This document shows, piece by piece, positions 1 to 64,000 of a stretch of DNA of 64,000 nt (its first letter is position 1; every line of letters begins with the position of its first letter). The stretch spans positions 29,958 to 93,957 of the IMG/VR virus record IMGVR_UViG_3300002143_000153. One strand, given 5' to 3'. Under the pieces are notes generated by a model. That model had not been told where the DNA came from. It worked only from the letters and a program-made list of their open reading frames with translations, and made no database searches. This DNA comes from a virus. Position numbers and translations under genes: made by a program.

Positions 1-3000
1 AAATCTCAACGTAAAAATGCTTTCAAAATAGTTAATACACCAGAAGCATTAGCTGAAGATTTAAAAATTGATGACTTTATTAATTGGGCTAAAAGAAACT
101 TACCTGATTTTATTCAAATAGTTGATATAGCTGAATTAAAAAATAAACTAAAAGCTAATGGTTATACTGCAGGTCAGTTTACAATGGCTTTAAGAAATAT
201 TGCTGGTGGTGTAGAAGTAAGCGGTACTATATACACAGGTCCTTCAAGTATGATTGCTTACCATGAAGCTTTTCATAGTGTCTTTAGAATGCTGCTTACA
301 GATGAAGAACAAACTAAATTATTAAAAATTGCTAAAGATGAAGTAAGAGCTAAGTTTAAAACACCAGAAGCTTTAATGGAAGACATGTTGCAATTTCAAA
401 CTCTTAGCCCTTTATATAAAAGCATGAGTCTTAAAAGACTTGAGCGTGAATATCTAGAGGAATATATGGCTGATGAGTTTGCTAAGTTTAAACAAAATCC
501 TAGAAGTACAAAAACATCTTCTATAATTAAATCCCTATTTAATAGAATAATAGAATGGATTAAAGCAGCATTAAAACGTTATAGTAAAAATGAACTTATC
601 AATGTGTTTGAAAACATTGATGCTGGTAAATACAAAGGTGGTGCTGTAGCAGATAACTTTTATACTAAAGATTTAGATGGTGATATTACTATTGAAGCCT
701 ATAAAGCAATTCCATATGAATCAATTAATGGTGAGCTATTTGCTTCTGAATTATTTTTAGATCCTGCAACATCTGATTTATTAATAAGAATGATTGCTAA
801 TACATATCTAGAAAGAGTTAGTAAAGCAAAGACTAATATTGAAGAAAACAAAGTTAAAGATCAACTTTCAAATTTATTAAGCAAGTATAGCAAATTAAAT
901 GATGAAGATCAAACTGAAGAGATTACATCTGAAAAAGTTTATATAGGCGCTGTTATAGCAGATTATGCTGATTTGTATTATCCGGGTAGAGATATCTATA
1001 ATGGAGATAAATTTAGTGATTCTCAAGCTGAAAAATTAGAACAAATTTATAAAGCTTTAACTTTAGATGATGGAGAAAAAGTTGCTGATGAAGTAGCAGA
1101 TTATATTTCTTTATTTGATATGAAGTTTGAAGAAATAAATAATGAAATAGATTATCTTGAAAATTCAATTGGTAGTAGAAGTGTAGACCAATATGGTAGA
1201 GAAAATCAAGAGATAGGTATTCAACCCAGTAAAAAAATTAGACTATATATTGCATCAACAATAGTAACTTCAAAAGACATGTTTGGTAATACTGAATTGC
1301 TTAATGGTGAACCCATAAAAGTAGCTGTTAAATACCAAGATGTACACAATGGTTTAATGCTTGCTGCAATGAATGAGATAGATCCTTTTAAAATGATTAC
1401 AAGAATGTATTACCATTCAAGAAGATCTTTAAATACAGCAGCTGTACTTGATAGATTTTTAAATGATGTTGGTATCATAAATGGGTCAAGATCTATGAGT
1501 GATGTTATTGATTCAGGTGAATTACCTACGGATATTAAAGATACTTTATTATATCATGAGTTTATAAAAACTTATAAAAATAGTAGATTTGATTATGCAT
1601 TTCATTTAAAAGATAAAAAATTAGGTAAAGCAATTATTATTTCAGCATCTCAATCAGATGCTGCTACTGCGCAAATAGATTCTTGGAAAAAATTCCATGG
1701 AGATAAGTTTGAATTATTTAAACAAAATGATAAAGCCTTGAACCAAGCTGTTTCATCTTTAACTTTACTATCTAAAACATTAGGTAAAAATAAGATTACT
1801 AATAAGGAGTTATCTGCATTAGCTGATTCTTTATCAAAGAATATTTTTGAAGACCTTGGTATAAGTTTTAGCCGTGGTTTCTTAGAGGTAAGCATTTCTT
1901 CTTCTATTGTTAACAAGAAAAAATATCAAAAAAACTTAACGGAAGTTGGTGAAAACATAAGACTTATTACTAAAGAAGATGCTTTGCAAATGTTACTTGC
2001 CTTACGTGTAAAAGTAACATCAGACGTAGGTTCAAAAATTGTTAAATTTAGACCTGAAAATTTATTTGTAGATGTTGAAGGTAAAGGAGTAAGTTCTAGA
2101 TTAATGTCTTTAGCTTTAGGTAACGCTCATTTTGATGAAGCGATTGGAGCTACTGTATTTACAGATGTTAATGATAAACTTATATACGCACACCAACATC
2201 AAACATATCATTCAAGAAGAATAGCTCAGTTAAATAGTGAAACTTTTTTAACTGAATTAGTTGAAGAAAATGCATTTCTAGAAAAAAATATTCTTACTGA
2301 TAACTTGGCTTTTAGACAAATGGCCAAAGATAAAATGCTTGCAATTACTAGAGTTTCTGGTACTAAAAATGCAGATCTTTCAAATAGTCAAATTGATAAT
2401 TTATCAGATGCAGCATTAAAAGAAGAAGGTGTTACTTATGGTGATATGAGTTCTGCTGAATTTATAAATACACTTGTTGATTTATATGTACAATCTTTTA
2501 ATACTAAAAGTGAAACTAATGAAAAAATAACTTATAAGAATGAAGAGGGTTTTACAGAAACTATTGCAAAAGCACCTGTTCTTTTAAGAATTATGGAAGC
2601 ATCTAATACAAATGATTTAGTTTCTTTACCTGTTATTAAAACTGTAAGTATGACTGATAATAATGAATGGTCTATAACAGATAATGCATTACAGTTATTT
2701 GCTAATGAAATTGAAAGGGAATATAATGCAATAAAAGAAAACTTTAAAAAAGGAATTCAAGGCTTTGATGGTATTGACGGATACAATGATATGCAATCAG
2801 ACAGAAGTGATAAAGGAAGAGGTTTTAAATTCTTTAAAATGGATGTTTTATTAAATGATGAAAACAAAAAAGTTTATCTAGAAGCAGCTGAAGCAGGTTT
2901 GAATTTTACTGAAGCTTATCCTATAAATAGTTTAAAGAATGATTTAAATAAAGAATTGCAATCTTTATTAGATTCATTTGATATAATGCTAAAAGATGAA

Positions 3001-6000
3001 AAATTAGCTACTCTTCAAAACAATAATAAAATTAAATTTAATTTTTCAAGTTTAGTTACCGGTTCATTCCCAAAAACAGAAAAAGGTAAAAGAGCAATGG
3101 AAGAATTAAATCTTTCTGAGAATGATCAGTCATTTAACATAGCTCAAATATTTTTAAATAACTTTTTAAATACCATGGCAATTAATCAATTAATACTTGG
3201 TGAAGAAGCTAGACTATTTAAAGATCCTTTTATTGATGCAATCAAAAGAGCTAAAATGCAAAATACAGCACCTATCTCTGTAGAGAGTTATGCTATTGAT
3301 AAAGCTAAAGGGATTAATCATACATTAGGTGACGACTCTATTTCATTGATTACAATGGAAGATGCTTTATACGATCAAGTATTTACAGACAAATCTGTAA
3401 GAGGTAAAGGAGAAAAAACAGATGCACAAACATATATAACATCAAAAGGCTCTAGATATTTTAATTATGGTTTAGGGCAATTAACTGACGCAATGGTTCA
3501 GCTTCATAATAAAATTGATGCCGGTGAAATAATTACTTCAGAAGATTGGTATGGTAATAAAAACAATATAGGATTTTTAAAAGCAGGTGCTATATTAAAT
3601 TCTCAAAAGTATGTGTATGGAGACGGGCAATCTTTTATAAAAATGTCTACTGTTACATTAACTAAGGAAGAAACATCTGATTTGGTTAATGGTGTGTGGG
3701 TTGCTAAAATTGGTATGGAAGAGTTACATAATACCAGGGAAATGATGGAGGAGTATGAAAAAACAAATCCTACAAAAGTTGCTTTTTTAGCGCCTAGATC
3801 TGCAGTTAAAATGTTAAAAAGTAGAGTGCATTCACTTTCAAGAATAACAGATAATAAATCACCTTTAAAAACAACTGATGTAACACCTATAAATGCAAAA
3901 GATTTTGGTTTACAACAAGTTAATCCTTCTAATAAACTAGAAGTTACTTTACCTAACCAGATTAAATCTTTAATTACCAGTGAACAAAAAGATTCTGAAA
4001 TAGTAATTATAAACGGTATGCCTCTAGAAATAGGTGCTATTAAAAAAGCATACCACAAGCTTACAAAAGAAGGTGTTAAATTTGAATTCAGACAAAAGAA
4101 AAATCTAATGTTTGATTTGTTGCCTGTACTAGATTTAGATATTTTATCCTCAATGGAAAAAGATAGTACAATAGATGCAAATTTGGCAACATTCTTACGT
4201 GCGGCAAATAACTATTTAAAGTCTTCTGCTGCAGGTAGTAATATGGTTGAGTTCTTTAAAACTAATAAAGGTTATGCTAAATATGAATTAAATAATCCTA
4301 TAACTATTAAAAAGTTTGAACAATTCTTTTTAGCTTATTTTAGTAAAAAAGTTTTAGCTGAAAAAGTAACAGGTCATGCTTTTGCATTAAAATCTGGTTT
4401 TGGAAAATCCATAATTAGAAAAGTATATAGTTTAGATTCAGAAGGTAATATTGATAAGCAAGATGTTATTAGAAGAAAAGTTCATCAACAAAATGGTAAT
4501 AAAGAAGTTACTATAGATTTAAGAACAGAAAATGGTTTTGAACAACTTAAAGAAGCTTTAAAAAATAATTCTGAAGGTGTTACAGTTATTGATAGACTTA
4601 GAATAAACTTACCTAAATATAATAAGATAGGAGCTGTTAAAGATTGGGTTGCAACAGGTGAAAGAATAGCTGAAACTATTGTACCTGCTCACTACAAAGA
4701 AGTAATGGATCTGATTGAAAATTGGAATTATAATAAGTATGGAAGAATACCAGATGTAATTGCTAGAATGTTTGTTGTTAGGATTCCATCTCAAGATAAA
4801 CATTCAGCTTTAAGTGTAGAGGTTGTAGATTTTGATCCTGTATTCTTAGGATCAACTGCTGTATTCCCTGATGAACTTATTGAAGTATCGGGTGCAGATT
4901 TTGATATTGATAAAGTATTTGCTCATATTAAAGAATGGTATATAAAAAAAGGTGAGTTTATTGAATATGGTAGATCTAATGCTACAGAAGAAGAAAAGTA
5001 TGATGACTATATTTATAATTCAAATAAGTTAATTAATAAAAAAGATTCTTATTTATATGATGCTCTATATAAATATAATACCATAGGTGGTTCTAAGATT
5101 AATGCATTAAAACCAAAGCAAAGAAAAGAACTTCTTAAAGATAAAAACTTTAAAGAAGAAACTTTAGATGCTTTATCAATGCTTAATTTACCAAGAACTT
5201 TTAAGGAATACACAGTCTATAAAGAAAAATATGGTGTTGAACCATACAAGGCTGCTATAAATAATCAATTACTTGATTTAAAAATGGCTCTTGTAAGTAA
5301 TAAAGCTATGACAGAATCTATTAATGGTGATACACCTTTAGCTTTTCAACCTGCAGATATAGAAGCTTTAAAAGCTGAAAAGACACGTTTATTTAATGAA
5401 TTCCCTCAATTAAAAGCATTATCAAAAGATGATTTTCCTATTGATAGTTTAATAGGTCAATACTATAGTCATCTTAATGTTAAACAAAATGCTAATCTAA
5501 TTGGCGCTGTTGTGCCTAGAAACGTAGTTATAAATTTCTTAAAGGAAATAGATGTAACTTTAAATAGCAAATGGGGTGAAATAAATGTTAATGACCAACC
5601 GCTTACTAAATTTGAAAACTTTACTAAAGATTCTTCCGGTGTAAGATCTCAATATTTGTTATCTAATCTTATAAGTGCTGCTACAGATGATGCTAAAGAA
5701 AGAATATTATCTGCACTTGGTTTTAATAAAGATGCTATAGGTATTGTAGAAACAATGCTGGCCATGGGGTTATCTGTACATACAGCTACAATGTTTGTTA
5801 ATGTTCCTGTTATAAGGAATGCTATGAAAGAAAGTGATCCATCTATAATTAAAACAGCAATATCAAATGTAGGTACAGATAAAGATGTAAATGTTACAGA
5901 TTTAATTTTATCAAATGCTATTAATAAGACAGCTACTCCAGAAGAGTTATTAGGTATATATAAAACTTTTAATAAATTTAAAAATATAAAAGTGTTCATA

Positions 6001-8508
6001 GATAACTTAATACCTATTTTTAATTTAAATACGGGATTTGGTAAAGATTTTACCAGCTTAGAAGAGGTTCAACAAGGAATTGATGAATTGGGTATATATC
6101 TATCAGATGTAGAATTTAATAAAAACAAGTTACCTTTTGATATAAGAAATGGTATTAAAAACCATTATATTTCAGGTTACTTAGAAATTTTTAATGAGTT
6201 TACAGAAGCAGTTCTACCTAGAGTTTTCTTAACGCAAACTGCTAAGTTTAAGGAATTAACTTCTGGTATATTTGGTTATAGTAGTTTTTCTGCAAGCAAA
6301 AAAGTAAAAGGTAAAGATCAAATTTCTAAAAATGTTTTAGCTTATGTAACAATAAAAGCTTACATGAATCAGCTCTTTAAAAATGAAGAAGCTGCAAGTG
6401 CAATTGGTGGTTCATTAAACAATGACTTTATTTATGGTAATGGTAATTCAAACTATAACATTAATACAGTATTTAATAATTTAAGAGAAAACAATAAAGG
6501 TAAATCTAATTATTTTTTAGACTATTATGCGTCTACTCAAAAAGCTTCTGATAAAATTAATACTACAGGTTTAAATCTACTTAACTCAAACAGTTTTGGT
6601 AAACTAAGTGATAATGAAAAAGTACGTATTCAAAATGGTTTTCATCAATTGTATGGTGAGAAAGAAACAAGAGCTGATGCTGTTAATATAATACACTATG
6701 TAATGATTAAAGACGGTCTTCAGTATGCAAATGGAAGTATACTTGATGCATTGGTTCCTTTTACTATGGAGAATTACTTAAGCGCATCTACAAAAGCATT
6801 TAATGTTTTTAAAGGTAATGATAATTTTGAAGACGTTTTTGGTGTATCATTTGAAGAATTAAAAGATGAAGTAATAACTAAATATGGTAGAGCTACATCA
6901 TATGCATCAAACATATATAAACTTTCTCCTGAATATTTATTTAAAGGAAAAGATTCTCCGTTTGCTTATGAAGAAATAAAACTTGATGATACTCTAACAT
7001 ACACTAGAGTCATGTCTAATGATAAGTCTAAACCTAGTAAACCTTTATTTAAATTTCCTTTATTCATAAATAGAAGAGTAAAAGATCCAATAAATGGTAA
7101 TTCAGAAGGTTACATAAATAATTATTATGTACTAACAAATGCAACTTTAAATGGTGAAGATGTAATGTGGAAGAGAGGTGCTGGTGCCATAGATTCTGAT
7201 AAAGTAACTTATGTTAAATATGAATTAGAAGGTGCTTATAAACAAAACATTATTGGTTTTATGTTTGATAATGAAAACTACAAAAGACCTACAATCAAAG
7301 AACTAATAGCGTATAGACAAAGTCTTAATGACTTTTCTTCATATAGAGATGACTTTGATGATATTGATTTTGATGATATTGATTTTGAGGATATTTTAAT
7401 GGAAGAAGCTGAATCTAACAAGTTTACATTTTCTTCAGTTGATGAAAGTAGTGTAGTAGCAAATGAAAAAGGAATTGCTATTGATGATATAAATATTTCA
7501 GATTACAAACGACCTGAAGGTGTTGAAGATGCGGAGAATAAATTGCTTAAGTTTATGGCAAACAAATCAAATCCAGCACAACCAGCTACTGGTGCTGAAG
7601 AAGTGTTATCTATACAAGATGTTTTAAAAGAATATACCTTAGAAGAATTAAAACAAGGAGTTAATCTTAGGTCATTACAGGATAAAGTATTAAAAGGTGA
7701 TGAAGAAACTATTAAAACTGCATATAACTACTTAAAAGCATATGAAAAGGTAGAGTTATTAAAAAAAGAGTATGATAATACAGTAGAAAAAAATAAGGAA
7801 ATTACTACAAAGATTAATAGTCTAACTCAAAGAATTAATGATACTATACCAACAAAAGTTGGAGATGTGCTTGATATATCTAATGATGAAAATATGTCTG
7901 ATTATAAGGCTAGATTATTAGAGATAACAAGAAATGAAAAAGGTGCTGTATTAAAAATTATAACAGCAAAGAAAAAAGAATATACACTTGTAGTTACTAA
8001 GGAAGGAGAAACTAAAACAGGATATGTAACTAATTTTGTATTTGAATCAAGCAAAGAAGATGTTGGAACATTAAGAGCGGATAAAGAAAATCTAAAAAGT
8101 CAATTAGTTTCTGTTAAAGATTACTTTGATTATGATAATGCATTTTCAAAAATATGGAAAGATTATTTTATACCCACTCAACCATCTACTAGTGTTGAAC
8201 CAGGAGTACAAGAACTATTTGATTCTAATCCTAAATTAGCTAATGCTGTATATGGAGCTTTAGGGTTTCCTATCATTAATGAATCAGAAATAACTTATAC
8301 AGATGAAAACGGTAATCCTTGTGCTAAAATAGGATTAACTAATACTACTAAAGGAACAGGTTGGAAAATAGTTAAAGATTTTAAAGGACAACCTAAACAT
8401 AGTCAAGGTGGTGTAGATATTATTATTTCTGATAAAGGAATAAGTATGAGAAAAAGCGGTAAAGATATAAAAGCTAAGTTTGGATTATTAATATCTAATA
8501 ATAATTAA
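1..8508 (+). CDS. crAss-like virion RNA polymerase, giant protein (5' end cut by window)
   Basis: The frame is open from base 1, so the ATG at 184 is internal and the true start lies before the window; at least 2835 residues are present. A zincin signature HEAFH is encoded at 262-276, followed by an acidic helix EEYMADEF that could give a third ligand. The motif SGADFDIDKVF has its three Asp codons at 4897-4911; this DxDxD pattern fits the metal-binding loop of the single-chain crAss RNA polymerase (phi14:2 gp66, related to YonO and the RNAi polymerases). Near the C-terminus are an acidic repeat (DDIDFDDIDFEDI) and a KHSQGGV motif common in Bacteroidetes phage virion proteins. In crAss-like phages this enzyme is packaged and injected to transcribe early genes. 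The polymerase call rests on the Asp motif, size and neighbours; the zincin role is unknown. Confidence 0.75.
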   Translation, partial: KSQRKNAFKIVNTPEALAEDLKIDDFINWAKRNLPDFIQIVDIAELKNKLKANGYTAGQFTMALRNIAGGVEVSGTIYTGPSSMIAYHEAFHSVFRMLLTDEEQTKLLKIAKDEVRAKFKTPEALMEDMLQFQTLSPLYKSMSLKRLEREYLEEYMADEFAKFKQNPRSTKTSSIIKSLFNRIIEWIKAALKRYSKNELINVFENIDAGKYKGGAVADNFYTKDLDGDITIEAYKAIPYESINGELFASELFLDPATSDLLIRMIANTYLERVSKAKTNIEENKVKDQLSNLLSKYSKLNDEDQTEEITSEKVYIGAVIADYADLYYPGRDIYNGDKFSDSQAEKLEQIYKALTLDDGEKVADEVADYISLFDMKFEEINNEIDYLENSIGSRSVDQYGRENQEIGIQPSKKIRLYIASTIVTSKDMFGNTELLNGEPIKVAVKYQDVHNGLMLAAMNEIDPFKMITRMYYHSRRSLNTAAVLDRFLNDVGIINGSRSMSDVIDSGELPTDIKDTLLYHEFIKTYKNSRFDYAFHLKDKKLGKAIIISASQSDAATAQIDSWKKFHGDKFELFKQNDKALNQAVSSLTLLSKTLGKNKITNKELSALADSLSKNIFEDLGISFSRGFLEVSISSSIVNKKKYQKNLTEVGENIRLITKEDALQMLLALRVKVTSDVGSKIVKFRPENLFVDVEGKGVSSRLMSLALGNAHFDEAIGATVFTDVNDKLIYAHQHQTYHSRRIAQLNSETFLTELVEENAFLEKNILTDNLAFRQMAKDKMLAITRVSGTKNADLSNSQIDNLSDAALKEEGVTYGDMSSAEFINTLVDLYVQSFNTKSETNEKITYKNEEGFTETIAKAPVLLRIMEASNTNDLVSLPVIKTVSMTDNNEWSITDNALQLFANEIEREYNAIKENFKKGIQGFDGIDGYNDMQSDRSDKGRGFKFFKMDVLLNDENKKVYLEAAEAGLNFTEAYPINSLKNDLNKELQSLLDSFDIMLKDEKLATLQNNNKIKFNFSSLVTGSFPKTEKGKRAMEELNLSENDQSFNIAQIFLNNFLNTMAINQLILGEEARLFKDPFIDAIKRAKMQNTAPISVESYAIDKAKGINHTLGDDSISLITMEDALYDQVFTDKSVRGKGEKTDAQTYITSKGSRYFNYGLGQLTDAMVQLHNKIDAGEIITSEDWYGNKNNIGFLKAGAILNSQKYVYGDGQSFIKMSTVTLTKEETSDLVNGVWVAKIGMEELHNTREMMEEYEKTNPTKVAFLAPRSAVKMLKSRVHSLSRITDNKSPLKTTDVTPINAKDFGLQQVNPSNKLEVTLPNQIKSLITSEQKDSEIVIINGMPLEIGAIKKAYHKLTKEGVKFEFRQKKNLMFDLLPVLDLDILSSMEKDSTIDANLATFLRAANNYLKSSAAGSNMVEFFKTNKGYAKYELNNPITIKKFEQFFLAYFSKKVLAEKVTGHAFALKSGFGKSIIRKVYSLDSEGNIDKQDVIRRKVHQQNGNKEVTIDLRTENGFEQLKEALKNNSEGVTVIDRLRINLPKYNKIGAVKDWVATGERIAETIVPAHYKEVMDLIENWNYNKYGRIPDVIARMFVVRIPSQDKHSALSVEVVDFDPVFLGSTAVFPDELIEVSGADFDIDKVFAHIKEWYIKKGEFIEYGRSNATEEEKYDDYIYNSNKLINKKDSYLYDALYKYNTIGGSKINALKPKQRKELLKDKNFKEETLDALSMLNLPRTFKEYTVYKEKYGVEPYKAAINNQLLDLKMALVSNKAMTESINGDTPLAFQPADIEALKAEKTRLFNEFPQLKALSKDDFPIDSLIGQYYSHLNVKQNANLIGAVVPRNVVINFLKEIDVTLNSKWGEINVNDQPLTKFENFTKDSSGVRSQYLLSNLISAATDDAKERILSALGFNKDAIGIVETMLAMGLSVHTATMFVNVPVIRNAMKESDPSIIKTAISNVGTDKDVNVTDLILSNAINKTATPEELLGIYKTFNKFKNIKVFIDNLIPIFNLNTGFGKDFTSLEEVQQGIDELGIYLSDVEFNKNKLPFDIRNGIKNHYISGYLEIFNEFTEAVLPRVFLTQTAKFKELTSGIFGYSSFSASKKVKGKDQISKNVLAYVTIKAYMNQLFKNEEAASAIGGSLNNDFIYGNGNSNYNINTVFNNLRENNKGKSNYFLDYYASTQKASDKINTTGLNLLNSNSFGKLSDNEKVRIQNGFHQLYGEKETRADAVNIIHYVMIKDGLQYANGSILDALVPFTMENYLSASTKAFNVFKGNDNFEDVFGVSFEELKDEVITKYGRATSYASNIYKLSPEYLFKGKDSPFAYEEIKLDDTLTYTRVMSNDKSKPSKPLFKFPLFINRRVKDPINGNSEGYINNYYVLTNATLNGEDVMWKRGAGAIDSDKVTYVKYELEGAYKQNIIGFMFDNENYKRPTIKELIAYRQSLNDFSSYRDDFDDIDFDDIDFEDILMEEAESNKFTFSSVDESSVVANEKGIAIDDINISDYKRPEGVEDAENKLLKFMANKSNPAQPATGAEEVLSIQDVLKEYTLEELKQGVNLRSLQDKVLKGDEETIKTAYNYLKAYEKVELLKKEYDNTVEKNKEITTKINSLTQRINDTIPTKVGDVLDISNDENMSDYKARLLEITRNEKGAVLKIITAKKKEYTLVVTKEGETKTGYVTNFVFESSKEDVGTLRADKENLKSQLVSVKDYFDYDNAFSKIWKDYFIPTQPSTSVEPGVQELFDSNPKLANAVYGALGFPIINESEITYTDENGNPCAKIGLTNTTKGTGWKIVKDFKGQPKHSQGGVDIIISDKGISMRKSGKDIKAKFGLLISNNN

Positions 8509-8509
8509 C

Positions 8510-10339
8510 ATGAAAAAACAAAATATTGAAGTTGAAGGTGGAGAATTATTAATAATGTCAAAAGAAGGACATTATGCAGTAATACCAGCTAAACATAGAC
8601 AAGAAGTAATGGATATTATTAAAGATGGTTGTGATAATTGTATTAATAATTATATACAAACATTACCTAAAGATAGTGATTATGCAGAAGATGGTACAGT
8701 TATATCTGAATTATATAAACAAAAAACTGGTAAAGATTGGAGTACAGCTAAACAAGAAGGATTAACTACTGGTAGTTATGATGATAACATGAAATTAAGA
8801 GATAGATTAGTAAAAGGTGAATTTGATAATAAACAAATGAACAGTAATAATTCTAAACAAATTATCAATAATACCACTCAAAATCAGGATTATACAAAAG
8901 CTAAAGATTTTAATGAGGCTTTTAAAATAGCAAGAAACCAATTAGGAACTAATCAAATATTTGAATATCAAGGTAGAAAATATGGAACTAATATATTAGG
9001 TGAGAAGTTTGAACCTTCTGAAGAAGTATTAATAAAAGCTAATATGAATAAACCAGAAGTAAAACAAAGATTAAACAAACAAAATAATATGGTATCTTCT
9101 GTTTATTCAGATAAGAAAACAACTAAAGTTGTACCAGAATACCAGGATTGGGATAAGGTAAAAAAGAGAACTAAAGAATTAAATAAAATGAGCCAAGCTG
9201 ATATAATAACAGGTTATCATAAAGATTCAGAAGAACAGTACCTAGTATTAGACAAAAAGAGGGGAAAGATGCATTTATATAAAGGAGATAAAGAAATATC
9301 TTCATATAACGTAGGAACTGGAGCTAATGTTGGAGATGAGCAGACAAAAACAGTAGTTAAAAACGGTAAAGTTGATTGGGATGCCGGAAATAAGATGACA
9401 GGAGCTGGTATATATACAGTATCAGGAGTAAATCCTAAGAATAGTCATTATTCTGATGCACCTACTTGGAATTTTAAAAATGAACAAGGTATTGAAGTTC
9501 CTATGGCTATTCACAGTAGTTTTGGGGATAGAACAGCTAAACTAAAAGATAATGATGAAACTAATAATAGGCTCTCTAATGGTTGTATAAATGGTATTTG
9601 TTACAATCTTAAAGAACTTTATAAAAATGGATACAAAGAAGGACAAAAGTTGTATGTACTTCCTGATGACGAAAGCAATTCATACACATTGAGTAACGGA
9701 AAGTTAATTCTAAAATCAAATGATAACAATGTAAATAAAACAGTTAATACACTAAATTACAAACCAATTAAAATAGTATACCCTAAAGATTACAGTCCTG
9801 AAATTCCTAAAATGGCAAGTAGTATAGTAAATAACAAACAAAACCTAATGAAAGATTTAAAAATAAATGGAGATATCTATAATGACATAGCAGAACTTAC
9901 TCTTGGTGTAGCTGGTCAAGAAACTGACTATGGAAATTCTGTAAAATATAAATTAAAAACAGAATTAGTACAAGACGCATTAAAAACAGTTACAGGAAAT
10001 AACAGTTATAATAGTAAGGGGATAACCCAAATTAAATATGATGCTCAAATTAAAAATGAAGAAGTAGCTAAATTATTTAATAAATATGGAATTACTAAAG
10101 ATAACTTAGAAAGCGGGGATAAAGCTGCTATTGCTCAATTAATACTCTTTGCTACAATGTATAAATATGAACTTCCTAACTATAAAGATGTAAATATAGA
10201 TGATATGGATAAACTGCTGTATTTAAATCAAGGTAAGTCAAGTGAATTAAAAAATAAAACAGCAACACCCAATGAAAATATTTATATAAGAAATGTAAAA
10301 GAATATAAAAATAAATTTAAACTTAAAGAACTTAATTAG
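8510..10339 (+). CDS. Virion wall enzyme with YkuD-like and lysozyme/SLT-like domains
   Basis: The 609-residue protein starts one base after the polymerase stop. Residues 8-22 hold VEGGELLI, a motif seen in Bacteroidetes phage structural proteins. The middle resembles an L,D-transpeptidase (YkuD) domain: His in AIHSSF near residue 335 and SNGCIN with Cys359. Classical YkuD has S/THGC, so the His before Gly is Asn here. Around 465-560 there is a lytic-transglycosylase-like pattern: Glu471 in GQETDYG, then SKGITQIK. Its position between two giant cargo-like proteins suggests it is injected with them and opens the peptidoglycan. No signal peptide is visible. The YkuD assignment is firmer than the lysozyme one. 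Confidence 0.6.
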   Translation: MKKQNIEVEGGELLIMSKEGHYAVIPAKHRQEVMDIIKDGCDNCINNYIQTLPKDSDYAEDGTVISELYKQKTGKDWSTAKQEGLTTGSYDDNMKLRDRLVKGEFDNKQMNSNNSKQIINNTTQNQDYTKAKDFNEAFKIARNQLGTNQIFEYQGRKYGTNILGEKFEPSEEVLIKANMNKPEVKQRLNKQNNMVSSVYSDKKTTKVVPEYQDWDKVKKRTKELNKMSQADIITGYHKDSEEQYLVLDKKRGKMHLYKGDKEISSYNVGTGANVGDEQTKTVVKNGKVDWDAGNKMTGAGIYTVSGVNPKNSHYSDAPTWNFKNEQGIEVPMAIHSSFGDRTAKLKDNDETNNRLSNGCINGICYNLKELYKNGYKEGQKLYVLPDDESNSYTLSNGKLILKSNDNNVNKTVNTLNYKPIKIVYPKDYSPEIPKMASSIVNNKQNLMKDLKINGDIYNDIAELTLGVAGQETDYGNSVKYKLKTELVQDALKTVTGNNSYNSKGITQIKYDAQIKNEEVAKLFNKYGITKDNLESGDKAAIAQLILFATMYKYELPNYKDVNIDDMDKLLYLNQGKSSELKNKTATPNENIYIRNVKEYKNKFKLKELN

Positions 10340-10340
10340 T

Positions 10341-10787
10341 ATGAGCTGCAACCCAACATATAAAGGAAAAAGATATAACTCTTTAGAGGAGTTATATAAA
10401 GTTAATGGAATTAATCCACAACAAAAACAACAAGCTCAACAACAATATTCTCATGCAGGTGTACCTGCAATACAAGCTAATGAAGTTGAAGAACAAACTG
10501 ATGATTTTGATGAAATAGATGTTGAAGATATACTTGATAATGATACCTTTGATGAACTAAATGATTTAGGAATGGAATTTAAAAATAAGTTTTCATCTGT
10601 AGAAAATATAGATATCAAAATTAGTAACTTTTATGATGAGTATATTGATGGTAAGAAAGAAGCACAAGAATCTTTAAAGGCTGCTAGAATAGGAACAACA
10701 CTAGAAGGTTTCTCTGAATCATTTAAAAAGAGCGGGTTTACAAAAATTGAAGAGTACCTAGATGATCAAAAATGCCATATAAAATAA
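10341..10787 (+). CDS. Small acidic protein of the virion RNA polymerase cluster
   Basis: 148 residues, one base after the preceding TAG stop. I recognise no family. The stretch DDFDEIDVEDIL near residues 54-65 closely matches an acidic repeat near the C-terminus of the virion RNA polymerase (DDFDDIDFDDIDFEDI), which suggests a shared binding motif or docking site. The N-terminus is Gln-rich around residue 30. Genomic position suggests a virion or packaging role for the cargo proteins; this is inference only. Confidence 0.6.
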   Translation: MSCNPTYKGKRYNSLEELYKVNGINPQQKQQAQQQYSHAGVPAIQANEVEEQTDDFDEIDVEDILDNDTFDELNDLGMEFKNKFSSVENIDIKISNFYDEYIDGKKEAQESLKAARIGTTLEGFSESFKKSGFTKIEEYLDDQKCHIK

Positions 10788-10793
10788 TATAAA

Positions 10794-13700
10794 ATGAGTA
10801 AATGTTATAATAAAAATACCGCGGAGTATAAAGCTTTACAAACAGCATTTCCAAATGATGCTGCTGTAAATAACGTAATTTCACAATGGCAAAACCTAAC
10901 AAAACTGGATGAGTTTCCAACTGTTATACAAGCTAAAAAAATAATTAAGGATGGTAAAGTTGCATTTTCTTTAAAGCAAAGAAGTTTTGCTGAGTCTTTA
11001 CTAGGTAATTTAAGCCGTTTGAAAATGGCAAGTAAATCCAATAAGCATGGTGGGTATTACTATGTTAACAATACTCTGGAAAATCAAAGAGTATATGATA
11101 AAGATGCTTTAGAAAACAATAGAAAAAGAATAGTAAGATACCTTAGCATCAATAATATTCCTGAAGGTACTGTTACTTTAGCAAAAACAAAAAGATCTTA
11201 TAGGGTAACTATAAATGAAGATATGTTTACTGCTAAAGATATATTACCTAAAACTAGAAATAATACAGGCACACATACCACCGATGTTTTAAGTCACTTA
11301 AAAAGAATATTTCCAGATTTAAGTATATACATACCATCAGTAGAAAAAGCTGAAGCTTATTATAATAGTTTAGATCCATCTGTAAAAAGCGGAGTTCCTT
11401 TTTCTGAAGTTAAATCTTTTTATTATGATGGTAATGTAATTCTTATAAAAGGACGTGTTGATAATGAAACAGCAATTGAAGAAGTACTGCATGCATTTAC
11501 AGATACTTTAGCTTATGTAAAGCCTGATTTATTTAAAAGTCTTTTGGAAGAAGCTAAAAAAACATTTCCTGTATTAAGTCAAGAGATAGAAGATGCTTAT
11601 ACTAAAAGAAGAAAGTTTACTCAAAAACAAAGAGATCTAGAGTTAGTAACACAAGCTTTAACAAGACACTTTGCTAAAGAGTATGAAACAGAACCTACTA
11701 AATCTTTTTTAGCAAGAGTTGCTGACATGCTTAAATGGTTTGCTAGTGTCATTAAAGACTTACATAAATTTATTACAGTCAATGGTATAATCAAATTAAA
11801 AGTTGAAGATATTAAATCAACAACTAAAATGTCTGATATTGCTAAATTATTAAATACTAGTGAAATACAATTTGAGTTAACTAAACCTAAACAGTCACAA
11901 GTAAGATATGCATTATCAGATGAGAAAGCTGAATACTTAAAAAGAATTCTTAAGCCTGCTAATCCAGTGCAAACTCAGATGGCTAATAAGTTATTAAGTG
12001 TTGTGCAAAATACAGATAGCGTTGAAGATTCTTATTCTGTAAGCAAAGCTAATTTAAATGAAGGTGATGATATTGTAATTTTAAATGAAGCTGATCATAC
12101 TTATTATAATCTTTTTGATCTAAAAAAAGAATATACTTCTGCTACAACAGCAATTAATGGTAAGATGAGTAATGTAGAACAAGACAATGTTAAACTCAAT
12201 CTTGAAATTGGAAATGATTTTGATAGCATTGCTGAAGGTATTGCAGCATGGAAAACTTTTGATGAAATAAAAGGTAGCATTAAAAAGTTAAGTGAAGAGC
12301 AAGCAGTGAAAGCTTACTCTGAACTATATGATTATATTAATAATTCAATAAGAAAACCGGGTGATATAATAATTCCTCAAGTTGTTGTGCATGATGATAA
12401 AACAGGTCTTGCTGGAACTATTGACTTTTTATTAATAACACCTCAAGGTAAATTAAAAATCATTGACATTAAAACAAGTAAATACAAGTACGCTACAACA
12501 GAAAATACTAAGTATGATGAACCTTGGGATATAAAGCCTGACTCTAGACTTTATCCTTATAATGTAAAACGTCTTTCAGCAAAACAAAAACATAATCTTC
12601 AAGTAAACTTGTATAGAAGAATGCTTGAAAATATGGGTTATGAAATTGAAGATTCTGATCAAGCTACAAGTACTTATCATATTTGGGTTGATATTACAGG
12701 TTCCAAAAAAGATCAAGTATGGGCTGGTAATTTTGAATTAGAACAACCTTATTTTCATCCCATTACAGAAAATGAATTTTATGTTAATGCACTTATACCT
12801 AAAAATGTAAATACCATTTCAAAGAATAAGATTGATAATGCACGTAAAGAGTCTGATGATTATCCATTAATGAATGATGAAGATTTTGCTGATATAAGTT
12901 CTGATATGGGTATGACAGATGATGCTGGTGGTATTGAATTTGAACTTCTATTTCAAGGATTAGAAAATTACAGAACAAAGTTAATTCAAAGAATTGAAGT
13001 TTTAAAAACGGTAAAAGGAGCCATATTCACAGACCTAAGTAAAGAACAAACAATTAAAAGATTAAACCTAGCTATAACAAATGTTACACTAGCTTTAACT
13101 TCAGGTAATGGTCAAAAAGCTTCTGATATATATACAAAGTTTCTTACAGATTCAATAAGGGAAGTAGAAACTTTAGAAAAATATTTGATAGATGAAAATA
13201 ATATAGCTAACTCTGATTACATTTCAAAAGCTAGAAACGCTAAATCATTTGCAGAATCTTTTGAAGGTTTGACAAGTATTTCTTCTACTTATGGTAATCT
13301 TAATTCAACACAAACTAAATTAAAAGATAATTTAATTAATAGTTTAAATAGACTTGCTGGGTCTACAATAAATCAAAGAATAAGTATTGCTGATAAAGCT
13401 ATATTAAAGCATGTTCAAAAACTAACAAAAGACACAAGTACAAAAGAGATGTCAGATGAAGAATTTGAATTGTTATTTAAAGAAGCTGAAAAAATAACAG
13501 GAGCAACATTAAATTTTACAGATATAACTACATCTAGTGATACTCTTTTAGCTGTAATGAAAAAAATATGGCATCAAAAAAGAGAAGAAGCTTTAGATAA
13601 AATTGGTGAAAGAGAGCAAGCAATTGTAGCTGCAGGGTCTTATCTTAGAAAACTTTCTCCTGGATCAACAGATAAAGAAGTTTTTGAATTTATAATTGAA

Positions 13701-16520
13701 ACAGATGATAAAGGAAATCACACAGGTCGTTATGTTGTTGAAATAGGTGAGCAATATTGGAATATATATGATGAACTTGAAAAACAAATAAATGATACAG
13801 ATGGCACAAGATTACAGTATAGAGAAATACTTGATTTAGAAAATGCAAATCCTAAAGATATAGAATTCAATAAAGATTTATATCATAAGAAAAAAGCTTG
13901 GAATAAGTTTTTAAATCCTGAAACTAGAAATGGTTCTGATTATTCAGATGGTGATTATCATTACTATACTGAAGAATTTAAAACAATAAGATCTGAATAT
14001 AAAGAATTTATACCCGTTGGTGAAAATGGTTATTGGCAATTTAAAAGCAACATTTCAGCAGATGAACAATCTTATTATAATTTAACGTACACAAATGCGG
14101 TTGAATACTATAAATCTCAAAATATTGAGGATATACCTACAGGTATGGTTATTAAAACTTTTGGTAATTTTCCTTTAAAGAAATATATAAAGATAAGAGA
14201 CTTCAGCAGTGCTGGTAAAGACATGCGTAGTACTAAGTATAAAACTATTATGGATGCTGCTTCTGGGGATGCTTTAGGGCAAGCCAGAAAATCTTTTTAT
14301 ATGGTTGTAAAGAAGTATTATGAGGATGGTATGCTAAAACAAATTCCTGAGAACGTTAGAGATTATATGTTAGGTAAAACACCTAGAATACAAGCTAATC
14401 TTGCAAATCAACTTGCTAAAAGTCCTGCTCCAGTAACTAGTTTTTTAGCTAGAACTAAGGAAAATATAAAAGATTTCTTTACAGAAACAACACGTTTAAG
14501 TAGAGTTAACGTAGATGAAAAAGGTGAAATTGTAGATTCATTACCAATTATGTTTGTTGGTACACTAAAAGATGATGAATCAATAAAAAAACTTCAAGAT
14601 GAAATTGAAGAGCTTAAACAAAAATATGCTAACTCTGAAATAACTTCTACCTTTTATGATATAAAAATAAAAGAACTACAATCTAAAGAAATAAGTTTAA
14701 GAAGTAAACCAAGAGCTGAAGAGTTAAGTTGGGATGTTGTTTCAACGTTACTTACATTTAGTGTAATGGCTCAGACATATGAGACAATGTCATCAATAGA
14801 AGATACACTATTATCTTTTGTTAAAGTTATAGAAGATAGAAAGTATAAAGAACCCTCTTCTTCTAAAGCAAAAAAAATGATATCTGCAAAATTTTCTAGT
14901 ACATTCAATAGAAAAGGTGGTGATGTAGAAGCTTTAGCAGAAGGTAGAGATTCTAATAATGCTAAACACGCAAGAGCATTTATGAATATGGTATTCTATG
15001 ATAATGCTGAAGTTACTAAAGGTATGGCTGAAAAAGCTGTAGATAAAGTTATACAATACAGTTCATTAGCTTATGTAGGCTTTAACGTTTTTGGTAACTT
15101 TAATAACTATGTTTTAGGTAGAATAAATAATGGTATAGAAAGCATGGGTCAAAGATTTGTTTCTAGAGAAGCTTATGTAAGAGCGTCTAAAGAATTTAAT
15201 AAAAGAGCTATTGCCGATCTAATTCATAGAACATCATACCTAGCCATCAAAAAAACAACTGGTGCAAAATATGATCCTTATAAAGCAATAAGTAAATATG
15301 AAGCTTTTGTTGACTTATATAGAATGATGGATCAAAAGTCTGATCTTAGAGAAGTTGGTAGAAATTATGATGAAAAAAGTTTTTATCAAAAGTATGTTGC
15401 AGGCATAGGTTATATATTCCAAGATGCAGCTGAGTATAATGTTCAGACTAAAATGGGTATGGCTATAGTAATGGATACATATATACTTAATGAATCAACC
15501 GGGCAAATTTTAAGTTTGTACGATGCATTTGATTTTAATGGTGAACAAGAATTACAACTTAAAGAAGGGTTTACTAAAATGGTAAAACCTAAAAAAGATA
15601 TACCAACATTTAAAACAATGCTTCAAGGGAATGTTTATCAAAAAGATGCTTCTGGTAATTTAATTTATGATATACAAGGTGACTATAATGAAAAGTTTAG
15701 ATATGATCTTAGGATGAAAATTCGTGAGGTTAATAAACAAATCCATGGTAACTATGCTTATGAAGATAGAATGGTTATTCAAGTTCATACTTGGGGTAAA
15801 CTACTAGCTCAATTTCATAAATGGGTTGTTCCTGCAATTAGGGCTAGATTTCAAAAAAAGTATTTTGATGAAAATTTAGGCTGGTTGGAAGGACGTTATA
15901 ACTCTTATGCTAACTTTATGGTTTATTTGTTTAAGAATATTGCAAAAACAAAAGATACTGAAAAAAGCATAATAGAAAACTGGATGATAGATACAGGTTT
16001 TAAAAATAATAATTCTCAGAAAGATGAACAGTTTATAAATGCTGCTTTAAATGTACATAGAACAAATGCGGAACTTGCAATTTTAATAGCTACTATAATA
16101 ACTCTAAATTTATTAAAAGGTATATGGGCTGATGATGATGATGATGAAACAGTTAAAAGACTTAAAAATTTATCATTGTATCAATTAAGTAGAGTAAGAT
16201 CTGAGATGCAATTATTTTTACCTTTACTTGGTGTATCAGATGCCTTACAGTTTTTTGAAAGTCCTTTTGCAACAACTAAAGTTTTAGGCGAATTTGGTGA
16301 TGTAATGGATAAATCTTGGGATTTAATGGCTGGTGGTGCAAGATATTATATTACAGGTAATGATGAAGATTGGTATGGGAATAAAAATGTTTATTACCAA
16401 AGAGGTAGAAGAGCTGGTCAAAAGAAAATTACCAAAGAAATAATTGATTTAGGACCAGGATTGTTAGTTTGGAAGAAATGGGATGATGCTATTCAGAATA
16501 ACACTTTTTATATTGATTAA
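10794..16520 (+). CDS. Giant crAss-like cargo/ejection protein with PD-(D/E)XK domain
   Basis: 1908 residues. Near residues 225-240 EEVLHAF looks like a decayed version of the HEAFH zincin site of the neighbouring polymerase. Residues about 433-600 form a PD-(D/E)XK nuclease domain: an N-terminal DHTYY...TSATTAI, GTIDFLLI with the Asp near 543, IIDIKTSK near 557, then a Gln helix (LQVNLYRRM). The middle is long, helical and lysine-rich. Near residues 1758-1780 a hydrophobic helix (AILIATIITLNLLKGI) is followed by an Asp cluster, a possible membrane segment. In crAss-like phages giant proteins beside the RNA polymerase are virion cargo. The gene ends 11 bp before a strong terminator. Confidence 0.6.
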   Translation: MSKCYNKNTAEYKALQTAFPNDAAVNNVISQWQNLTKLDEFPTVIQAKKIIKDGKVAFSLKQRSFAESLLGNLSRLKMASKSNKHGGYYYVNNTLENQRVYDKDALENNRKRIVRYLSINNIPEGTVTLAKTKRSYRVTINEDMFTAKDILPKTRNNTGTHTTDVLSHLKRIFPDLSIYIPSVEKAEAYYNSLDPSVKSGVPFSEVKSFYYDGNVILIKGRVDNETAIEEVLHAFTDTLAYVKPDLFKSLLEEAKKTFPVLSQEIEDAYTKRRKFTQKQRDLELVTQALTRHFAKEYETEPTKSFLARVADMLKWFASVIKDLHKFITVNGIIKLKVEDIKSTTKMSDIAKLLNTSEIQFELTKPKQSQVRYALSDEKAEYLKRILKPANPVQTQMANKLLSVVQNTDSVEDSYSVSKANLNEGDDIVILNEADHTYYNLFDLKKEYTSATTAINGKMSNVEQDNVKLNLEIGNDFDSIAEGIAAWKTFDEIKGSIKKLSEEQAVKAYSELYDYINNSIRKPGDIIIPQVVVHDDKTGLAGTIDFLLITPQGKLKIIDIKTSKYKYATTENTKYDEPWDIKPDSRLYPYNVKRLSAKQKHNLQVNLYRRMLENMGYEIEDSDQATSTYHIWVDITGSKKDQVWAGNFELEQPYFHPITENEFYVNALIPKNVNTISKNKIDNARKESDDYPLMNDEDFADISSDMGMTDDAGGIEFELLFQGLENYRTKLIQRIEVLKTVKGAIFTDLSKEQTIKRLNLAITNVTLALTSGNGQKASDIYTKFLTDSIREVETLEKYLIDENNIANSDYISKARNAKSFAESFEGLTSISSTYGNLNSTQTKLKDNLINSLNRLAGSTINQRISIADKAILKHVQKLTKDTSTKEMSDEEFELLFKEAEKITGATLNFTDITTSSDTLLAVMKKIWHQKREEALDKIGEREQAIVAAGSYLRKLSPGSTDKEVFEFIIETDDKGNHTGRYVVEIGEQYWNIYDELEKQINDTDGTRLQYREILDLENANPKDIEFNKDLYHKKKAWNKFLNPETRNGSDYSDGDYHYYTEEFKTIRSEYKEFIPVGENGYWQFKSNISADEQSYYNLTYTNAVEYYKSQNIEDIPTGMVIKTFGNFPLKKYIKIRDFSSAGKDMRSTKYKTIMDAASGDALGQARKSFYMVVKKYYEDGMLKQIPENVRDYMLGKTPRIQANLANQLAKSPAPVTSFLARTKENIKDFFTETTRLSRVNVDEKGEIVDSLPIMFVGTLKDDESIKKLQDEIEELKQKYANSEITSTFYDIKIKELQSKEISLRSKPRAEELSWDVVSTLLTFSVMAQTYETMSSIEDTLLSFVKVIEDRKYKEPSSSKAKKMISAKFSSTFNRKGGDVEALAEGRDSNNAKHARAFMNMVFYDNAEVTKGMAEKAVDKVIQYSSLAYVGFNVFGNFNNYVLGRINNGIESMGQRFVSREAYVRASKEFNKRAIADLIHRTSYLAIKKTTGAKYDPYKAISKYEAFVDLYRMMDQKSDLREVGRNYDEKSFYQKYVAGIGYIFQDAAEYNVQTKMGMAIVMDTYILNESTGQILSLYDAFDFNGEQELQLKEGFTKMVKPKKDIPTFKTMLQGNVYQKDASGNLIYDIQGDYNEKFRYDLRMKIREVNKQIHGNYAYEDRMVIQVHTWGKLLAQFHKWVVPAIRARFQKKYFDENLGWLEGRYNSYANFMVYLFKNIAKTKDTEKSIIENWMIDTGFKNNNSQKDEQFINAALNVHRTNAELAILIATIITLNLLKGIWADDDDDETVKRLKNLSLYQLSRVRSEMQLFLPLLGVSDALQFFESPFATTKVLGEFGDVMDKSWDLMAGGARYYITGNDEDWYGNKNVYYQRGRRAGQKKITKEIIDLGPGLLVWKKWDDAIQNNTFYID

Positions 16521-16530
16521 ATAATAGAAA

Positions 16531-16560
16531 AGGGAGACTTAAAAAATCTCCCTTTTTTTT
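16531..16560 (+). terminator. Bidirectional intrinsic terminator after the cargo operon
   Basis: AGGGAGA (16531-16537) pairs with TCTCCCT (16547-16553), followed by an 8-T run on + and preceded by an A-run that serves the - strand. It lies between convergent operons. Confidence 0.9.
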
Positions 16561-17134
16561 ATTTGCCAATTTTCCAATACAACCCACCAGATAGGACAGG
16601 TTGTAATTCTTGATTAATACCTATACCGAGGCCGTACAGATGTTTCTTTTTGTTTTTGTACATTACTTGACCTCCAATGTAATTTAATTGCTTAGAAGAG
16701 CCCTGAAGACCTAATCCTATATACAATTCATTATTATTAACATAAACTGTATTTGTTATTCTGGTTGTAGGATAAATCAACTCATATCTAATAGAACGTG
16801 AACTAATTTTATTCTGAGATATTGAATCTCTAATTGTTAGATTTAAGCTATCTAATTTTTGTATATCTTCATATACATATGTACTAAAGTAATCATTCAA
16901 CACATATACTGTGTCTATAACAAGAGTGCTATCATATTGTTTTTGAATCACATTAATGTACTTTGGTTTGTAACGGGTTACTTCTTTTACAATAGTATCA
17001 TAAGTAACTTCAATTTTAGTAATTGTAATTGGTCCAGCAGGTATAGATTCTTTATTACAATTTCTCATTAAAATAATGGCAACTACTAATACTATAATTA
17101 GTATTGACTGAATATTACTAAAATACTTTTTCAT
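16559..17134 (-). CDS. Spanin-like protein: N-terminal membrane anchor, beta-rich C-terminus
   Basis: 191 residues. Residues 10-23 are a hydrophobic segment (SILIIVLVVAIILM) followed by RNCNKE. The middle is rich in Thr/Val/Tyr strands and the last 60 residues have alternating Gly/aromatic patterns (YIGLGLQG, YGLGIGINQ, GGLYWKIG) like an outer-membrane barrel hairpin. An inner-membrane anchor with an outer-membrane-like end is the layout of a single-protein spanin, which would fit the holin-like gene nearby. No lipobox. I know similar proteins in Bacteroidetes phages but no experimentally fixed function. Confidence 0.5.
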   Translation of the reverse strand: MKKYFSNIQSILIIVLVVAIILMRNCNKESIPAGPITITKIEVTYDTIVKEVTRYKPKYINVIQKQYDSTLVIDTVYVLNDYFSTYVYEDIQKLDSLNLTIRDSISQNKISSRSIRYELIYPTTRITNTVYVNNNELYIGLGLQGSSKQLNYIGGQVMYKNKKKHLYGLGIGINQELQPVLSGGLYWKIGK

Positions 17135-17986
17135 TTAGAACCAGTTTTTTGGATTAGCTTTCTTACCAGCTTTTTTTAAAGCATCTGCTGCATCTTGTAA
17201 TCTTAAAGCTTCTGCGGCATTGTCTGCTTGTTTTTTTGTTTCTGCAGCTGTATCGTCCAATACTTTTTGTGCTGCTTTAGCATTTTCTTCTAATCTAAGT
17301 TTTTCTGCAGTTTCTTCTGCTAGTTTCTGAGCTGCTTCTTGTGCTGGTTTAGTATCTACACTTACTGAAAGGTCTACATCAACTCCAACTAAGAGGGCAA
17401 GTTTACCATCAACTCCAACGGTTGCAACACCATCATCCATTGTTGCACCACCACCAACACTACCGCCAGCTTGTACTCCAACTGATACACCTGCGCCTGC
17501 TTCTGCACCATTTCCACTTTCATCATATGTTCCAGTTGATGCACCTACACCTACCGATGCTCCAGCTACTGCTCCCGCGTGTCCTTCTGCTCCATCCATT
17601 CCAACTTGTCCACCAACGGATACTCCAGCATTTGCTTGTGCTCCGGCATGAACTTCGGTTGTGTTTGTTACACCACCATATTCTACTGAGTTAGATACTC
17701 CAACTTCCACTGATGTTCCAACTTCTGCTCCGGCTTCTACTTTAGCATTTCTACCATCAAAGCCTGCTTCTGCTCCTGCTTCGGCATGAACTTCTGCTTC
17801 AGCATGCGCTTCTTGAGAGATAGTTACATCTCCAACTTTGTTAGTGTTTTCTACACCTGCGTGTACTTCTACATTAGCTTCAGCTCCTGCTGCTACTGAT
17901 GTATCTGTAATTTCAGTTCCAGCACTTGCGTTTGCAGATGCTCCTAGGTTTTCATTACCTACTGTTTTATTTACTTCTTCTGACAT
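17135..17986 (-). CDS. Ala/Gly-rich repeat protein, possible fibrous virion or surface protein
   Basis: 283 residues with irregular repeats of about 10-12 residues, for example AEAGAGVSVGVQAGGSV and AEVHAEAGAEAG, over residues 10-200. A charged helical tail follows (ETAEKLRLEENAKAAQK, predicted coiled coil) and ends KKANPKNWF. The repeats resemble beta-solenoid or glycine-rich fibrous proteins. The gene is clearly richer in GC and in Ala/Gly codons than its surroundings. It sits between the spanin-like and holin-like genes and starts two bases after the holin-like gene stop on the - strand. Function unknown. Confidence 0.65.
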   Translation of the reverse strand: MSEEVNKTVGNENLGASANASAGTEITDTSVAAGAEANVEVHAGVENTNKVGDVTISQEAHAEAEVHAEAGAEAGFDGRNAKVEAGAEVGTSVEVGVSNSVEYGGVTNTTEVHAGAQANAGVSVGGQVGMDGAEGHAGAVAGASVGVGASTGTYDESGNGAEAGAGVSVGVQAGGSVGGGATMDDGVATVGVDGKLALLVGVDVDLSVSVDTKPAQEAAQKLAEETAEKLRLEENAKAAQKVLDDTAAETKKQADNAAEALRLQDAADALKKAGKKANPKNWF

Positions 17987-17988
17987 AA

Positions 17989-18237
17989 TTATTTATTTGT
18001 TTTAAGTTCTAAAATTCTTTCAATATACAAGTTTTTCTGTTCTTCATATAATTTTTCTATTAATAGTTCTTGTTTTGCTTCAATATTTTCATGTCTAATG
18101 ATTCTTTCTCTGAACATTTTATTTTGAAAATATATAACACCAAGCATTAAAACTATTGTAAAAGATTGCTCTTTTAATTTAGACAAAAATACTTCTAAAA
18201 AACTTGAAGGTATAGCATTTGATTCTTGTTCTTTCAC
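17989..18237 (-). CDS. Holin-like small membrane protein (GTG start)
   Basis: 82 residues beginning with GTG. Residues 26-38 (FTIVLMLGVIYFQ) are a single hydrophobic segment, followed by a long charged coiled coil (ENIEAKQELLIEKLYEEQKNLYIERI). One N-terminal membrane helix plus a coiled coil is the shape of BhlA/UviB-type phage holins. Neighbouring spanin-like and repeat proteins suit a lysis cluster. The GTG start is unusual here; the next in-frame Met (residue 31) would cut the membrane helix, so GTG is preferred. Confidence 0.55.
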   Translation of the reverse strand: MKEQESNAIPSSFLEVFLSKLKEQSFTIVLMLGVIYFQNKMFRERIIRHENIEAKQELLIEKLYEEQKNLYIERILELKTNK

Positions 18238-18266
18238 ACTATTAATATACGAATAATTAATTAAAC

Positions 18267-18295
18267 AAAAAAGGTTGATCCTTAGACCAACCTTT
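18267..18295 (-). terminator. Terminator-like hairpin after nrdA
   Basis: AAAGGTTG (18270-18277) pairs with CAACCTTT (18288-18295); on the - strand it is followed by a U-tract. It separates the ribonucleotide reductase genes from the holin-like gene, whose GTG lies 29 nt further on. Confidence 0.8.
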
Positions 18296-18343
18296 GATGC
18301 ATAAATCTATCATTAATCACAAAAAATAGCTTTAATGTATGAA

Positions 18344-19969
18344 TTAACCCTCACAACTTGCACATTCAAGTATGTTTCTTGAGAATGCTTGAGCTGAACT
18401 TACACTAAATTGATAGTATAAAGTTTTTACTCCTGATTCATGGGCAAACAAATATAATTGATTAATATCTTTTGCTGGAACACTAGGATGAATCATTAAG
18501 TTTAATGACTGTGATTGATCAATAAACTTCTGTCTTTGTCCTGCTTGAATAATAATCTCTTTAGGACTAATTTCAATAAATGATTTAAATACTGCTTTAG
18601 TAGGAAAATCAAGGTGTTGTACAGACCCATCTTTCTTTAAAATACTATCCCAGGTTTTATCATTATTTAAACCATATTTATCTAATTCAGATTCTAAGAA
18701 AGGATTTTTGTATACAGTTTTAGACTTGGCTAAATCTTTTACAAAATAATTAGATTTAATAGGTTCAATACCCATGGATACTTGACCATGTATAAATGAC
18801 GAAGATTTAGTTGGAGCAATAGCAACCAACGTAGTATTAGCGTAACCATTTCTTATAGATTTTACATTACCAATTTCACAGAGTTCTCTTGAGGCTGCCT
18901 CAGATTTATCTTTAATTGTTTTAAATATTTGTGTGTTTAATAATTTAGCTTCCATTGACTCAAACTCAATGAGTTCGGATTGTAAATATGAATGCCATCC
19001 AAGTACACCTAAACCAATTGCTCTATGTTCTTTTGCAAAATTATATGCTCTAGCCATTCCGGGCATTGTTTTAGATTTAGTAATAAATTCATCTATAACA
19101 GCATTCAAAAATAACGTATAAGTTTCAATAGCATCTGTTTTAACAAGCTCATCCCAATGTAAAAGATTGATGGATCCTAAACAACAAACAAATGAATTAA
19201 ATGAATCAGTTGGTAATTGAATTTCAGAACATAAATTAGATGCAGTGATCTCAAGACCTAGTTCTTTATAAGGTGAATTGTTATTTGTGTTGTCCTTAAA
19301 CATAATATAAGGAAAACCAAATTCATTACGTCTTTGAATAACTTTAGCCCAGATTTTACGTTTATCAGCATCTCCTGCTTTCATTTCAGCAATCCAAGCA
19401 TCGGTAACAGTAACTCCGTACTGTAGGTTTTGAATTGGATTACCCTCAGTTCCCATATCTAAGAACTCTAAAATATCATTGTGTTCTACTGGTAACCATG
19501 CAGCGCATGCTCCACGTCTTGCTTCTGATTGTTTACATACATCCACAACTGTATCATAAATTCTAGCATAATGTACGGGACCATCTGCAGTTCCTCCAGT
19601 TGTTATTGCTGTACCTCTTGATCTAATATTTCCTAAGTATACAGAAGTTCCTCCTCCATACTTAGACATCATACCAATTTCACGGCCTGCGTTTAATATG
19701 CTATCTAGATTATCATCTACGTTACTTCCGTAGCAACTTATAGGTAAACCTTTTTGTTTACCAAAGTTAATCCATACAGGGGTAGATAAACTATAAAAAC
19801 CTCTAGCCATATAGTCTTCAAACTTTTTAGCAAAACCATTAACCTTAAGATACTTTTCAGCTATTACTGCAATATCATGTATACGTTGTTCAGGGCTCTC
19901 ATTAATGTAACCTCTTGATAAAAATGTGCGGCTATCTTCATTAAGCCAATAATACTTTTTTCTTTCCAT
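18344..19969 (-). CDS. nrdA: Ribonucleoside-diphosphate reductase, class I large subunit (short form)
   Basis: Reduces ribonucleotides to deoxyribonucleotides for phage DNA synthesis. Counting from the ATG at 19969 (541 residues), the signature NLCSE gives Asn245, Cys247 and Glu249; Cys79 in SCYG is the redox partner; YYQF near the C-terminus holds the radical-transfer tyrosine pair; the tail ECASCEG carries the redox cysteines. At about 541 residues it lacks the N-terminal ATP-cone domain of the roughly 750-residue bacterial enzyme. An upstream ATG at 19987 would overlap nrdB; the ATG at 19969 follows the nrdB stop by a few bases and starts MERKKYYW, so I prefer it. Operon with nrdB. Confidence 0.9.
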   Translation of the reverse strand: MERKKYYWLNEDSRTFLSRGYINESPEQRIHDIAVIAEKYLKVNGFAKKFEDYMARGFYSLSTPVWINFGKQKGLPISCYGSNVDDNLDSILNAGREIGMMSKYGGGTSVYLGNIRSRGTAITTGGTADGPVHYARIYDTVVDVCKQSEARRGACAAWLPVEHNDILEFLDMGTEGNPIQNLQYGVTVTDAWIAEMKAGDADKRKIWAKVIQRRNEFGFPYIMFKDNTNNNSPYKELGLEITASNLCSEIQLPTDSFNSFVCCLGSINLLHWDELVKTDAIETYTLFLNAVIDEFITKSKTMPGMARAYNFAKEHRAIGLGVLGWHSYLQSELIEFESMEAKLLNTQIFKTIKDKSEAASRELCEIGNVKSIRNGYANTTLVAIAPTKSSSFIHGQVSMGIEPIKSNYFVKDLAKSKTVYKNPFLESELDKYGLNNDKTWDSILKKDGSVQHLDFPTKAVFKSFIEISPKEIIIQAGQRQKFIDQSQSLNLMIHPSVPAKDINQLYLFAHESGVKTLYYQFSVSSAQAFSRNILECASCEG

Positions 19970-19973
19970 AATT

Positions 19974-20954
19974 TTAAAATAAGTCATCAGCTGTTATAGC
20001 TTTTGATTTTTTGTTGTAATCTATTTGTTTTTTGTAAAAGAAGTCTCCTTCTTTAGTTGCTGTAATTTCTACATCAAACCATTTAGTTGATGCTAATAAT
20101 ACAGGGTCTGGTGTGAATATAGGATTCATTCCAATTTTCATTAATGAATTATTAAATCTGTTTTGAATAAATTGCTTAATAGTTTCCAAAGATAGAAACT
20201 CTAATTCACCTTTTTCAAATATCCAATCTAGTATTCCACACTCTGCAACATAAGCTTTTTTGCATGCTGAATAAACCAACTCTTCAAATTCTTCATCAAA
20301 CCACTCAGGGTTTTCTTCTTTGATTATATTAATTATTTCAACACCAAAGTTACCATGGATATCTTCTTCTTTACTTGTTGCTTCAACTACATTAGAGATT
20401 CCTTTAAATAAGTTCTTCTCCTTGTTAAAAGACATCATAATTAAGAATTGGCTAAATAAACTAACATGCTCTATAAACAAAGAGAATAGTAGTACAGACT
20501 TAGTATACATTTTATTGTCTTTACTACGAGAGCCATCTAAGTACTTTTTTAAGTACTTAATCCTGTCTTTAATAGCCGGGATTTCTACTACAGTTCTAAA
20601 CTCTTCTTCTAGCCCAAGGATTCTTAAAAGTCTAGCATAAGCATCTTTGTGTCTTACCTCAGATTCTGCAAAGGTCATTCCTACATCACCTACTTCTGTG
20701 ATTGGCATTCTCTTATAAAGATCAGCCCAAAATGTTTTAACATTAACTTCTATTTGCGCAATTGCAAGCATTGTTTTTTTAATTACTTCACGCTCTTGAT
20801 CATTAACTTTAACCTTATAATCATCAATGTCTGTTGTAAAATTGTATTCAGTATCTATCCAATATGAATGTCTAATAGCGTCTTTGTATTCTAGTAGTGA
20901 TGGGTATTCATAAGGTAGAATATTTTCCCTAGGCATAAAAATGTTTTTTGTCAT
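19974..20954 (-). CDS. nrdB: Ribonucleoside-diphosphate reductase, class I small (radical) subunit
   Basis: 326 residues, ferritin-like fold. The iron ligands are visible: Glu69, Glu99-x-x-His102 (SEVRHKDAY), Glu162, Glu197-x-x-His200 (EEDIHGNFG). Tyr106 sits four residues after His102, matching the radical Tyr122 of the E. coli enzyme, so a canonical tyrosyl-radical class Ia/b enzyme is expected. It precedes nrdA on the same strand. A hairpin with U-tract lies 27 nt upstream of its ATG. Confidence 0.93.
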   Translation of the reverse strand: MTKNIFMPRENILPYEYPSLLEYKDAIRHSYWIDTEYNFTTDIDDYKVKVNDQEREVIKKTMLAIAQIEVNVKTFWADLYKRMPITEVGDVGMTFAESEVRHKDAYARLLRILGLEEEFRTVVEIPAIKDRIKYLKKYLDGSRSKDNKMYTKSVLLFSLFIEHVSLFSQFLIMMSFNKEKNLFKGISNVVEATSKEEDIHGNFGVEIINIIKEENPEWFDEEFEELVYSACKKAYVAECGILDWIFEKGELEFLSLETIKQFIQNRFNNSLMKIGMNPIFTPDPVLLASTKWFDVEITATKEGDFFYKKQIDYNKKSKAITADDLF

Positions 20955-20981
20955 AAGTGTTTAATTATTAATTGGTTGTAG

Positions 20982-21025
20982 AAAAAAATAGCTATAAAGC
21001 AAGTTGAGTAACAAGCTTTATAGCT
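20982..21025 (-). terminator. Terminator-like hairpin upstream of nrdB
   Basis: Perfect 11-bp stem: AGCTATAAAGC (20990-21000) with GCTTTATAGCT (21015-21025). On the - strand it is followed by UAUUUUUUU. It could end transcripts from the gene at 21272 or act as a leader control element for nrdB. Confidence 0.75.
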
Positions 21026-21061
21026 AATAGTGTATAGTCAATTTACAAAAAATTGAACAGT

Positions 21062-21075
21062 GTTCCTAGAGGAAC
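21062..21075. promoter_or_regulatory. Short inverted repeat GTTCCTAGAGGAAC
   Basis: GTTCCT and AGGAAC are separated by two bases, too tight for a strong RNA hairpin, so a protein-binding DNA site is possible. It lies just downstream of the small membrane gene and upstream of the nrdB hairpin. Confidence 0.3.
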
Positions 21076-21080
21076 TTTAA

Positions 21081-21272
21081 TTATTTCCAAAAAATATGGG
21101 AATAACTAAATGTTAAAAATAAAAAACCTAACTCAATACTTATTAGGGGTCTAAATTCATCGTCCTCACATTTTGCGTGTGTGTTGTGTAATTTGATACC
21201 TAACAAAGGTTCTTGAGGTAATAATACTAAATAAAACTTATGATTAAAAGTTTCTTGTTTTATATCTGACAT
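21081..21272 (-). CDS. Small hypothetical membrane protein
   Basis: 63 residues from the ATG at 21272 (MSDIKQETF); a longer start at 21317 would add 15 Lys-rich residues. The last 25 residues (ISIELGFLFLTFSYSHIFW) form one membrane segment. The leader before 21272 (AATTAATAATTATG) resembles other starts in this genome. A -7 element TATCTTTG on the - strand lies at 21347-21354. Family not recognised. Confidence 0.5.
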   Translation of the reverse strand: MSDIKQETFNHKFYLVLLPQEPLLGIKLHNTHAKCEDDEFRPLISIELGFLFLTFSYSHIFWK

Positions 21273-21317
21273 AATTATTAATTTTTTTGATTTAAACTTT
21301 TTAAATGTCATAGACAT

Positions 21318-21354
21318 TTTGTATATTGTATCTATGGATGTATAAGCAAAGATA
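21318..21354. promoter_or_regulatory. Divergent promoter region
   Basis: On -, TATCTTTG (21347-21354) matches the Bacteroidetes -7 consensus TAnnTTTG for the small membrane gene. On +, TTTGTATATTGT (21318-21329) is repeated exactly at 59294-59305, also ahead of a + operon, so it may be a phage promoter motif. Confidence 0.45.
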
Positions 21355-21400
21355 AATGTTTTGCTATATAATCCTTTTTATTTATAAAATATTTTAAAAA

Positions 21401-21709
21401 ATGGAGTGGACTCAAATTATTATTACCGTTATTACTGTAGCTGGATCTACGGGAATATGGAAATTTTTAGAAACCAAGTACATTGCAATGCAAGAAGAAA
21501 AAAGATTGGATTTAGAAAATAGTGACGGAATGCAATTTAGAGATGATTTAAAATCAAGAGTTAGAAATCTTGAAACTTTATTGGCTGGTTCAGCAGATCA
21601 AAAAGATCAATTAAGAAATCAAGTTTTATTATTAACTGCAGAAGTACATGCTTTGAGGGTTAAAGTTGAATATCTTGAGAAAGAAAATGAAAGACTTAAA
21701 AATATATGA
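21401..21709 (+). CDS. Small membrane-anchored coiled-coil protein
   Basis: 102 residues. Residues 5-20 are hydrophobic (QIIITVITVAGSTGIW); the rest is a charged coiled coil (residues 30-100, heptads such as VEYLEKENERLK). This layout is common in Bacteroidetes phages and fits an i-spanin or a holin-associated protein. It is the first gene of the + strand tail-fibre operon. The start is well supported by ATTTTAAAAAATG upstream. Confidence 0.6.
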   Translation: MEWTQIIITVITVAGSTGIWKFLETKYIAMQEEKRLDLENSDGMQFRDDLKSRVRNLETLLAGSADQKDQLRNQVLLLTAEVHALRVKVEYLEKENERLKNI

Positions 21710-21764
21710 TTTTGAAAGTATATAATTTTGTAGTATATTGATAGAGTATAGATATATAATTAAA

Positions 21765-21983
21765 ATGATTAATAAATTATTAAATAAAATTTGGAATTGG
21801 GCTTGGTTCAAAACCAATATTAATGAAAAGGTTATTGAGGTTGTTACAGAAACTAAACCAAAAGTAAAAGTAGTTAAAAAAGAATTGCAAGATGTTAAAG
21901 AAACATCTGAAGAACTTTTATCTAAAGTTAAAAAAGTAGATAAAACTATTAAACCTAAACCAAGAGTTAAAAAAGTTAAATAA
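21765..21983 (+). CDS. Small Lys-rich hypothetical protein
   Basis: 72 residues from ATG 21765 (MINKLLNKIWNW), preceded by ATTAAA; an in-frame ATG at 21738 is less likely. The N-terminus has an aromatic, amphipathic segment (IWNWAWF); the rest is Lys/Val/Glu-rich with the tail KPKPRVKKVK. Its stop is one base before the next ATG. Possibly membrane-associated; no known family. Confidence 0.55.
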   Translation: MINKLLNKIWNWAWFKTNINEKVIEVVTETKPKVKVVKKELQDVKETSEELLSKVKKVDKTIKPKPRVKKVK

Positions 21984-21984
21984 A

Positions 21985-22230
21985 ATGAAAGTTATAAATT
22001 GGATTACAGGATTACTTAAAGATGAAAAAGGTTCACCTTCTTCAAAAAGATTTATAGGTATTATTGCAGGTCTTACTTTATGTGCTACTTTATTTGTTAA
22101 TCAATATACAGACGAAGCAATTGCTCCATCTCCTGTATTAATAAATGCAGTAGCAGCTTTAGCATTTGGTGCTTTAGGATTAGCATCAGTAGATAAGATC
22201 TGGGGTAAAAAAGATAATAAAGAAGACTAA
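21985..22230 (+). CDS. Holin-like two-helix membrane protein
   Basis: 81 residues. Two hydrophobic segments lie at about 23-40 (RFIGIIAGLTLCATLF) and 52-68 (LINAVAALAFGALGLASV), with DEKGSPSSKR before the first and a charged tail KKDNKED. Small proteins of this shape recur in crAss-like and other Bacteroidetes phages and are often suspected holins. Tightly packed between small genes of the same operon. The lysis role is inference. Confidence 0.55.
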   Translation: MKVINWITGLLKDEKGSPSSKRFIGIIAGLTLCATLFVNQYTDEAIAPSPVLINAVAALAFGALGLASVDKIWGKKDNKED

Positions 22231-22232
22231 CA

Positions 22233-22370
22233 ATGGCTAAAATTAATGTAGGTGGTACATTCCAGAAAAAAACAAAAGTTAAAAGACCTGGTGTGCATGC
22301 TAAAACTAAAACTAGCAATAACAAAAATAGTGCAAACTATAAAAAGAAATATATAGGGCAAGGTAAATGA
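22233..22370 (+). CDS. Small basic conserved phage protein (GVHAKTKT type)
   Basis: 45 residues, MAKINVGGTFQ then RPGVHAKTKTSNN and the end KKKYIGQGK. This small Lys-rich sequence with a GVHAKTKT core and GQGK end is a recurring signature of crAss-like and related Bacteroidetes phages, with no known function. Its stop overlaps the next start (ATGA). Confidence 0.7.
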   Translation: MAKINVGGTFQKKTKVKRPGVHAKTKTSNNKNSANYKKKYIGQGK

Positions 22371-22513
22371 AGGATTGGAGTTTATTAATAGCTTTTCACT
22401 GGCCTCATGATAGATTTATATTTGGTTGGGAAATAATACATCCTGATAAAGAATTTAATACATATAATTTTACATTATATTTGTTGATAGTAACGTTAAC
22501 TTTAGAAATTTAA
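22367..22513 (+). CDS. Small hydrophobic hypothetical protein
   Basis: 48 residues, start overlapping the previous stop by four bases. Aromatic N-terminal half (LLIAFHWPHDRFIFGWEII) and hydrophobic C-terminus (FTLYLLIVTLTLEI), likely one or two membrane segments. Translational coupling supports it as a real gene. No family recognised. Confidence 0.5.
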   Translation: MKDWSLLIAFHWPHDRFIFGWEIIHPDKEFNTYNFTLYLLIVTLTLEI

Positions 22514-22517
22514 AAAG

Positions 22518-22673
22518 ATGAAAAATATAAAATATAAAATAGGTGGTGAAACATTACTATCTAAATTAACTTATGGTGGTTCATCAATTGATATGTCTGA
22601 ACCTATGGTTAAAAGAATGCAAATGGGAGGAAGTACTGCTAATACACATAATAGTCCCAAAAAGAAAAAGTAA
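22518..22673 (+). CDS. Small Gly/Lys-rich hypothetical protein
   Basis: 51 residues: MKNIKYKIGGETLLSK, a GGSS turn, then MQMGGSTANTHNSPKKKK. Similar short Gly-Gly, Lys-tailed proteins occur next to tail genes in Bacteroidetes phages. The stop overlaps the next ATG (TAATG). Function unknown. Confidence 0.5.
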   Translation: MKNIKYKIGGETLLSKLTYGGSSIDMSEPMVKRMQMGGSTANTHNSPKKKK

Positions 22674-23251
22674 TGAATATTCTTACAGACATATTAAGTT
22701 TATTTAAAAGAAAACAAGTTGTAGATCAGGTTACACCTGAAGATCTTATAGTTGTTGGTAGACATGAGAAACCTGATATGTTAGGTATAGCATCTCCAAT
22801 TCCTTATAAAAGTGTTAAGCTTGTTAAGGTAAAGGATTTATTGTCTATAGATGATTGTGCTCATACTAATGTTAATAATGGTACAGGCACTAACCCGGTT
22901 GGTATATTTCATAACAAAACTTCAGAACCTTGTTCTATAAATCTTAGAAGTATATCTGGTATAGGAAACAATATTAGTGTTGTTCAAAATGATAAAGAAA
23001 TTGAAATTTCTACAACAGGAGAACCTAATACAGGAATTAATTTAGGTATTGGTGCTAAAGTATTTAAAACTAAAGTTGCTGAAGTATTAAATTTCAGAAC
23101 ATTAATTTCAAATAATGGATCTATTCTTATTATAGAAGACACAGATCAAATAGACATAAAACTAAATAGAGTTATTATAAATTCTCCTAATGGTGCAGCC
23201 TGGGAAATAACAATAGATAATTCAGGTAACTTAACAACAACACAACTATAA
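22673..23251 (+). CDS. Tail fibre or receptor-binding protein with shared N-terminal anchor
   Basis: 192 residues. The N-terminus (MNILTDILSLFKRKQ, then ILIVVGR-like and a KSVKLVKVKDLLSI segment) parallels that of the next protein, suggesting a shared virion-attachment domain of about 60 residues. The rest is Gly/Asn/Thr-rich beta sequence as in tail fibre shafts. Start coupled to the previous gene. Confidence 0.55.
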   Translation: MNILTDILSLFKRKQVVDQVTPEDLIVVGRHEKPDMLGIASPIPYKSVKLVKVKDLLSIDDCAHTNVNNGTGTNPVGIFHNKTSEPCSINLRSISGIGNNISVVQNDKEIEISTTGEPNTGINLGIGAKVFKTKVAEVLNFRTLISNNGSILIIEDTDQIDIKLNRVIINSPNGAAWEITIDNSGNLTTTQL

Positions 23252-23263
23252 AAATAAAAAATT

Positions 23264-24490
23264 ATGAGTAATATATTACAAGACATAATGGGTATACTTT
23301 CTAGAAAAAAGAGAGTAACACCAAAATTAGATGATTCAATTTTAATAGCTAGACCAGTTTTTAAAACGGATACATTAAAACCTCAACCTGGTTACAATAC
23401 AGAATTAATTTCTATATCTTCATTAACAACTCTTGTTAATGCAAATGATCTAAAAGGATCAGGTACAGCTAATAAAGTTACAAAATGGCTTAATGCTAAT
23501 ACAATTTCAAGCAGTTTATTAAATGATAATGGTACAAGTGTATGGAATGCAGGTGCGGGTGCTGAAGATTCAAATATAGCCTTTGGGTTATATGCCCTTA
23601 TGTCTAATACCACAGGGTATCATAACACTGCACTTGGTTATGAAGCATTAAATAAAAACACCACAGGTTTTGGTAATGTAGCAAATGGTAAAGGTGCTCT
23701 TTTTTCCAACATTATAGGGAGAGAAAACACCGCAATAGGTGTTAACGCCCTTACTTTCAACACCACGGGAGATGAAAACACCGCAACGGGTAATCAATCC
23801 CTTTATTCCAACACCACAGGGTATAAAAACACCGCAAATGGTTATTTAGCCCTTTCTTTAAACACTATAGGTCACGACAATGTGGCAATAGGACATACAA
23901 CATTACGTTCTAATACAAGTGGTAATTTTAATACTGCACTAGGAAATATTACTTTATATTCAAATACAACAGGTATAGATAATACAGCTATTGGACATTC
24001 TGCACTTACAAGTAATACAACAGGAAGTCAAAACGTAGCAACAGGTTTATTTGCACTTAAAACAAATACAACAGGCATAGGAAATACAGCTACCGGGTTT
24101 TTCTCATTGTATTTTAACAATGGAGGTTATAATACGGCAGTAGGGAATAAAGCACTCTATAATAATCAAACAGCAGGTAGTAATGTATCAATGGGTTATC
24201 AATCAATGTATTTTAATACAATAGGAGCAAACAATACAGCGATTGGCACAAACGGACTCTTAAGTAATACAACAGGGAGTAATAATTCCTCTTTAGGTTA
24301 TTATACTCAAAGTGGTAATTTTAGTGGTTCTGTTATTTTAGGTTCAACAGCAGCAGCAACAGCAAATAATCAATTTGTAGTAGGTTCTGCAGTTACAAAT
24401 GCTGGTGCAGTAACAGCGGAAACACCCACACAAGCAAATGTATGGAACGTAGTAATTAACGGAGTAGCAAGAAAAATACTTTTAGCATAA
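23264..24490 (+). CDS. Tail fibre with YadA-head-like repeats
   Basis: 408 residues. Residues 1-60 match the N-terminal anchor of the neighbour. From about 105 to 360 there are some 18 tandem repeats of 13-15 residues of the form NTTGxxNTAxGxxAL (e.g. NTTGYHNTALGYEAL), the left-handed beta-roll repeat of YadA-like head domains, expected to trimerise. The C-terminal 40 residues are different. Codon choice changes between repeats (AACACCACAGGG type before about 23880, AATACAACAGGT type after), hinting at repeat gain from two sources. Likely host-recognition fibre. Confidence 0.75.
   Translation: MSNILQDIMGILSRKKRVTPKLDDSILIARPVFKTDTLKPQPGYNTELISISSLTTLVNANDLKGSGTANKVTKWLNANTISSSLLNDNGTSVWNAGAGAEDSNIAFGLYALMSNTTGYHNTALGYEALNKNTTGFGNVANGKGALFSNIIGRENTAIGVNALTFNTTGDENTATGNQSLYSNTTGYKNTANGYLALSLNTIGHDNVAIGHTTLRSNTSGNFNTALGNITLYSNTTGIDNTAIGHSALTSNTTGSQNVATGLFALKTNTTGIGNTATGFFSLYFNNGGYNTAVGNKALYNNQTAGSNVSMGYQSMYFNTIGANNTAIGTNGLLSNTTGSNNSSLGYYTQSGNFSGSVILGSTAAATANNQFVVGSAVTNAGAVTAETPTQANVWNVVINGVARKILLA
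23590..24350 (+). repeat. Tandem coding repeats of the tail fibre
   Basis: About eighteen units of 39-45 bp encoding NTTGxxNTAxGxxAL. Unit sequence differs at silent positions, with a GC-richer block up to about 23880. Confidence 0.8.
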
Positions 24491-24497
24491 AAATAAT

Positions 24498-24839
24498 ATG
24501 AACTATAATTGGACAGTAACAAATCTTTATACGATTGACGCAAACACAGAGGTGAACTATGTCGTTAATGCGTTGTATAATGTAACAGCAATGGAGCAGA
24601 TTGAGGATGAGGTGTACACAGCTACACTATCTAACTCAGCTCAGTTTGAAGTAAAAGAAGGTGACTCTTTTGTTCCTTACGTTGATTTAACTAATGACTT
24701 AGTTATTGAGTGGATTCAAACAGGACTAGGTCAAGATGGAGTTTACAATATTGAGGCATCAGTAGAAGGAATGGTTAATAGCCAAATAAATCCTTCTGTA
24801 AATCCTGAAAATACACCACTCCCCGAAAACTTTAATTAA
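24498..24839 (+). CDS. Hypothetical tail-associated protein
   Basis: 113 residues: WTVTNLYTIDANTEVNYVVNA, an alternating beta pattern, then acidic stretches and a Pro/Asn-rich end (INPSVNPENTPLPENFN). Proteins that begin with W-x-V/I and a similar strand pattern occur near tail genes in several phages. Gene order ties it to the tail fibres. No enzymatic motif. Confidence 0.55.
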   Translation: MNYNWTVTNLYTIDANTEVNYVVNALYNVTAMEQIEDEVYTATLSNSAQFEVKEGDSFVPYVDLTNDLVIEWIQTGLGQDGVYNIEASVEGMVNSQINPSVNPENTPLPENFN

Positions 24840-24859
24840 ACCTAAACATACATAACCAA

Positions 24860-25006
24860 ATGACAGAAGCACAAGCAAAAGAAGTACTTTACAATGCAGT
24901 TAACATAGCAACCTCTAAAGGTTGTTATAATTTAGATCAAACTATTAATATAGTAGATGCATTAAGAATTGTTTTAGTAAAAGAAGAAGAAACTGTAAGT
25001 TTGTAA
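24860..25006 (+). CDS. Small hypothetical helical protein
   Basis: 48 residues, MTEAQAKEVLYNAVNIATSKGCYNLDQTINIVDALRIVL (split here for reading: an AEVLYNAVN-like helix, a turn SKGCY, then a second helix). Last gene of the + tail-fibre operon, 14 bp before a hairpin region and terminator. Unknown function. Confidence 0.5.
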   Translation: MTEAQAKEVLYNAVNIATSKGCYNLDQTINIVDALRIVLVKEEETVSL

Positions 25007-25030
25007 GGTTACTAATCAGTGAAAATAAAA

Positions 25031-25056
25031 AGGGAGCCATTGAAGCTCCCTTTTTT
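25031..25056 (+). terminator. Bidirectional terminator between convergent operons
   Basis: AGGGAGC (25031-25037) and GCTCCCT (25045-25051) form the stem, with six Ts on + and an A-run on the other side for the - strand. Confidence 0.9.
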
Positions 25057-25079
25057 ATTATAAACTTTTTTTAAGTTAT

Positions 25080-25169
25080 TTAATCTTGAGATTTATTTTT
25101 TCCAAATATTAAAATAGATAAAATAAATAATACTATAGTTATTATTACTTCAATAATACCCTTAAGCAT
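25080..25169 (-). CDS. 29-residue membrane peptide
   Basis: MLKGIIEVIITIVLFILSIL with the short tail IFGKNKSQD. Its ATG overlaps the stop of the DUF932 gene by one base (TAATG), typical coupling. One hydrophobic helix. Could be a regulatory or lysis-related small membrane peptide. Confidence 0.5.
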   Translation of the reverse strand: MLKGIIEVIITIVLFILSILIFGKNKSQD

Positions 25170-26014
25170 TATAAAATAAATGCTTCATTAGTAATTTCTA
25201 TGTCTTCAATAGCATTAAAATTATCAGTTGCTGCATTAGCAATAACAGAATCTTTTTGTTGAATTCCCATTTGACCCAGCAAGTCAGCAACAATAAAGTC
25301 ATGAAACTTTTGACTATCACTTAACCAAGTTCTTGGATGTGATTTTTTTAAAGCATGTGTAACATGGTTGTAAAAAGTCCATGCATTGTCTTTATCAGCA
25401 TTATAATCATATGATGCCTTTGTCATCTCATTTTTAATAACAGCTACCTGACTGGTGTCAATTATTTCTTTTTCTGCATATAATCTACCTAGTAATTCTG
25501 ACTGTGCTTTTATATCTAAAGTAACATTTCTTAGATTATTTTTATCATCAATGATACGTCTGTAATATTTCTCAGCATTTTTGATTTGATTTGATATTTG
25601 CATTAAAATATCATAATCTGCAGATCCTGTATGTTTTCTTCTGAAATTCATCATATCACCTGCAACCATACCATTATAACATACCATTACGTATGCGCCA
25701 ATAGCACACTGAAAAACTGTACTTTTATCATATGAATTTGTCCAGGCAAACATCATCCCAAGTTCTGATTCAGTTTTTACTAAATTATCTAGCGGGTTTC
25801 TAGGTACAATATGATATATACCTTGAGCTACATTTGCGTTCATGTTAGCTCTATAAAGTTCTCTAGTAACATGGAAACCACTGGCATTCAGCATGTTGAG
25901 AGTATTGTGTATAACCTCTTTATGAGGAATTACGGTGTAAGATTGACCGTGGGTTGGTAATGAGGCAGCCTCTAAATAGGCTCTCGTTGTGTCTTTTGGT
26001 TTTGTATATCCCAT
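25169..26014 (-). CDS. DUF932-family protein
   Basis: 281 residues. The layout LPTHGQSYTVIPHKEVI ... GYxL-like NMNANVAQGIYHI ... TNSYDKSTVFQCAIGAYVMVC.NGMV matches the DUF932 proteins of phages and plasmids, whose biochemical function is not established. The gene follows a 317-bp leader containing a duplicated sequence and an operator-like repeat, so its expression may be controlled. It closes the replication-side block. Confidence 0.75.
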   Translation of the reverse strand: MGYTKPKDTTRAYLEAASLPTHGQSYTVIPHKEVIHNTLNMLNASGFHVTRELYRANMNANVAQGIYHIVPRNPLDNLVKTESELGMMFAWTNSYDKSTVFQCAIGAYVMVCYNGMVAGDMMNFRRKHTGSADYDILMQISNQIKNAEKYYRRIIDDKNNLRNVTLDIKAQSELLGRLYAEKEIIDTSQVAVIKNEMTKASYDYNADKDNAWTFYNHVTHALKKSHPRTWLSDSQKFHDFIVADLLGQMGIQQKDSVIANAATDNFNAIEDIEITNEAFIL

Positions 26015-26037
26015 TTATTTATATTTATTATTCTTGT

Positions 26038-26160
26038 AATAAAGTGCGGTAAAACGCTCTTTTGATATGTATTTATGCGGTATTATACGTATTTGCAGCA
26101 TAAAGTGCAGTATAAGGTACTTTTATATGCTTTAATGTAGTATATATGACGCATTAAGGG
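26038..26160. repeat. Imperfect tandem duplication in the DUF932 leader
   Basis: ATAAAGTGCGGTAAAACGC (from 26038) recurs as ATAAAGTGCAGTATAAGGT (from 26099), period about 61 bp. The following CTTTT-ATATG-TTTA-TG-GTAT is also repeated with small indels. Confidence 0.65.
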
Positions 26161-26281
26161 TGTTAATTCGGATAATGTCCGAGTTATGCAACATAATTTT
26201 GCATAATAAACCTTACAGATATATTGTGCATTTTTTAACAAATTGGTTTACTTATTGGTTTGTATTTATACTTTATATGCT

Positions 26282-26309
26282 TGTCACAAATTTACAAATA
26301 ATTGTGACA
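26282..26309 (-). promoter_or_regulatory. Promoter inside an operator-like inverted repeat
   Basis: TGTCACAA (26282-26289) and TTGTGACA (26302-26309) are perfect 8-bp arms. TAAATTTG on the - strand (26287-26294) fits the Bacteroidetes -7 consensus and overlaps one arm, so binding here would control the long DUF932 leader. Confidence 0.5.
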
Positions 26310-26331
26310 CAATAAGATCAAAATTTAATAT

Positions 26332-26529
26332 TTATTTAACTATTTCAACTTCAGTCCATCCAGCAAGATGAACAATTTCACCTTTTAAATTAATGCAGTA
26401 TGAATACATGCCATCAAGATGGTCAAATATTAATATATCTTCTTGATTTAATTTAGGACTTTCTGGTGGAGTATCTGCATCAGATATTATTCTGATTTTA
26501 GATCCTTTTGGTATGTCGTATAATTTCAT
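26332..26529 (-). CDS. Small hypothetical beta-rich protein
   Basis: 65 residues: IPKGSKIRIISDADTPPES, an acidic loop, then MYSYCINLKGEIVHLAGWTEVEIV. The pattern of five short strands suggests a small barrel. Similar short proteins appear in Bacteroidetes phage early regions. Start overlaps the upstream stop (ATGA). Unknown role. Confidence 0.6.
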   Translation of the reverse strand: MKLYDIPKGSKIRIISDADTPPESPKLNQEDILIFDHLDGMYSYCINLKGEIVHLAGWTEVEIVK

Positions 26530-26690
26530 AAACTTTTGATTTTATCAATACCTAATTCATAATGAATAGCCTGTGTGTTAACGTCAGTATTAGATATTGT
26601 TGAATAATATAAATTAGAAATTTCCTTTTTTTTATGAAGTTGTTCTAATATGTTTTGATTAGCTACTTTGTATAGTTCTTTTTTATTCAT
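26526..26690 (-). CDS. Small hypothetical protein
   Basis: 54 residues, MNKKELYKVANQNILEQLHKKK then SNLYYSTISNTDVNTQ. Helical and charged. Overlaps both neighbours (8 bp with the MazG-like gene, ATGA with the next), which supports translation in the operon. Confidence 0.5.
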   Translation of the reverse strand: MNKKELYKVANQNILEQLHKKKEISNLYYSTISNTDVNTQAIHYELGIDKIKSL

Positions 26691-26985
26691 CTTTTACAAA
26701 TTGACCGGCTACCATTTTACCAGTTCTTTTACTAATCACATTGTATGCTGATTCTAAGCATTCTTCAAGACTTAGTCCTTGCATCTTAGCTTGAATAATC
26801 AAGGTAACCATAATGTCACCCATAGCATCAATGATCTCAGGAACATCATTTTTATTTACTGCTGTACAGAACTCTGTACATTCTTCTAATGTTTTTAGTG
26901 CTTGAGCCATTGGTGTAGCTTTCTCTAAAATACCTTTTTCTTCCGCCCATGTTTCTACTGCGCATTCTAATTCAAAATAATCCAT
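26683..26985 (-). CDS. MazG-like nucleotide pyrophosphohydrolase
   Basis: 100 residues. The all-alpha MazG signature is present: Glu34-Glu35-x-x-Glu38 (LEECTEF), then Glu50 and Asp53/Asp57 (EIIDAMGDIMVT), which bind the metal that hydrolyses (d)NTPs to monophosphates. Phage MazG proteins adjust the nucleotide or alarmone pool. It lies in the nucleotide/replication operon beside PhoH. Confidence 0.85.
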   Translation of the reverse strand: MDYFELECAVETWAEEKGILEKATPMAQALKTLEECTEFCTAVNKNDVPEIIDAMGDIMVTLIIQAKMQGLSLEECLESAYNVISKRTGKMVAGQFVKDE

Positions 26986-26999
26986 TTGGTTTTAATTGT

Positions 27000-27659
27000 T
27001 TAATTGTTTGCTAATAAGTCTAATACTTCTATTAATGATTCATGTCTATGGTTATCTTTTAAAATAACTTTGCTGACATATTTAGAGCCAACTATTTTTG
27101 CAACTTCATGAATTGCTGAATAATTTTTATCTTTTAAATCAATTTGTTGGCTATCTCCACAAAGAATCATTATTGAATCTTTACCAAGTCTACCCAACAC
27201 CATTGCTAGTTGAGATCTAGTTAAGTTTTGAAATTCATCTATAATAACTACAGAATGATCAAAAGTTCTTCCTCTAAAATGTGCTAAAGACACTAATTCA
27301 ATTGCTTCTTCTTTCTCCATTTTCTCTAATAAAGCAGGTTTATTGTAAACCTTTCTCATATTAGATCTAATAGGTACAAGCCATGGTTCCATTTTTTCTT
27401 TTTCTGAACCAGGTAAAAAACCATTATCTTCTGTTGAGACTGTTGGTCTTGTGATAATAATTTTATTATACTGTCTCTTGAAAAATTGATCCAATGCAAT
27501 TTGTACTGCAAGTAATGTTTTACCACTACCTGCATTACCCATTACAAAATTAAATGGATGGTACAATATTGTGTCTTTAGCTAATTTTTGTTCTTCAGAT
27601 AATTGAATTGTAAATCTGATGGCTCCCTTGGGAGATTCTTTTTCTTTGTTTTGTGCCAT
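27000..27659 (-). CDS. phoH: PhoH-like ATPase
   Basis: 219 residues. Walker A GNAGSGKT (residues 41-48), Walker B VVIIDEFQN around 133-141, and the NxGFLPGSEKEKMEPW region typical of PhoH. PhoH-like proteins are widespread in phages; an RNA helicase or nuclease-linked role is suspected but not settled. One base before the polymerase stop, so probably co-translated with it. Confidence 0.88.
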   Translation of the reverse strand: MAQNKEKESPKGAIRFTIQLSEEQKLAKDTILYHPFNFVMGNAGSGKTLLAVQIALDQFFKRQYNKIIITRPTVSTEDNGFLPGSEKEKMEPWLVPIRSNMRKVYNKPALLEKMEKEEAIELVSLAHFRGRTFDHSVVIIDEFQNLTRSQLAMVLGRLGKDSIMILCGDSQQIDLKDKNYSAIHEVAKIVGSKYVSKVILKDNHRHESLIEVLDLLANN

Positions 27660-29657
27660 TTAAAATAAAGTTAGTTGATTACTAGGGGATTTTAATATGT
27701 TATCTATCTCTTGTTCTATAGCTTCAAGATAATATCCTTTGTTGATATTATAACTATCCCACTTAGGTTTAATTTCCATTTTATTGAAAACTGTTTGTAA
27801 CCATTTTCCTGCTTCTAATTGAATTTCTCTTTTATCTGTTTTATTTACTTTAATAATCTTAACTCCAGTTTTAGATATGTAATATCTATTAATTTTCTGA
27901 AGAGGTTCTTCCATGTATTCACCTTCTTTTATATAACGCGCAACCTGTTTCCAATCACCTTTTGATTTACCACCAATACAATAATCTAATATATTTTTAT
28001 TCTGCTCTAAATACTCAGTTGGCATAATATTATGTATAAAATAATTGTATATTGCTTTTGGTATAATCAACTTAGATTTATTCTTATGCAATGCTAAGTT
28101 ATAAAAGTCAAATCTACCCTTCATTTTTGCTGGAGCATAATAAAATTTATCATTAACCACTTTAAATTTATAATGAGGGTTCTTTTTCTTTATATCTCTA
28201 TAATCTGTAATGTCAATTTGTTTGAAATCATTAAGACCAATATAGTTATTTACATCACCAAGTACCAATTTTTGGTATTTATCATGTTCAAGCTCTAAAT
28301 TGGTTAACTCTTCCCATTCTTTACAAATTTCCATATAAGCATCTACTGAGTCTTTAGGGATAATAGTTTCTAAACCGTCAGTATTTTGCATTAAAGCTTT
28401 AGCATTTGGAATTCTTTCCATAATCATCTCATATAACATTATCAAACTTAGTTGACCGTTAATTGTGATTCTCATAGTTAACTCAGGATCATAAAAGAAG
28501 CTATTTACATCGTTGCTAAGACCGAAAGTAGAATTAAGTATAATCTTATATACATAGTTCATTGGATTGCTCTTAGGGATCTTCTTACGCTCTTCAAAGA
28601 ACCATTCATATTGGTCACAGAATTCTTGTGCTGGAAAATGACCCGGGGCCCATTTATTTCTAATAACTAGATTAGGATAAAATGAAGTAACATCTGAAGA
28701 CATAATAACGTATTCATCTGTTGATTTATATATCCCACCTATTGTTGCACCATGTACACCGCCTACACCAAAATCTGTTTTAACACCTTTATAAGTAACA
28801 GAATATTTAAATGCTCCTTTAAGATTATCTGGATTTAATTCAACAGAGTTAAATCTATCCAGTAGTTGTTTAAATTCAGGCGATGTAAACTTTATGTACG
28901 GTAATATAATGTCCTTAAACTTAATAACATTTCTGTGAGTTCTCATTGTCTTGAGCACTCTTTTATTTATGTTTAGTTTTTTAGACATATAGTAAGCAAA
29001 CAGTTCTTTACTTATACGTGGTTCTGAAGCACTATAAAGATTAATATCATATTCATCAGTTAATTCTTTTCTGAGTTTTATAAGATCTTTTGATCTGTTA
29101 AAAATCTCTTTGGTTGACCTAACATCATTAATATTATAACCTATTATAGTATCTATCTCCTGTAGAGTTTTAATTTCAGTTTCATGGTGAATTGGCATAT
29201 CTAATATGTTATCCCAGTCCATGCTATATTGTATCCACTTTAAACTTGAACGTTTAGCAGGGTTATCCCAATGATGCATTTTATATAGATCAATCTGACC
29301 TATAGACATTTTCCATTGAGGATAATCACTAAATTGTTTTGAATCACTTTTTGATATGCATTTTGCAGCATATTCATATATGATAGCTGCTATTTCGCAG
29401 CCACCTAGATTTAACCAAGCAGCATGTTTCTCTATAATGTATTGTGTGATTTGACTGTCAAATGCCAAACCATTATATGAAATATGCCACTCTTTATTAT
29501 CTGTATTTTGTTTTAAGAATTCTATAAACTCTACAAAATCATTTCTCAGGTCATGAACAACAAAGATTTTAATTTCCTTTGTTTTATAATCTTCAAATAC
29601 CCCTGTGAAACAATTGGATAACGTTTCATAGTCGTGAACCCAGTGTTTTTTACTCAT
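27660..29657 (-). CDS. Family B DNA polymerase with 3'-5' exonuclease
   Basis: 665 residues from the ATG at 29657. Exo I: Asp9 and Glu11 (HDYET); Exo II: NGLAFD with Asp67; Exo III: YNIND (Tyr174, Asp178). Polymerase motif A SSDVTSFYP with Asp322, motif B KIILNSTFG (371-379), motif C QNTDG with Asp427; the first Asp of the usual DTD is Asn here. This is the replicative polymerase with proofreading, the short PolB type of some crAss-like phages. An ATG at 29699 adds 14 residues but that stretch encodes a terminator hairpin, so the later start is chosen. Confidence 0.92.
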   Translation of the reverse strand: MSKKHWVHDYETLSNCFTGVFEDYKTKEIKIFVVHDLRNDFVEFIEFLKQNTDNKEWHISYNGLAFDSQITQYIIEKHAAWLNLGGCEIAAIIYEYAAKCISKSDSKQFSDYPQWKMSIGQIDLYKMHHWDNPAKRSSLKWIQYSMDWDNILDMPIHHETEIKTLQEIDTIIGYNINDVRSTKEIFNRSKDLIKLRKELTDEYDINLYSASEPRISKELFAYYMSKKLNINKRVLKTMRTHRNVIKFKDIILPYIKFTSPEFKQLLDRFNSVELNPDNLKGAFKYSVTYKGVKTDFGVGGVHGATIGGIYKSTDEYVIMSSDVTSFYPNLVIRNKWAPGHFPAQEFCDQYEWFFEERKKIPKSNPMNYVYKIILNSTFGLSNDVNSFFYDPELTMRITINGQLSLIMLYEMIMERIPNAKALMQNTDGLETIIPKDSVDAYMEICKEWEELTNLELEHDKYQKLVLGDVNNYIGLNDFKQIDITDYRDIKKKNPHYKFKVVNDKFYYAPAKMKGRFDFYNLALHKNKSKLIIPKAIYNYFIHNIMPTEYLEQNKNILDYCIGGKSKGDWKQVARYIKEGEYMEEPLQKINRYYISKTGVKIIKVNKTDKREIQLEAGKWLQTVFNKMEIKPKWDSYNINKGYYLEAIEQEIDNILKSPSNQLTLF

Positions 29658-29682
29658 ATTTCTATTTTTATTTATTAGAGCC

Positions 29683-29706
29683 AAAAAAGCCCAAATCAAT
29701 GGGCTT
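29683..29706 (-). terminator. Terminator-like hairpin upstream of the DNA polymerase gene
   Basis: AAGCCC (29687-29692) pairs with GGGCTT (29701-29706) with an 8-nt loop; six Us follow on the - strand. The polymerase ATG comes 25 nt later. Confidence 0.8.
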
Positions 29707-29762
29707 CTTTATACCTGTCAATAAACTAAAGACCTGGAAGGATCTTTAATCTCCGTGAGTAT

Positions 29763-30185
29763 TTACTGACCTGGCATTATTATACTAGACTTTTTGGTCT
29801 CTTTAACATCAACATTTAATAACTCTTTATAATTGAATGCCGTAGCATTAATTGCAAATAGTTCTATGAAAGTTTCAATATCAGCTTTATCACTGATATA
29901 AAATTCATTAAATGTTTCAAGCATTACTCTATGCTCTTTAACAGTCTTACCTGTTTGCATATTTGGTGCTTTTAATCTTTGTGGTTCACCGTTATCATCA
30001 AGACGTGGCATCATATGAAATGATTCCTTTTTATCTTTACTGATTACAGCTAATATCCCGGAACTGGGATCAAACATTGCTTCTACATATGGGGAGTCAC
30101 TGCTCACCGGAATTAAACTAAAAGATCTTGCATTTCTAAAAACAGAATTTACAAGCATCATGTTGTTACCTAAATTATTTACCAT
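29763..30185 (-). CDS. Hypothetical protein of the replication operon
   Basis: 140 residues. Strand-rich N-terminal half (NMMLVNSVFRNARSFSLIPV) and a helical C-terminal half with NEFYISDKADIETFIELF. No known motif. Lies between the hypothetical 194-residue gene and the polymerase, separated from the polymerase by a terminator-like hairpin. A processivity or structural role is possible but unsupported. Confidence 0.6.
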   Translation of the reverse strand: MVNNLGNNMMLVNSVFRNARSFSLIPVSSDSPYVEAMFDPSSGILAVISKDKKESFHMMPRLDDNGEPQRLKAPNMQTGKTVKEHRVMLETFNEFYISDKADIETFIELFAINATAFNYKELLNVDVKETKKSSIIMPGQ

Positions 30186-30190
30186 TGGTT

Positions 30191-30775
30191 TTAAATTTTG
30201 TCCAAAGATATAGAAATATTTTTAAAGATTTCTAATTCTTCAGGTATTTTGTTAAAAAGTGTTTCTTTTTTAAGATCTGGGGATGAACACAACTCCCATA
30301 CAGTCTCTATAATATTTAGTTCTACATCTAAAGCTTCAGCATATTCTTCATGATAAGCTTTAGGATCTAGAAAACTTTTGACATAACTAGCTATATTTCC
30401 TACTGAGCCAAAGAAGTTTAAAATTATTATTTTTGTATCTTTTTTAAATTTAGAATACTCCCCTTTTACAAAAGATTTATGATCATGTCTAAATGAATTA
30501 TAATCAAATATGTAAATATGAGTATTATCATCTAATTTAAGATATGTTTCAAGTAAAGGATGAAATTTAAGATGTTTATTTTGAAAATCTATAAATTTCT
30601 TATCTGTTTTTTTAGCAGTATACAAACACAAAAATTTTAAATCAGAAGAATGATATAGTTTGTCCCAAGCAATATAAGTTTGCTCAGGGACATAATCTAT
30701 ACCTTTTTGTAAGTTTAAAAGTGGGTATAAAAATACCTTACTTTTTTGAAAATATTGTGCATAAACACCTGTCAT
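30191..30775 (-). CDS. Hypothetical protein of the replication operon
   Basis: 194 residues, one base downstream of the RecB-like nuclease gene. Contains DNTHIYIFDYNSF and KDTKIIILNFFGSVGN segments, alternating strands and helices as in a Rossmann-like fold. No catalytic motif recognised. Context suggests a partner in DNA replication or recombination. Confidence 0.6.
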   Translation of the reverse strand: MTGVYAQYFQKSKVFLYPLLNLQKGIDYVPEQTYIAWDKLYHSSDLKFLCLYTAKKTDKKFIDFQNKHLKFHPLLETYLKLDDNTHIYIFDYNSFRHDHKSFVKGEYSKFKKDTKIIILNFFGSVGNIASYVKSFLDPKAYHEEYAEALDVELNIIETVWELCSSPDLKKETLFNKIPEELEIFKNISISLDKI

Positions 30776-30776
30776 A

Positions 30777-31781
30777 CTACAAGATAACTTTTTCTATAAG
30801 AAACTCATAGGGTAAAGAATAATCTTTTTTTATATAATGGTATTCAGCCACTTTTAAAACATCTGATAAAGCATTTGTCCACATTGCTATTGATTCTGCT
30901 GATACATCAAACACATAAACTTGTTTGTAGTTATCAATTACAACAAATTTATAAATAATTTCATATTCTTGTTGTGTTTTGTCCAGATTTTCAAAAACTA
31001 ATTTGCAATATATTGCAGCTTGTAACCAATACTTATAAAAATTAACTGTTTCTTTAAACTCAGCTATACTTTTACTAGTTGTTTTAAGGTCACAAATTGT
31101 AACTAATTGTTTCTCTTCATCAACTTTGTAAAAATCCAATATACCCTTTAAACCAAAAGGTTTATCTTTCAAATTACAATCTAATGGTTTCTCTGCATGT
31201 ATAGACACAGGATCCAAAACAAAATCAGTTTGCTTACCAGAAAATAATTCCATTACATCTGGATTGACTTTAATTATTTCAACATATGTTTTACATTTTT
31301 CATATGTGTCATTATCAATAATATCAATTGATGAATTGTTTAAGAAATTCCAATACTCTTTAGCATCATCTGTTTGAACTTTTTCAAGTCTAGCAGAATC
31401 TAGTTTTAAAGATTGAAATAGATTTTCCTCTTTTAAAGCTTCTAACATTAGATTGGTCCATTCCGGTACATCTGACATAAAATCATAATCTATACTATTT
31501 ACTTTACAAAAATCTTTAAACTTACGCAAAACTTTAATAATACCATCAGATGGTGTTTTACCTGGCACCAGATTAAACTTTTTTGAAAAGTTCTCAGGTT
31601 CAAATAATAAACAGTGCACTACAGAACCTTCAATTAAATACTTTTCAGTTTTAATTTCTCTATCTTTTAAAATATAATCCTTATAGAATAAGGACGGTGA
31701 AAATAATAACTTGTTTAGTGATGAATAACTAAACTTGAATTCTTTACTGTAGAATTCTTCTTCTTTTTGATAATCTCTCAT
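30777..31781 (-). CDS. PD-(D/E)XK exonuclease (RecB/RecE-like)
   Basis: 334 residues. The nuclease motifs are EGSVVHCLLFEP (His56), GILDFY (Asp216), DLKTT (Asp231, Lys233) and a Gln helix YWLQAAIY (Gln254). The order H...D...D-x-K...Q fits the lambda-exonuclease/RecB-type family and exodeoxyribonuclease VIII-like PD-(D/E)XK proteins. It likely degrades one strand of DNA for recombination or repair during replication. Confidence 0.82.
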   Translation of the reverse strand: MRDYQKEEEFYSKEFKFSYSSLNKLLFSPSLFYKDYILKDREIKTEKYLIEGSVVHCLLFEPENFSKKFNLVPGKTPSDGIIKVLRKFKDFCKVNSIDYDFMSDVPEWTNLMLEALKEENLFQSLKLDSARLEKVQTDDAKEYWNFLNNSSIDIIDNDTYEKCKTYVEIIKVNPDVMELFSGKQTDFVLDPVSIHAEKPLDCNLKDKPFGLKGILDFYKVDEEKQLVTICDLKTTSKSIAEFKETVNFYKYWLQAAIYCKLVFENLDKTQQEYEIIYKFVVIDNYKQVYVFDVSAESIAMWTNALSDVLKVAEYHYIKKDYSLPYEFLIEKVIL

Positions 31782-31805
31782 TTTTTTATTTTATTAATAA
31801 GGAAG

Positions 31806-31855
31806 GGAAATCCCTAATGTAACACTAAGAATTTCCCACAATTATGGCTAATTGT
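31806..31855 (-). other. Intergenic RNA hairpins upstream of the RecB-like gene
   Basis: GGGAAAT (plus sense from 31805) can pair with ATTTCCC ending at 31837, and ACAATTA (31838-31844) pairs with TAATTGT (31849-31855). No U-tract follows, so a folded leader rather than a terminator. Confidence 0.4.
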
Positions 31856-31857
31856 CC

Positions 31858-32991
31858 TTAAAAGCTTACAAATTCCTCTCTGGGAGAAATCAAAAATAGT
31901 TTATTTTTATTTAAAGCATCAATATAATCAGGATTAATTTGAAGGGCATTAATATCAATTTTAAAAACACTTTCATCTGTTAAATTCATTGTCTTTTTTA
32001 CTACATTATGAAATGCATAACGCGCAGTTTCTTTAAAAGCAAATTCTGTTAATTGATTATTTTTAATTAACATCTTTAAATACTTGTCATAGAAAAAACC
32101 AGCACTAGTATTATTATAAGGAACAAAATCTGATAAAGAGGATCTTAAGGTTTTAACATTAATATTATTCCAGTTAGAGGCAATTTTTAATTTATCATTC
32201 ATGTAATAAAATAGCATACTTATAAAATCAAAAGATTCATTTAAATTACAATTTGCCATTAATTCTAGAGTCAAACTTAGATTAGACGGATCATTAGATT
32301 TAATCATCTTTTTGCAATTCTCATATTCTTCTTTTGTCATTACGTGTAAACCTTCATATATGATGTTATTTAAAGCATCATCATATATTAAATTTGTAGA
32401 ATTAATAAGCTGATCTACAATTGGTTGGTTTGCTGGACTAATATATCTATAACTACCAAATTTTACAGAATCCCTTAGTTGATCCATAAACAAATTAAGA
32501 CTATTATAATGATGTCTATTTATTATACTTATATAATCTTCATCATTAATATTATCAAGTATATTACAAAAATCTAAATAAGCATCATTATTAAAAGTAG
32601 CTTTGTTAATTTCAAGATATTTAACAACATCTTCTTTTGAGTATAAATTATTCCATGAATAATCACTTAAACTTTTAATATAGTTTTGAGAAATAATTTG
32701 ATAGTCTGCTTTTTTAATATCACGTGTAATTTTAATATTAAAATTTTCTTTTAATAACTCCATTTTTTGTCTTGGTAAAGATAAATTAGGATGTCTATAA
32801 AATAGTTTGTCTTTAATATCATCAACTTTATCTTTTACATTTAAAATGCTAAAAGATACATCTTCAGAACCTGCTTTTGCATATGCAGAAGAATTCAAAA
32901 GGGTATGAGATTGTTCAAGAATTACTGTATTTATATATAATGTTGACTTAGGGTCAATAGTAATTTTTATATTATGAGCTAATTTTGTCAT
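31858..32991 (-). CDS. Hypothetical protein, paralogue of its upstream neighbour
   Basis: 377 residues. Around residues 85-105, LLKENFNIKITRDIKKADY parallels ACKEHKITLTNDYEAADF of the upstream gene, followed by an Ile-rich strand in both, so the two seem to share a domain at similar distance from the N-terminus. The rest is Asn/Asp/Tyr-rich and helical. No catalytic motif seen. Overlaps the neighbour by 20 bp, so the pair is co-translated. Confidence 0.65.
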   Translation of the reverse strand: MTKLAHNIKITIDPKSTLYINTVILEQSHTLLNSSAYAKAGSEDVSFSILNVKDKVDDIKDKLFYRHPNLSLPRQKMELLKENFNIKITRDIKKADYQIISQNYIKSLSDYSWNNLYSKEDVVKYLEINKATFNNDAYLDFCNILDNINDEDYISIINRHHYNSLNLFMDQLRDSVKFGSYRYISPANQPIVDQLINSTNLIYDDALNNIIYEGLHVMTKEEYENCKKMIKSNDPSNLSLTLELMANCNLNESFDFISMLFYYMNDKLKIASNWNNINVKTLRSSLSDFVPYNNTSAGFFYDKYLKMLIKNNQLTEFAFKETARYAFHNVVKKTMNLTDESVFKIDINALQINPDYIDALNKNKLFLISPREEFVSF

Positions 32992-34045
32992 TTGGTATTT
33001 GTTTTAAATATTTTCTATACTCTGGTTTTACCTCTACTTTAAATACATATAGATCTCTATTGTGAATTTTTATTTCTTTTCTAACAATAACTTCTAGGTA
33101 TCTAAAGTTTACAGAATTTAGTTCTTCACTTTTTTCTAAAGCAAGAATCATATCCTGTGCACTGTAGTTATATAATGTGTTAAATTTTGACATTTCTTTC
33201 CAGTAATGTATATCTTTGTTTCTATTAAACTTGTATATATGACTTGAAATATTTTGTGCTAATTCCCACAATAAATGTTTATTATTGACATAATCAATAG
33301 TTGGTAATATCATAGCTGCTAAAGCTTGATCTTCTTCATTATAACTTGTAACTTGTCTGATTAAATCTTTTAACAATTGTTGATTTAACACTTGTTTTGT
33401 AGCAGATTCATTAGCAACAATATTTACATCAATTACATCTAATTCTCCAATAGCAATTTTATAAGCTATGTTTACAGCCATACCTGTTAAATACCAACCG
33501 TCATAAATATTAGTTGTATCATTAACTTGCCATGATGATAAATTTGCTTTATTACAATTTTCATCATAAATCATGGAGTAACCTGTGGTATTACACCATT
33601 CATCTATTTCACTACCTCTAAAAGCACTTGTATTGGATTCTTTGAATGTTGTATAATTCCATAATTTACATATTAATTTATTAGATTTTATTTGATTACC
33701 ATTGCTAAAACTATCCCTAAAGTCAGGGTGTGTTATTATAAAATCAGCAGCTTCATAATCATTTGTTAATGTAATTTTATGCTCTTTACATGCTGCTTTT
33801 ACTCTGTCAGCAGATATAGGTGATGATGGTAATAAGAAACCTTTCTTCTTTGTCTTAAATTGTACAGAATCTATGGTGTCTTTACCTAATATAATTTTAA
33901 TATTGTCATACGTGATTTCAGAATCTGTAACCATAACTTTACTTATATCTTGGTTAGTAAGCACCCCATGTATAGGGGCGCTTTCTAAACCAAAATGTTT
34001 TAAAGCCAGAGGATCAAATTCTTGATAAACTGATTTACTTGCCAT
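32972..34045 (-). CDS. Hypothetical protein, paralogue of its downstream neighbour
   Basis: 357 residues. Shares the KxITLTxDxxxADFII segment (about residues 92-108) with the downstream protein. Follows the MoxR-like ATPase gene by one base, so it may be a substrate or partner of the MoxR/VWA module. No known domain. Confidence 0.65.
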   Translation of the reverse strand: MASKSVYQEFDPLALKHFGLESAPIHGVLTNQDISKVMVTDSEITYDNIKIILGKDTIDSVQFKTKKKGFLLPSSPISADRVKAACKEHKITLTNDYEAADFIITHPDFRDSFSNGNQIKSNKLICKLWNYTTFKESNTSAFRGSEIDEWCNTTGYSMIYDENCNKANLSSWQVNDTTNIYDGWYLTGMAVNIAYKIAIGELDVIDVNIVANESATKQVLNQQLLKDLIRQVTSYNEEDQALAAMILPTIDYVNNKHLLWELAQNISSHIYKFNRNKDIHYWKEMSKFNTLYNYSAQDMILALEKSEELNSVNFRYLEVIVRKEIKIHNRDLYVFKVEVKPEYRKYLKQIPNDKISS

Positions 34046-34046
34046 T

Positions 34047-35312
34047 TTATTTCATTGTCATTTTAATAATTTCTGGATTAAGCATCATTTTGCTAAATTT
34101 AGATTTGTTACCGTTAAATAATGAACGTACCACTAAATATTTAAGATCATTTGTAAAGTAGTCTTTTGTACAAAGAGCTATTAATCTATCTGTCATTTTT
34201 TGTGTTATTGTATTATCTTTACTGTAAACAACAGCATAATTTGCTAAACGTGTTGCCAGTGTTGCAGCAATATCTGCGCGATAGTCATCGTCTTTACCTA
34301 CACAACCTCTTAACTCACCAAGGATATATGATTCATTATCATGAGTCAATAGATCTTTAGGTGTTACAAGTTTATCTAGTTTGTTATTGATAAATGTAGT
34401 AAACATAGAAGCAAACGTGTCACCAACAGATCCCTCACCAATCATTTGAATTAAACTCAAACTATCTTGAAAACTTTCAAGACTAGATATAGAGTTAAAG
34501 AATGTAGTAATAGATCTGGAGTTAGTTTCTTGAGTTACTAACTCAGGATGTAGTAATAAAAAGTTAATACATCTAGTGTCAATACCTGCTTCTTCTGCCC
34601 AACGTGCCCATACGTTAACATCAAACTTTAGATTTGCGGTAATATATCTAGTCTTTTGTGCAGAATCTACACTGTTTACCATATAATCACCATTATCCGG
34701 GTTTGCTGTCAATATAATATGCCAATCTTTAGGTAAAGACCATGATATATAAGTTTGACGGTCAATTAATTCCATACATGCTTGTATAAATCTTATATCA
34801 GCACGATTCCAGTCATCTAGAAGTAGTATACCACCTTCTTTTACATCAGCAATCCACTCAGGAGCAGCATAAGACATTCTGTTTTTACCAGTCATCTTAT
34901 AACCATTCTTTAGATATGAATCAACAGCTAACTCATCAACCCATTGACCTACTTTTTTAGTAACGGTACCGCTCATTGCAGCAATATCACTAGAAGCAGC
35001 AGCTCTTTGTGCAGCTGTATAGTTTAAATCATCTACTTTCTTAACGGTTGTTTCTTTGTACATCTGAAATTGACGTACAGGGAAGCCTACTAAGTCACCT
35101 AACTCTTCTATTTGAGCTAAGTTTAACTTAACAAAGTTTAAATTATTTTCCTTTGCTATGTCTATAATGGTAGATGTTTTACCAATACCTGATTCTCCAA
35201 CAACTTCTATTGCTACTGGATTCTTTCCTCCTTCTTGAAGAAATCTGTTGTTTTGAATGATGTGGTTAATAAAATCTTTTGCCTCATCAATGTTTAAATT
35301 TACTTGTGCCAT
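34047..35312 (-). CDS. MoxR-like AAA+ ATPase
   Basis: 421 residues. Walker A GESGIGKTS (39-47), Walker B GGILLLDDWNRA, sensor 1 IILTANPD, and an arginine-bearing AQKTRYIT. The DDWN/TANP combination is typical of MoxR AAA+ proteins, which act with VWA-domain proteins as chaperone-like remodelling pairs. A VWA protein is encoded just upstream (35918-37081), so the pair is probably functional together. Confidence 0.85.
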   Translation of the reverse strand: MAQVNLNIDEAKDFINHIIQNNRFLQEGGKNPVAIEVVGESGIGKTSTIIDIAKENNLNFVKLNLAQIEELGDLVGFPVRQFQMYKETTVKKVDDLNYTAAQRAAASSDIAAMSGTVTKKVGQWVDELAVDSYLKNGYKMTGKNRMSYAAPEWIADVKEGGILLLDDWNRADIRFIQACMELIDRQTYISWSLPKDWHIILTANPDNGDYMVNSVDSAQKTRYITANLKFDVNVWARWAEEAGIDTRCINFLLLHPELVTQETNSRSITTFFNSISSLESFQDSLSLIQMIGEGSVGDTFASMFTTFINNKLDKLVTPKDLLTHDNESYILGELRGCVGKDDDYRADIAATLATRLANYAVVYSKDNTITQKMTDRLIALCTKDYFTNDLKYLVVRSLFNGNKSKFSKMMLNPEIIKMTMK

Positions 35313-35318
35313 GTTTTT

Positions 35319-35513
35319 TTATTTATTTATTATTTCTTCTTCAATTAAAGATTGAGCTGTTCTTCCAAACCATCCTTGTAGGCTGTATGCAAGTCTTGTA
35401 TCATGTAAATATTGCCACGCCTCAATTTGTTCTTCTCTTGTTGCATTTTCTCCTTCACAAAATCCTTCTGCTATAGCTGTAGCTAAATAAGGTGTCATTT
35501 TTGTTTTTTCCAT
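35319..35513 (-). CDS. Small hypothetical protein between MoxR and VWA genes
   Basis: 64 residues: TPYLATAIAEGFCEGENATREEQIEAWQYLHDTRLAYSLQGWFGR (shown only in part: AEGFCEGEN, EAWQYLHDT, LQGWFGRTAQ). Such short proteins with E/D-EAWQYLIDTG-like ends recur in phage genomes. Function unknown. Confidence 0.6.
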   Translation of the reverse strand: MEKTKMTPYLATAIAEGFCEGENATREEQIEAWQYLHDTRLAYSLQGWFGRTAQSLIEEEIINK

Positions 35514-35528
35514 TTTTTTATTTATTTT

Positions 35529-35915
35529 TTATAATTCTGCTGTGAATGAACAATTACCTTGTTCTTTTATACACTCTTCTATTTTTTTGCCAATTCTATA
35601 ATCAAAGAACTCTAATAATTGTTCTTCGTTTAGGGGCTTTTTATCTCCTTTTTTTAAGTACTCTTCAAATCTAATTTGTACATTATCATTTGACCCATAT
35701 AGATCATAATAGACTTTCAAATATTCACCATGTTCACCCATTTCAGCTTCTATGAGTTTAAGCTCTGTTTCTAGATCTTCTAGATTAGTTTCATCATAAT
35801 AATACTCTAAGTAACCTGGTGTACGACCCGCAACTCCAAATCTATCTGCTGCGGTACTTGATTGAGAACCAAAGACAAACTTGCCTTCAATATCTCCACT
35901 ATAATATCTTCCCAT
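35529..35915 (-). CDS. Hypothetical acidic protein of the MoxR/VWA module
   Basis: 128 residues starting MGRYYSGDIEGKFVFGSQSS. The DIEGKFWFGVQSS-type opening is seen in phage and plasmid proteins of unknown function. The middle is acidic (ETELKLIEAEMGEHGEYL). Lies two bases after the VWA gene stop. Confidence 0.6.
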   Translation of the reverse strand: MGRYYSGDIEGKFVFGSQSSTAADRFGVAGRTPGYLEYYYDETNLEDLETELKLIEAEMGEHGEYLKVYYDLYGSNDNVQIRFEEYLKKGDKKPLNEEQLLEFFDYRIGKKIEECIKEQGNCSFTAEL

Positions 35916-35917
35916 AA

Positions 35918-37081
35918 TTAGTTTAGTTTAATAACCTTACCAGGTAAATCATTATTCATTTGAGATGTACTACTCAATACCCATAAGGTATTATTTGGAC
36001 AATTCTCTGGAGAATAAGCTTCACCATCTGTTAAATATACAAGCGCTGTATAACGCTTAAATTCATTGTAATGATCAATTACAGGTTGGAATGATGTCCC
36101 ACCTCTACCTATTATATTCCAATCTTTCTTTGGATTAAAATCTTCTACAGAATTAAGTTTTGTATCACACTGTGCTATAGTAATCTTATGACCTGTTTTA
36201 TTCATATGGTAGATCTCACTGAAAAATTCTTTGAGTTCATCATTTGATACAGATCCAGATGTGTCTATACCGACAAGTATATGATTCTTAAACTTTATCT
36301 TTAGGCCAGGATTACCGGCATAACGTTTGTTATACTTTCTTCTAAGCTTCTTTGTATAAGACACTGTAGAATTACCAACAAATCTTCTCAGATAACCTTT
36401 CCAATCAAATTTAGGTGGTTCAATATGTCTAAGTCTAGCTATAAGCTCGCCAAGTTCACCTGGAATATTACCCATTCTTTTTTCAGTTTGTTCAGATATT
36501 TCCTTAAGTTGATGTTCAACTTGTTTTTCAACAAGTTTCTTTTCAGCTTCAGTCAAATCATCAAACTCTGCCCATGTAGGATGTGAATCATAAGGACTAT
36601 CTCCTTCTTCATCATTCAACATAGATTCTAGTGATGGACAGCTTCCATCATCTTTAGCTTCTGATAGTAAATCATAATAAACTTTTGTACCGGCTTTAGA
36701 AGGTAGTGTTAACTCAGGAAATGAATCCATTGTTATACCACCTTCAGGTAGATTTAAAACGTTTATATACTGATTGATTTCTAAATCTGCGGCTATGTTA
36801 AATAATTTATGATCTGCATACATATCACGCATAGTTAAATGACCAAAAGCAATATGTAATAACTCATGTTTAAGTAAACCAACTCTGTGTTCTTCAGGTA
36901 AAGAATTAAAGAAATCTGGATTAACAGCAAGCTGTACTCCAATACCATGCTTGCTTACGCCTGCTGTTGGTAGATCTTTTCTAAAGGTCTTATTAAGACC
37001 AACTAAAAAGAGCCCGTAAAAAGGCTCTTCAAATATTAATGTTTTGCTTGTCCTTGCAAGCTGATCTGCGGTATTAACCAT
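35918..37081 (-). CDS. VWA-domain protein with N-terminal metallopeptidase-like domain
   Basis: 387 residues. N-terminal zincin motif HELLH (72-76) followed by FNIAADLEIN, as in the DUF2201 N-terminal domain. C-terminal von Willebrand A domain with a complete MIDAS start DTSGS (Asp273, Ser275, Ser277) and a YLTDGEA strand. The combination with a MoxR ATPase downstream defines a MoxR/VWA system, here phage-encoded. Whether the peptidase is active is not known, but both His and the Glu are present. Confidence 0.85.
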   Translation of the reverse strand: MVNTADQLARTSKTLIFEEPFYGLFLVGLNKTFRKDLPTAGVSKHGIGVQLAVNPDFFNSLPEEHRVGLLKHELLHIAFGHLTMRDMYADHKLFNIAADLEINQYINVLNLPEGGITMDSFPELTLPSKAGTKVYYDLLSEAKDDGSCPSLESMLNDEEGDSPYDSHPTWAEFDDLTEAEKKLVEKQVEHQLKEISEQTEKRMGNIPGELGELIARLRHIEPPKFDWKGYLRRFVGNSTVSYTKKLRRKYNKRYAGNPGLKIKFKNHILVGIDTSGSVSNDELKEFFSEIYHMNKTGHKITIAQCDTKLNSVEDFNPKKDWNIIGRGGTSFQPVIDHYNEFKRYTALVYLTDGEAYSPENCPNNTLWVLSSTSQMNNDLPGKVIKLN

Positions 37082-37430
37082 ATAATTTTATTTCTTCTTT
37101 TAACTCTTTATTGAATAATTCTTTAATTGTTTCATCATTTGAATGTTTTGTTTCTATTACATCCTTAACATTTTTTACAGTTAAATTAATGTAATTATTC
37201 AAATGAATGTCTTCATAACAATAATCAGTAAGTGTAAAGTTTTTTAAAAACTTAGATCTTTTACCTAAGCAAATACTTTTACCTAATAATAGTACATATA
37301 TGTTTTTTACATTTGAATTTTTTAATATTTCTACAGCCATATCCATATCTTCATCTGTAGACTTAATCATTTGTTTTAATCTGTAAAATTCTTCTATTGT
37401 AATTGTTTCTTCTTCATTCATTTTTTTCAT
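37074..37430 (-). CDS. Hypothetical protein
   Basis: 118 residues, MKKMNEEETITIEEFYRLK then a helical Lys/Asn-rich body. A second Met at position 4 could also serve as start. Overlaps the RusA gene and the VWA gene at its two ends. No motif recognised. Confidence 0.6.
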   Translation of the reverse strand: MKKMNEEETITIEEFYRLKQMIKSTDEDMDMAVEILKNSNVKNIYVLLLGKSICLGKRSKFLKNFTLTDYCYEDIHLNNYINLTVKNVKDVIETKHSNDETIKELFNKELKEEIKLYG

Positions 37431-37797
37431 TTGAATCTAATATTTCTATATAAACCCCTGGATTTTCTTTATCATAACTGTAATTATAAAACATAGGTTT
37501 TATACAATCACCATTATCATCTTCAATCCATTCATAATCTACCATATCATCTTGCACTGTTTGCGCGGGATTAATATAGTCAAACTTATGACGTGTACCT
37601 CTAATAAATGTAAACCCTATTGTGACTGGAAGTTTATACTTTTCAAATTCAGCTTTGAATTCTTCTGCATATTTCTGATAATACTGTTTAGTATCTTTAC
37701 GGTAGCTCATAACAGTTTTACTTGCTATAAAATACTTCCCTGTCCACCTACGTCCATTCTTTGAACTAGGTACATTCCCTGGTATAAACCATTTCAT
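37414..37797 (-). CDS. RusA-like Holliday-junction resolvase
   Basis: 127 residues. Starts KWFIPGNVPSSKNGR, the substrate-binding start of RusA proteins, and holds the acidic cluster KFDYINPAQ (Asp73), VQDDM (Asp83/84) and IEDDNGD (Asp93/94) that coordinates metal for junction cleavage. Expected to resolve branched DNA before packaging. Next to the primase gene. Confidence 0.85.
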   Translation of the reverse strand: MKWFIPGNVPSSKNGRRWTGKYFIASKTVMSYRKDTKQYYQKYAEEFKAEFEKYKLPVTIGFTFIRGTRHKFDYINPAQTVQDDMVDYEWIEDDNGDCIKPMFYNYSYDKENPGVYIEILDSNEKNE

Positions 37798-37799
37798 AT

Positions 37800-38777
37800 T
37801 TATTTATCTAATGTTGTTTTAAGTAATGGTTTCAATTCTGCATGAATTTTTTCAAATCCGTGTTCTTTAACAGCGTCTGATATGTCTTTACATATATTTA
37901 ATGTGCAACCATTAATATTATATGTTTCTGTATATCTTTCAATTGCTTCAGAACCTGCTTTGTCATTGTCAAACAGAGTTATTACTTTTTTATATTTCTC
38001 AAGGAAATTCTGGATCAAATAAGGTTTAATCATTGTATTCTCACTGTTAGGTGCAATGACTTCTATATTATAACCAAAACTCTTTAAACACATGGCATCT
38101 TTTAAAGAAGAACAAATAACTAGATAAGGTTTATCATAGTTAAGTTGATCATAACCCTGCAGATATGAATCTACATTGTAAAATTTATGACCCGTATTAA
38201 AGGGTTGATATATTTTATATATATCACCATCCTTATTAAAGTAACCATAAGTCATAGGTTTATTAAACTTAGCTTGTTCTATCTTTCCTTCTTCATCTTT
38301 AATCATTGTAAAGTATTCAACAGGTTTAACATTATATTCATTTAACATAGTGCTCCCTATTCTGAATGATAACCAAAATGATGCATCTTGGTTGTGCCAC
38401 TCTCTTGTCTGTACATGATCTAGTACCCATTTTGCATTAGGTGTAAGATTAATCAATTCAAGATCACCTGATTTAACATAAATATTATAGTCAGAAATAA
38501 TCATATTTGCTGCTTGGTTATAATTTACATTAAAAAGATGTTTAACTAAATCAATTTTACTACCTGCTTCACCAGTAGAAAAATCTTTAAATCTATATTG
38601 GTTTAAACCTCTATCTACATATATACAAAAACTTGGTGTTTTTTCTGCAGCATTAAATATTGATCTAATCTTTAAGTCTTGTCCTGTTAACTTTTCAGGT
38701 AAATCTAAATAATATTGAAATACCCAATAACTTGGAACATCATGTACATTTATTAATAAATTTTTAGTATTTAGCAT
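37800..38777 (-). CDS. TOPRIM primase
   Basis: 325 residues. N-terminal region (about 35-75, FSTGEAGSKIDLVKH) resembles phage DnaG-type primases. The TOPRIM fold shows ICSSLKDAM (222-229) and LFDNDKAG with Asp270 and Asp272. The invariant Glu of TOPRIM motif I is replaced by Ser in SSLKDA, a variation I associate with Bacteroidetes phage primases. It synthesises RNA primers for the replisome formed with PolB, helicase and SSB. Confidence 0.8.
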   Translation of the reverse strand: MLNTKNLLINVHDVPSYWVFQYYLDLPEKLTGQDLKIRSIFNAAEKTPSFCIYVDRGLNQYRFKDFSTGEAGSKIDLVKHLFNVNYNQAANMIISDYNIYVKSGDLELINLTPNAKWVLDHVQTREWHNQDASFWLSFRIGSTMLNEYNVKPVEYFTMIKDEEGKIEQAKFNKPMTYGYFNKDGDIYKIYQPFNTGHKFYNVDSYLQGYDQLNYDKPYLVICSSLKDAMCLKSFGYNIEVIAPNSENTMIKPYLIQNFLEKYKKVITLFDNDKAGSEAIERYTETYNINGCTLNICKDISDAVKEHGFEKIHAELKPLLKTTLDK

Positions 38778-38780
38778 AAT

Positions 38781-38808
38781 AAAAAAGGGGAGACTATAAA
38801 GCCTCCCC
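38781..38808 (-). terminator. Terminator hairpin between SSB and primase genes
   Basis: GGGGAG (38787-38792) pairs with CTCCCC (38803-38808) and is followed on - by six Us. The primase ATG begins only three bases after the U-tract. Confidence 0.85.
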
Positions 38809-38824
38809 CTGATTAATTAATTAA

Positions 38825-39499
38825 TTAAAGATCAAAATCATTTGCAGAATTAACTACTGGTTCAAAAGAACTAACTGTTGAATTCTCTGATTTTTTAATA
38901 GCAACAATGTGCTCATTTCTATCAAATCTTATCATTTTAGAATTATTAGCATCTAATCTTTCAAAAGGAACTTGATTTGTAGAACGTTTTGGTAAAAATA
39001 ATTGAAGATTAATATAACCTTCTTTGTTTTCCCACTCACGACCACCAACACAAATATTATAATAAGTGTCACCGCTTAATATTTTACTTGCTGCAGAAAC
39101 AAATTCTTCAATTGTTTCATAATTAAGTGCATCAAGTTTTTCTCTTTGACTTACACTTTGTTGTTCAGCTAAAAATATTAAAGCTTTTTGTATTTCAGTA
39201 TCTCTATTGATTACTCTACCACTAGGTAAAGTTGTATCAGAATATGGATAACGTTGAAAAGCTACTCTACCAACTTGACCTTGGTAACGTGGTCCACTTG
39301 GATTGTTAACGTCAACTAAAAATCCTTCAAACTCACCTTCAACAGGCTCGGTTTCTAAGTTTAATATTAACTCATATGCTGCTTGATCATAAGGTGGTTT
39401 GTTTAAAGTTAATGACGTAATTTTTAACTTTTGGTTACCTGCTTCAATAACAGGTTTTACTTTGCCGCTGTCGGCTGACATGTTTTTTGTACTTAACAT
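38825..39499 (-). CDS. Single-stranded DNA-binding protein (crAss-like type)
   Basis: 224 residues. N-terminal strand-rich domain (KLKITSLTLNKPPYDQAAYELILNLE in parts) suggests an OB fold; residues 200-224 are disordered and end in the acidic NDFDL, the tip that SSB proteins use to bind replication partners. Its place between primase and a RecA-like NTPase supports the role. Identity by structure is not proven. Confidence 0.65.
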   Translation of the reverse strand: MLSTKNMSADSGKVKPVIEAGNQKLKITSLTLNKPPYDQAAYELILNLETEPVEGEFEGFLVDVNNPSGPRYQGQVGRVAFQRYPYSDTTLPSGRVINRDTEIQKALIFLAEQQSVSQREKLDALNYETIEEFVSAASKILSGDTYYNICVGGREWENKEGYINLQLFLPKRSTNQVPFERLDANNSKMIRFDRNEHIVAIKKSENSTVSSFEPVVNSANDFDL

Positions 39500-39533
39500 T
39501 TTTTCTTTGATTTTTAAATTTTACTTTTACTTA

Positions 39534-40217
39534 TTATTTCTCATATGCAATAATTGCATCTTTAACATGTTGAAGATCATTTGGAATAAATTCTTCTTCA
39601 AACATACCTATTGGTGACTTACAAGTAGTTTCACCATCTGTTTGTGTAGCAAACAAATACTTTAACGTACCATCGTCTTGTTTAATGACCCTACCAAATA
39701 ATACAATGGAAAATAAACCTTCCAGTGTAAGAGCATTGTCAATCATTTTACCTACTGTTTTTGCTTTTATTCTGCGTCTACCATTAACGTCAGTTGATTC
39801 TTCTGCATGAGTTAAAAAGAATACAGTTAAGTCTTCTCTTAAATCTTTAGGAAGTTTTGCAACTTGAGCTAAGTTGGCCGCAATATGAGTAAATTTATCA
39901 TAACCCTTTTCATGGGCTTTATCAAAATACTCAAAACTTGACATATACTGCCAATCATCAACAACTAAATTTTTGATGTGTGGCATTTTATTACTTACAT
40001 GTAACATAGCTTTATGTACACCAGGACCACTTGATACATTAATCAAGTTGCCATCTGGATTTTCTTTATCCAACTGTACATAACTAGCCTTCCACCCTCT
40101 AAATGGAAGCGGTTTGTTAGCAATATTTATAATTGCTGTTTCATTAGGATTCAAATTCCTAATAGATGTTGATTTACCTGAGCCTGACTCAGCTATAATT
40201 AATACACTTTGTGCCAC
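39534..40217 (-). CDS. RecA-like NTPase (AAA_24/Sak4-like)
   Basis: 227 residues. Walker A AESGSGKST (9-17) close to the N-terminus, Walker B NLVVDDWQYM, and a switch strand LTVFFLTHAE. The compact fold matches phage single-strand annealing or RecA-like ATPases of the Sak4/AAA_24 group, which act with SSB in recombination. Located next to the SSB gene. Confidence 0.8.
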   Translation of the reverse strand: MAQSVLIIAESGSGKSTSIRNLNPNETAIINIANKPLPFRGWKASYVQLDKENPDGNLINVSSGPGVHKAMLHVSNKMPHIKNLVVDDWQYMSSFEYFDKAHEKGYDKFTHIAANLAQVAKLPKDLREDLTVFFLTHAEESTDVNGRRRIKAKTVGKMIDNALTLEGLFSIVLFGRVIKQDDGTLKYLFATQTDGETTCKSPIGMFEEEFIPNDLQHVKDAIIAYEK

Positions 40218-40729
40218 TACTTTTTATTTAATATGGTTTTTAATGTTAATTGAATTGCTTTAAGGGTTTTATTAATATCAACTAATGCTTCTACTAATCC
40301 CGGTCCTGTTGCTTCATCAGGGTTTGGTAAATCTTCTACAGAGTCAGGTGTAAAAATAGTATTTTTTGCTAAAACATCTGTAATATCAGTCATAACTTTT
40401 AACTCTGATACAGGAATCATATGTCTTTGAAATCCACTATTAGATGTAACTATTTCATATTCTTCTTCCCAATGAGAATTATACTTATGTAAGTATAAAG
40501 TTCTTTTAGGATCTTCTGAATCATAGTCTATACTAATAAATTCTGTGTAAATGTCTTTGTTTCTTTCAAGCTCACTTGGAAAAAACGTAACATACAAATC
40601 ATCTTTACCGCTAGGTCTGTAAGCTGTTTTAGGAATGAATGTAGCATCTTTAATTTGATTTAAATCAAAATACTTTTGATGCAATTCTCTCAACTGGGCA
40701 ACTTTTGTTTTTCTTTCTTCTGGTGTCAT
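40217..40729 (-). CDS. Hypothetical protein of the replication operon
   Basis: 170 residues, mixed alpha/beta, with PEERKTKVAQLRELHQKYFD at the start and a hydrophobic helix at the end (ALVDINKTLKAIQLTLK). Overlaps the RecA-like gene by one base. No known motif. Confidence 0.6.
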   Translation of the reverse strand: MTPEERKTKVAQLRELHQKYFDLNQIKDATFIPKTAYRPSGKDDLYVTFFPSELERNKDIYTEFISIDYDSEDPKRTLYLHKYNSHWEEEYEIVTSNSGFQRHMIPVSELKVMTDITDVLAKNTIFTPDSVEDLPNPDEATGPGLVEALVDINKTLKAIQLTLKTILNKK

Positions 40730-40755
40730 TTTAAATTTTAAATTTTTAATTGTTA

Positions 40756-41712
40756 TTATCTACGTTGTTCTGTTGCGGGAGTAGCCATTTCAGCAATCTC
40801 CATTTTTTCAAAATAAGCTTTAAAAAAGCTCATTCTAGTATCACCATTACGGGCTTTAAGAAAATGAAGGCACAACGTTTTATCATCTTCTATAATATAT
40901 CTATCAGGGCCGTATAATCTAATCTTTTGCTTTGCTGGTCTGTTGATACCTATTAAAGTATCAGCGTGTTGTAGCATGGCATCTGAACCAAATATATCAG
41001 ACTCTAATATATAATTACCGTATTTACCGTCTACTGCTCTATCCGGGTTATCAATATTTCTATTGAGTTGAGATAATGCAATAAACATAACTGGATATTC
41101 ACGCTTTGTTTGTGTAAAAAACTCACCTAACTCAAACATCATATCTAATGTGTTATTTTGATAGGGTGCTCTTTTAACAAGCATTGTGTGATCTAGTGTT
41201 ACAATTGTTTTTTTACCTTTATGTAAATTCATGTACATGTCTATTTGTTCACGCATTTGATTTACAGTCTGAGGTCTACTTACAATGTCTACAGGATACT
41301 TTACTCTTTCTTTAGCATATTCGTGGCATTTATTAATTATGTCTGCGGTTAATACACTACCAGCACTACATAATTCTTTATATGTCTTGCCTGTAAATGA
41401 TGAAAACTCACGTAATGCTGATGTTCTACCAACCATCTCAAATTGAAACTCTAGTACTCTAAAGTCATCATTAGGATTTAAAGAAAAAGATTCTCTTACA
41501 ATTTGATCTTTAATAAGAGTCTTACCTGAACCTGGACGGCCCCCTATAACAGTTAATGTATTCCATTCTAAACCATCAGTGGTAGCATCATTAAACTTTG
41601 GCCATGGTGTATAAATAGACTTTTCTAGACCTTTAGATCTATTAACCATATATTTAAGAGCATCGTTAAATGCTGCATATTGACCAATCCAAGATTCTTC
41701 TGTTTTACTCAT
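40756..41712 (-). CDS. DnaB-like replicative helicase
   Basis: 318 residues. Walker A GGRPGSGKT (57-65), VTLDHTML Walker B-like strand, FIALSQLNR (DnaB motif 3 SQLNR), and the C-terminal FHFLKARNGDTR-like segment LHFLKARNGDTR. It has only the RecA-type core; the N-terminal primase-interaction domain of bacterial DnaB is missing. Works as the replisome helicase. Confidence 0.88.
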   Translation of the reverse strand: MSKTEESWIGQYAAFNDALKYMVNRSKGLEKSIYTPWPKFNDATTDGLEWNTLTVIGGRPGSGKTLIKDQIVRESFSLNPNDDFRVLEFQFEMVGRTSALREFSSFTGKTYKELCSAGSVLTADIINKCHEYAKERVKYPVDIVSRPQTVNQMREQIDMYMNLHKGKKTIVTLDHTMLVKRAPYQNNTLDMMFELGEFFTQTKREYPVMFIALSQLNRNIDNPDRAVDGKYGNYILESDIFGSDAMLQHADTLIGINRPAKQKIRLYGPDRYIIEDDKTLCLHFLKARNGDTRMSFFKAYFEKMEIAEMATPATEQRR

Positions 41713-42101
41713 TTTTGTTTTGGTTTAATAATTTTAAATACTTCATAAGACTCTAATTCAGCCCATGTTATTATCTCTTCTTCTTTATTTACATCATAGT
41801 CATGTAGTGCAAATGACATGTGCATCATCTCATGCATAATTAAGCCAAAGGTGTGCAAATCATCTGTGCATCTTGATAAATTGATAAATACAAATCTTGG
41901 GTTACTATCAGTGTAGTTATCCGATTCTTTAGGAATGAAGTTACACAACCCTGCTATGTATGAGGATTCTGTAGTGTTCTCATGTTCAATGCAATCTATC
42001 ATATTAAGACCATGCATCTCGTCTACATTATAATAAGTAAATACGTCACAAGGGTTGTAACTCAATAAAAGTATATATGCTCCTCTAATTATTGTAATCA
42101 T
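41709..42101 (-). CDS. Putative zinc metallopeptidase (HExxH)
   Basis: 130 residues. HEMMH at 90-94 within a helix, followed by EEIITWAELESYEVF which could provide the third Glu ligand: the ImmA/IrrE or SprT-like zincin layout. A signal peptide is not evident. Overlaps the helicase gene by 4 bp. Target unknown; could cleave a host regulator or act in phage protein maturation. Confidence 0.65.
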   Translation of the reverse strand: MITIIRGAYILLLSYNPCDVFTYYNVDEMHGLNMIDCIEHENTTESSYIAGLCNFIPKESDNYTDSNPRFVFINLSRCTDDLHTFGLIMHEMMHMSFALHDYDVNKEEEIITWAELESYEVFKIIKPKQK

Positions 42102-42304
42102 TTTATTTTAACATTATGTAATTCTTCATGATATTCTTTCCACATTGCTGTAGGTAATCTATAGTACTCAGGATCATTTGGAATACTAACTTCACCCGAA
42201 TCATAATAATTAAATGCGGGATGATAATCAGGATTTTCTTTAAACCAAAGAGCAGATGCTTCTTTAATTTTAGAATACCATTCTTCTTTTCTTTCTTGTG
42301 TCAT
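42098..42304 (-). CDS. Small hypothetical protein
   Basis: 68 residues, Trp/Tyr-rich (EEWYSKIKEASALWFKEN, PEYYRLPTAMWKEYHEE). Overlaps both neighbours by 4 bp. Family not recognised. Confidence 0.55.
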   Translation of the reverse strand: MTQERKEEWYSKIKEASALWFKENPDYHPAFNYYDSGEVSIPNDPEYYRLPTAMWKEYHEELHNVKIK

Positions 42305-42909
42305 ACTACTTTTTCTTTAAAACTGTGTACTTCTAAATTTACTCCCTCAATTACCATGTCACAATAGTCTGCTAATTTACTATTTTTTACCTTATGTTTA
42401 TCCTGTTTTGCTATAAAATATTGACTTGTAACCATATATAAATAGTTCGTGCTTCTATATTCATTAACATACATTCTAGTGGCATTCAGTACCTGATCCC
42501 ATGTATAATTATAATTTTCAAAAAACCATCTAAATGATTCATTTAACGCCTTAATATTTTGTTTAGCTGGTACACCTGATGGCAATTTACCTGATGGAAA
42601 AACATTTCTGTACTCTTGTATCTTCTCAGAAAACTCTTTACCCATCAATTGAGCATTGGTTTTCTTCTTTGCTTTAGTAAAATAATTATCCAATTCTTCT
42701 ATAAGGTTTAAACCTTTAGTTGTTATTGTATATCTTTTATTTTCATTTAACTCAATAAAGTTTTCTTTTACTAAATGAGATACATCTTCTTTAGTTCTTT
42801 CAACTGTAGAATTCATTGGAACTTGTATTTTTTCATACATTCCATACATCAAAAACAATTGATTTGGTGATATATTAGCTTTTGATATTTTATTTATTAT
42901 TTCCCACAT
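42301..42909 (-). CDS. Putative winged-helix replication-associated protein
   Basis: 202 residues. Residues 15-70 suggest a winged helix (VSHLVKENFIELNENKRYTITTKGL style: helix then TTKG wing). The C-terminal part (NYTWDQVLNATRMYVNEYRSTNYLYMVTSQYFI) is typical of phage replication-organiser or DnaB-loader-like proteins. The helicase gene two genes downstream fits. Function inferred only. Confidence 0.5.
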   Translation of the reverse strand: MWEIINKISKANISPNQLFLMYGMYEKIQVPMNSTVERTKEDVSHLVKENFIELNENKRYTITTKGLNLIEELDNYFTKAKKKTNAQLMGKEFSEKIQEYRNVFPSGKLPSGVPAKQNIKALNESFRWFFENYNYTWDQVLNATRMYVNEYRSTNYLYMVTSQYFIAKQDKHKVKNSKLADYCDMVIEGVNLEVHSFKEKVV

Positions 42910-42937
42910 ATTATATTGTTACAAATTTAATTTTAAG

Positions 42938-43636
42938 TTACCACTTGATTGAAGTTTTACCTTGATTTTGGAGTATGTTATTCACATTGTTGAAAACATT
43001 TTTGTCATCCCAAACACCACCTTTATAAGCTGCTGCAGCCGGATGTTCAACTTCAAATATAATATGATTTGTAATTAATTTCTTCCACTCTTGCGCCTTT
43101 TTACCAAGTAAAACCACAACTAATTGTGAATCATGCTGGTTAAGTTGAGTTAAAAGATGTGTTGTGAAGTAATGCCAAAGACTATAGTGACTACCAATCT
43201 TGTTTATCTCTACAGTCAAAGCTGTATTAAGCATTAAAACACCTTGGTTAGACCATCTACTTAAATCACAATCTTTATTATAACCAGGATAATGTTTTTC
43301 TAGGGCATTAAAAATATGTCTAAGTGAAGGTTGTGCAGTCATTGTTTTACTACAGGAGAAAGATATACCATCAGCAACTCCAATTTGAGGATAAGGATCC
43401 TGACCAATGAAAATTACATTTAAGTTTTCATATTTACACTCTGTAAATGCATTAAACCAATCAGACATTTTAGGTGTAAACCTTCTATCTTCTTGTACAA
43501 AGTCAACCAACTTATTTAATGTAGAGTAAAATTTCTCTGATTCTATATATGGATAAAGAATGGGTTCCCACCCAGATCCAACTAATTTATTTTTAATTTC
43601 CTGTATTTTTTCAGGAAGATTTATTGTTTCTTGCAT
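42938..43636 (-). CDS. ung: Uracil-DNA glycosylase, family 1
   Basis: 232 residues. GQDPYP (78-83) holds the catalytic Asp80; VLMLNTALT matches the second conserved strand; EHPAAAAY replaces the usual HPSPLS with the His kept. It removes uracil from DNA. It is the first gene of the long - operon and divergent to the small + gene at 43657. Confidence 0.95.
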   Translation of the reverse strand: MQETINLPEKIQEIKNKLVGSGWEPILYPYIESEKFYSTLNKLVDFVQEDRRFTPKMSDWFNAFTECKYENLNVIFIGQDPYPQIGVADGISFSCSKTMTAQPSLRHIFNALEKHYPGYNKDCDLSRWSNQGVLMLNTALTVEINKIGSHYSLWHYFTTHLLTQLNQHDSQLVVVLLGKKAQEWKKLITNHIIFEVEHPAAAAYKGGVWDDKNVFNNVNNILQNQGKTSIKW

Positions 43637-43644
43637 ATTTATTT

Positions 43645-43652
43645 TATATTTG
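43645..43652 (+). promoter_or_regulatory. -7 promoter element for the + gene at 43657
   Basis: TATATTTG fits the Bacteroidetes -7 consensus TAnnTTTG. The ATG lies only five bases downstream, so a leaderless or nearly leaderless mRNA is implied if used. Confidence 0.4.
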
Positions 43653-43656
43653 TATT

Positions 43657-44082
43657 ATGTCAAATTACCTAGAAGCAACTAATACATATGATTTAACTAA
43701 AAATATTAAAGATATAGAAGTTAATACAGGTTTTATACTTGGTTTAGATGCTATATTAATGTATTATATAACTAATATTATAAAAGATCCATCTACACTT
43801 GCTGCAACATTCAAAAAGTTTGAAGTTATTCTTAGTGGTAAAATGGATGAAACTAATCCTGTTGTTTTAGATCATATTGAAAGACAAGTTTATACTTTAT
43901 TTGCTTTACAACAATTGTTTAAAGCTAAAGCTAAAGAACAAAATCTTGAAGTTCCTATGGAATCTAAAGTTACTAAAGATGATATTACTGAATATTTAAA
44001 ATCTATAATGGAAGATGATGAAGTTGCCGCTGCAGAAAAGTTAACGCAAATTGAAGCATTAATTTCTCAAAAATCATCTTAG
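43657..44082 (+). CDS. Hypothetical helical protein, lone + strand gene
   Basis: 141 residues from ATG 43657 (MSNYLEATNTYDL). An ATG at 43624 would run into the ung promoter side and overlap its start, so it is rejected. The body is helical (FALQQLFKAKAKEQNLEV, YLKSIMEDDEVAAAEKLTQIEALI). The 3' end overlaps the convergent gene by 9 bp. No known family; a lone gene of opposite strand in a long operon may be separately regulated. Confidence 0.6.
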   Translation: MSNYLEATNTYDLTKNIKDIEVNTGFILGLDAILMYYITNIIKDPSTLAATFKKFEVILSGKMDETNPVVLDHIERQVYTLFALQQLFKAKAKEQNLEVPMESKVTKDDITEYLKSIMEDDEVAAAEKLTQIEALISQKSS

Positions 44083-44457
44083 ATTCATATTACTAAAATC
44101 TCCTATTTCAATACATGCTTGTATAGCTAGGTTTAAATCTTCTTTATCACAATCAGCAAAAGACTTGCAGTATTCTTTATCATCTTGGATGAAACAGAGT
44201 CCTGCTTTTTTTTTGACATATAATTTTACTTCATCAAATGTATAACCAATTTCATTGGCCAGTTCTCTACACATAGCATGTATTCTTGCTAACTGTGCAT
44301 TAGAAGCTTTACCATCAGATACACTTATAAATATTTCAACACGGGCTCCTTCTGGTGCTTCAGCTAAAAAATTATCATGTTTGGATTGATTTGCTTTGCT
44401 AGGATAAATAATCTTACCATTCTCAATCACACCATTTAATACTACATTGTTTTTCAT
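44074..44457 (-). CDS. NinB-like recombination protein (tentative)
   Basis: 127 residues. GKASNAQLARIHAMCRELANEIGYTFDEVK, read in parts, resembles the NinB/YbcN pattern (N-x-Q-x-K-x-H-A-M followed by a helix), and the C-terminal ADCDKEDLNLAIQACIEIG fits the last helix. NinB binds single-stranded DNA in lambda-like phages. The match is weak, so an unrelated protein is possible. Confidence 0.45.
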   Translation of the reverse strand: MKNNVVLNGVIENGKIIYPSKANQSKHDNFLAEAPEGARVEIFISVSDGKASNAQLARIHAMCRELANEIGYTFDEVKLYVKKKAGLCFIQDDKEYCKSFADCDKEDLNLAIQACIEIGDFSNMNLR

Positions 44458-44528
44458 ATTGACATTGTAATGTATGATCCGGGTTGTTCATCACCCGGAT
44501 CAGATACTATTATTTCTATTTCATTCAT
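44454..44528 (-). CDS. 24-residue peptide containing a strong hairpin
   Basis: MNEIEIIVSDPGDEQPGSYI then TMSI. Overlaps both neighbouring genes at ATGA-type junctions. The coding sequence includes a 10-bp inverted repeat. It may be a small control peptide or just a structured spacer. Confidence 0.35.
   Translation of the reverse strand: MNEIEIIVSDPGDEQPGSYITMSI
44475..44502 (-). other. Strong GC-rich hairpin
   Basis: TGATCCGGGT pairs with ACCCGGATCA, 10 bp with an 8-nt loop, unusually GC-rich for this genome. No U-tract follows, so mRNA processing or translation control is more likely than termination. Confidence 0.6.
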
Positions 44529-44910
44529 GATTTTTTACTTTTACTATTTCTATTAATTTTTTAAGACAAGCAAGTTCTGCTTCTTCATAGGTACTATACT
44601 CTTTTAAACTTATAATCAAATTATGCATTTTAGATGAAGCATCTTTTTTATACTCTTCATTAGTTTTATAATAAGCTACACTGTATTCAGTATATAATCT
44701 TTCAATCCAGCTGCATATACCATGCTTCTCTCTAAACCATCTAAATGCTTGTTGGTATAGTGGTGCTTTAGTTAAGTTCTTATCATCAGTTCTAGGTTTA
44801 TATTTAAAAAAGTGAGAACCATTATAGTTGTAGTATCCAAAACAAGGTTCATCAAATCCTAATTCTTTTAAAGCTAATGCTTGTTCGTATGGTATAAATT
44901 CTCTGTTCAT
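44521..44910 (-). CDS. Conserved hypothetical phage protein
   Basis: 129 residues. The pattern LKELGFDEPCFGYY ... QQAFRWFREKHG ... YSTYEEAELACLKKLIEI occurs in many Bacteroidetes phages and prophages without known function. The C-terminal EEAELACLKKLIEI helix is the most conserved feature. Confidence 0.65.
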   Translation of the reverse strand: MNREFIPYEQALALKELGFDEPCFGYYNYNGSHFFKYKPRTDDKNLTKAPLYQQAFRWFREKHGICSWIERLYTEYSVAYYKTNEEYKKDASSKMHNLIISLKEYSTYEEAELACLKKLIEIVKVKNHE

Positions 44911-44914
44911 ATTA

Positions 44915-45067
44915 TTATTTAAATCTTAAAGCATTATCTATTTTTATAAACTCTTGACCACAACCATCACAAATTATATCAGTGTCAGTTGTATTCAATG
45001 TAAAGTTAAAACAATTTGGGCAAGGTTGCTCAGAAATTTGTTTTACTTTTAATATTAATTTTTTCAT
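44915..45067 (-). CDS. Small zinc-ribbon protein
   Basis: 50 residues with QPCPNCFNF and ICDGCGQEF: two CxxC knuckles spaced to bind one zinc ion. It lies three bases before the SF2 helicase-side leader in the same operon. Could be a nucleic-acid-binding adaptor. Confidence 0.6.
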   Translation of the reverse strand: MKKLILKVKQISEQPCPNCFNFTLNTTDTDIICDGCGQEFIKIDNALRFK

Positions 45068-45069
45068 TT

Positions 45070-46167
45070 TTAATTTGTTAAAGGGTTATAATATTTAATT
45101 TTATTTTGATCAAAACCTTTTAGTGAATCAGCAATCCATTTTTCATCTATTGTGTCTATATAGCATAATATATGACAGGTTGCTGTATCATTAGGGTTTA
45201 GTCTTAATAATCTACCGATTCTCTGGGAAGTCTTTCTCTCATTACCATAAGCATGCATGATGATTCCTTGTTTTAGATTGGGTATTGTAACACCTTCACT
45301 TAACTGTAAAACACATGACATTTTAGTAATCCTACCATCAGCAAATAAATCAAAATTTTCTTGTGATTTAGGATTGTTTGAGTGATAACTATGATTACAC
45401 ATTCTATCTGCTTGATCTTGCGTATTTGCAAAAACAATGCATTTAGAACTAATCTTATTCATAATTGATTCCACATAATCTTCTTTGGTTCCATAATCCA
45501 TTAAAGATCTCATTCTCATAATAGAAGCAAACTGCATTTGCTTTTGTGTTTGAGCCTCAGCAATTCTTCTACTACAATATTGATAATCCTTTAATTCAGA
45601 TGTAAACCAATGACCTCCATCTTTCTTTTTCTTTTTTAAGTTATTTCTTCCGTCTAACTCTAGTTGATGCACAATAATTTTATAATTATTAAGAATATTA
45701 TTATCGGTTGCTTCATCTACAGAAAAGTCATATACAATAGGACAGTATTTTTTAACCATTCTATATTTCTCCGTTCCTTGACGTACTGGTGGTGTACCGG
45801 TTAAACCTAATATCTTACCGTGATAGTTAGATAAAAAAGCTTCATGATTATTTAGTAAACTATGGCACTCATCCAGGTAAACTATTTGATAGTCTTTTGG
45901 ATCATGTTTGTTTATAGATAAATATGTAGTAAAGGTTAAATGATTTGCAAGATCTCCAGAATTCATTTTTTCTAATTCTGCAATCCATGATTCTTTAATT
46001 GATAGTTTTGGTATTACCACCAATGCTTTTATAAAAGGATCATAATGTTTTTGAAAATGTTGTATAGCAATACGTGTTTTTCCTAACCCCATGCTAATAC
46101 CTAAACCGCATCTTTTATGTTTTAATACAATATCCAGGGCTTCTTTTTGTACATTTTCTCTATTCAT
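45070..46167 (-). CDS. SF2 DNA helicase
   Basis: 365 residues. Walker A MGLGKT (26-31), DECH box (Asp99-His102), LTGTPP motif III, and TSQRIGRLLR motif VI with the arginine finger. Both RecA lobes are present in a compact form. Acts on DNA branch or repair intermediates; an early phage role in replication restart is plausible. Confidence 0.88.
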   Translation of the reverse strand: MNRENVQKEALDIVLKHKRCGLGISMGLGKTRIAIQHFQKHYDPFIKALVVIPKLSIKESWIAELEKMNSGDLANHLTFTTYLSINKHDPKDYQIVYLDECHSLLNNHEAFLSNYHGKILGLTGTPPVRQGTEKYRMVKKYCPIVYDFSVDEATDNNILNNYKIIVHQLELDGRNNLKKKKKDGGHWFTSELKDYQYCSRRIAEAQTQKQMQFASIMRMRSLMDYGTKEDYVESIMNKISSKCIVFANTQDQADRMCNHSYHSNNPKSQENFDLFADGRITKMSCVLQLSEGVTIPNLKQGIIMHAYGNERKTSQRIGRLLRLNPNDTATCHILCYIDTIDEKWIADSLKGFDQNKIKYYNPLTN

Positions 46168-46594
46168 TTGTTTCTTTTATAGTAATTATGATTTCATCCA
46201 AGGAATGTTTAACATTGTTTAATATCTCTTTTTCCATTTTGTAAAAGGTCAAATGTAATTTATCATTAAACTTTCTTTTAAGATTAAAAAATTGTTTTCC
46301 TGATATTGGTACATCATAAGCATAAATATGGTTAACTAACTGTATTTTATTTTCATGAATAACAACAAAGTAATCTCCATTATGAATGTATCTCTTATGA
46401 GTTACAGGGCACATTGATAATTCACTTTTTTCTTGTTTAATAAGGTATGATGCTATAGACAAAATTTTTAAATCATTTTCTAGCAATGGTTGTTTATTAT
46501 AATTTGGTATCAAAAGACCTTTTTTATAAAAAATATATTTTTGTAATAGGTTTCTTTTAAAATTGTGTATCTCTAATTTAATTGATTTTAACAT
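46160..46594 (-). CDS. Hypothetical protein
   Basis: 144 residues from ATG 46594 (MLKSIKLEIHNF), just after the upstream stop and preceded by AATTAAAAAA; the ATG at 46636 overlaps the upstream gene. Lys-rich, helical, with HKRYIHNGDYFVVIHENK. Overlaps the helicase gene by 8 bp. No family. Confidence 0.55.
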   Translation of the reverse strand: MLKSIKLEIHNFKRNLLQKYIFYKKGLLIPNYNKQPLLENDLKILSIASYLIKQEKSELSMCPVTHKRYIHNGDYFVVIHENKIQLVNHIYAYDVPISGKQFFNLKRKFNDKLHLTFYKMEKEILNNVKHSLDEIIITIKETNE

Positions 46595-46598
46595 TTTT

Positions 46599-46802
46599 TT
46601 AATTGTAAGATTGTTTTTTTGTGCTTTTCCAATCAATTGGAATATAAGCCATGCTTAATTTTATAGTGTCACCAACTTCATATTTTTGTTTAGTGTACAT
46701 AGTAAGAGTATAATTTTCATTAGATGTATCTTCTACAAGATAAGAGTAACCATTATTCCCGGTTAACACTTCACAACACATTATTATTAGTATTTTGATC
46801 AT
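46599..46802 (-). CDS. Small exported or membrane-linked hypothetical protein
   Basis: 67 residues from ATG 46802 (MIKILIIMCCEVLTG), which follows the upstream stop; the ATG at 46859 overlaps that gene. Short hydrophobic start with two Cys, then strand-rich YLVEDTSNENYTLTMYTKQ. Possibly a lipoprotein, but the lipobox is poor. Confidence 0.5.
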   Translation of the reverse strand: MIKILIIMCCEVLTGNNGYSYLVEDTSNENYTLTMYTKQKYEVGDTIKLSMAYIPIDWKSTKKQSYN

Positions 46803-46803
46803 T

Positions 46804-47175
46804 TTATTTATTTTTAAATTGTTCAAACCAATAATCTCTTGCTGCATCTGATTTAGCACCTTGAATGAAGTCTTTATAGTATCTGTTATTGTTATCTTCT
46901 GCTATGTATTTTTCAGCAGCTTCTTCAATTGTTTCTGTGTAGGTTTGTATTCCTATATTCATATCTGCATTTGATTTGGTAGAGTTAATGTTCAATGTAT
47001 TCCATTTTAGTTCTTCCGTACTCCAATCTATAACATTTTTAAGTATTTTAACTTTATTCTCCCTAGATAAGTCGTGATATGTATTCCATATTCTAAATAC
47101 TTCTATTCCAAGACCCTTTTCTACTTCACCATGAAGCGTGGTATAATTTTCGGTTTCAATTAGTTTATTTTTCAT
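46804..47175 (-). CDS. Hypothetical protein
   Basis: 123 residues. Helical N-terminal half with EVEKGLGIEVFRIWNTYHDLSRE, C-terminal EAAEKYIAEDNNNRYYKDFIQGA ending AARDYWFEQFKNK. Similar short acidic proteins accompany early genes of Bacteroidetes phages. Unknown function. Confidence 0.55.
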   Translation of the reverse strand: MKNKLIETENYTTLHGEVEKGLGIEVFRIWNTYHDLSRENKVKILKNVIDWSTEELKWNTLNINSTKSNADMNIGIQTYTETIEEAAEKYIAEDNNNRYYKDFIQGAKSDAARDYWFEQFKNK

Positions 47176-47227
47176 CTTACTTCTTTTTAAATTATTTGAG
47201 TTGCGTCTCCACTAATATTAGCAGTAA

Positions 47228-47482
47228 TCATTCAGACAGTACATACCTTAACATTTTTTCACCTTGATAAATTTCAACACCTTTGAAAACCAAAGTTTTG
47301 TTTGCAATCAATTGCTCTACTACTCTATATCTTATATATTTCTCACCAAACAAAAAACGACCAGATGAAGGCTTAAACCATACTGAATGCCAAAATGGTG
47401 AAGGTATGTAGTCATTTTCTTCTGTTAATTCCGCCTTAATTGAAGCAACTAAATCCCGTTGTTGCTTTTTTATTTCTGTCAT
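47228..47482 (-). CDS. Small hypothetical protein
   Basis: 84 residues: IKAELTEENDYIPSPFWHSV then FGEKYIRYRVVEQL and YQGEKMLRYVL. Mixed helix and strand. Four bases before the next gene. No known domain. Confidence 0.55.
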   Translation of the reverse strand: MTEIKKQQRDLVASIKAELTEENDYIPSPFWHSVWFKPSSGRFLFGEKYIRYRVVEQLIANKTLVFKGVEIYQGEKMLRYVLSE

Positions 47483-47485
47483 TTA

Positions 47486-47800
47486 TTATTTATATTTTTG
47501 TTTAACCTTTTCTCTTAAAATACTAATAAAAGTATTAGCATAAAGCTTTTTTGGTTCTTGCCATAATATTTCATAATCAATATATTCAAATGATTCATGA
47601 TTACTAGATTCAGCTTTTAACATTTGTTTAATAGTTTCTATACAAGATTCTTCTTCATTTGTCAAAAGATCAACATCCATATTTACTGAGAATTTAAATC
47701 TACCTTTATTTTTCCAGTGCTGTGGACATTCACCTTTACCGTCCCAGTCTTGGGCTCCATAATTTTCTTTATATTTTGTATTTATAATAACTATATTCAT
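47486..47800 (-). CDS. Small hypothetical protein
   Basis: 104 residues starting MNIVIINTKYKENYGAQDWD with CPQHWKNKG. The start resembles short phage proteins of the form MxIVxxxxxYxENYGAHxWDG, conserved but uncharacterised. Followed by a helical end. Confidence 0.6.
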   Translation of the reverse strand: MNIVIINTKYKENYGAQDWDGKGECPQHWKNKGRFKFSVNMDVDLLTNEEESCIETIKQMLKAESSNHESFEYIDYEILWQEPKKLYANTFISILREKVKQKYK

Positions 47801-47804
47801 ATTC

Positions 47805-48014
47805 TTATTGTTTTATGTATTTTCTAATAAACTTAGTTTCTCTTTTGTTGAGTTTAATAATATATAAAGAACCTTTTTTGGTTCTATAAACTTGGTATCT
47901 TTGATTATTATCATAGTGCCATTGTTCTGTATAAGAATACTCTTTTATTCTTTCATCAACAACAGCACATGATATCAAAAACACACTAAAAAACAAAATT
48001 ATAATAATTTTCAT
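47805..48014 (-). CDS. Small lipoprotein
   Basis: 69 residues. Residues 1-16 are a signal peptide (MKIIIILFFSVFLISC) ending in a lipobox with Cys16. The rest is basic and Tyr-rich. A host-envelope lipoprotein could act in superinfection exclusion, as phage lipoproteins often do; this is inference. Confidence 0.65.
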   Translation of the reverse strand: MKIIIILFFSVFLISCAVVDERIKEYSYTEQWHYDNNQRYQVYRTKKGSLYIIKLNKRETKFIRKYIKQ

Positions 48015-48188
48015 TTATTTAATTATTTTAGCTTCTGGTACATCTTTTTTCATTTCTTTGATTTTATTAATCAAATACCTGGATTTACAACACAAAGCTA
48101 CACAGGCTTCTTTTTGTGTTTTATACTTTTTTAATGCTTTTGTTATAAGCAATCTTTTATTAAATTCTATGTTAAGATTTTCTTCCAT
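48015..48188 (-). CDS. Small HTH-like protein
   Basis: 57 residues from ATG 48188, which follows the upstream stop (an ATG at 48203 overlaps that gene). ALKKYKTQKEACVALCCKSR with LINKIKEM looks like a Fis/NtrC-type helix-turn-helix. Possibly a DNA-binding regulator. Confidence 0.5.
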   Translation of the reverse strand: MEENLNIEFNKRLLITKALKKYKTQKEACVALCCKSRYLINKIKEMKKDVPEAKIIK

Positions 48189-48189
48189 T

Positions 48190-48594
48190 TTATATTCTTT
48201 CATCAGAAAATCCTAGTTCAATTGCTTCATCTGGATGTTCTTCTATATACATGTGACAATTTCTACATACAGATAACCATGTAGATACTACTAAATGATA
48301 TTTACCTCTACCTTTTTTGTGATGTACATCTGTTGATGAAATATTACAACCGGGTAAAGCAGCCTCACACATAGGTTTATCACTCATAAACTTTACTCTA
48401 AGGACACTATAAGCACTGTCTAAGGCTAACATTGTTTTAGATTTAAAGTTTATAGGTTTAACTTTTAATGGTTTAGCTGTAGATTCTTTTGATTTGTACC
48501 AGCAACTTTTGCAATACCGGTTGCCTTTATCATTCTTCCAGATAAATTGATCGGTATTGCAATTGTTACATAGTTTTTTCTTTTTCTCTATCAT
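48190..48594 (-). CDS. HNH endonuclease
   Basis: 134 residues. N-terminal zinc ribbon with CNNC (Cys9/Cys12) and CKSC (Cys28/Cys31); C-terminal HNH core with DVHHKKGRG (His91/92), then CRNCHMYIEEHP (Cys110, Cys113, His114). It may nick DNA in packaging or be a homing-type gene. It sits inside the accessory operon, not beside a terminase. Confidence 0.8.
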   Translation of the reverse strand: MIEKKKKLCNNCNTDQFIWKNDKGNRYCKSCWYKSKESTAKPLKVKPINFKSKTMLALDSAYSVLRVKFMSDKPMCEAALPGCNISSTDVHHKKGRGKYHLVVSTWLSVCRNCHMYIEEHPDEAIELGFSDERI

Positions 48595-49106
48595 TACTTG
48601 ATAGTCAAGAAGTTTTTAGGTAATAGTCCTTTATGCATGTAAAATAAAATTAGATCATCATAATTGATACCTAACTCTTTCAACGTCATAGTGTTAATGT
48701 AAGTAGGGTCAATATCATCAATAGGAAGTGAGTTCAAATATAAACCTGTATCAGTGCTTTTAAAAAAGCTAAAGATTTTCTGAGCATATTTGTTACATAT
48801 TACTTGTTTCCAAGCATTTACTTCACGTTGACCACGTTGCCAAACTTTTTTAATTCTTCTTTTCTTATCCCAATGCAAGTTCTCCAATTCTTCAGGAGTA
48901 TAAACTTTTAGGCCATGCAACACTCTTTTAAACATGATATGTTGTTGTGGATTAAGTTTAGTGTAATCTAAACGTTGTATGATATTAGCAGGTTGAGTTT
49001 GATATTCACTCAATATACCAAGATATTCATACCGTTCTTTGCGTTGTTTAAGAATTTCAATGTTTCTTTCTGTTTCTAAGATTTGTTTTTGATTGTTTGT
49101 GAGCAT
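48594..49106 (-). CDS. Hypothetical protein
   Basis: 170 residues, helical and charged: coiled-coil start (QKQILETERNIEILKQRKERYEY in parts), then PQQHIMFKRVLHGLKVYTPEE and WDKKRRIKKVWQRGQREVN, a basic patch suited to nucleic-acid binding. Overlaps the HNH gene by one base. Family unknown. Confidence 0.6.
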   Translation of the reverse strand: MLTNNQKQILETERNIEILKQRKERYEYLGILSEYQTQPANIIQRLDYTKLNPQQHIMFKRVLHGLKVYTPEELENLHWDKKRRIKKVWQRGQREVNAWKQVICNKYAQKIFSFFKSTDTGLYLNSLPIDDIDPTYINTMTLKELGINYDDLILFYMHKGLLPKNFLTIK

Positions 49107-49131
49107 AATTTTGGTTTTTTATAACTTTAAG

Positions 49132-49159
49132 AAAAAAAAAGCTGATATTTCTACCAGCT
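49132..49159 (-). terminator. Terminator hairpin upstream of the 170-residue gene
   Basis: AGCTG (49140-49144) pairs with CAGCT (49155-49159), followed on - by an 8-9 U run. It ends the 198-residue gene region and lies 25 nt before the next ATG. Confidence 0.8.
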
Positions 49160-49183
49160 CCTCCTAAACACATATGAACTTAT

Positions 49184-49780
49184 TTATAGTTCAAAAGTAG
49201 AATCTTCTAATTCTATTTCTTCAACTATTTCTTCAGTGAATTCTTCAGTGAATTCTTCAGAATTCTTTATTTCAGCAATAGAATCTTCAAGATCTACTTG
49301 CTTTGATATTGGTTTAACAATTTCTTTGTTTTTAAAAATGTTAAGTTTATCATCTATTTTACTGCTGTTTGCTTCACGGATTGCATCACCATTATCGTGA
49401 GATATCAATGTATCTTCTGCATTCATATCAGGAGTATACATTGTTTTCCTATAAATAGGTTGTCCGTCTTGGCAGCATATAATACCGGTATTACCTGCAA
49501 TTTTAAGATCTCTATCTGGATCCTTATCATTAAAAGGTGTTAATGATTCTTTAACTATGATTTTACCATTTAAATTTGTTTTGTTATGGAGATCCATTTC
49601 ACGTAGATCTTCTGTTTTACCATGTAACAATGTTGTTACTACTTTTCTGTTTACCCAACCGCTGTTGGTATAACTAACTCTATCTTGCTCTAGTCTAACA
49701 TGACCGAACTCCGGATTATTTTGAGACACACGGATTACATTCCCTAATTCATCAGGGGCAATTTGAACTTTGTTTTGCAT
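49184..49780 (-). CDS. Hypothetical protein with acidic C-terminal repeat
   Basis: 198 residues. N-terminal strand-rich half (NVIRVSQNNPEFGHVRLEQDRVS in parts). The tail SEEFTEEFTEEIVEEIELED comes from a 12-bp tandem DNA repeat encoding EEFT. The pattern of early ssDNA-binding or annealing partners of phages is possible but unproven; no domain recognised. Confidence 0.6.
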   Translation of the reverse strand: MQNKVQIAPDELGNVIRVSQNNPEFGHVRLEQDRVSYTNSGWVNRKVVTTLLHGKTEDLREMDLHNKTNLNGKIIVKESLTPFNDKDPDRDLKIAGNTGIICCQDGQPIYRKTMYTPDMNAEDTLISHDNGDAIREANSSKIDDKLNIFKNKEIVKPISKQVDLEDSIAEIKNSEEFTEEFTEEIVEEIELEDSTFEL

Positions 49781-49809
49781 TTTTTTTTTGTTTTGTTTAA
49801 ATATTAATT

Positions 49810-50097
49810 TTAGATGTCATCTGAATAGAAACATTCATCATCATATTCCATTTTCTGTGCTGTATCAAAATTGATTAATTCAAATAGATCTGGTTCAAAC
49901 TCTTCATCTTCCATGAGTTCGTCAGCTAAGTCTTTATCAGTTTTAATATCAGAAAATAAATTATAAAATGGATTATTACATTCAAGACTGTATACAGACC
50001 CTATACCATTAAGCTCTTTAATATCATTATCATCCAGTTCTAGAAACTGTTCAAAAGATAATTCAATAATACGTCCATTTGATAGTTGATATATCAT
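49810..50097 (-). CDS. Hypothetical acidic protein
   Basis: 95 residues from ATG 50097 (MIYQLSNGRIIELSFEQFLEL); an in-frame ATG at 50193 would add a hydrophobic stretch that overlaps a likely promoter. The sequence continues DDNDIKELNGIGSVYSLEC and ends in an acidic region. Similar NGRIIELSxEQYLxLxDxE openings are common in Bacteroidetes phage proteins of unknown function. Confidence 0.6.
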   Translation of the reverse strand: MIYQLSNGRIIELSFEQFLELDDNDIKELNGIGSVYSLECNNPFYNLFSDIKTDKDLADELMEDEEFEPDLFELINFDTAQKMEYDDECFYSDDI

Positions 50098-50111
50098 ATT
50101 TACAATTAATA

Positions 50112-50145
50112 TTAGTGTAAATGTAATGATATAAAATACCAAATT
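50112..50145 (-). promoter_or_regulatory. Candidate Bacteroidetes-type promoter
   Basis: On the - strand TTTGGTATTTTATATCATTA then TACATTTA: a -33 TTTG and a -7 TAnnTTTG-like box with one mismatch, about 16 nt apart. The start codon at 50097 follows closely. Confidence 0.4.
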
Positions 50146-50205
50146 TGTCTGTACCAAGAGATTTAATGGGTTAGTCCTGTAAATAGTGAGCATATATATA
50201 GCTAA

Positions 50206-50460
50206 CTATTTTAGTATTAACTTTCTACCTACCCTTGTTATGTATTCTTTTTGCTTAAGTTCTTTAATTAATCTTTCTATTGTACTTCTAGACATGTTGC
50301 AATTATCTGCTAATGTGTTTACCGATGGGTAGCACATTCTATTTGTGTTTGCGTAAGTTGATAGTAAACTATAAAGTCCTTTAGCTTGGATACTTAATTC
50401 TGGGTCTTTTAAAACTATTTGATTAACAACACCAAATCTTTTAAGGGATAATGATGACAT
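50206..50460 (-). CDS. Winged-helix DNA-binding protein
   Basis: 84 residues. SIQAKGLYSLLSTYAN, YPSVNTLADNCNMSRSTIERLIKELKQKEYI (read in parts), the helix-turn-helix at about 43-70 with recognition helix SRSTIERLIK and a short wing ITRVGRK. This is the HTH_36/replication-initiator type found in phages. Candidate regulator of this region. Confidence 0.8.
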   Translation of the reverse strand: MSSLSLKRFGVVNQIVLKDPELSIQAKGLYSLLSTYANTNRMCYPSVNTLADNCNMSRSTIERLIKELKQKEYITRVGRKLILK

Positions 50461-50644
50461 GCTTATCTAATAGTATTCTTACAGCAGTAATAAAATATAG
50501 AGATTCTTCTAGTTCTTTATCTTTCATCACATACCTTTTATTCATATAATGACCAAATGTATTGGTCTGTCTAGAAAACATTCTCTTGATTGTCTTCCAG
50601 TCCTTGATCTCCTTCCGTAATAATTGTTTTGATACTTGTGCCAT
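50441..50644 (-). CDS. Small basic hypothetical protein
   Basis: 67 residues, MAQVSKQLLRKEIKDWKTIKRMF then YMNKRYVMKDKELEESLYFITAVR. It overlaps the previous gene by 74 bp; a start at 50545 (MNKRYVM) would avoid this. Start uncertain. Overlaps the winged-helix gene by 20 bp. Confidence 0.45.
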   Translation of the reverse strand: MAQVSKQLLRKEIKDWKTIKRMFSRQTNTFGHYMNKRYVMKDKELEESLYFITAVRILLDKHVIIIP

Positions 50645-51113
50645 TTTCTTGATTTTTATAGTAAGGGATATCTTCTTTTTTGATTTTGATAAGCTCTGAC
50701 GTATTTACAGAGCGCTCACATAACTTTAATTGTTTTTCTTCATCATGATATAGAAAATCTAAAATAAGCCTGCCATTGTACGCATTATAGTCCGTAGACC
50801 ATGAGTTACTACCTTTTACTTTAGCAAAAACATATTCATTGTTCTCTATTAAGCTTAATTCAGTTAATACATCTAAATCACAAAGCTTACCTATATCAGA
50901 TGCAATTTCATTAACATGAACCTTAACATAATCATTTCTATAAATGAGTTCTTGCTTTTCTTTAGCAGTTAATATATGGACTAAGTAACTTAATGATGTA
51001 CTATCTATACATTTTATAAGACCCTCAATAAATATAGTTTTGTTTAAAGTATCTTTCTTTAAAGACTCTGATATAATATTTTTTAACGTGTCTTCTGATA
51101 TATGTATACTCAT
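50571..51113 (-). CDS. Hypothetical protein
   Basis: 180 residues. Helical N-terminus (DTLKNIISESLKKDTLN), then EYVFAKVKGSNSWSTDYNAYNGRL (read in parts), Trp/Asn-rich. Ends with an acidic tail. No known family. Overlaps the upstream 72-residue gene by 4 bp. Confidence 0.55.
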   Translation of the reverse strand: MSIHISEDTLKNIISESLKKDTLNKTIFIEGLIKCIDSTSLSYLVHILTAKEKQELIYRNDYVKVHVNEIASDIGKLCDLDVLTELSLIENNEYVFAKVKGSNSWSTDYNAYNGRLILDFLYHDEEKQLKLCERSVNTSELIKIKKEDIPYYKNQENGTSIKTIITEGDQGLEDNQENVF

Positions 51114-51328
51114 TTTTTGTTATTTAATTCAAGAATAACAAGATTAGCCATAGATTTTGCATCTTCTTTCAATTTACCATTAAATTCTATACTTAATTCA
51201 GTATTAACATGTCTCCCTTCATCAGTTGCTTTTCTATCAAACATCAAATAATTGTAAAATCTTTGTTCTAGTGTTTCTCTTAATTTGTTTGTGTAAATTT
51301 CTTGTTTTATTAATTTTTCTTCTGACAT
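51110..51328 (-). CDS. Small hypothetical protein
   Basis: 72 residues, charged and helical (EEKLIKQEIYTNKLRETLEQR, ELSIEFNGKLKED). First gene after a terminator-like hairpin that may act as its attenuator. Confidence 0.5.
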   Translation of the reverse strand: MSEEKLIKQEIYTNKLRETLEQRFYNYLMFDRKATDEGRHVNTELSIEFNGKLKEDAKSMANLVILELNNKK

Positions 51329-51358
51329 GTTGTTTTAATTATTTGTTTTGAGTTAAAT

Positions 51359-51395
51359 AAAAAAGGACTCATCGGTTTACAAGCCAGAGTCCTTT
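51359..51395 (-). terminator. Terminator or attenuator in the leader of the 72-residue gene
   Basis: AAAGGACTC (51362-51370) pairs with GAGTCCTTT (51387-51395), with a six-U tract after it on -. A -7 box at 51439-51446 points into it, so a short RNA of about 75 nt would end here. Confidence 0.8.
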
Positions 51396-51434
51396 AGTAA
51401 TGTATGAAATACAGTATCAAAGAGATACAGTGTC
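51359..51434 (-). ncRNA. Putative small RNA or attenuated leader
   Basis: TATATTTG (51439-51446 on -) fits a Bacteroidetes -7 box. Downstream lie a hairpin GTATC/GATAC and the strong terminator hairpin. The span of about 75 nt with promoter and terminator fits a small RNA or transcription attenuator. Confidence 0.4.
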
Positions 51435-51464
51435 ATTGCAAATATAAAAAATCTATTTACAATA

Positions 51465-51480
51465 CCTTCATATATGATGG
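51465..51480. promoter_or_regulatory. Imperfect palindrome CCTTCATATATGATGG
   Basis: Related to a perfect palindrome 60 bp away (51526-51539); one mismatch. The pair could be a repressor site set upstream of the leader promoter. Confidence 0.4.
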
Positions 51481-51525
51481 TTTATTAAGAACAATAGTAA
51501 GTTCATTATACTGGTACTGTTAGGG

Positions 51526-51539
51526 CCTCATATATGAGG
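51526..51539. promoter_or_regulatory. Perfect palindrome CCTCATATATGAGG
   Basis: 14-bp perfect palindrome just downstream of the 188-residue gene's stop, sharing the core CATATATG with 51465-51480. Confidence 0.45.
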
Positions 51540-51543
51540 GTTT

Positions 51544-52110
51544 TCAGTTGTATAAACTTTTAGCTATAGAAATCATATATTTATCATCATGTATAATGTG
51601 TGGTTCATATTCTACAATATTCTTAATAAACTCAGGATCATTACCATTTTCTTTGATTATAGCCTTGAACTTACTAAGTCTGTCTGACACATTTTTAATT
51701 AACTTAATATTCTCCCAATGACCTAAACCTAAAAATCCATCTACAACAACAGTTGATTGTAACTGTATTTGGTTATAGTCTAAATGTAAATCTTGTTCTG
51801 GATTGTATATATGTTTTTTATTTTCAGTGATTGTATCATAAAAATCTTTTAGATATTTAGATGTAATTGTACTTTTTGTAACATTAATGTTAGTTTTATT
51901 CTCATTAAAGTAAAATGTATTATTTACAATACTACCAAAATAAATATTGTAATGTGTTAAAGCAACAACTTTATTATCTATTATCTGACAAGATATATTA
52001 CCACGATGACCTTTTAATAATTTACCTGGGTTAAAGGTTAATATTTTTTTAATAGAATAATAAGATGGATCTGCTTGATATGATTTAAATTCATCTATTA
52101 ACTTTTCCAT
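51544..52110 (-). CDS. Hypothetical protein
   Basis: 188 residues, Lys/Asn/Ile-rich with strand segments (GNISCQIIDNKVVALTHYNIY, VVVDGFLGLGHWENI). The lysine-rich, Tyr-rich composition is common here. No domain recognised. Confidence 0.55.
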   Translation of the reverse strand: MEKLIDEFKSYQADPSYYSIKKILTFNPGKLLKGHRGNISCQIIDNKVVALTHYNIYFGSIVNNTFYFNENKTNINVTKSTITSKYLKDFYDTITENKKHIYNPEQDLHLDYNQIQLQSTVVVDGFLGLGHWENIKLIKNVSDRLSKFKAIIKENGNDPEFIKNIVEYEPHIIHDDKYMISIAKSLYN

Positions 52111-52220
52111 TTGAATTCTATTGCAATAAAAGGTAATACTATTACTAAACCTTGATTAATACCAAGACCAAATGCTATTACAGGTGCTGTTGTTATTTCT
52201 ATTTCAATTATTTTTTTCAT
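52098..52220 (-). CDS. Small hydrophobic peptide
   Basis: 40 residues, MKKIIEIEITTAPVIAFGLG then INQGLVIVLPFIAIEFKWKS. Overlaps the start of the next gene by 13 bp. One or two membrane strands or a short helix pair; no family. Confidence 0.45.
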   Translation of the reverse strand: MKKIIEIEITTAPVIAFGLGINQGLVIVLPFIAIEFKWKS

Positions 52221-52226
52221 TTTATT

Positions 52227-52910
52227 TTATTTAATTTCAAATACATTTCCATTACTACTCAATTTACCAAACTTACCATCAGTAACCACAGAACCATTTG
52301 AGAATATTGTATCTAAGTCTGGTATTGTTCTAGTACCAGCATTAATAATATCACTGCAATTATGGATATGTCCAAACATTATAAATTTAGGATTTACTTC
52401 TATAACTCTATTCAATAATGATTTATCACCACAATGCTCCATACTACCAACTCTATCATAAGATAAATCTAACATACCCTTTGGAGGTCCGTGAACAACA
52501 ATAATATCAACATCTTCATCTATAACATTTCTCCACATTCGTTCTAATTTATTTCTATCCTTATTAAACGACCAACCATATCCAAATGTTGGAGTGTAAG
52601 GTGAACCAAATATCTTTAAACCCTCTATTTTGATAGTTTCATTTTCAAGATAGTGAATACCACGATCATTAAAATCTGATTTAGTAACGAACTTCTTCTC
52701 AATACTAGTATCATGATTACCAGCTACAAATACCTTATGATGTATAGGTAAGTTAGCAAACCAATCTATAAAGGCTCTAACTTCAGGTTCATTATTATAA
52801 GGATCTCTTGGATTACTACAATCACCACTAAAAATAACCATAGCAACACCTTCAGGTATTTCTAGTAAGTCATGGAATGTGTGTGTATCACTTATATGCC
52901 AGATTTTCAT
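52227..52910 (-). CDS. Calcineurin-like metallophosphoesterase
   Basis: 227 residues. The metallophosphatase blocks are in order: SDTH (Asp8, His10), SGDCS (Asp30), GNHD (65-67), VVHGPP and GHIH. All metal ligands are present, so hydrolysis of a phosphodiester or monoester is expected. The substrate is unknown; similar phage enzymes act on cyclic nucleotides or DNA/RNA ends. Confidence 0.88.
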   Translation of the reverse strand: MKIWHISDTHTFHDLLEIPEGVAMVIFSGDCSNPRDPYNNEPEVRAFIDWFANLPIHHKVFVAGNHDTSIEKKFVTKSDFNDRGIHYLENETIKIEGLKIFGSPYTPTFGYGWSFNKDRNKLERMWRNVIDEDVDIIVVHGPPKGMLDLSYDRVGSMEHCGDKSLLNRVIEVNPKFIMFGHIHNCSDIINAGTRTIPDLDTIFSNGSVVTDGKFGKLSSNGNVFEIK

Positions 52911-53266
52911 TTCTTAATTTTAAAATTTTCCAATTTTTCTACTAACTCTTCCATTGTATATTTAGGTATATCAAAACCTCTTGTCACTCCATTTGAATCT
53001 TTGAATGTTAATTCATTACCATTTGAATCCCTTGTGCATTTATAACTATATCCATCTGAATCTTTGTAGGTTAATATCTTACCATTTGAATCTCTTGTAT
53101 ATTCATCACTAAATCCAGTTGAATCTTTGTGGGTTAATTCATTGCCGTTTGAATCGTAGGTGCGTTCCCAAATAAATCCATTTGACAATTTACGATACGC
53201 ATAAACTCTAACGCCATTCTTGTTGTATAGCTTTAAGCTCTTTTTTTTTCCTAATACGTTTTTCAT
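52907..53266 (-). CDS. DSNG-repeat protein
   Basis: 119 residues with about four 20-residue repeats of the form YxRDSNGxxLTYKDSDGYSY (residues 25-100), ending RGFDIPKYTMEELVEKLENF. The repeats resemble short RHS/MORN-like strands. Paralogue of the next gene. Function unknown; repeat number may vary by recombination. Confidence 0.7.
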   Translation of the reverse strand: MKNVLGKKKSLKLYNKNGVRVYAYRKLSNGFIWERTYDSNGNELTHKDSTGFSDEYTRDSNGKILTYKDSDGYSYKCTRDSNGNELTFKDSNGVTRGFDIPKYTMEELVEKLENFKIKK

Positions 53267-53570
53267 TTTATTTTATAATCTTAAATTTTCCAATTTTAGC
53301 TATCAATTCCTTCATTGTGTATTCGGGAATATCAAAGCCTCTTCTTTCTCCATCTGAATTTTTATATGTCAACTCCTTACCCTTTGAATCTCTGGTGTAT
53401 TCATAACTATAACCATCTGAATTTTTATAAGTTAGCTCTTTACCATTTGAATCTCTTGTGTATTCACAACTATATCCTTTTGAATTTTTAAGGGTTAGTA
53501 TCTTACCATTTGAATCATATGTGACTTCAGTATATTTATGATTACCCTTTGAATCATATGTATTTTTATA
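52960..53570 (-). repeat. Coding repeats shared by the two DSNG genes
   Basis: Units of 60 or 66 bp encoding YTRDSNGxxLTYKDSDGYS, more than eight copies across two adjacent genes. Confidence 0.7.
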
Positions 53571-53642
53571 ATAATCATAAACTTTTTTACCGTCCTTGTT
53601 CAATAGTCTTAAGTTTTCTTCTGTTCCTAATACGTTTTTCAT
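53268..53642 (-). CDS. DSNG-repeat protein, paralogue
   Basis: 124 residues; starts MKNVLGTEENLRLLNKDGK and ends RGFDIPEYTMKELIAKI, closely matching its neighbour at both ends, with similar internal repeats (SKGKELTYKNSDGYSYEYT style). A recent tandem duplication. Possibly a surface or receptor-like decoy protein; speculative. Confidence 0.7.
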   Translation of the reverse strand: MKNVLGTEENLRLLNKDGKKVYDYYKNTYDSKGNHKYTEVTYDSNGKILTLKNSKGYSCEYTRDSNGKELTYKNSDGYSYEYTRDSKGKELTYKNSDGERRGFDIPEYTMKELIAKIGKFKIIK

Positions 53643-53788
53643 TTTATGTTTATTTGTTTAAGTGTACCGTCCCAACGTTTACTTATTATAAACGATTGAT
53701 CTGTTCTGCGTTTTGCTTGATCTAAAATAGGTGTTGTATATTCATCTCCGTTTCTTTGATAAATATAGATGTATTCTGTTTGTTCCAT
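53639..53788 (-). CDS. Small hypothetical protein
   Basis: 49 residues: MEQTEYIYIYQRNGDEYTTP, then LDQAKRRTDQSFIISKRWDG. ATGA overlap with the repeat-protein start. Basic and Tyr-rich. Unknown function. Confidence 0.5.
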   Translation of the reverse strand: MEQTEYIYIYQRNGDEYTTPILDQAKRRTDQSFIISKRWDGTLKQINIK

Positions 53789-53805
53789 TTTTTAAATTGT
53801 TAAAT

Positions 53806-53835
53806 AAAAGGGTGATGATATTAAACCACCACCCT
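53806..53835 (-). terminator. Terminator-like hairpin
   Basis: AGGGTG (53809-53814) pairs with CACCCT (53830-53835); UUUU follows on -. The next ATG comes 17 nt later. Confidence 0.7.
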
Positions 53836-53843
53836 CAAATTGA

Positions 53844-54131
53844 TTAATAATGAGTTTTTGTATAATTCAAATAACTAGTATCTGCATAGTTGTAATCACC
53901 AACATCAACTAGACCTTCTTCTAATGCAGCATCAAGTAATGTGCTATTATTCATTAGTTGATCAGATATAATATCTAATCCTGCAAACTCAAGTTTATCT
54001 GAGTTAACACTGTGAAAGTCTCCGTCTTGTTTACGAATTACAGTTTTCTCTGATTCATTCTCTATCATAACAATAACTATTTTGTTATTTAATAGACTGA
54101 ATCTCTCCGGGTTGTTGATATAGACACGCAT
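53844..54131 (-). CDS. Hypothetical protein
   Basis: 95 residues, strand-rich (RVYINNPERFSLLNNKIVIVMI), then EKTVIRKQDGDFHSVNSDKL. No motif. Precedes the two-helix membrane protein gene. Confidence 0.5.
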   Translation of the reverse strand: MRVYINNPERFSLLNNKIVIVMIENESEKTVIRKQDGDFHSVNSDKLEFAGLDIISDQLMNNSTLLDAALEEGLVDVGDYNYADTSYLNYTKTHY

Positions 54132-54133
54132 AA

Positions 54134-54334
54134 TTACAATGTTTCATCTAAGTCATAAGCCAATATAACACCTGGTACCCAACCAAATAATAACATAATC
54201 ATAAATGTAGCACCATGTCTTAAGCATTCAGTATAGGTGCTATCATAAGATATTAAGTATCCAGCTAGTGCTACCACTAACCAAACAGTCACTGTCATAG
54301 CCATTACAGCTAACATAATTTTTGTTTTTTTCAT
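54134..54334 (-). CDS. Two-helix membrane protein
   Basis: 66 residues. Hydrophobic segments at about 7-29 (MLAVMAMTVTVWLVVALAGY) and 43-60 (TFMIMLLFGWVPGVILAYDL), short loops. Possibly superinfection exclusion or holin-like. Confidence 0.5.
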   Translation of the reverse strand: MKKTKIMLAVMAMTVTVWLVVALAGYLISYDSTYTECLRHGATFMIMLLFGWVPGVILAYDLDETL

Positions 54335-54353
54335 TTTTGTTTTAAGTTATAAG

Positions 54354-54512
54354 TTAATTTTTGTTTTTTAATTTTAAATCTATAAGTTGAAGAACAGTTA
54401 TAAAAGCTATAAAGAATACTATAACTGAGTATGCATAATACTCTAATATTACTAGCATTATTGTTTCTACTGTTGCTGTTATTGATATGATTTTTAATAT
54501 TTTTTCTTTCAT
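54354..54512 (-). CDS. Small membrane protein
   Basis: 52 residues with MKEKILKIISITATVETIML then VILEYYAYSVIVFFIAFITV: two membrane helices. Start ATG 54512 lies just upstream of the next gene region. Not recognised. Confidence 0.45.
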   Translation of the reverse strand: MKEKILKIISITATVETIMLVILEYYAYSVIVFFIAFITVLQLIDLKLKNKN

Positions 54513-54516
54513 AAGT

Positions 54517-54783
54517 TTAGTTTTGGTTTGCATATGCTAAGATTAAATCTTCATCAGGAGACCAATTGTCTTCTAACAATCCACGAGCAATTTCTTCTGC
54601 ATACATGTATTCATGGACAGTACCATTTGACATATATACTGAGTAATAAGGTCTACCTTCATTATCACCTGTTAATTTGATGGTAATATTTGTTAAAGAG
54701 GATGCATCACACTCAATCTTATTGGTGTTACTACATGAAGCAAAAATTAATGCTACGGTTATAAATGTTATTATTTTTTTCAT
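54517..54783 (-). CDS. Lipoprotein
   Basis: 88 residues with signal peptide MKKIITFITVALIFASC, lipobox Cys17. The mature part is acidic and ends GLLEDNWSPDEDLILAYANQ. Likely outer- or inner-membrane lipoprotein made early, possibly blocking superinfection. Confidence 0.6.
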   Translation of the reverse strand: MKKIITFITVALIFASCSNTNKIECDASSLTNITIKLTGDNEGRPYYSVYMSNGTVHEYMYAEEIARGLLEDNWSPDEDLILAYANQN

Positions 54784-54816
54784 AAGTTTTGGTTTAATGT
54801 GTTAAGGAAAAAACTA

Positions 54817-54843
54817 GAGTATGCTAACGGTAATAGCATACTC
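54817..54843 (-). other. 10-bp hairpin beside structured element 1
   Basis: GAGTATGCTA (54817-54826) pairs with TAGCATACTC (54834-54843) with a 7-nt loop. No U-tract. Confidence 0.6.
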
Positions 54844-54861
54844 ATAGTTTAATCATGAGTT

Positions 54862-54896
54862 TACCATCTGCTCACACTTCAAAAATGAGAATGGTA
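54862..54896 (-). ncRNA. Structured RNA element 1 (reduced form)
   Basis: TACCAT (54862-54867) and ATGGTA (54891-54896) close the outer stem; CTCA (54871-54874) and TGAG (54886-54889) form the inner hairpin. The large constant arm of elements 2-5 is missing, and the loop lacks the GGG seen in elements 2-4. The 3' flank (plus sense) ACATTAATTAAT matches element 2. Confidence 0.55.
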
Positions 54897-54984
54897 CATT
54901 AATTAATCACTTTAATCCCCTATAACGGATAACTTATGATATATGGTTACTACACCAGTTTGTATTATCAATACTTATTTATCC

Positions 54985-55009
54985 AAAGAGGTGATAAAAT
55001 CCTCTTTTT
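54985..55009 (+). terminator. Intrinsic terminator reading +
   Basis: AAAGAGG (54985-54991) and CCTCTTT (55001-55007), followed by Ts. It lies between structured elements 1 and 2, so a + strand transcript from this region is possible. Confidence 0.6.
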
Positions 55010-55070
55010 AATCTACTGTTGCCTTTTGGCTTTAAGAGTATCAAGCAGTAAGATTTACTTGACACAATAG

Positions 55071-55163
55071 TACCCTCTGCACTCAGTTGTAAGGACTAGA
55101 TGCATAATCTCTAGTATTATTTCCAAACTTACAACTGCTCACCCTTGGGAAGTGAGAATGGTA
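55071..55163 (-). ncRNA. Structured RNA element 2
   Basis: Three stems: outer TACC (55071-55074)/GGTA (55160-55163); constant arm CAGTTGTAAG (55084-55093)/CTTACAACTG (55128-55137); small hairpin CTCAC (55138-55142)/GTGAG (55152-55156) around CCTTGGGAA. The insert inside the arm has its own ACTAGA/TCTAGT stem. Plus-sense positions; flanking genes are on -. Confidence 0.7.
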
Positions 55164-55169
55164 CATTAA

Positions 55170-55421
55170 TTAATTCCTATTTATATCTAGGTTGGTTATC
55201 AAATCAGGAGTCATACCAAATTCAATAGCTTTAACTTGCAAATCACTAAGTATATATGATGTTGCAATGAGTTTAGGAACATAACCCATATTGGTTAAAG
55301 TTCTTTCAAATATAGAAGACAGTGTGTCAATAACAATGACAGCTGTGTTATCAATTGTATTCAAGTATAAGTTATACATAGTAAGTACAGCTTGGTTTTG
55401 TGTTGTTGTTAATTCTTTCAT
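55170..55421 (-). CDS. Small hypothetical protein inside the RNA cluster
   Basis: 83 residues: MKELTTTQNQAVLTMYNLYL then DTLSSIFERTLTNMGYVPKL. Helical, no motif. Flanked by structured elements 2 and 3, so element 3 would be in its 5' leader on the - strand. Confidence 0.55.
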   Translation of the reverse strand: MKELTTTQNQAVLTMYNLYLNTIDNTAVIVIDTLSSIFERTLTNMGYVPKLIATSYILSDLQVKAIEFGMTPDLITNLDINRN

Positions 55422-55455
55422 AAGTTTATTTTCTTTTATTATTTGATTGGTTAGA

Positions 55456-55632
55456 TACCCTCTGCACTCAGTTGTAATAGAACAGCCATTTTCAGCCTGT
55501 ATAAGTGTCTGCTTTCAAGACATAAACTTGGTCAATTATCATAGGATGCATATTTCCCTTGCCTGATAACATACTGAAGTCAACACTTTTTATTCTATTA
55601 CAACTGTCTCACCTTGGGAATGAGAAATGGTG
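55456..55632 (-). ncRNA. Structured RNA element 3
   Basis: Outer TACC (55456-55459)/GGTG (55629-55632); arm CAGTTGTAATAG (55469-55480)/CTATTACAACTG (55595-55606), 12 perfect bp; small hairpin TCTCA (55607-55611)/TGAGA (55621-55625) around CCTTGGGAA. The insert is 114 nt. Compared with element 2 the small stem is changed on both sides. Confidence 0.7.
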
Positions 55633-55640
55633 CATTACTT

Positions 55641-55749
55641 AGTTGTAATCCGTATAACATAAATACTATTCTCAACAAAACAGTGATTGCTGCTTTACAT
55701 GCTTATGAATAATCTGAGTTCTTGTTAATACTAATTAAGAATTACAACT
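55641..55749 (-). other. Extra AGTTGTAAT inverted pair between elements 3 and 4
   Basis: AGTTGTAAT (55641-55649) and ATTACAACT (55741-55749) repeat the core of the constant arm. They could pair with each other or with the arms of the two neighbours, giving alternative folds. Confidence 0.5.
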
Positions 55750-55752
55750 TAA

Positions 55753-55931
55753 TACCCTCTGCACTCAGTTGTAATAGGTTTTTAGTGTGTAGAATGTTTC
55801 ATGAATTAAATGAGCCGTAATTTCCAACTATTACTGTCCGACCAGTTTATAATTGCGCTTCTGTTTAATATCATATATCTACTTATCACTGTCTATTACA
55901 ACTGCTTATCCTTGGGAAATAAGTTGTGGTG
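55753..55931 (-). ncRNA. Structured RNA element 4
   Basis: Outer TACC (55753-55756)/GGTG (55928-55931); arm CAGTTGTAATAG (55766-55777)/CTATTACAACTG (55893-55904); small hairpin CTTAT (55905-55909)/ATAAG (55919-55923) around the same CCTTGGGAA. Both sides of the small stem differ from elements 2 and 3 with pairing kept. Insert 115 nt. Confidence 0.7.
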
Positions 55932-55941
55932 CATTAGTAAA

Positions 55942-56121
55942 AATAGTACTGTTGTTTTATCCTAATAACATTTCTGGAATGACCAAAGAAGTTGATTAAC
56001 GTTGATATGAGCTTATTACCCCTTATCTATAGTTGAGGTAATATTCTAAGTATTAGTGACAATTTATTAGAATTGTCCTAATCTTCTTTGGATATCTTTA
56101 TTGTTAGGTAACAGTACTATT
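55942..56121 (-). ncRNA. 180-nt nested multibranch RNA
   Basis: AATAGTACTGTT (55942-55953) pairs with AACAGTACTATT (56110-56121), 12 perfect bp. Inside, CCAAAGAAG (55983-55991) pairs with CTTCTTTGG (56083-56091). Inside that, TATTACC (56014-56020)/GGTAATA (56037-56043) and GACAATT (56058-56064)/AATTGTC (56071-56077) form two hairpins. No reading frame fits. Confidence 0.7.
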
Positions 56122-56131
56122 AGTTTGTTTA

Positions 56132-56362
56132 TTAAAAAGGAGTTTCTACAACTCCCTCATTCCAATAGCCTAATGCTAAAAACTTTTTACCATCTCTGGT
56201 TAAAGTTATGACATCAAAGCCATTAACATCTGTTGCTACTAATTCTGCAGTATCCCAATGTATTATACCAAGAAACTTTCCAGTTAGTGTTTCTGAATCA
56301 GTATCAACTAAATGAATTAGTTGAATAGGTTCTTTTTTTAATAGGTTTATTATTTTTACCAT
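56132..56362 (-). CDS. Small hypothetical protein inside the RNA cluster
   Basis: 76 residues: MVKIINLLKKEPIQLIHLVD, then GKFLGIIHWDTAELVATDVN and NEGVVETPF. Strand-rich; small barrel possible. Follows a gene-free stretch of over 900 bp. No known family. Confidence 0.55.
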   Translation of the reverse strand: MVKIINLLKKEPIQLIHLVDTDSETLTGKFLGIIHWDTAELVATDVNGFDVITLTRDGKKFLALGYWNEGVVETPF

Positions 56363-56429
56363 TTCTTTCTTTATTTAAATTGTTAAAAAATTACAGAGTT
56401 CGGGTTAGTATTGATAGATATTGAATAAA

Positions 56430-56550
56430 ATATCAAGTATGCTGAACCGCTTCAGCAGATTTTATCGTGTGTGAGCATATAGTAGTTATCTGCAGATTCT
56501 AACTATACTCTAGGAGGTTGGCGGGCTTTTCCTCTTTTTATACTTGATAT
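56430..56550 (-). ncRNA. Structured RNA closed by an 11-bp stem
   Basis: ATATCAAGTAT (56430-56440) pairs with ATACTTGATAT (56540-56550). Inside are GCTGAA (56441-56446)/TTCAGC (56451-56456), directly stacked on the outer stem, and a TAGTTA/TAACTA hairpin. GGAGGTTGGCGGGC lies in the remaining single strand. Confidence 0.6.
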
Positions 56551-56560
56551 AAGTTTTTAT

Positions 56561-56678
56561 ATACACTCAGTTGTAATACCAATAAGGGTTTTAGACTACT
56601 ACATTAGAGTTTCGTCTGCACCTATTTGATCATTAACTTATTACAACTGCTCACTCTGATTAAGTAAGTTATGGGTAT
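56561..56678 (-). ncRNA. Structured RNA element 5 (diverged)
   Basis: Outer ATAC (56561-56564)/GTAT (56675-56678); arm CAGTTGTAATA (56568-56578)/TATTACAACTG (56639-56649); small hairpin CTCACT (56650-56655)/AGTAAG (56663-56668) with one mismatch. The 5' CCCTCTG and the loop GGG are both absent, consistent with a CCC-GGG contact in elements 2-4. Confidence 0.6.
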
Positions 56679-56682
56679 TAAA

Positions 56683-56745
56683 AAATTAGACAGTTTCACT
56701 TCGCATTATATCTGTCTAGAACCCCGCTTCTAGGGTTTTAATTTG
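56683..56745 (+). other. Overlapping hairpins with a terminator-like end
   Basis: TAGACAG/CTGTCTA, then two exclusive hairpins: CTAGAA/TTCTAG, or AACCC/GGGTT followed by TTTTAATTT. The pair could switch between a terminator and an anti-terminator on the + strand. Confidence 0.4.
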
Positions 56746-56749
56746 TTGG

Positions 56750-56888
56750 ATTCTGGTACCAACACCTACATACTTGAAATATATAGACCCTATGGCTTCA
56801 CTAATGTTTTTTTAAGAACATCACCCCCATAGTTGTTGTACTCTCACAAGGTTGCAACCCCTTGATATATATCTCATAAAACAACATA
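56750..56888. other. Gene-free stretch with nested weak stems
   Basis: CTATGG/CCATAG encloses ATGTT/AACAT, and GTTGT/ACAAC encloses CAAGG/CCTTG. No reading frame of note. Part of the 935-bp gene-free interval 56363-57297. Confidence 0.4.
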
Positions 56889-56938
56889 ACATTAATAGTA
56901 GGACCGTGTTACTAAGTCTAGTCCTCCTTTATTAATGT
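56889..56938. other. Nested hairpin of 9+5 bp
   Basis: ACATTAATA (56889-56897)/TATTAATGT (56930-56938) enclose AGGAC (56900-56904)/GTCCT (56921-56925), with an asymmetric internal loop. Confidence 0.55.
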
Positions 56939-56998
56939 AACAACTCTATTAAGTTATTTTGCTTTACTTGGTAATAAACCTGCTCGGATGAGAGTAAC

Positions 56999-57028
56999 AA
57001 CCAGAACTAAAATTACAGAGTTCTGGTT
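56999..57028. other. 10-bp perfect hairpin
   Basis: AACCAGAACT (56999-57008) pairs with AGTTCTGGTT (57019-57028), loop of 10 nt. The 3' arm belongs to the direct repeat also found at 56390. Confidence 0.6.
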
Positions 57029-57062
57029 AATATTGATGTAAACTCCTATATAGAGATACATA

Positions 57063-57199
57063 AGGAGAGAGAGACAGATATGTTTTGTATGCTAGCTGCA
57101 GGAACGCAGTGTTATAGCCATATATATACAAGTAGTGATTATAATAATTATGATTGTCTTGAAGTATAGAATAAGGGATATGATGTCACCCTCTCTCTA
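57063..57199. other. Long-range stem with inner stem-loop
   Basis: AGAGAGAG near 57065 can pair with CTCTCTCT near 57192. Inside, TTGTAT/ATACAA, GCTA/TAGC and CTGC/GCAG stack in order into one irregular hairpin. Confidence 0.45.
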
Positions 57200-57260
57200 T
57201 GCAACAGACAAACAAATAAATATTACTTAGGAAAGATACCTAATAGTTGGAACAATAATT

Positions 57261-57284
57261 AGAAAGCAGGGATTATTACCCTGC
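57261..57284 (-). terminator. Terminator-like hairpin after the 90-residue gene
   Basis: GCAGGG (57266-57271) pairs with CCCTGC (57279-57284), followed on - by UUUCU. Located 14 bp after the stop of the gene at 57298. Confidence 0.6.
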
Positions 57285-57297
57285 CTTCAGTATATTG

Positions 57298-57570
57298 CTA
57301 GTGAGCCCAGAACATATTGGGTATTACTTCACCCTCTTTGTTCTTAACAGCTTTGTCTGTGAGTACTAGTGGTAACGCATCACCTACTTGTATGCTCATT
57401 TGAGCAGCGGTTTCTGCACTTACTGCAGTAAAGCCGAATGACACATCATTGCTTTGTACACGAACTTCAGTTTCAACTCCGCCAATTATTTTGATTTCCG
57501 TTGTCTGGCCCAACGGTGCAGTAGTAGATACTATACCTTTTCTACTCTGCGTGAATTTGTAAAAATACAT
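57298..57570 (-). CDS. Small beta-rich hypothetical protein, paralogue of the gene at 58733
   Basis: 90 residues from ATG 57570 (MYFYKFTQSRKG), matching the start MYYYKTTKTNKG of its paralogue; upstream ATGs at 57720 and others lie in a tandem-repeat leader and are rejected. The two proteins share the order GFTA(V/I)S ... GD(A/E)LPL ... NMFWAH/NLFWAH. Small all-beta protein of unknown role. Confidence 0.7.
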   Translation of the reverse strand: MYFYKFTQSRKGIVSTTAPLGQTTEIKIIGGVETEVRVQSNDVSFGFTAVSAETAAQMSIQVGDALPLVLTDKAVKNKEGEVIPNMFWAH

Positions 57571-57582
57571 GCAATATTTAGT

Positions 57583-57697
57583 TGGGGAGAGGGACTGGAA
57601 CAAAAGGGGGGAGAGGGATTGAAACATGTTTGTGCTATGTAATAGTTGCAATGTCAGGGTTAAGTTAGTGCTATGTAATAGTTGCAGTGTCAGGGTT
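57583..57697. repeat. Tandem repeats in the leader of the 90-residue gene
   Basis: Two copies of GTGCTATGTAATAGTTGCA-TGTCAGGGTT (57632-57661 and 57668-57697, 36-bp period) and two copies of GGAGAGGGAYTGRAAC next to them. They fill the 130-nt 5' leader. Confidence 0.75.
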
Positions 57698-57699
57698 GG

Positions 57700-57727
57700 A
57701 AAAAGGATGCTGTTACACACCCTTTTT
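57700..57727 (-). terminator. Terminator-like hairpin after the alpha-CTD-like gene
   Basis: AAAAAGG (57700-57706) pairs with CCTTTTT (57721-57727); the inner sequence TGCTGTTACACA matches the terminator at 58125-58148. Confidence 0.7.
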
Positions 57728-57729
57728 AT

Positions 57730-58098
57730 TTACCATTGATTAAGATTAGGATTGAATGTTATTACATTAGTCTCTTGAGCATCTTTAAATGCTTTATATG
57801 CTTTATCATTAACTCCTGGTATATGTACCATACCAACACTCTTGTTGTTAACTGAATATTTTTCAGCTGCTATCCTACGTCTACCACCTATGACTTCTTT
57901 AAACCTATAGTAATTATTAAGCATATCTAGTGCTTCTATTACTTTTCTTTTAGGCATTATCATTCTTAAATCTTTGTAGCTCATATCAGCAAGTTCATCT
58001 AATGTTGTGATGTTGTTATGCTTCAAACACTTATAAAGATAAAATGATATATCCAAGTCCATTTCTTGGATAATGTTAGTTCTTATTTTATATGACAT
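57730..58098 (-). CDS. Protein with RNA polymerase alpha-CTD-like domain
   Basis: 122 residues. Residues 13-62 (MDLDISFYLYKCLK, NNITTLDELADMSYKDL, KRKVIEALDML) match the bacterial RNA polymerase alpha C-terminal domain pattern L-x-L-S-x6-CLK-x3-I-x-T-x2-EL and a closing helix. Aligned on Cys269-Leu270-Lys271 of E. coli alpha, the DNA-contact Arg265 is Tyr20 and Asn268 is Lys23. Such a domain could bind host transcription factors or RNA polymerase partners rather than UP-element DNA. The remaining 60 residues are basic (GGRRRIAAEKY) and could bind nucleic acid. A generic helix-hairpin-helix protein is the alternative. Confidence 0.6.
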   Translation of the reverse strand: MSYKIRTNIIQEMDLDISFYLYKCLKHNNITTLDELADMSYKDLRMIMPKRKVIEALDMLNNYYRFKEVIGGRRRIAAEKYSVNNKSVGMVHIPGVNDKAYKAFKDAQETNVITFNPNLNQW

Positions 58099-58102
58099 GT
58101 TC

Positions 58103-58128
58103 TTTTATAAATTAAATTGTTGTTAAAA
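58103..58128 (-). promoter_or_regulatory. Conserved 26-nt leader (copy 1)
   Basis: Identical to 58673-58698 (TTTTATAAATTAAATTGTTG plus TTAAAA on + sense), with a shorter relative at 58491-58510. It spans the space between a U-tract and the start codon. Confidence 0.65.
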
Positions 58129-58148
58129 GGGTGCTGTTACACACCCTT
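58125..58148 (-). terminator. Terminator-like hairpin
   Basis: AAGGGTG (58127-58133) pairs with CACCCTT (58142-58148); UUUU follows on -. The next ATG is 26 nt away. Confidence 0.75.
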
Positions 58149-58160
58149 ATAAATTTTATT

Positions 58161-58484
58161 CTATGCATACTTATTTATGCCATAGACAATTATCTGTGGA
58201 TTAGTTATACTGTTCTTTAAATATAAATCTAATGATGTATGCTCTATTAGTTCTTTATAAGTTTCAGGCGTTAAAGAAATACCTTCATTTGGACAATCAG
58301 ATATTTCCATACCTGGTTTCATCTGGCTTATATCAAAATTTGATGGCACATTTACTCTTAGTACTTTGACTTTACCTGCCAGCAAGTCTTTCATCCATAC
58401 AGATAGATGAGAGATGAGTGTTACAGTAGTACTCTCCTTGTTTGTTTTGGTATGAAATACATACCATTTGCTTGTTATATTCAT
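58161..58484 (-). CDS. Hypothetical protein
   Basis: 107 residues: SKWYVFHTKTNKESTTVTLI, then LLAGKVKVLRVNVPSNFDIS and LKNSITNPQIIVYGINKY. Mixed alpha/beta. Overlapping leader sequence with the neighbours' shared 26-nt motif. Family unknown. Confidence 0.55.
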   Translation of the reverse strand: MNITSKWYVFHTKTNKESTTVTLISHLSVWMKDLLAGKVKVLRVNVPSNFDISQMKPGMEISDCPNEGISLTPETYKELIEHTSLDLYLKNSITNPQIIVYGINKYA

Positions 58485-58491
58485 TTTGTTT

Positions 58492-58668
58492 TTATAAATT
58501 AAATTGTTTACTTAGCTCTATGCTTATCAGAGGATATGTTTCTTTTAGTTCCTCAAGAGACATTTGTGTTCTACTACCATCATCAGTAGATACTGCTACT
58601 ACACAGTGACCTACTCTTGGTGCATACAAAAATTCTACTTCTACTACATTTTCTTCTACTATATTCAT
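58492..58668 (-). CDS. Small hypothetical acidic protein
   Basis: 58 residues: MNIVEENVVEVEFLYAPRVG, VVAVSTDDGSRTQMSLEELK, then a helix. Begins 26 nt after a terminator-like U-tract, preceded by the shared leader. Unknown. Confidence 0.5.
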   Translation of the reverse strand: MNIVEENVVEVEFLYAPRVGHCVVAVSTDDGSRTQMSLEELKETYPLISIELSKQFNL

Positions 58669-58694
58669 TTTGTTTTATAAATTAAATTGTTGTT

Positions 58695-58723
58695 AAAAAG
58701 GAGAGAGCTTTTACACTCTCTCC
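58695..58723 (-). terminator. Terminator-like hairpin after the paralogue at 58733
   Basis: GGAGAGAG (58700-58707) pairs with CTCTCTCC (58716-58723), perfect 8 bp, with UUUUU after it on -. Confidence 0.85.
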
Positions 58724-58732
58724 ATTAGAATC

Positions 58733-59017
58733 TTAGTGAGCCCAGAATAGATTAGGTATAATCTCTCCAGCAGAATTCTTTACAGGTTTGTCTGTAATGG
58801 TTAAAGGTAGCTCATCACCCTTAACTAAGACCATCTTAGCTACAGCTTTAGGGCTAATAGCAGTAAAACCGAATCTCATACCATCTGTGTCAGTACGTTG
58901 CTGTCTGACCTCCACGTTGTAGCCACCAATTTCTTTGATGACAATTTCTTGTTCTGTAAGAGGATGTTCTGAAGTTACTAGTCCTTTGTTAGTTTTTGTT
59001 GTTTTGTAATAATACAT
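58733..59017 (-). CDS. Small beta-rich hypothetical protein, paralogue of 57298
   Basis: 94 residues: MYYYKTTKTNKGLVTSEHPL, FGFTAISPKAVAKMVLVKGD, then NLFWAH at the end. About half of the positions match the paralogue. First gene of the - block after the divergent gap. No known domain. Confidence 0.65.
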   Translation of the reverse strand: MYYYKTTKTNKGLVTSEHPLTEQEIVIKEIGGYNVEVRQQRTDTDGMRFGFTAISPKAVAKMVLVKGDELPLTITDKPVKNSAGEIIPNLFWAH

Positions 59018-59335
59018 GTGTTTGATTGATAAATTTTAAATGATGGGTACCACAGAAGCGGGGGTACCCTGACCGCAATTTTTTGCTGGGGAGTTAAAAC
59101 GTTACACCCCTACCTTATGCAACACATAAAACATTTAGGGTACCGGGGGATAGACATTGAATATATTATATGGGTTACAGACACAATATATAAAATTGGG
59201 AAAAAAAATATTTTGATATTTACAATGATGTTTATTAAATCAATTAAAAATATAACTTTGTAAATAGAATTCTAATGAAGATATCCTTAAAAATTTGTAT
59301 ATTGTCTATATAGGAATTATAATAACCAGAATTAT
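59018..59335. promoter_or_regulatory. Divergent intergenic region with inverted repeat and promoters
   Basis: 318 bp without a gene. GGGTACC (59045-59051)/GGTACCC (59063-59069) is a 7-bp inverted repeat and GGTACC recurs near 59142. On +, TAACTTTG (59253-59260) fits a -7 box, and TTTGTATATTGT (59294-59305) is identical to 21318-21329. The region 59160-59280 is extremely AT-rich, so an origin is possible but not shown. Confidence 0.5.
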
Positions 59336-59680
59336 ATGAATGATGAGTATGATGATTTTGAAGGTTTGTTTGATGATCTGAATGAAGATGAAGATGATGA
59401 TTTTTTTGATGAAGAATTATCTGATGATGAGTTCTCAGACTTAGATGATAAGTATTATCATGAAGCTTTTATTAACTCCTATGACATACTTACAGAAAAG
59501 GTAACGCTTGATCAGTTGATCCAGAAAAACTATTTGGAATCAGATGGGATTACTACACTCATACATGATGCAACAGCTGGTCCTACAAAATTAGAACTTG
59601 AAACTATTCTTGAATACTTTGAGGAATCAGAAGAATATGAGAAATGTGCTGAGATATATAAAATGATAAAAGAATATTAA
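59336..59680 (+). CDS. Small very acidic hypothetical protein
   Basis: 114 residues. Residues 1-40 are nearly all Asp/Glu (MNDEYDDFEGLFDDLNEDED), followed by a helical half ending YFEESEEYEKCAEIYKMIKE. May mimic DNA or bind basic proteins. First gene of the + block. Confidence 0.6.
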   Translation: MNDEYDDFEGLFDDLNEDEDDDFFDEELSDDEFSDLDDKYYHEAFINSYDILTEKVTLDQLIQKNYLESDGITTLIHDATAGPTKLELETILEYFEESEEYEKCAEIYKMIKEY

Positions 59681-59684
59681 AAAA

Positions 59685-59816
59685 ATGATAATTGCTTCTG
59701 AGAACAATTCAAAAACAGTACAAGTTCCAAGTGTTAAAAATGATCATCTGTTATATATTAATCTAGAAAATATATATGGTGCCTCAGATGATTATGCTAA
59801 TTGGGTAGATAAATAA
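59685..59816 (+). CDS. Small hypothetical protein
   Basis: 43 residues: MIIASENNSKTVQVPSVKND and LENIYGASDDYANWVDK. Four bases after the acidic gene, one base before the next start. Not recognised. Confidence 0.45.
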   Translation: MIIASENNSKTVQVPSVKNDHLLYINLENIYGASDDYANWVDK

Positions 59817-59817
59817 A

Positions 59818-59919
59818 ATGATTCAAATGTTTGATATCATTTTAGCATTTACCCTCACTGTTTTTGCATTATATATGCTGAATGCTTTTTTAACAAACGA
59901 TAATCAAAATAAAGATTAA
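59818..59919 (+). CDS. Small membrane peptide
   Basis: 33 residues: MIQMFDIILAFTLTVFALYM then LNAFLTNDNQNKD. One membrane helix. One base after the previous stop. Confidence 0.45.
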   Translation: MIQMFDIILAFTLTVFALYMLNAFLTNDNQNKD

Positions 59920-59961
59920 ATAAAAAACCGTTAAACTTTCTTTATTTAAACTTAATAATAT

Positions 59962-59969
59962 TACATTTG
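59962..59969 (+). promoter_or_regulatory. -7 promoter element
   Basis: TACATTTG fits TAnnTTTG, 26 bp before the ATG at 59995. Confidence 0.5.
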
Positions 59970-59994
59970 TGATGAAACAAACAAATTTAATATT

Positions 59995-60261
59995 ATGTCA
60001 AATCAAGAAAACCCAACTCCGTTATCTAAAGAAGAGATAGCAGATCGTAGAAAAGAGATCACTGCTTTCTACAAAGAAAACATTACACATCTTAAAGTAC
60101 AGAAAGAGTACGAAGAACTTTTGAGGGATATTGAAAAAGCACGTGCTGAAAGAATTCAATCTCAAATGTTTCTAGCCCAAGCATATGCTAGTGGTGAAGA
60201 AGACTCGGAGGAACTAGACGAACCAGGAGAATTAGCTAAACGTACATTAAGAAAAAGTTAA
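59995..60261 (+). CDS. Small charged hypothetical protein
   Basis: 88 residues, helical (KEEIADRRKEITAFYKENIT, LLRDIEKARAERIQSQMFLA), with an acidic turn and basic end. Phage proteins of this kind appear near endolysin and IHF genes of crAss-like phages. Start one base before the endolysin cluster. Unknown role. Confidence 0.6.
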   Translation: MSNQENPTPLSKEEIADRRKEITAFYKENITHLKVQKEYEELLRDIEKARAERIQSQMFLAQAYASGEEDSEELDEPGELAKRTLRKS

Positions 60262-60262
60262 T

Positions 60263-61180
60263 ATGATGATGTTAAAAGAAGGTTCTAAAGGACCTGAAGT
60301 TATACAACTTCAAAAAATATTAGGTGTTAGTGCTGATGGAAATTTTGGTCCGGGTACAAAGAAAGCTGTTATAAGATTTCAGTTAGGAGCTAATCTTCCA
60401 GCTGATGGTATTGTTGGTAATGATACTTGGTCTCTGTTACTTACAAGGGGTGCTAAAAAAGAAGCCATTGATGAGGATACAGATGTACAAGCTCAATTCT
60501 ATACTACTAACTACAATCAATTAATACATAAACATTTCTTACCAAAGAATGAATACATAAAAGGACCAATCAAAAATCTTTATATGTTTATCCATCACAC
60601 AGCTGGTTGGGAAGATCCTTACAAATGTATTGATAGCTGGGGAAGAGATGACCGGGGGGCTATTGCTACAGAATTTGTTATGGGGGGTCAGAAAGTAACT
60701 ACAGGTGATGATACACATGATGGTGTTATGGTACAGGCTTTTGCTGAAGGTAATCAAGGATGGCAGTTAGGTAAAACTGGATCTGGTATAATGAATCGTC
60801 AATCCGTAGGTATTGAGATTTGTAATTTTGGTTATTTAACAAATGAATTAAAAACATATGCCGGCCAGAAAGCACACGAATCTCAAGTATGCAAATTAGC
60901 GGAACCATTTAAAGGTTATACTAATTGGCATAATTATTCCACTAAACAAATTGAAGAATTAGAAAAGTGGTTGAAGTACATTGCTGAGAGAGACAACATT
61001 GACTTGAGAATTGGTTTAGTACAATGGATAAAAAAACAAGGAGCAACCAAAGCATTTGATTATCAGGATGATGCATATTATGGAAAAGTAAAAGGTTTAC
61101 TTACTCACACTAATGTGAGAAAAGATAAATTTGATTGCTATCCACATCCAGATTTAGTTGACATGCTATTAAGTTTATAA
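60263..61180 (+). CDS. Endolysin: N-acetylmuramoyl-L-alanine amidase with peptidoglycan-binding domain
   Basis: 305 residues. Residues 5-58 are a PG_binding_1 domain (GSKGPEVIQLQKILGVSADG). The amidase_2/PGRP domain starts at FIHHTAG (His111/His112), continues SVGIEICNFG with Glu, and ends HTNVRKDKFDCYPHPDL with the second zinc His and Cys. It cleaves the bond between sugar and stem peptide. Three Met codons lie at the start; the first is used here. It likely acts with the holin-like genes far away. Confidence 0.9.
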   Translation: MMMLKEGSKGPEVIQLQKILGVSADGNFGPGTKKAVIRFQLGANLPADGIVGNDTWSLLLTRGAKKEAIDEDTDVQAQFYTTNYNQLIHKHFLPKNEYIKGPIKNLYMFIHHTAGWEDPYKCIDSWGRDDRGAIATEFVMGGQKVTTGDDTHDGVMVQAFAEGNQGWQLGKTGSGIMNRQSVGIEICNFGYLTNELKTYAGQKAHESQVCKLAEPFKGYTNWHNYSTKQIEELEKWLKYIAERDNIDLRIGLVQWIKKQGATKAFDYQDDAYYGKVKGLLTHTNVRKDKFDCYPHPDLVDMLLSL

Positions 61181-61182
61181 AT

Positions 61183-61554
61183 ATGGCACTAGTAAATAAA
61201 GTAGAACAAAAAGCAAAAGTTAGTATTGATGCTGTAATTCAGTTTCAAATTGTAACTTACTGTTTCTTTAATGATATCCAGATTAGTAGTGCTGATTTAA
61301 AATGTTTAGCTCAGTTGGCTAAACAAGGAGAGGTAGAACTTACTTTATTTTGTAATGATGTAACTGATATGGGGATTTTCAAAAGTCCCCAATCAGCACG
61401 TAATGCTATTACAAAAGCAAACAAGAAAAATCTTGTTATAAAAAATGGATACAACAAAAAGAAAATATCCTTGAATAAAGTACTTAATGTGCAAACAGAA
61501 GGTAATGTTTTTTTAGATTATAAAATTTTAGGTATTGAAAGCAAAACATCATAA
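61183..61554 (+). CDS. Hypothetical protein next to the IHF-like gene
   Basis: 123 residues: AKVSIDAVIQFQIVTYCFFN and SAADLKCLAQLAKQGE-like SSADLKCLAQLAKQGEVEL, then KSPQSARNAITKANKKNLV: helix-rich, with a possible helix-turn-helix. Proteins of this shape stand beside IHF genes in crAss-like phages. The last bases contain the start of the IHF-like gene. Confidence 0.6.
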   Translation: MALVNKVEQKAKVSIDAVIQFQIVTYCFFNDIQISSADLKCLAQLAKQGEVELTLFCNDVTDMGIFKSPQSARNAITKANKKNLVIKNGYNKKKISLNKVLNVQTEGNVFLDYKILGIESKTS

Positions 61555-61900
61555 AGAGTTTAAAAAAGGAATAGCTGAAAAAGCAGGAGTTCATCAAGAT
61601 GTTGTTGATGAGTTCATTACATTCTATTATGCAAAAGTTAGAAAAGCATTATCAGAATTAAGTTATTCAAGCGTTACTCTTTTTGGTTTAGGTACTTTCC
61701 ATTTAAGAAAGAATACTTTAGAAAAAGCAATAAAGAAAAACAAAAGCTATCTTGGTAATTTATCCAAAAATACATACAATGGTTATGAGAAGCATGTTGT
61801 TGTACGTGAGAAAATAGAATCTTTAGAAAACATAAAAAAGATTTTAGATGAAGTTGAACAAGAGAAATTAAATTTTAAAAAGAAAAGAAATGAATCTTAA
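61535..61900 (+). CDS. IHF/HU-like DNA-bending protein (TTG start)
   Basis: 121 residues starting at TTG, overlapping the previous gene by 20 bp; there is no ATG in frame before the conserved core. FKKGIAEKAGVHQDVVDEFI and YSSVTLFGLGTFHLRKNTLE follow the HU/IHF fold: two helices, then the GLGTF turn and a basic arm. Binds and bends DNA, possibly in genome packaging or transcription. Longer than HU (about 95 residues) by a charged C-terminal tail. Confidence 0.8.
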   Translation: MKAKHHKEFKKGIAEKAGVHQDVVDEFITFYYAKVRKALSELSYSSVTLFGLGTFHLRKNTLEKAIKKNKSYLGNLSKNTYNGYEKHVVVREKIESLENIKKILDEVEQEKLNFKKKRNES

Positions 61901-62201
61901 AAAATTAGCAGGTTATTTTAAAAACCTTGATCAGATTAGTGAAGGTGTTTTAAATACATTTTTTAAAAAAGATACCGTTGAACTTATTGCAAGTACAAGA
62001 TATAATATTTGCAAAGCATGTAAACACTTTGATAATGAGGGTGTTAACTGTGCTGTATCAGGAACACAACCTTGTTGTTCAGAATGTGGTTGTAGTTTAA
62101 AATTTAAAACAAGATCTTTATCATCCGATTGTCCTAAAGGAAAATGGGATTCATGGTTGACAGAAGAACAAGAAGAAAAATTAAATCAACAAATTAAATA
62201 A
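61890..62201 (+). CDS. Cys-rich zinc-binding protein
   Basis: 103 residues. ICKACKHF, VNCAVSGTQPCCSECGCSL, DCPKGKW: eight Cys in CxxC-type pairs that could bind two zinc ions. Overlaps the IHF-like gene by 11 bp. This Cys-rich type is conserved in Bacteroidetes phages. Possible nucleic-acid or virion role. Confidence 0.65.
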   Translation: MNLKKLAGYFKNLDQISEGVLNTFFKKDTVELIASTRYNICKACKHFDNEGVNCAVSGTQPCCSECGCSLKFKTRSLSSDCPKGKWDSWLTEEQEEKLNQQIK

Positions 62202-62208
62202 TAAAATC

Positions 62209-62469
62209 ATGAGAACATTTTATGACTATAGAGGTGTAAAAAGAGAAGATGCTACAAAATATCCTATGCAAGGCATAGTAATACTAAAAAGTAAAAAATA
62301 TTGGTTGTGTTGGATTTATAAAGACAACCACCGGTTAGAAGGACAAAAACTAAAGAAAGGGTTTATTGTAGCGCCCAGAACCATTTACTTGTACAATATT
62401 TATATTGCTAAATCTTTTTGGGATGCTTTAAAGTATTATTTAATATTAAACAAACAAATTAAAAATTAA
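62209..62469 (+). CDS. Hypothetical protein
   Basis: 86 residues: MRTFYDYRGVKREDATKYPM, IVILKSKKYWLCWIYKDNHR, then basic and aromatic. Seven bases after the previous gene. No family. Confidence 0.5.
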   Translation: MRTFYDYRGVKREDATKYPMQGIVILKSKKYWLCWIYKDNHRLEGQKLKKGFIVAPRTIYLYNIYIAKSFWDALKYYLILNKQIKN

Positions 62470-62473
62470 AATT

Positions 62474-62644
62474 ATGACAGTAACAGAAATAGTAAATGAT
62501 CTTTTAGAACATAAAATGATCACTACAGAAGCAGCATTAGTATTACTTAAAGCTGAAGCTCAGGCAAGTATTAATAATATTAATATAACACCTGTAAAAA
62601 CTCCAAGTTGGAACCCAAATTATTGGTATACTACAACTAAATAA
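62474..62644 (+). CDS. Small hypothetical protein
   Basis: 56 residues: MTVTEIVNDLLEHKMITTEA, ALVLLKAEAQASINN, and the end SWNPNYWYTTTK. Two short helices; an alanine-rich core suggests a helix-turn-helix-like mini-fold. Unknown. Confidence 0.5.
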   Translation: MTVTEIVNDLLEHKMITTEAALVLLKAEAQASINNINITPVKTPSWNPNYWYTTTK

Positions 62645-62650
62645 AAAATC

Positions 62651-63469
62651 ATGGGTGTAATATTTAAAGAAGAAGGACATGTATATGAAAGTAATGATGC
62701 TGATCAAATTAATTGGACCAGTGTCACATCTTTTATAGGGATGTTTAAACCAAAGTTTGATGCAAAGTCTCAAGCTAAAAAATCTGCTAAGAATAAAAAT
62801 TCTAAATGGTATGGTATGACCGAAAAAGAAATCCTAGCAACATGGGAATCTGAAACAGAAAGAGCTATTGGTTTAGGTAACTTTTATCACAACCAACGAG
62901 AATCAGATCTTTTAACATTTAAAACAATTGAAAGAGAAGGTGTTGAATTACCAATCATTAAACCTATTGTTGGTGACAATGGTGTTAAGACAGCACCTGA
63001 ACAAAAGTTAAATGATGGTGTATACCCTGAACATTTTGTTTATTTAAAATCATTAGGTCTTTGCGGCCAGGCTGATAGAGTTGAAGTAGTAAATGGTTGT
63101 ATTAATATTTTAGATTATAAAACCAATAAAGAAATAAAAGAAAAAGGTTTTACTAATTGGGAGGGTATTACATCTAAGTTATATAATCCAATAAGTCATC
63201 TAGATGATTGTAATTTAATGCATTATAGCTTACAACTCAGTATTTATGCGTATATTATTAAAAAGCACAATCCTAAATTAAAAATAGGAAAGCTTACAAT
63301 TCAGCATGTTAAATTTAAACAAGCTGGTCTTGATAAGAATGGTTATCCTATAACAGAGCATATTAATGGAGAACCTGTATTAGATGAAATTAAAATGTAT
63401 GATGTACCATATATGAAAGATGAAGTGACAAGTTTGATTATGTGGTTTAAAGATAATAAGAAATGTTAA
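62651..63469 (+). CDS. PD-(D/E)XK nuclease
   Basis: 272 residues. FKEEGHVYES...WTSVTSFIG at the start matches DHTYY...TSATTAI of the giant 1908-residue protein. Active-site elements: GQADRV (Asp142), NILDYKT (Asp155, Lys157) and the Gln helix HYSLQLSIYAY near 190. Conserved in crAss-like phages close to the capsid region; may process DNA for packaging or repair. Confidence 0.8.
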   Translation: MGVIFKEEGHVYESNDADQINWTSVTSFIGMFKPKFDAKSQAKKSAKNKNSKWYGMTEKEILATWESETERAIGLGNFYHNQRESDLLTFKTIEREGVELPIIKPIVGDNGVKTAPEQKLNDGVYPEHFVYLKSLGLCGQADRVEVVNGCINILDYKTNKEIKEKGFTNWEGITSKLYNPISHLDDCNLMHYSLQLSIYAYIIKKHNPKLKIGKLTIQHVKFKQAGLDKNGYPITEHINGEPVLDEIKMYDVPYMKDEVTSLIMWFKDNKKC

Positions 63470-63981
63470 TAAGACTATTTGATATACAGAATGGAAAAGT
63501 AATTCCATCAGAACATTGCTATACGTTAAAGTTTTTAAAAGAGATAATGGAAGATTATCCTGATACTTATTTAACTGTATATCAATATTTATTCTATATG
63601 ACTTGTCCAAATCCTGATATGAATCCTTTTTTTAATTTACCTGAGTATGAGAAAGAAGATATAATCATTGAAGAAATTGGTTTAGAAGAATCACCTGAAG
63701 ATGCTAAAATTAGATATTCATTAGAGATGTGTACTGCATTATATGAAACACCTGCTTATAGAGCGTATAAAGGAATTAAATCAATGCTTGATAGATTAGC
63801 TAAATATATGGAAACAACTCAAATTGAGCACGGCCGTGATGGTAATATTAATTCTTTAGTTAATGTTGCTGCTAAGTTTGAGCAAATTAGACATTCATAT
63901 AAAGGTGCATTTACAGATATGAAAGAAGAACAAGAAAGTACCGTGCGTGGAAATTCTAACCTTGCCTACGATCAAATATGA
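63463..63981 (+). CDS. Conserved crAss-like protein upstream of the capsid/terminase block
   Basis: 172 residues, overlapping the nuclease gene by 7 bp. CPNPDMNPFFNLPEYEKEDI then a helical part (YETPAYRAYKGIKSMLDRLA). Similar proteins precede the terminase in crAss-like genomes in my recollection; function unknown. Its TGA overlaps the next ATG. Confidence 0.6.
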   Translation: MLIRLFDIQNGKVIPSEHCYTLKFLKEIMEDYPDTYLTVYQYLFYMTCPNPDMNPFFNLPEYEKEDIIIEEIGLEESPEDAKIRYSLEMCTALYETPAYRAYKGIKSMLDRLAKYMETTQIEHGRDGNINSLVNVAAKFEQIRHSYKGAFTDMKEEQESTVRGNSNLAYDQI

Positions 63982-64000
63982 TAACAGAAAAAAAAGACAA
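63978..64000 (+). CDS. Start of the next gene (partial, cut by window)
   Basis: ATG overlapping the previous stop (ATGA), reading MITEKKD to the end of the window. In gene order of related phages the large terminase subunit could follow, but nothing here proves it. Confidence 0.5.

Follow-up and report, generated by a model that had tools for sequence, protein, structure and literature searches.

Probable variant twister ribozymes bearing exchangeable structured inserts between phage genes

Introduction

The window described here, a 64-kb stretch of DNA out of a 94-kb virus record, carries five related elements that are, as judged by sequence comparison, probably variant type-P1 twister ribozymes lying on the minus strand in the gaps that separate small phage genes of the same orientation. 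Elements 2, 3, and 4 are apparently intact copies of the variant, and elements 1 and 5 appear to have decayed. To our knowledge, little has been established about what small self-cleaving ribozymes do naturally in bacteria and phages. The phage is considered to be a distant crAss relative because a 1908-aa ORF in the window is similar to a putative RNA-polymerase subunit of crAss-like Bacteroides phages (23% identity over 30% of the length, E about 1e-15).

Results

Distribution of the elements

An earlier note on the window had described the elements as a repeated family of folded RNAs and had suggested a search for further copies together with a test for covariation. Scans of viral contigs indeed yielded several hundred relatives, with helices that covary beyond their shuffled controls. 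A 15-nt arm pattern matched at least 120 viral contigs, and among the matches listed the arm pair is present in about 112 of 120 contigs. Given this frequency and the fact that the helices exceed their shuffles, the repeats are not due to chance. Further scans provided 360 distinct arm-insert-arm modules, about 290 of which have contextual support, and beyond these 360 there are additional type-A elements (defined below) with other arms. The named phages and plasmids scanned gave no element match, and one MAG contig was matched among the genome contigs scanned. The carriers of the elements are diverse. A relative of the window's DNA polymerase is found in 20 of 50 carrier records, and the window's 1908-aa protein is matched by 9 of 40 carriers.

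RNA fold and strand

The arrangement referred to as type A is, in order, P1, UAA, UGCA, CC, A(C,U)AA or AUU, P4, UUCCCAAGG, P4', P5...P5', AG, UGCA, GA, GGG, and, at the 3' end, P1'. In elements 2-4, when read on the minus strand, these components are a UAA cleavage loop, P2 (UGCA/UGCA), P4 (CUCAC/GUGAG), the loop UUCCCAAGG, and GAGGG, and the variable insert is housed in a long P5 arm (CAGUUGUAAU...AUUACAACUG).

Covariation was evaluated with 151 type-A elements chosen without any pairing condition, the UAA being required by the selection, and with 500 shuffles. P4 is paired in 99.6% of the cells against a shuffled maximum of 74%, with 247 double-changed cells as compared to 85 or fewer in the shuffles. 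The T1 pseudoknot occurs as CCC/GGG in 113 elements, CAC/GTG in 18, and CCA/TGG in 10, with 29 double changes versus a shuffled maximum of 11; in its CCC-GGG register it exceeds the 500 shuffles, whereas slid registers do not. P2 displays 12 double changes (no more than 4 in the shuffles), and P1 is 64% paired (shuffled maximum 53%). The dinucleotide GA follows P2' in 143 of the 151 elements, and L4 is UUCCCAAGG, UUCACAAGG, or UUCCAAAGG in 144 of them. A nearly gapless alignment of 43 sequences, designated A1, the rows of which were pre-selected for P2, P4, T1, and T2 and the inserts of which were replaced by GAAA, has 92.4% of its cells paired and a covariation of 0.51 versus 0.17, a level reached by none of the 500 shuffles; again, slid registers collapse. 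The CC and GG at the T2 positions are present in every type-A element, which makes pairing possible but invariant, and they may form a second pseudoknot.

The P5 arm varies and yet remains paired over many unrelated arm sequences, some of which are plain hairpins. An invariant P5 sequence was considered and set aside as being largely an artefact of the search pattern: when a P5-blind pattern was employed, 13 of the 25 new elements had that sequence.

With ORFs called mechanically, the element shares its strand with both flanking ORFs in 77 of 125 cases; for the downstream ORF alone, agreement with the element's strand is seen in 104 cases and disagreement in 11. The strand of the next gene coincides with that of about 90% of the assignable elements. 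Within the helices, G-U combinations outnumber A-C by about three to one (140 versus 46). From the excess of G-U over A-C and the sense bias it follows that the structure is selected as RNA, on the window's minus strand. The comparisons thus establish the fold and its sense orientation at the level of sequence. The covarying fold and pseudoknot proposed in the earlier note are strongly supported; the functional strand is opposite to the one on which they had been read.

The earlier note had named, as its main alternative, a mobile-element-like repeat bounded by terminal inverted repeats. A DNA-level, MITE-like element with CAGTTGTAAT termini and variable content would be in keeping with the presence of several copies in a genome, with the perfection of the inverted repeats, and with the near-identical inserts found in unrelated contexts. 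As an explanation of the whole, however, it is exceedingly improbable in view of the G-U excess, the covariation of the pseudoknot across the repeat, the replacement of the inverted repeat by many other paired sequences, and the presence of the same inserts in other stems. Where fixed terminal inverted repeats and no strand preference mark MITE/TIR elements, varying arms and a sense bias were found. What does stand is the exchange of inserts between elements.

Relationship to twister ribozymes

Twister ribozymes contain the essential stems P1, P2, and P4, an optional P5, a T1 interaction between L4 and L1, and a UA cleavage step (PMC5408937). In the present family all three stems are supported by family-level covariation, the CCC of L4 pairs with the GGG of L1 to provide T1, and the conserved L1 and L4 nucleotides (the UA step, GA, and CCCAA) are retained. 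P1 is weak in the window copies, with 2 of 6 positions paired in element 2; twister has been reported to be active even without P1 (PMC5408937). Like type-P1 twister (RF03160), the elements have P1/P2/P4 with an optional P5, the UAA/GA internal loop, the CCC-AA loop, and T1. They differ from it in the long P5 with structured inserts, in the replacement of the A-rich 3' side of L2 by P5, in having a second form in which a large insertion separates P4 from the loop, in falling below Rfam detection, and in T2. Whereas in twister a conserved GC in L2 pairs with L4 to form T2, here T2 is CC/GG and the consensus GC is not matched.

The Rfam twister-P1 model gave no match to the elements at E up to 10 with permissive thresholds, and no Rfam family matched the elements or the inserts when the window and the element loci were searched. 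In the reciprocal direction, a covariance model built from A1 and designated R1 finds the canonical twister at L146:3713-3781 (25 bits, E 7e-5), along with window elements 2, 3, 4, and, weakly, 1; the canonical twister of L078 was not reported by the R1 search. Because the reciprocal search works, the failure of Rfam to detect the elements is regarded as a limit of its model. Canonical twister-P1 sequences score 48.5 bits in contig L078 (855-923) and 57.0 bits in contig L146 (3715-3779), relative to an Rfam cut-off of 67.2, and both of these contigs also carry variant elements, near which the canonical copies lie. The canonical twisters of L078 and L146 share with the variants the core UAA-UGCA...UGCA-GA. 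The earlier note had known of no described RNA class with this arrangement, but the arrangement corresponds to a twister ribozyme whose P5 arm is enlarged, though missed by the Rfam twister model. No published report of this twister subclass was found in the open-licence literature.

Other small ribozymes occupy the same intergenic regions, and their structures are unrelated. Pistol ribozymes and a sub-threshold RAGATH-1 hammerhead lie near elements (L220 3922-3985, L044 1398-1457, and L099 2710-2795), and L220 also carries freshwater-1 RNA. The theta (HDV-like) ribozymes of gut phages are small, are found between genes of uncultured phages, and in some cases lie beside tRNAs (PMC10879173). 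The elements resemble them in their intergenic phage siting but differ in fold, and tRNA adjacency is rare: a tRNA is directly downstream in only about 8 of 255 elements, which led to rejection of tRNA processing as the main role. In the regions searched there was no Rfam HDV match, and neither the HDV-like double pseudoknot nor the tRNA siting typifies the elements. In contig L027, ARAGORN calls a tRNA-Stop (suppressor-type) that lies on the strand of the element at position 1936, about 107 nt downstream of it.

Copies and neighboring features in the window

The repeats described in the earlier note are real. In four elements (2, 3, 4, and 5), CAGTTGTAA and its exact complement flank inserts of 36-121 nt; element 1 lacks both the constant arm and the insert. 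The observations that the small stems of elements 2-4 are altered on both sides around an unaltered loop, and that CCC and GGG are jointly lost in elements 1 and 5, were likewise borne out.

All five copies are on the minus strand. Element 2 (55067..55174) has an intact core with its P5 arms and insert at 55084-55137; R1 matches it with 62.5 bits (E 2e-16), and its fold z is -2.6. In contigs L052 and L142, its insert is carried, with compensatory changes, by the loop arm of second-form elements. Element 3 (55452..55643), again with an intact core, has P5 and insert at 55469-55606. R1 matches the 5' part of this element (29.9 bits) and does not span the long insert; a type-A element in L406 matches this insert at 98% identity along 100 nt. 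In the intact element 4 (55749..55942; P5 and insert 55766-55904) the 5' part is similarly matched by R1, with 31.9 bits. The segment from 55722 to 56412, which includes element 4, is 90.6% identical to L378. Element 5 (56552..56686) is a decayed scaffold in which the loop is UUAAUCAGA and GAGGG is lost; its P5 and insert (56568-56649) are kept, the latter with a close relative in L179. Element 1 (54837..54907; R1 18.6 bits, E 0.007) is a remnant consisting of the 5' half (UAAUGUACCA and P4) fused to CAGAUGG. The absence of its P5 and insert is compatible with a deletion between GCAG repeats.

A sixth module, which has no ribozyme, lies on the minus strand between elements 3 and 4 and immediately upstream of element 3 (55640..55756; stem AGUUGUAAU/AUUACAACU; fold z -1.9). 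It is 71-77% identical to P5 inserts of L219, L220, L227, L236, and L285. Another structured non-coding module on this strand (56410..56552; fold z -3.1) displays ~81% identity to parts of L261, L013, and L068. Upstream of element 5 is a conserved minus-strand segment with an AGACAG..CUGUCU hairpin (56690..56741), the fold of which is not significant alone (z -0.7); the region 56633-56741 is 79-85% identical to L102, L195, L019, and L108. The window modules 55640-55754, 56410-56552, and 56633-56741 are likewise shared with other contigs.

The region had been thought almost gene-free, but it contains two small minus-strand ORFs with homologues elsewhere. The first, of 83 aa (55170..55421), lies between elements 3 and 2 and has a tblastn homologue in L097 (E 1e-12). 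The second, of 76 aa (56132..56362), lies between elements 5 and 4 and has a 98.7% identical homologue in L378. Pfam and PHROG searches gave no match for either.

Several other repeats were observed in the window. Two tandem paralogous ORFs of 119 and 124 aa at 52907-53642 (minus strand) are built of YTRDSNGKELTYKNSDG-like repeats. A paralogous pair of small ORFs is located at 57298-57720 and 58733-59017, and relatives of both are present in L018 and L070. Two 34-nt repeats, GTTNGTGCTATGTAATAGTTGCARTGTCAGGGTT, are found at 57628-57697 with a spacing of 36 nt, beside GGGGAGAGGGAYTGRAACA repeats. A 29-nt repeat, AAAATTACAGAGTTC.GGTTA.TATTGAT, occurs at 56387-56415 and 57009-57037, and the segment 56995-57034 also matches L378.

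A second form and other scaffolds

In the second form, type B, TTAATCAGCTCCCAAGG lies upstream of P5 and the element seemed incomplete. The idea that type B is a different RNA was rejected when, for 39 of 64 candidates, the missing 5' half (AATGCACCA...CTCAC) was located 97-237 nt upstream; several of the others are ordinary type A or degenerate. Here 54-231 nt are inserted between the 5' strand of P4 and the loop and are arranged as two hairpins. Hairpin a consists of GUGG or GUAG, AUAUAAAGACUUC...UGUGAAA, and CCAC or CUAC, with closures of GUGG/CCAC in 21 cases, GUAG/CUAC in 12, and GUGG with CUAC in 2. Hairpin b is CUGAUUAA...UUAAUCAG. Across the insertion, P4 is paired in 98.3% of the cells, with 12 double changes, whereas the shuffles average 1.2 and reach at most 9.

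In type C, a continuous helix takes the place of the UAA/GAGGG loop, as in L020 (CCCUUUGCAC/GUGCAGAGGG), and in still other scaffolds the insert is enclosed by a plain stem (L127 and L143). Type C and the plain-stem scaffolds should not cleave. These housings, the decay of elements 1 and 5 with conservation of the element 5 insert, and the departure of T2 from the consensus could indicate that the elements in general are scaffolds that derive from twister but have lost cleavage, the fold being kept only for display of the insert or as a structured 5' UTR. This explanation is nonetheless unlikely: UAA, GA, and T1 are retained in nearly all type-A copies, T1 with compensatory changes, and a mere scaffold would need neither the pseudoknot nor the active-site letters.

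The inserts

The 392 insert instances fall into about 280 families. As compared to mononucleotide shuffles the inserts fold better, with a mean z of -1.2. When 54 families were compared with consensus structures predicted from their own sequences, 72 double compensatory changes were counted as against 20 breaks. For 164 of the 392 instances a relative is present in an independent context, with a median identity of 94%; the inserts of window elements 2, 3, and 5 have relatives elsewhere. In ten insert pairs, one of them involving window element 2, one member resides in the P5 arm and the other in the loop arm. One insert is found in different scaffolds with unrelated flanks, namely type A in L030, type B in L042, and a plain stem in L127, and another is shared by L041 (type A) and L104 (type C). 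Comparative data accordingly demonstrate both the structured nature of the inserts and their recurrence in unrelated contexts.

Guide or target recognition, about which the earlier note had speculated, finds no support, as the inserts are RNA domains that are structured and show compensatory changes. Those outside of standard elements proved to be structured domains in other housings, with no antisense targets seen among them, and a search for enriched k-mers among the inserts revealed no clear common motif.

For 83 of 120 same-insert pairs there is no neighboring-gene homologue in common. Inserts are swapped regardless of the neighboring gene. This argues against a cis function specific to one gene, and cis-regulation of a particular gene is not supported. 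Nor was support found for the notion that inserts are exchanged more than their surroundings: equal-length windows upstream and downstream of the elements, taken as a control, are shared between contexts about as often as the inserts. The intergenic regions are therefore mosaics in general, and insert sharing alone is not special.

In engineered twister riboswitches, aptamers have been attached on P1 or P5 (PMC5052635). The present elements are similar in that a foreign RNA domain resides on twister P5; they differ in being natural, in having hundreds of domains, and in having no known ligand. That each insert is an aptamer controlling cleavage via P5, the elements being natural aptazymes, would be in keeping with this use of P5 as one of two engineered sites, with the conservation and compensatory changes of the inserts, and with the frequent location of the elements directly upstream of ORFs. 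Such ligand gating is very unlikely, however, since the same insert occurs in core-less scaffolds and beside unrelated genes, and about 280 families would be many for ligands.

A tRNA T-arm sequence (GGTTCRANTCC or similar) is present in three P5 inserts, at L162 10155, L258 12571, and L060 5816, and in hairpin a of L023. These inserts look tRNA-derived or tRNA-like and are not called as tRNAs by ARAGORN. A further family (L108 901, L146 5040, L103 4361, and L403 8922) has several unrelated closing stems and the strongly conserved core CTGTCAC..GATGACAGC..GAAAA.ATCGCCAAAG.TGTGGGG or close to it, and is a candidate for an RNA class of its own.

Discussion

If the elements are twister ribozymes, the nascent minus-strand RNA would fold and cut itself between the U and A of UAA, with predicted cleavage sites at 55168^55167 (U^A) in element 2, 55637^55636 in element 3, and 55936^55935 in element 4. 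Such cutting would split a polycistronic transcript. The upstream product would end in a 2',3'-cyclic phosphate, and the downstream mRNA would carry a 5'-OH and begin with the folded ribozyme, the insert domain projecting on P5. The insert would be an accessory RNA domain independent of the ribozyme; that it does not need the ribozyme is indicated by the occurrence of the same domains in scaffolds without a catalytic core. Among its candidate roles, protection of the 5'-end of the downstream mRNA is ranked first, followed by decoy or ligand binding. A broader proposal, offered tentatively and held to be less probable than not, is that of a modular RNA display in which these phages keep a large, horizontally shared set of small structured RNA domains (the roughly 280 families). 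A self-cleaving twister would accept them in its P5 arm and in its loop insertion, and three-way junctions without catalysis would accept them as well. Every domain would have its own job, such as decoy, ligand sensing, or transcript protection.

The elements would represent a numerous twister subclass, missed by Rfam, that lies between phage genes and bears exchangeable structured domains; one form of the ribozyme has a large insertion beside the conserved catalytic loop. With the elements described, it can be tested whether ribozymes of this kind separate phage mRNAs by cleavage and what function the attached domains serve. As the elements also show, non-coding DNA in these phages can be organized as a mosaic of structured RNA.
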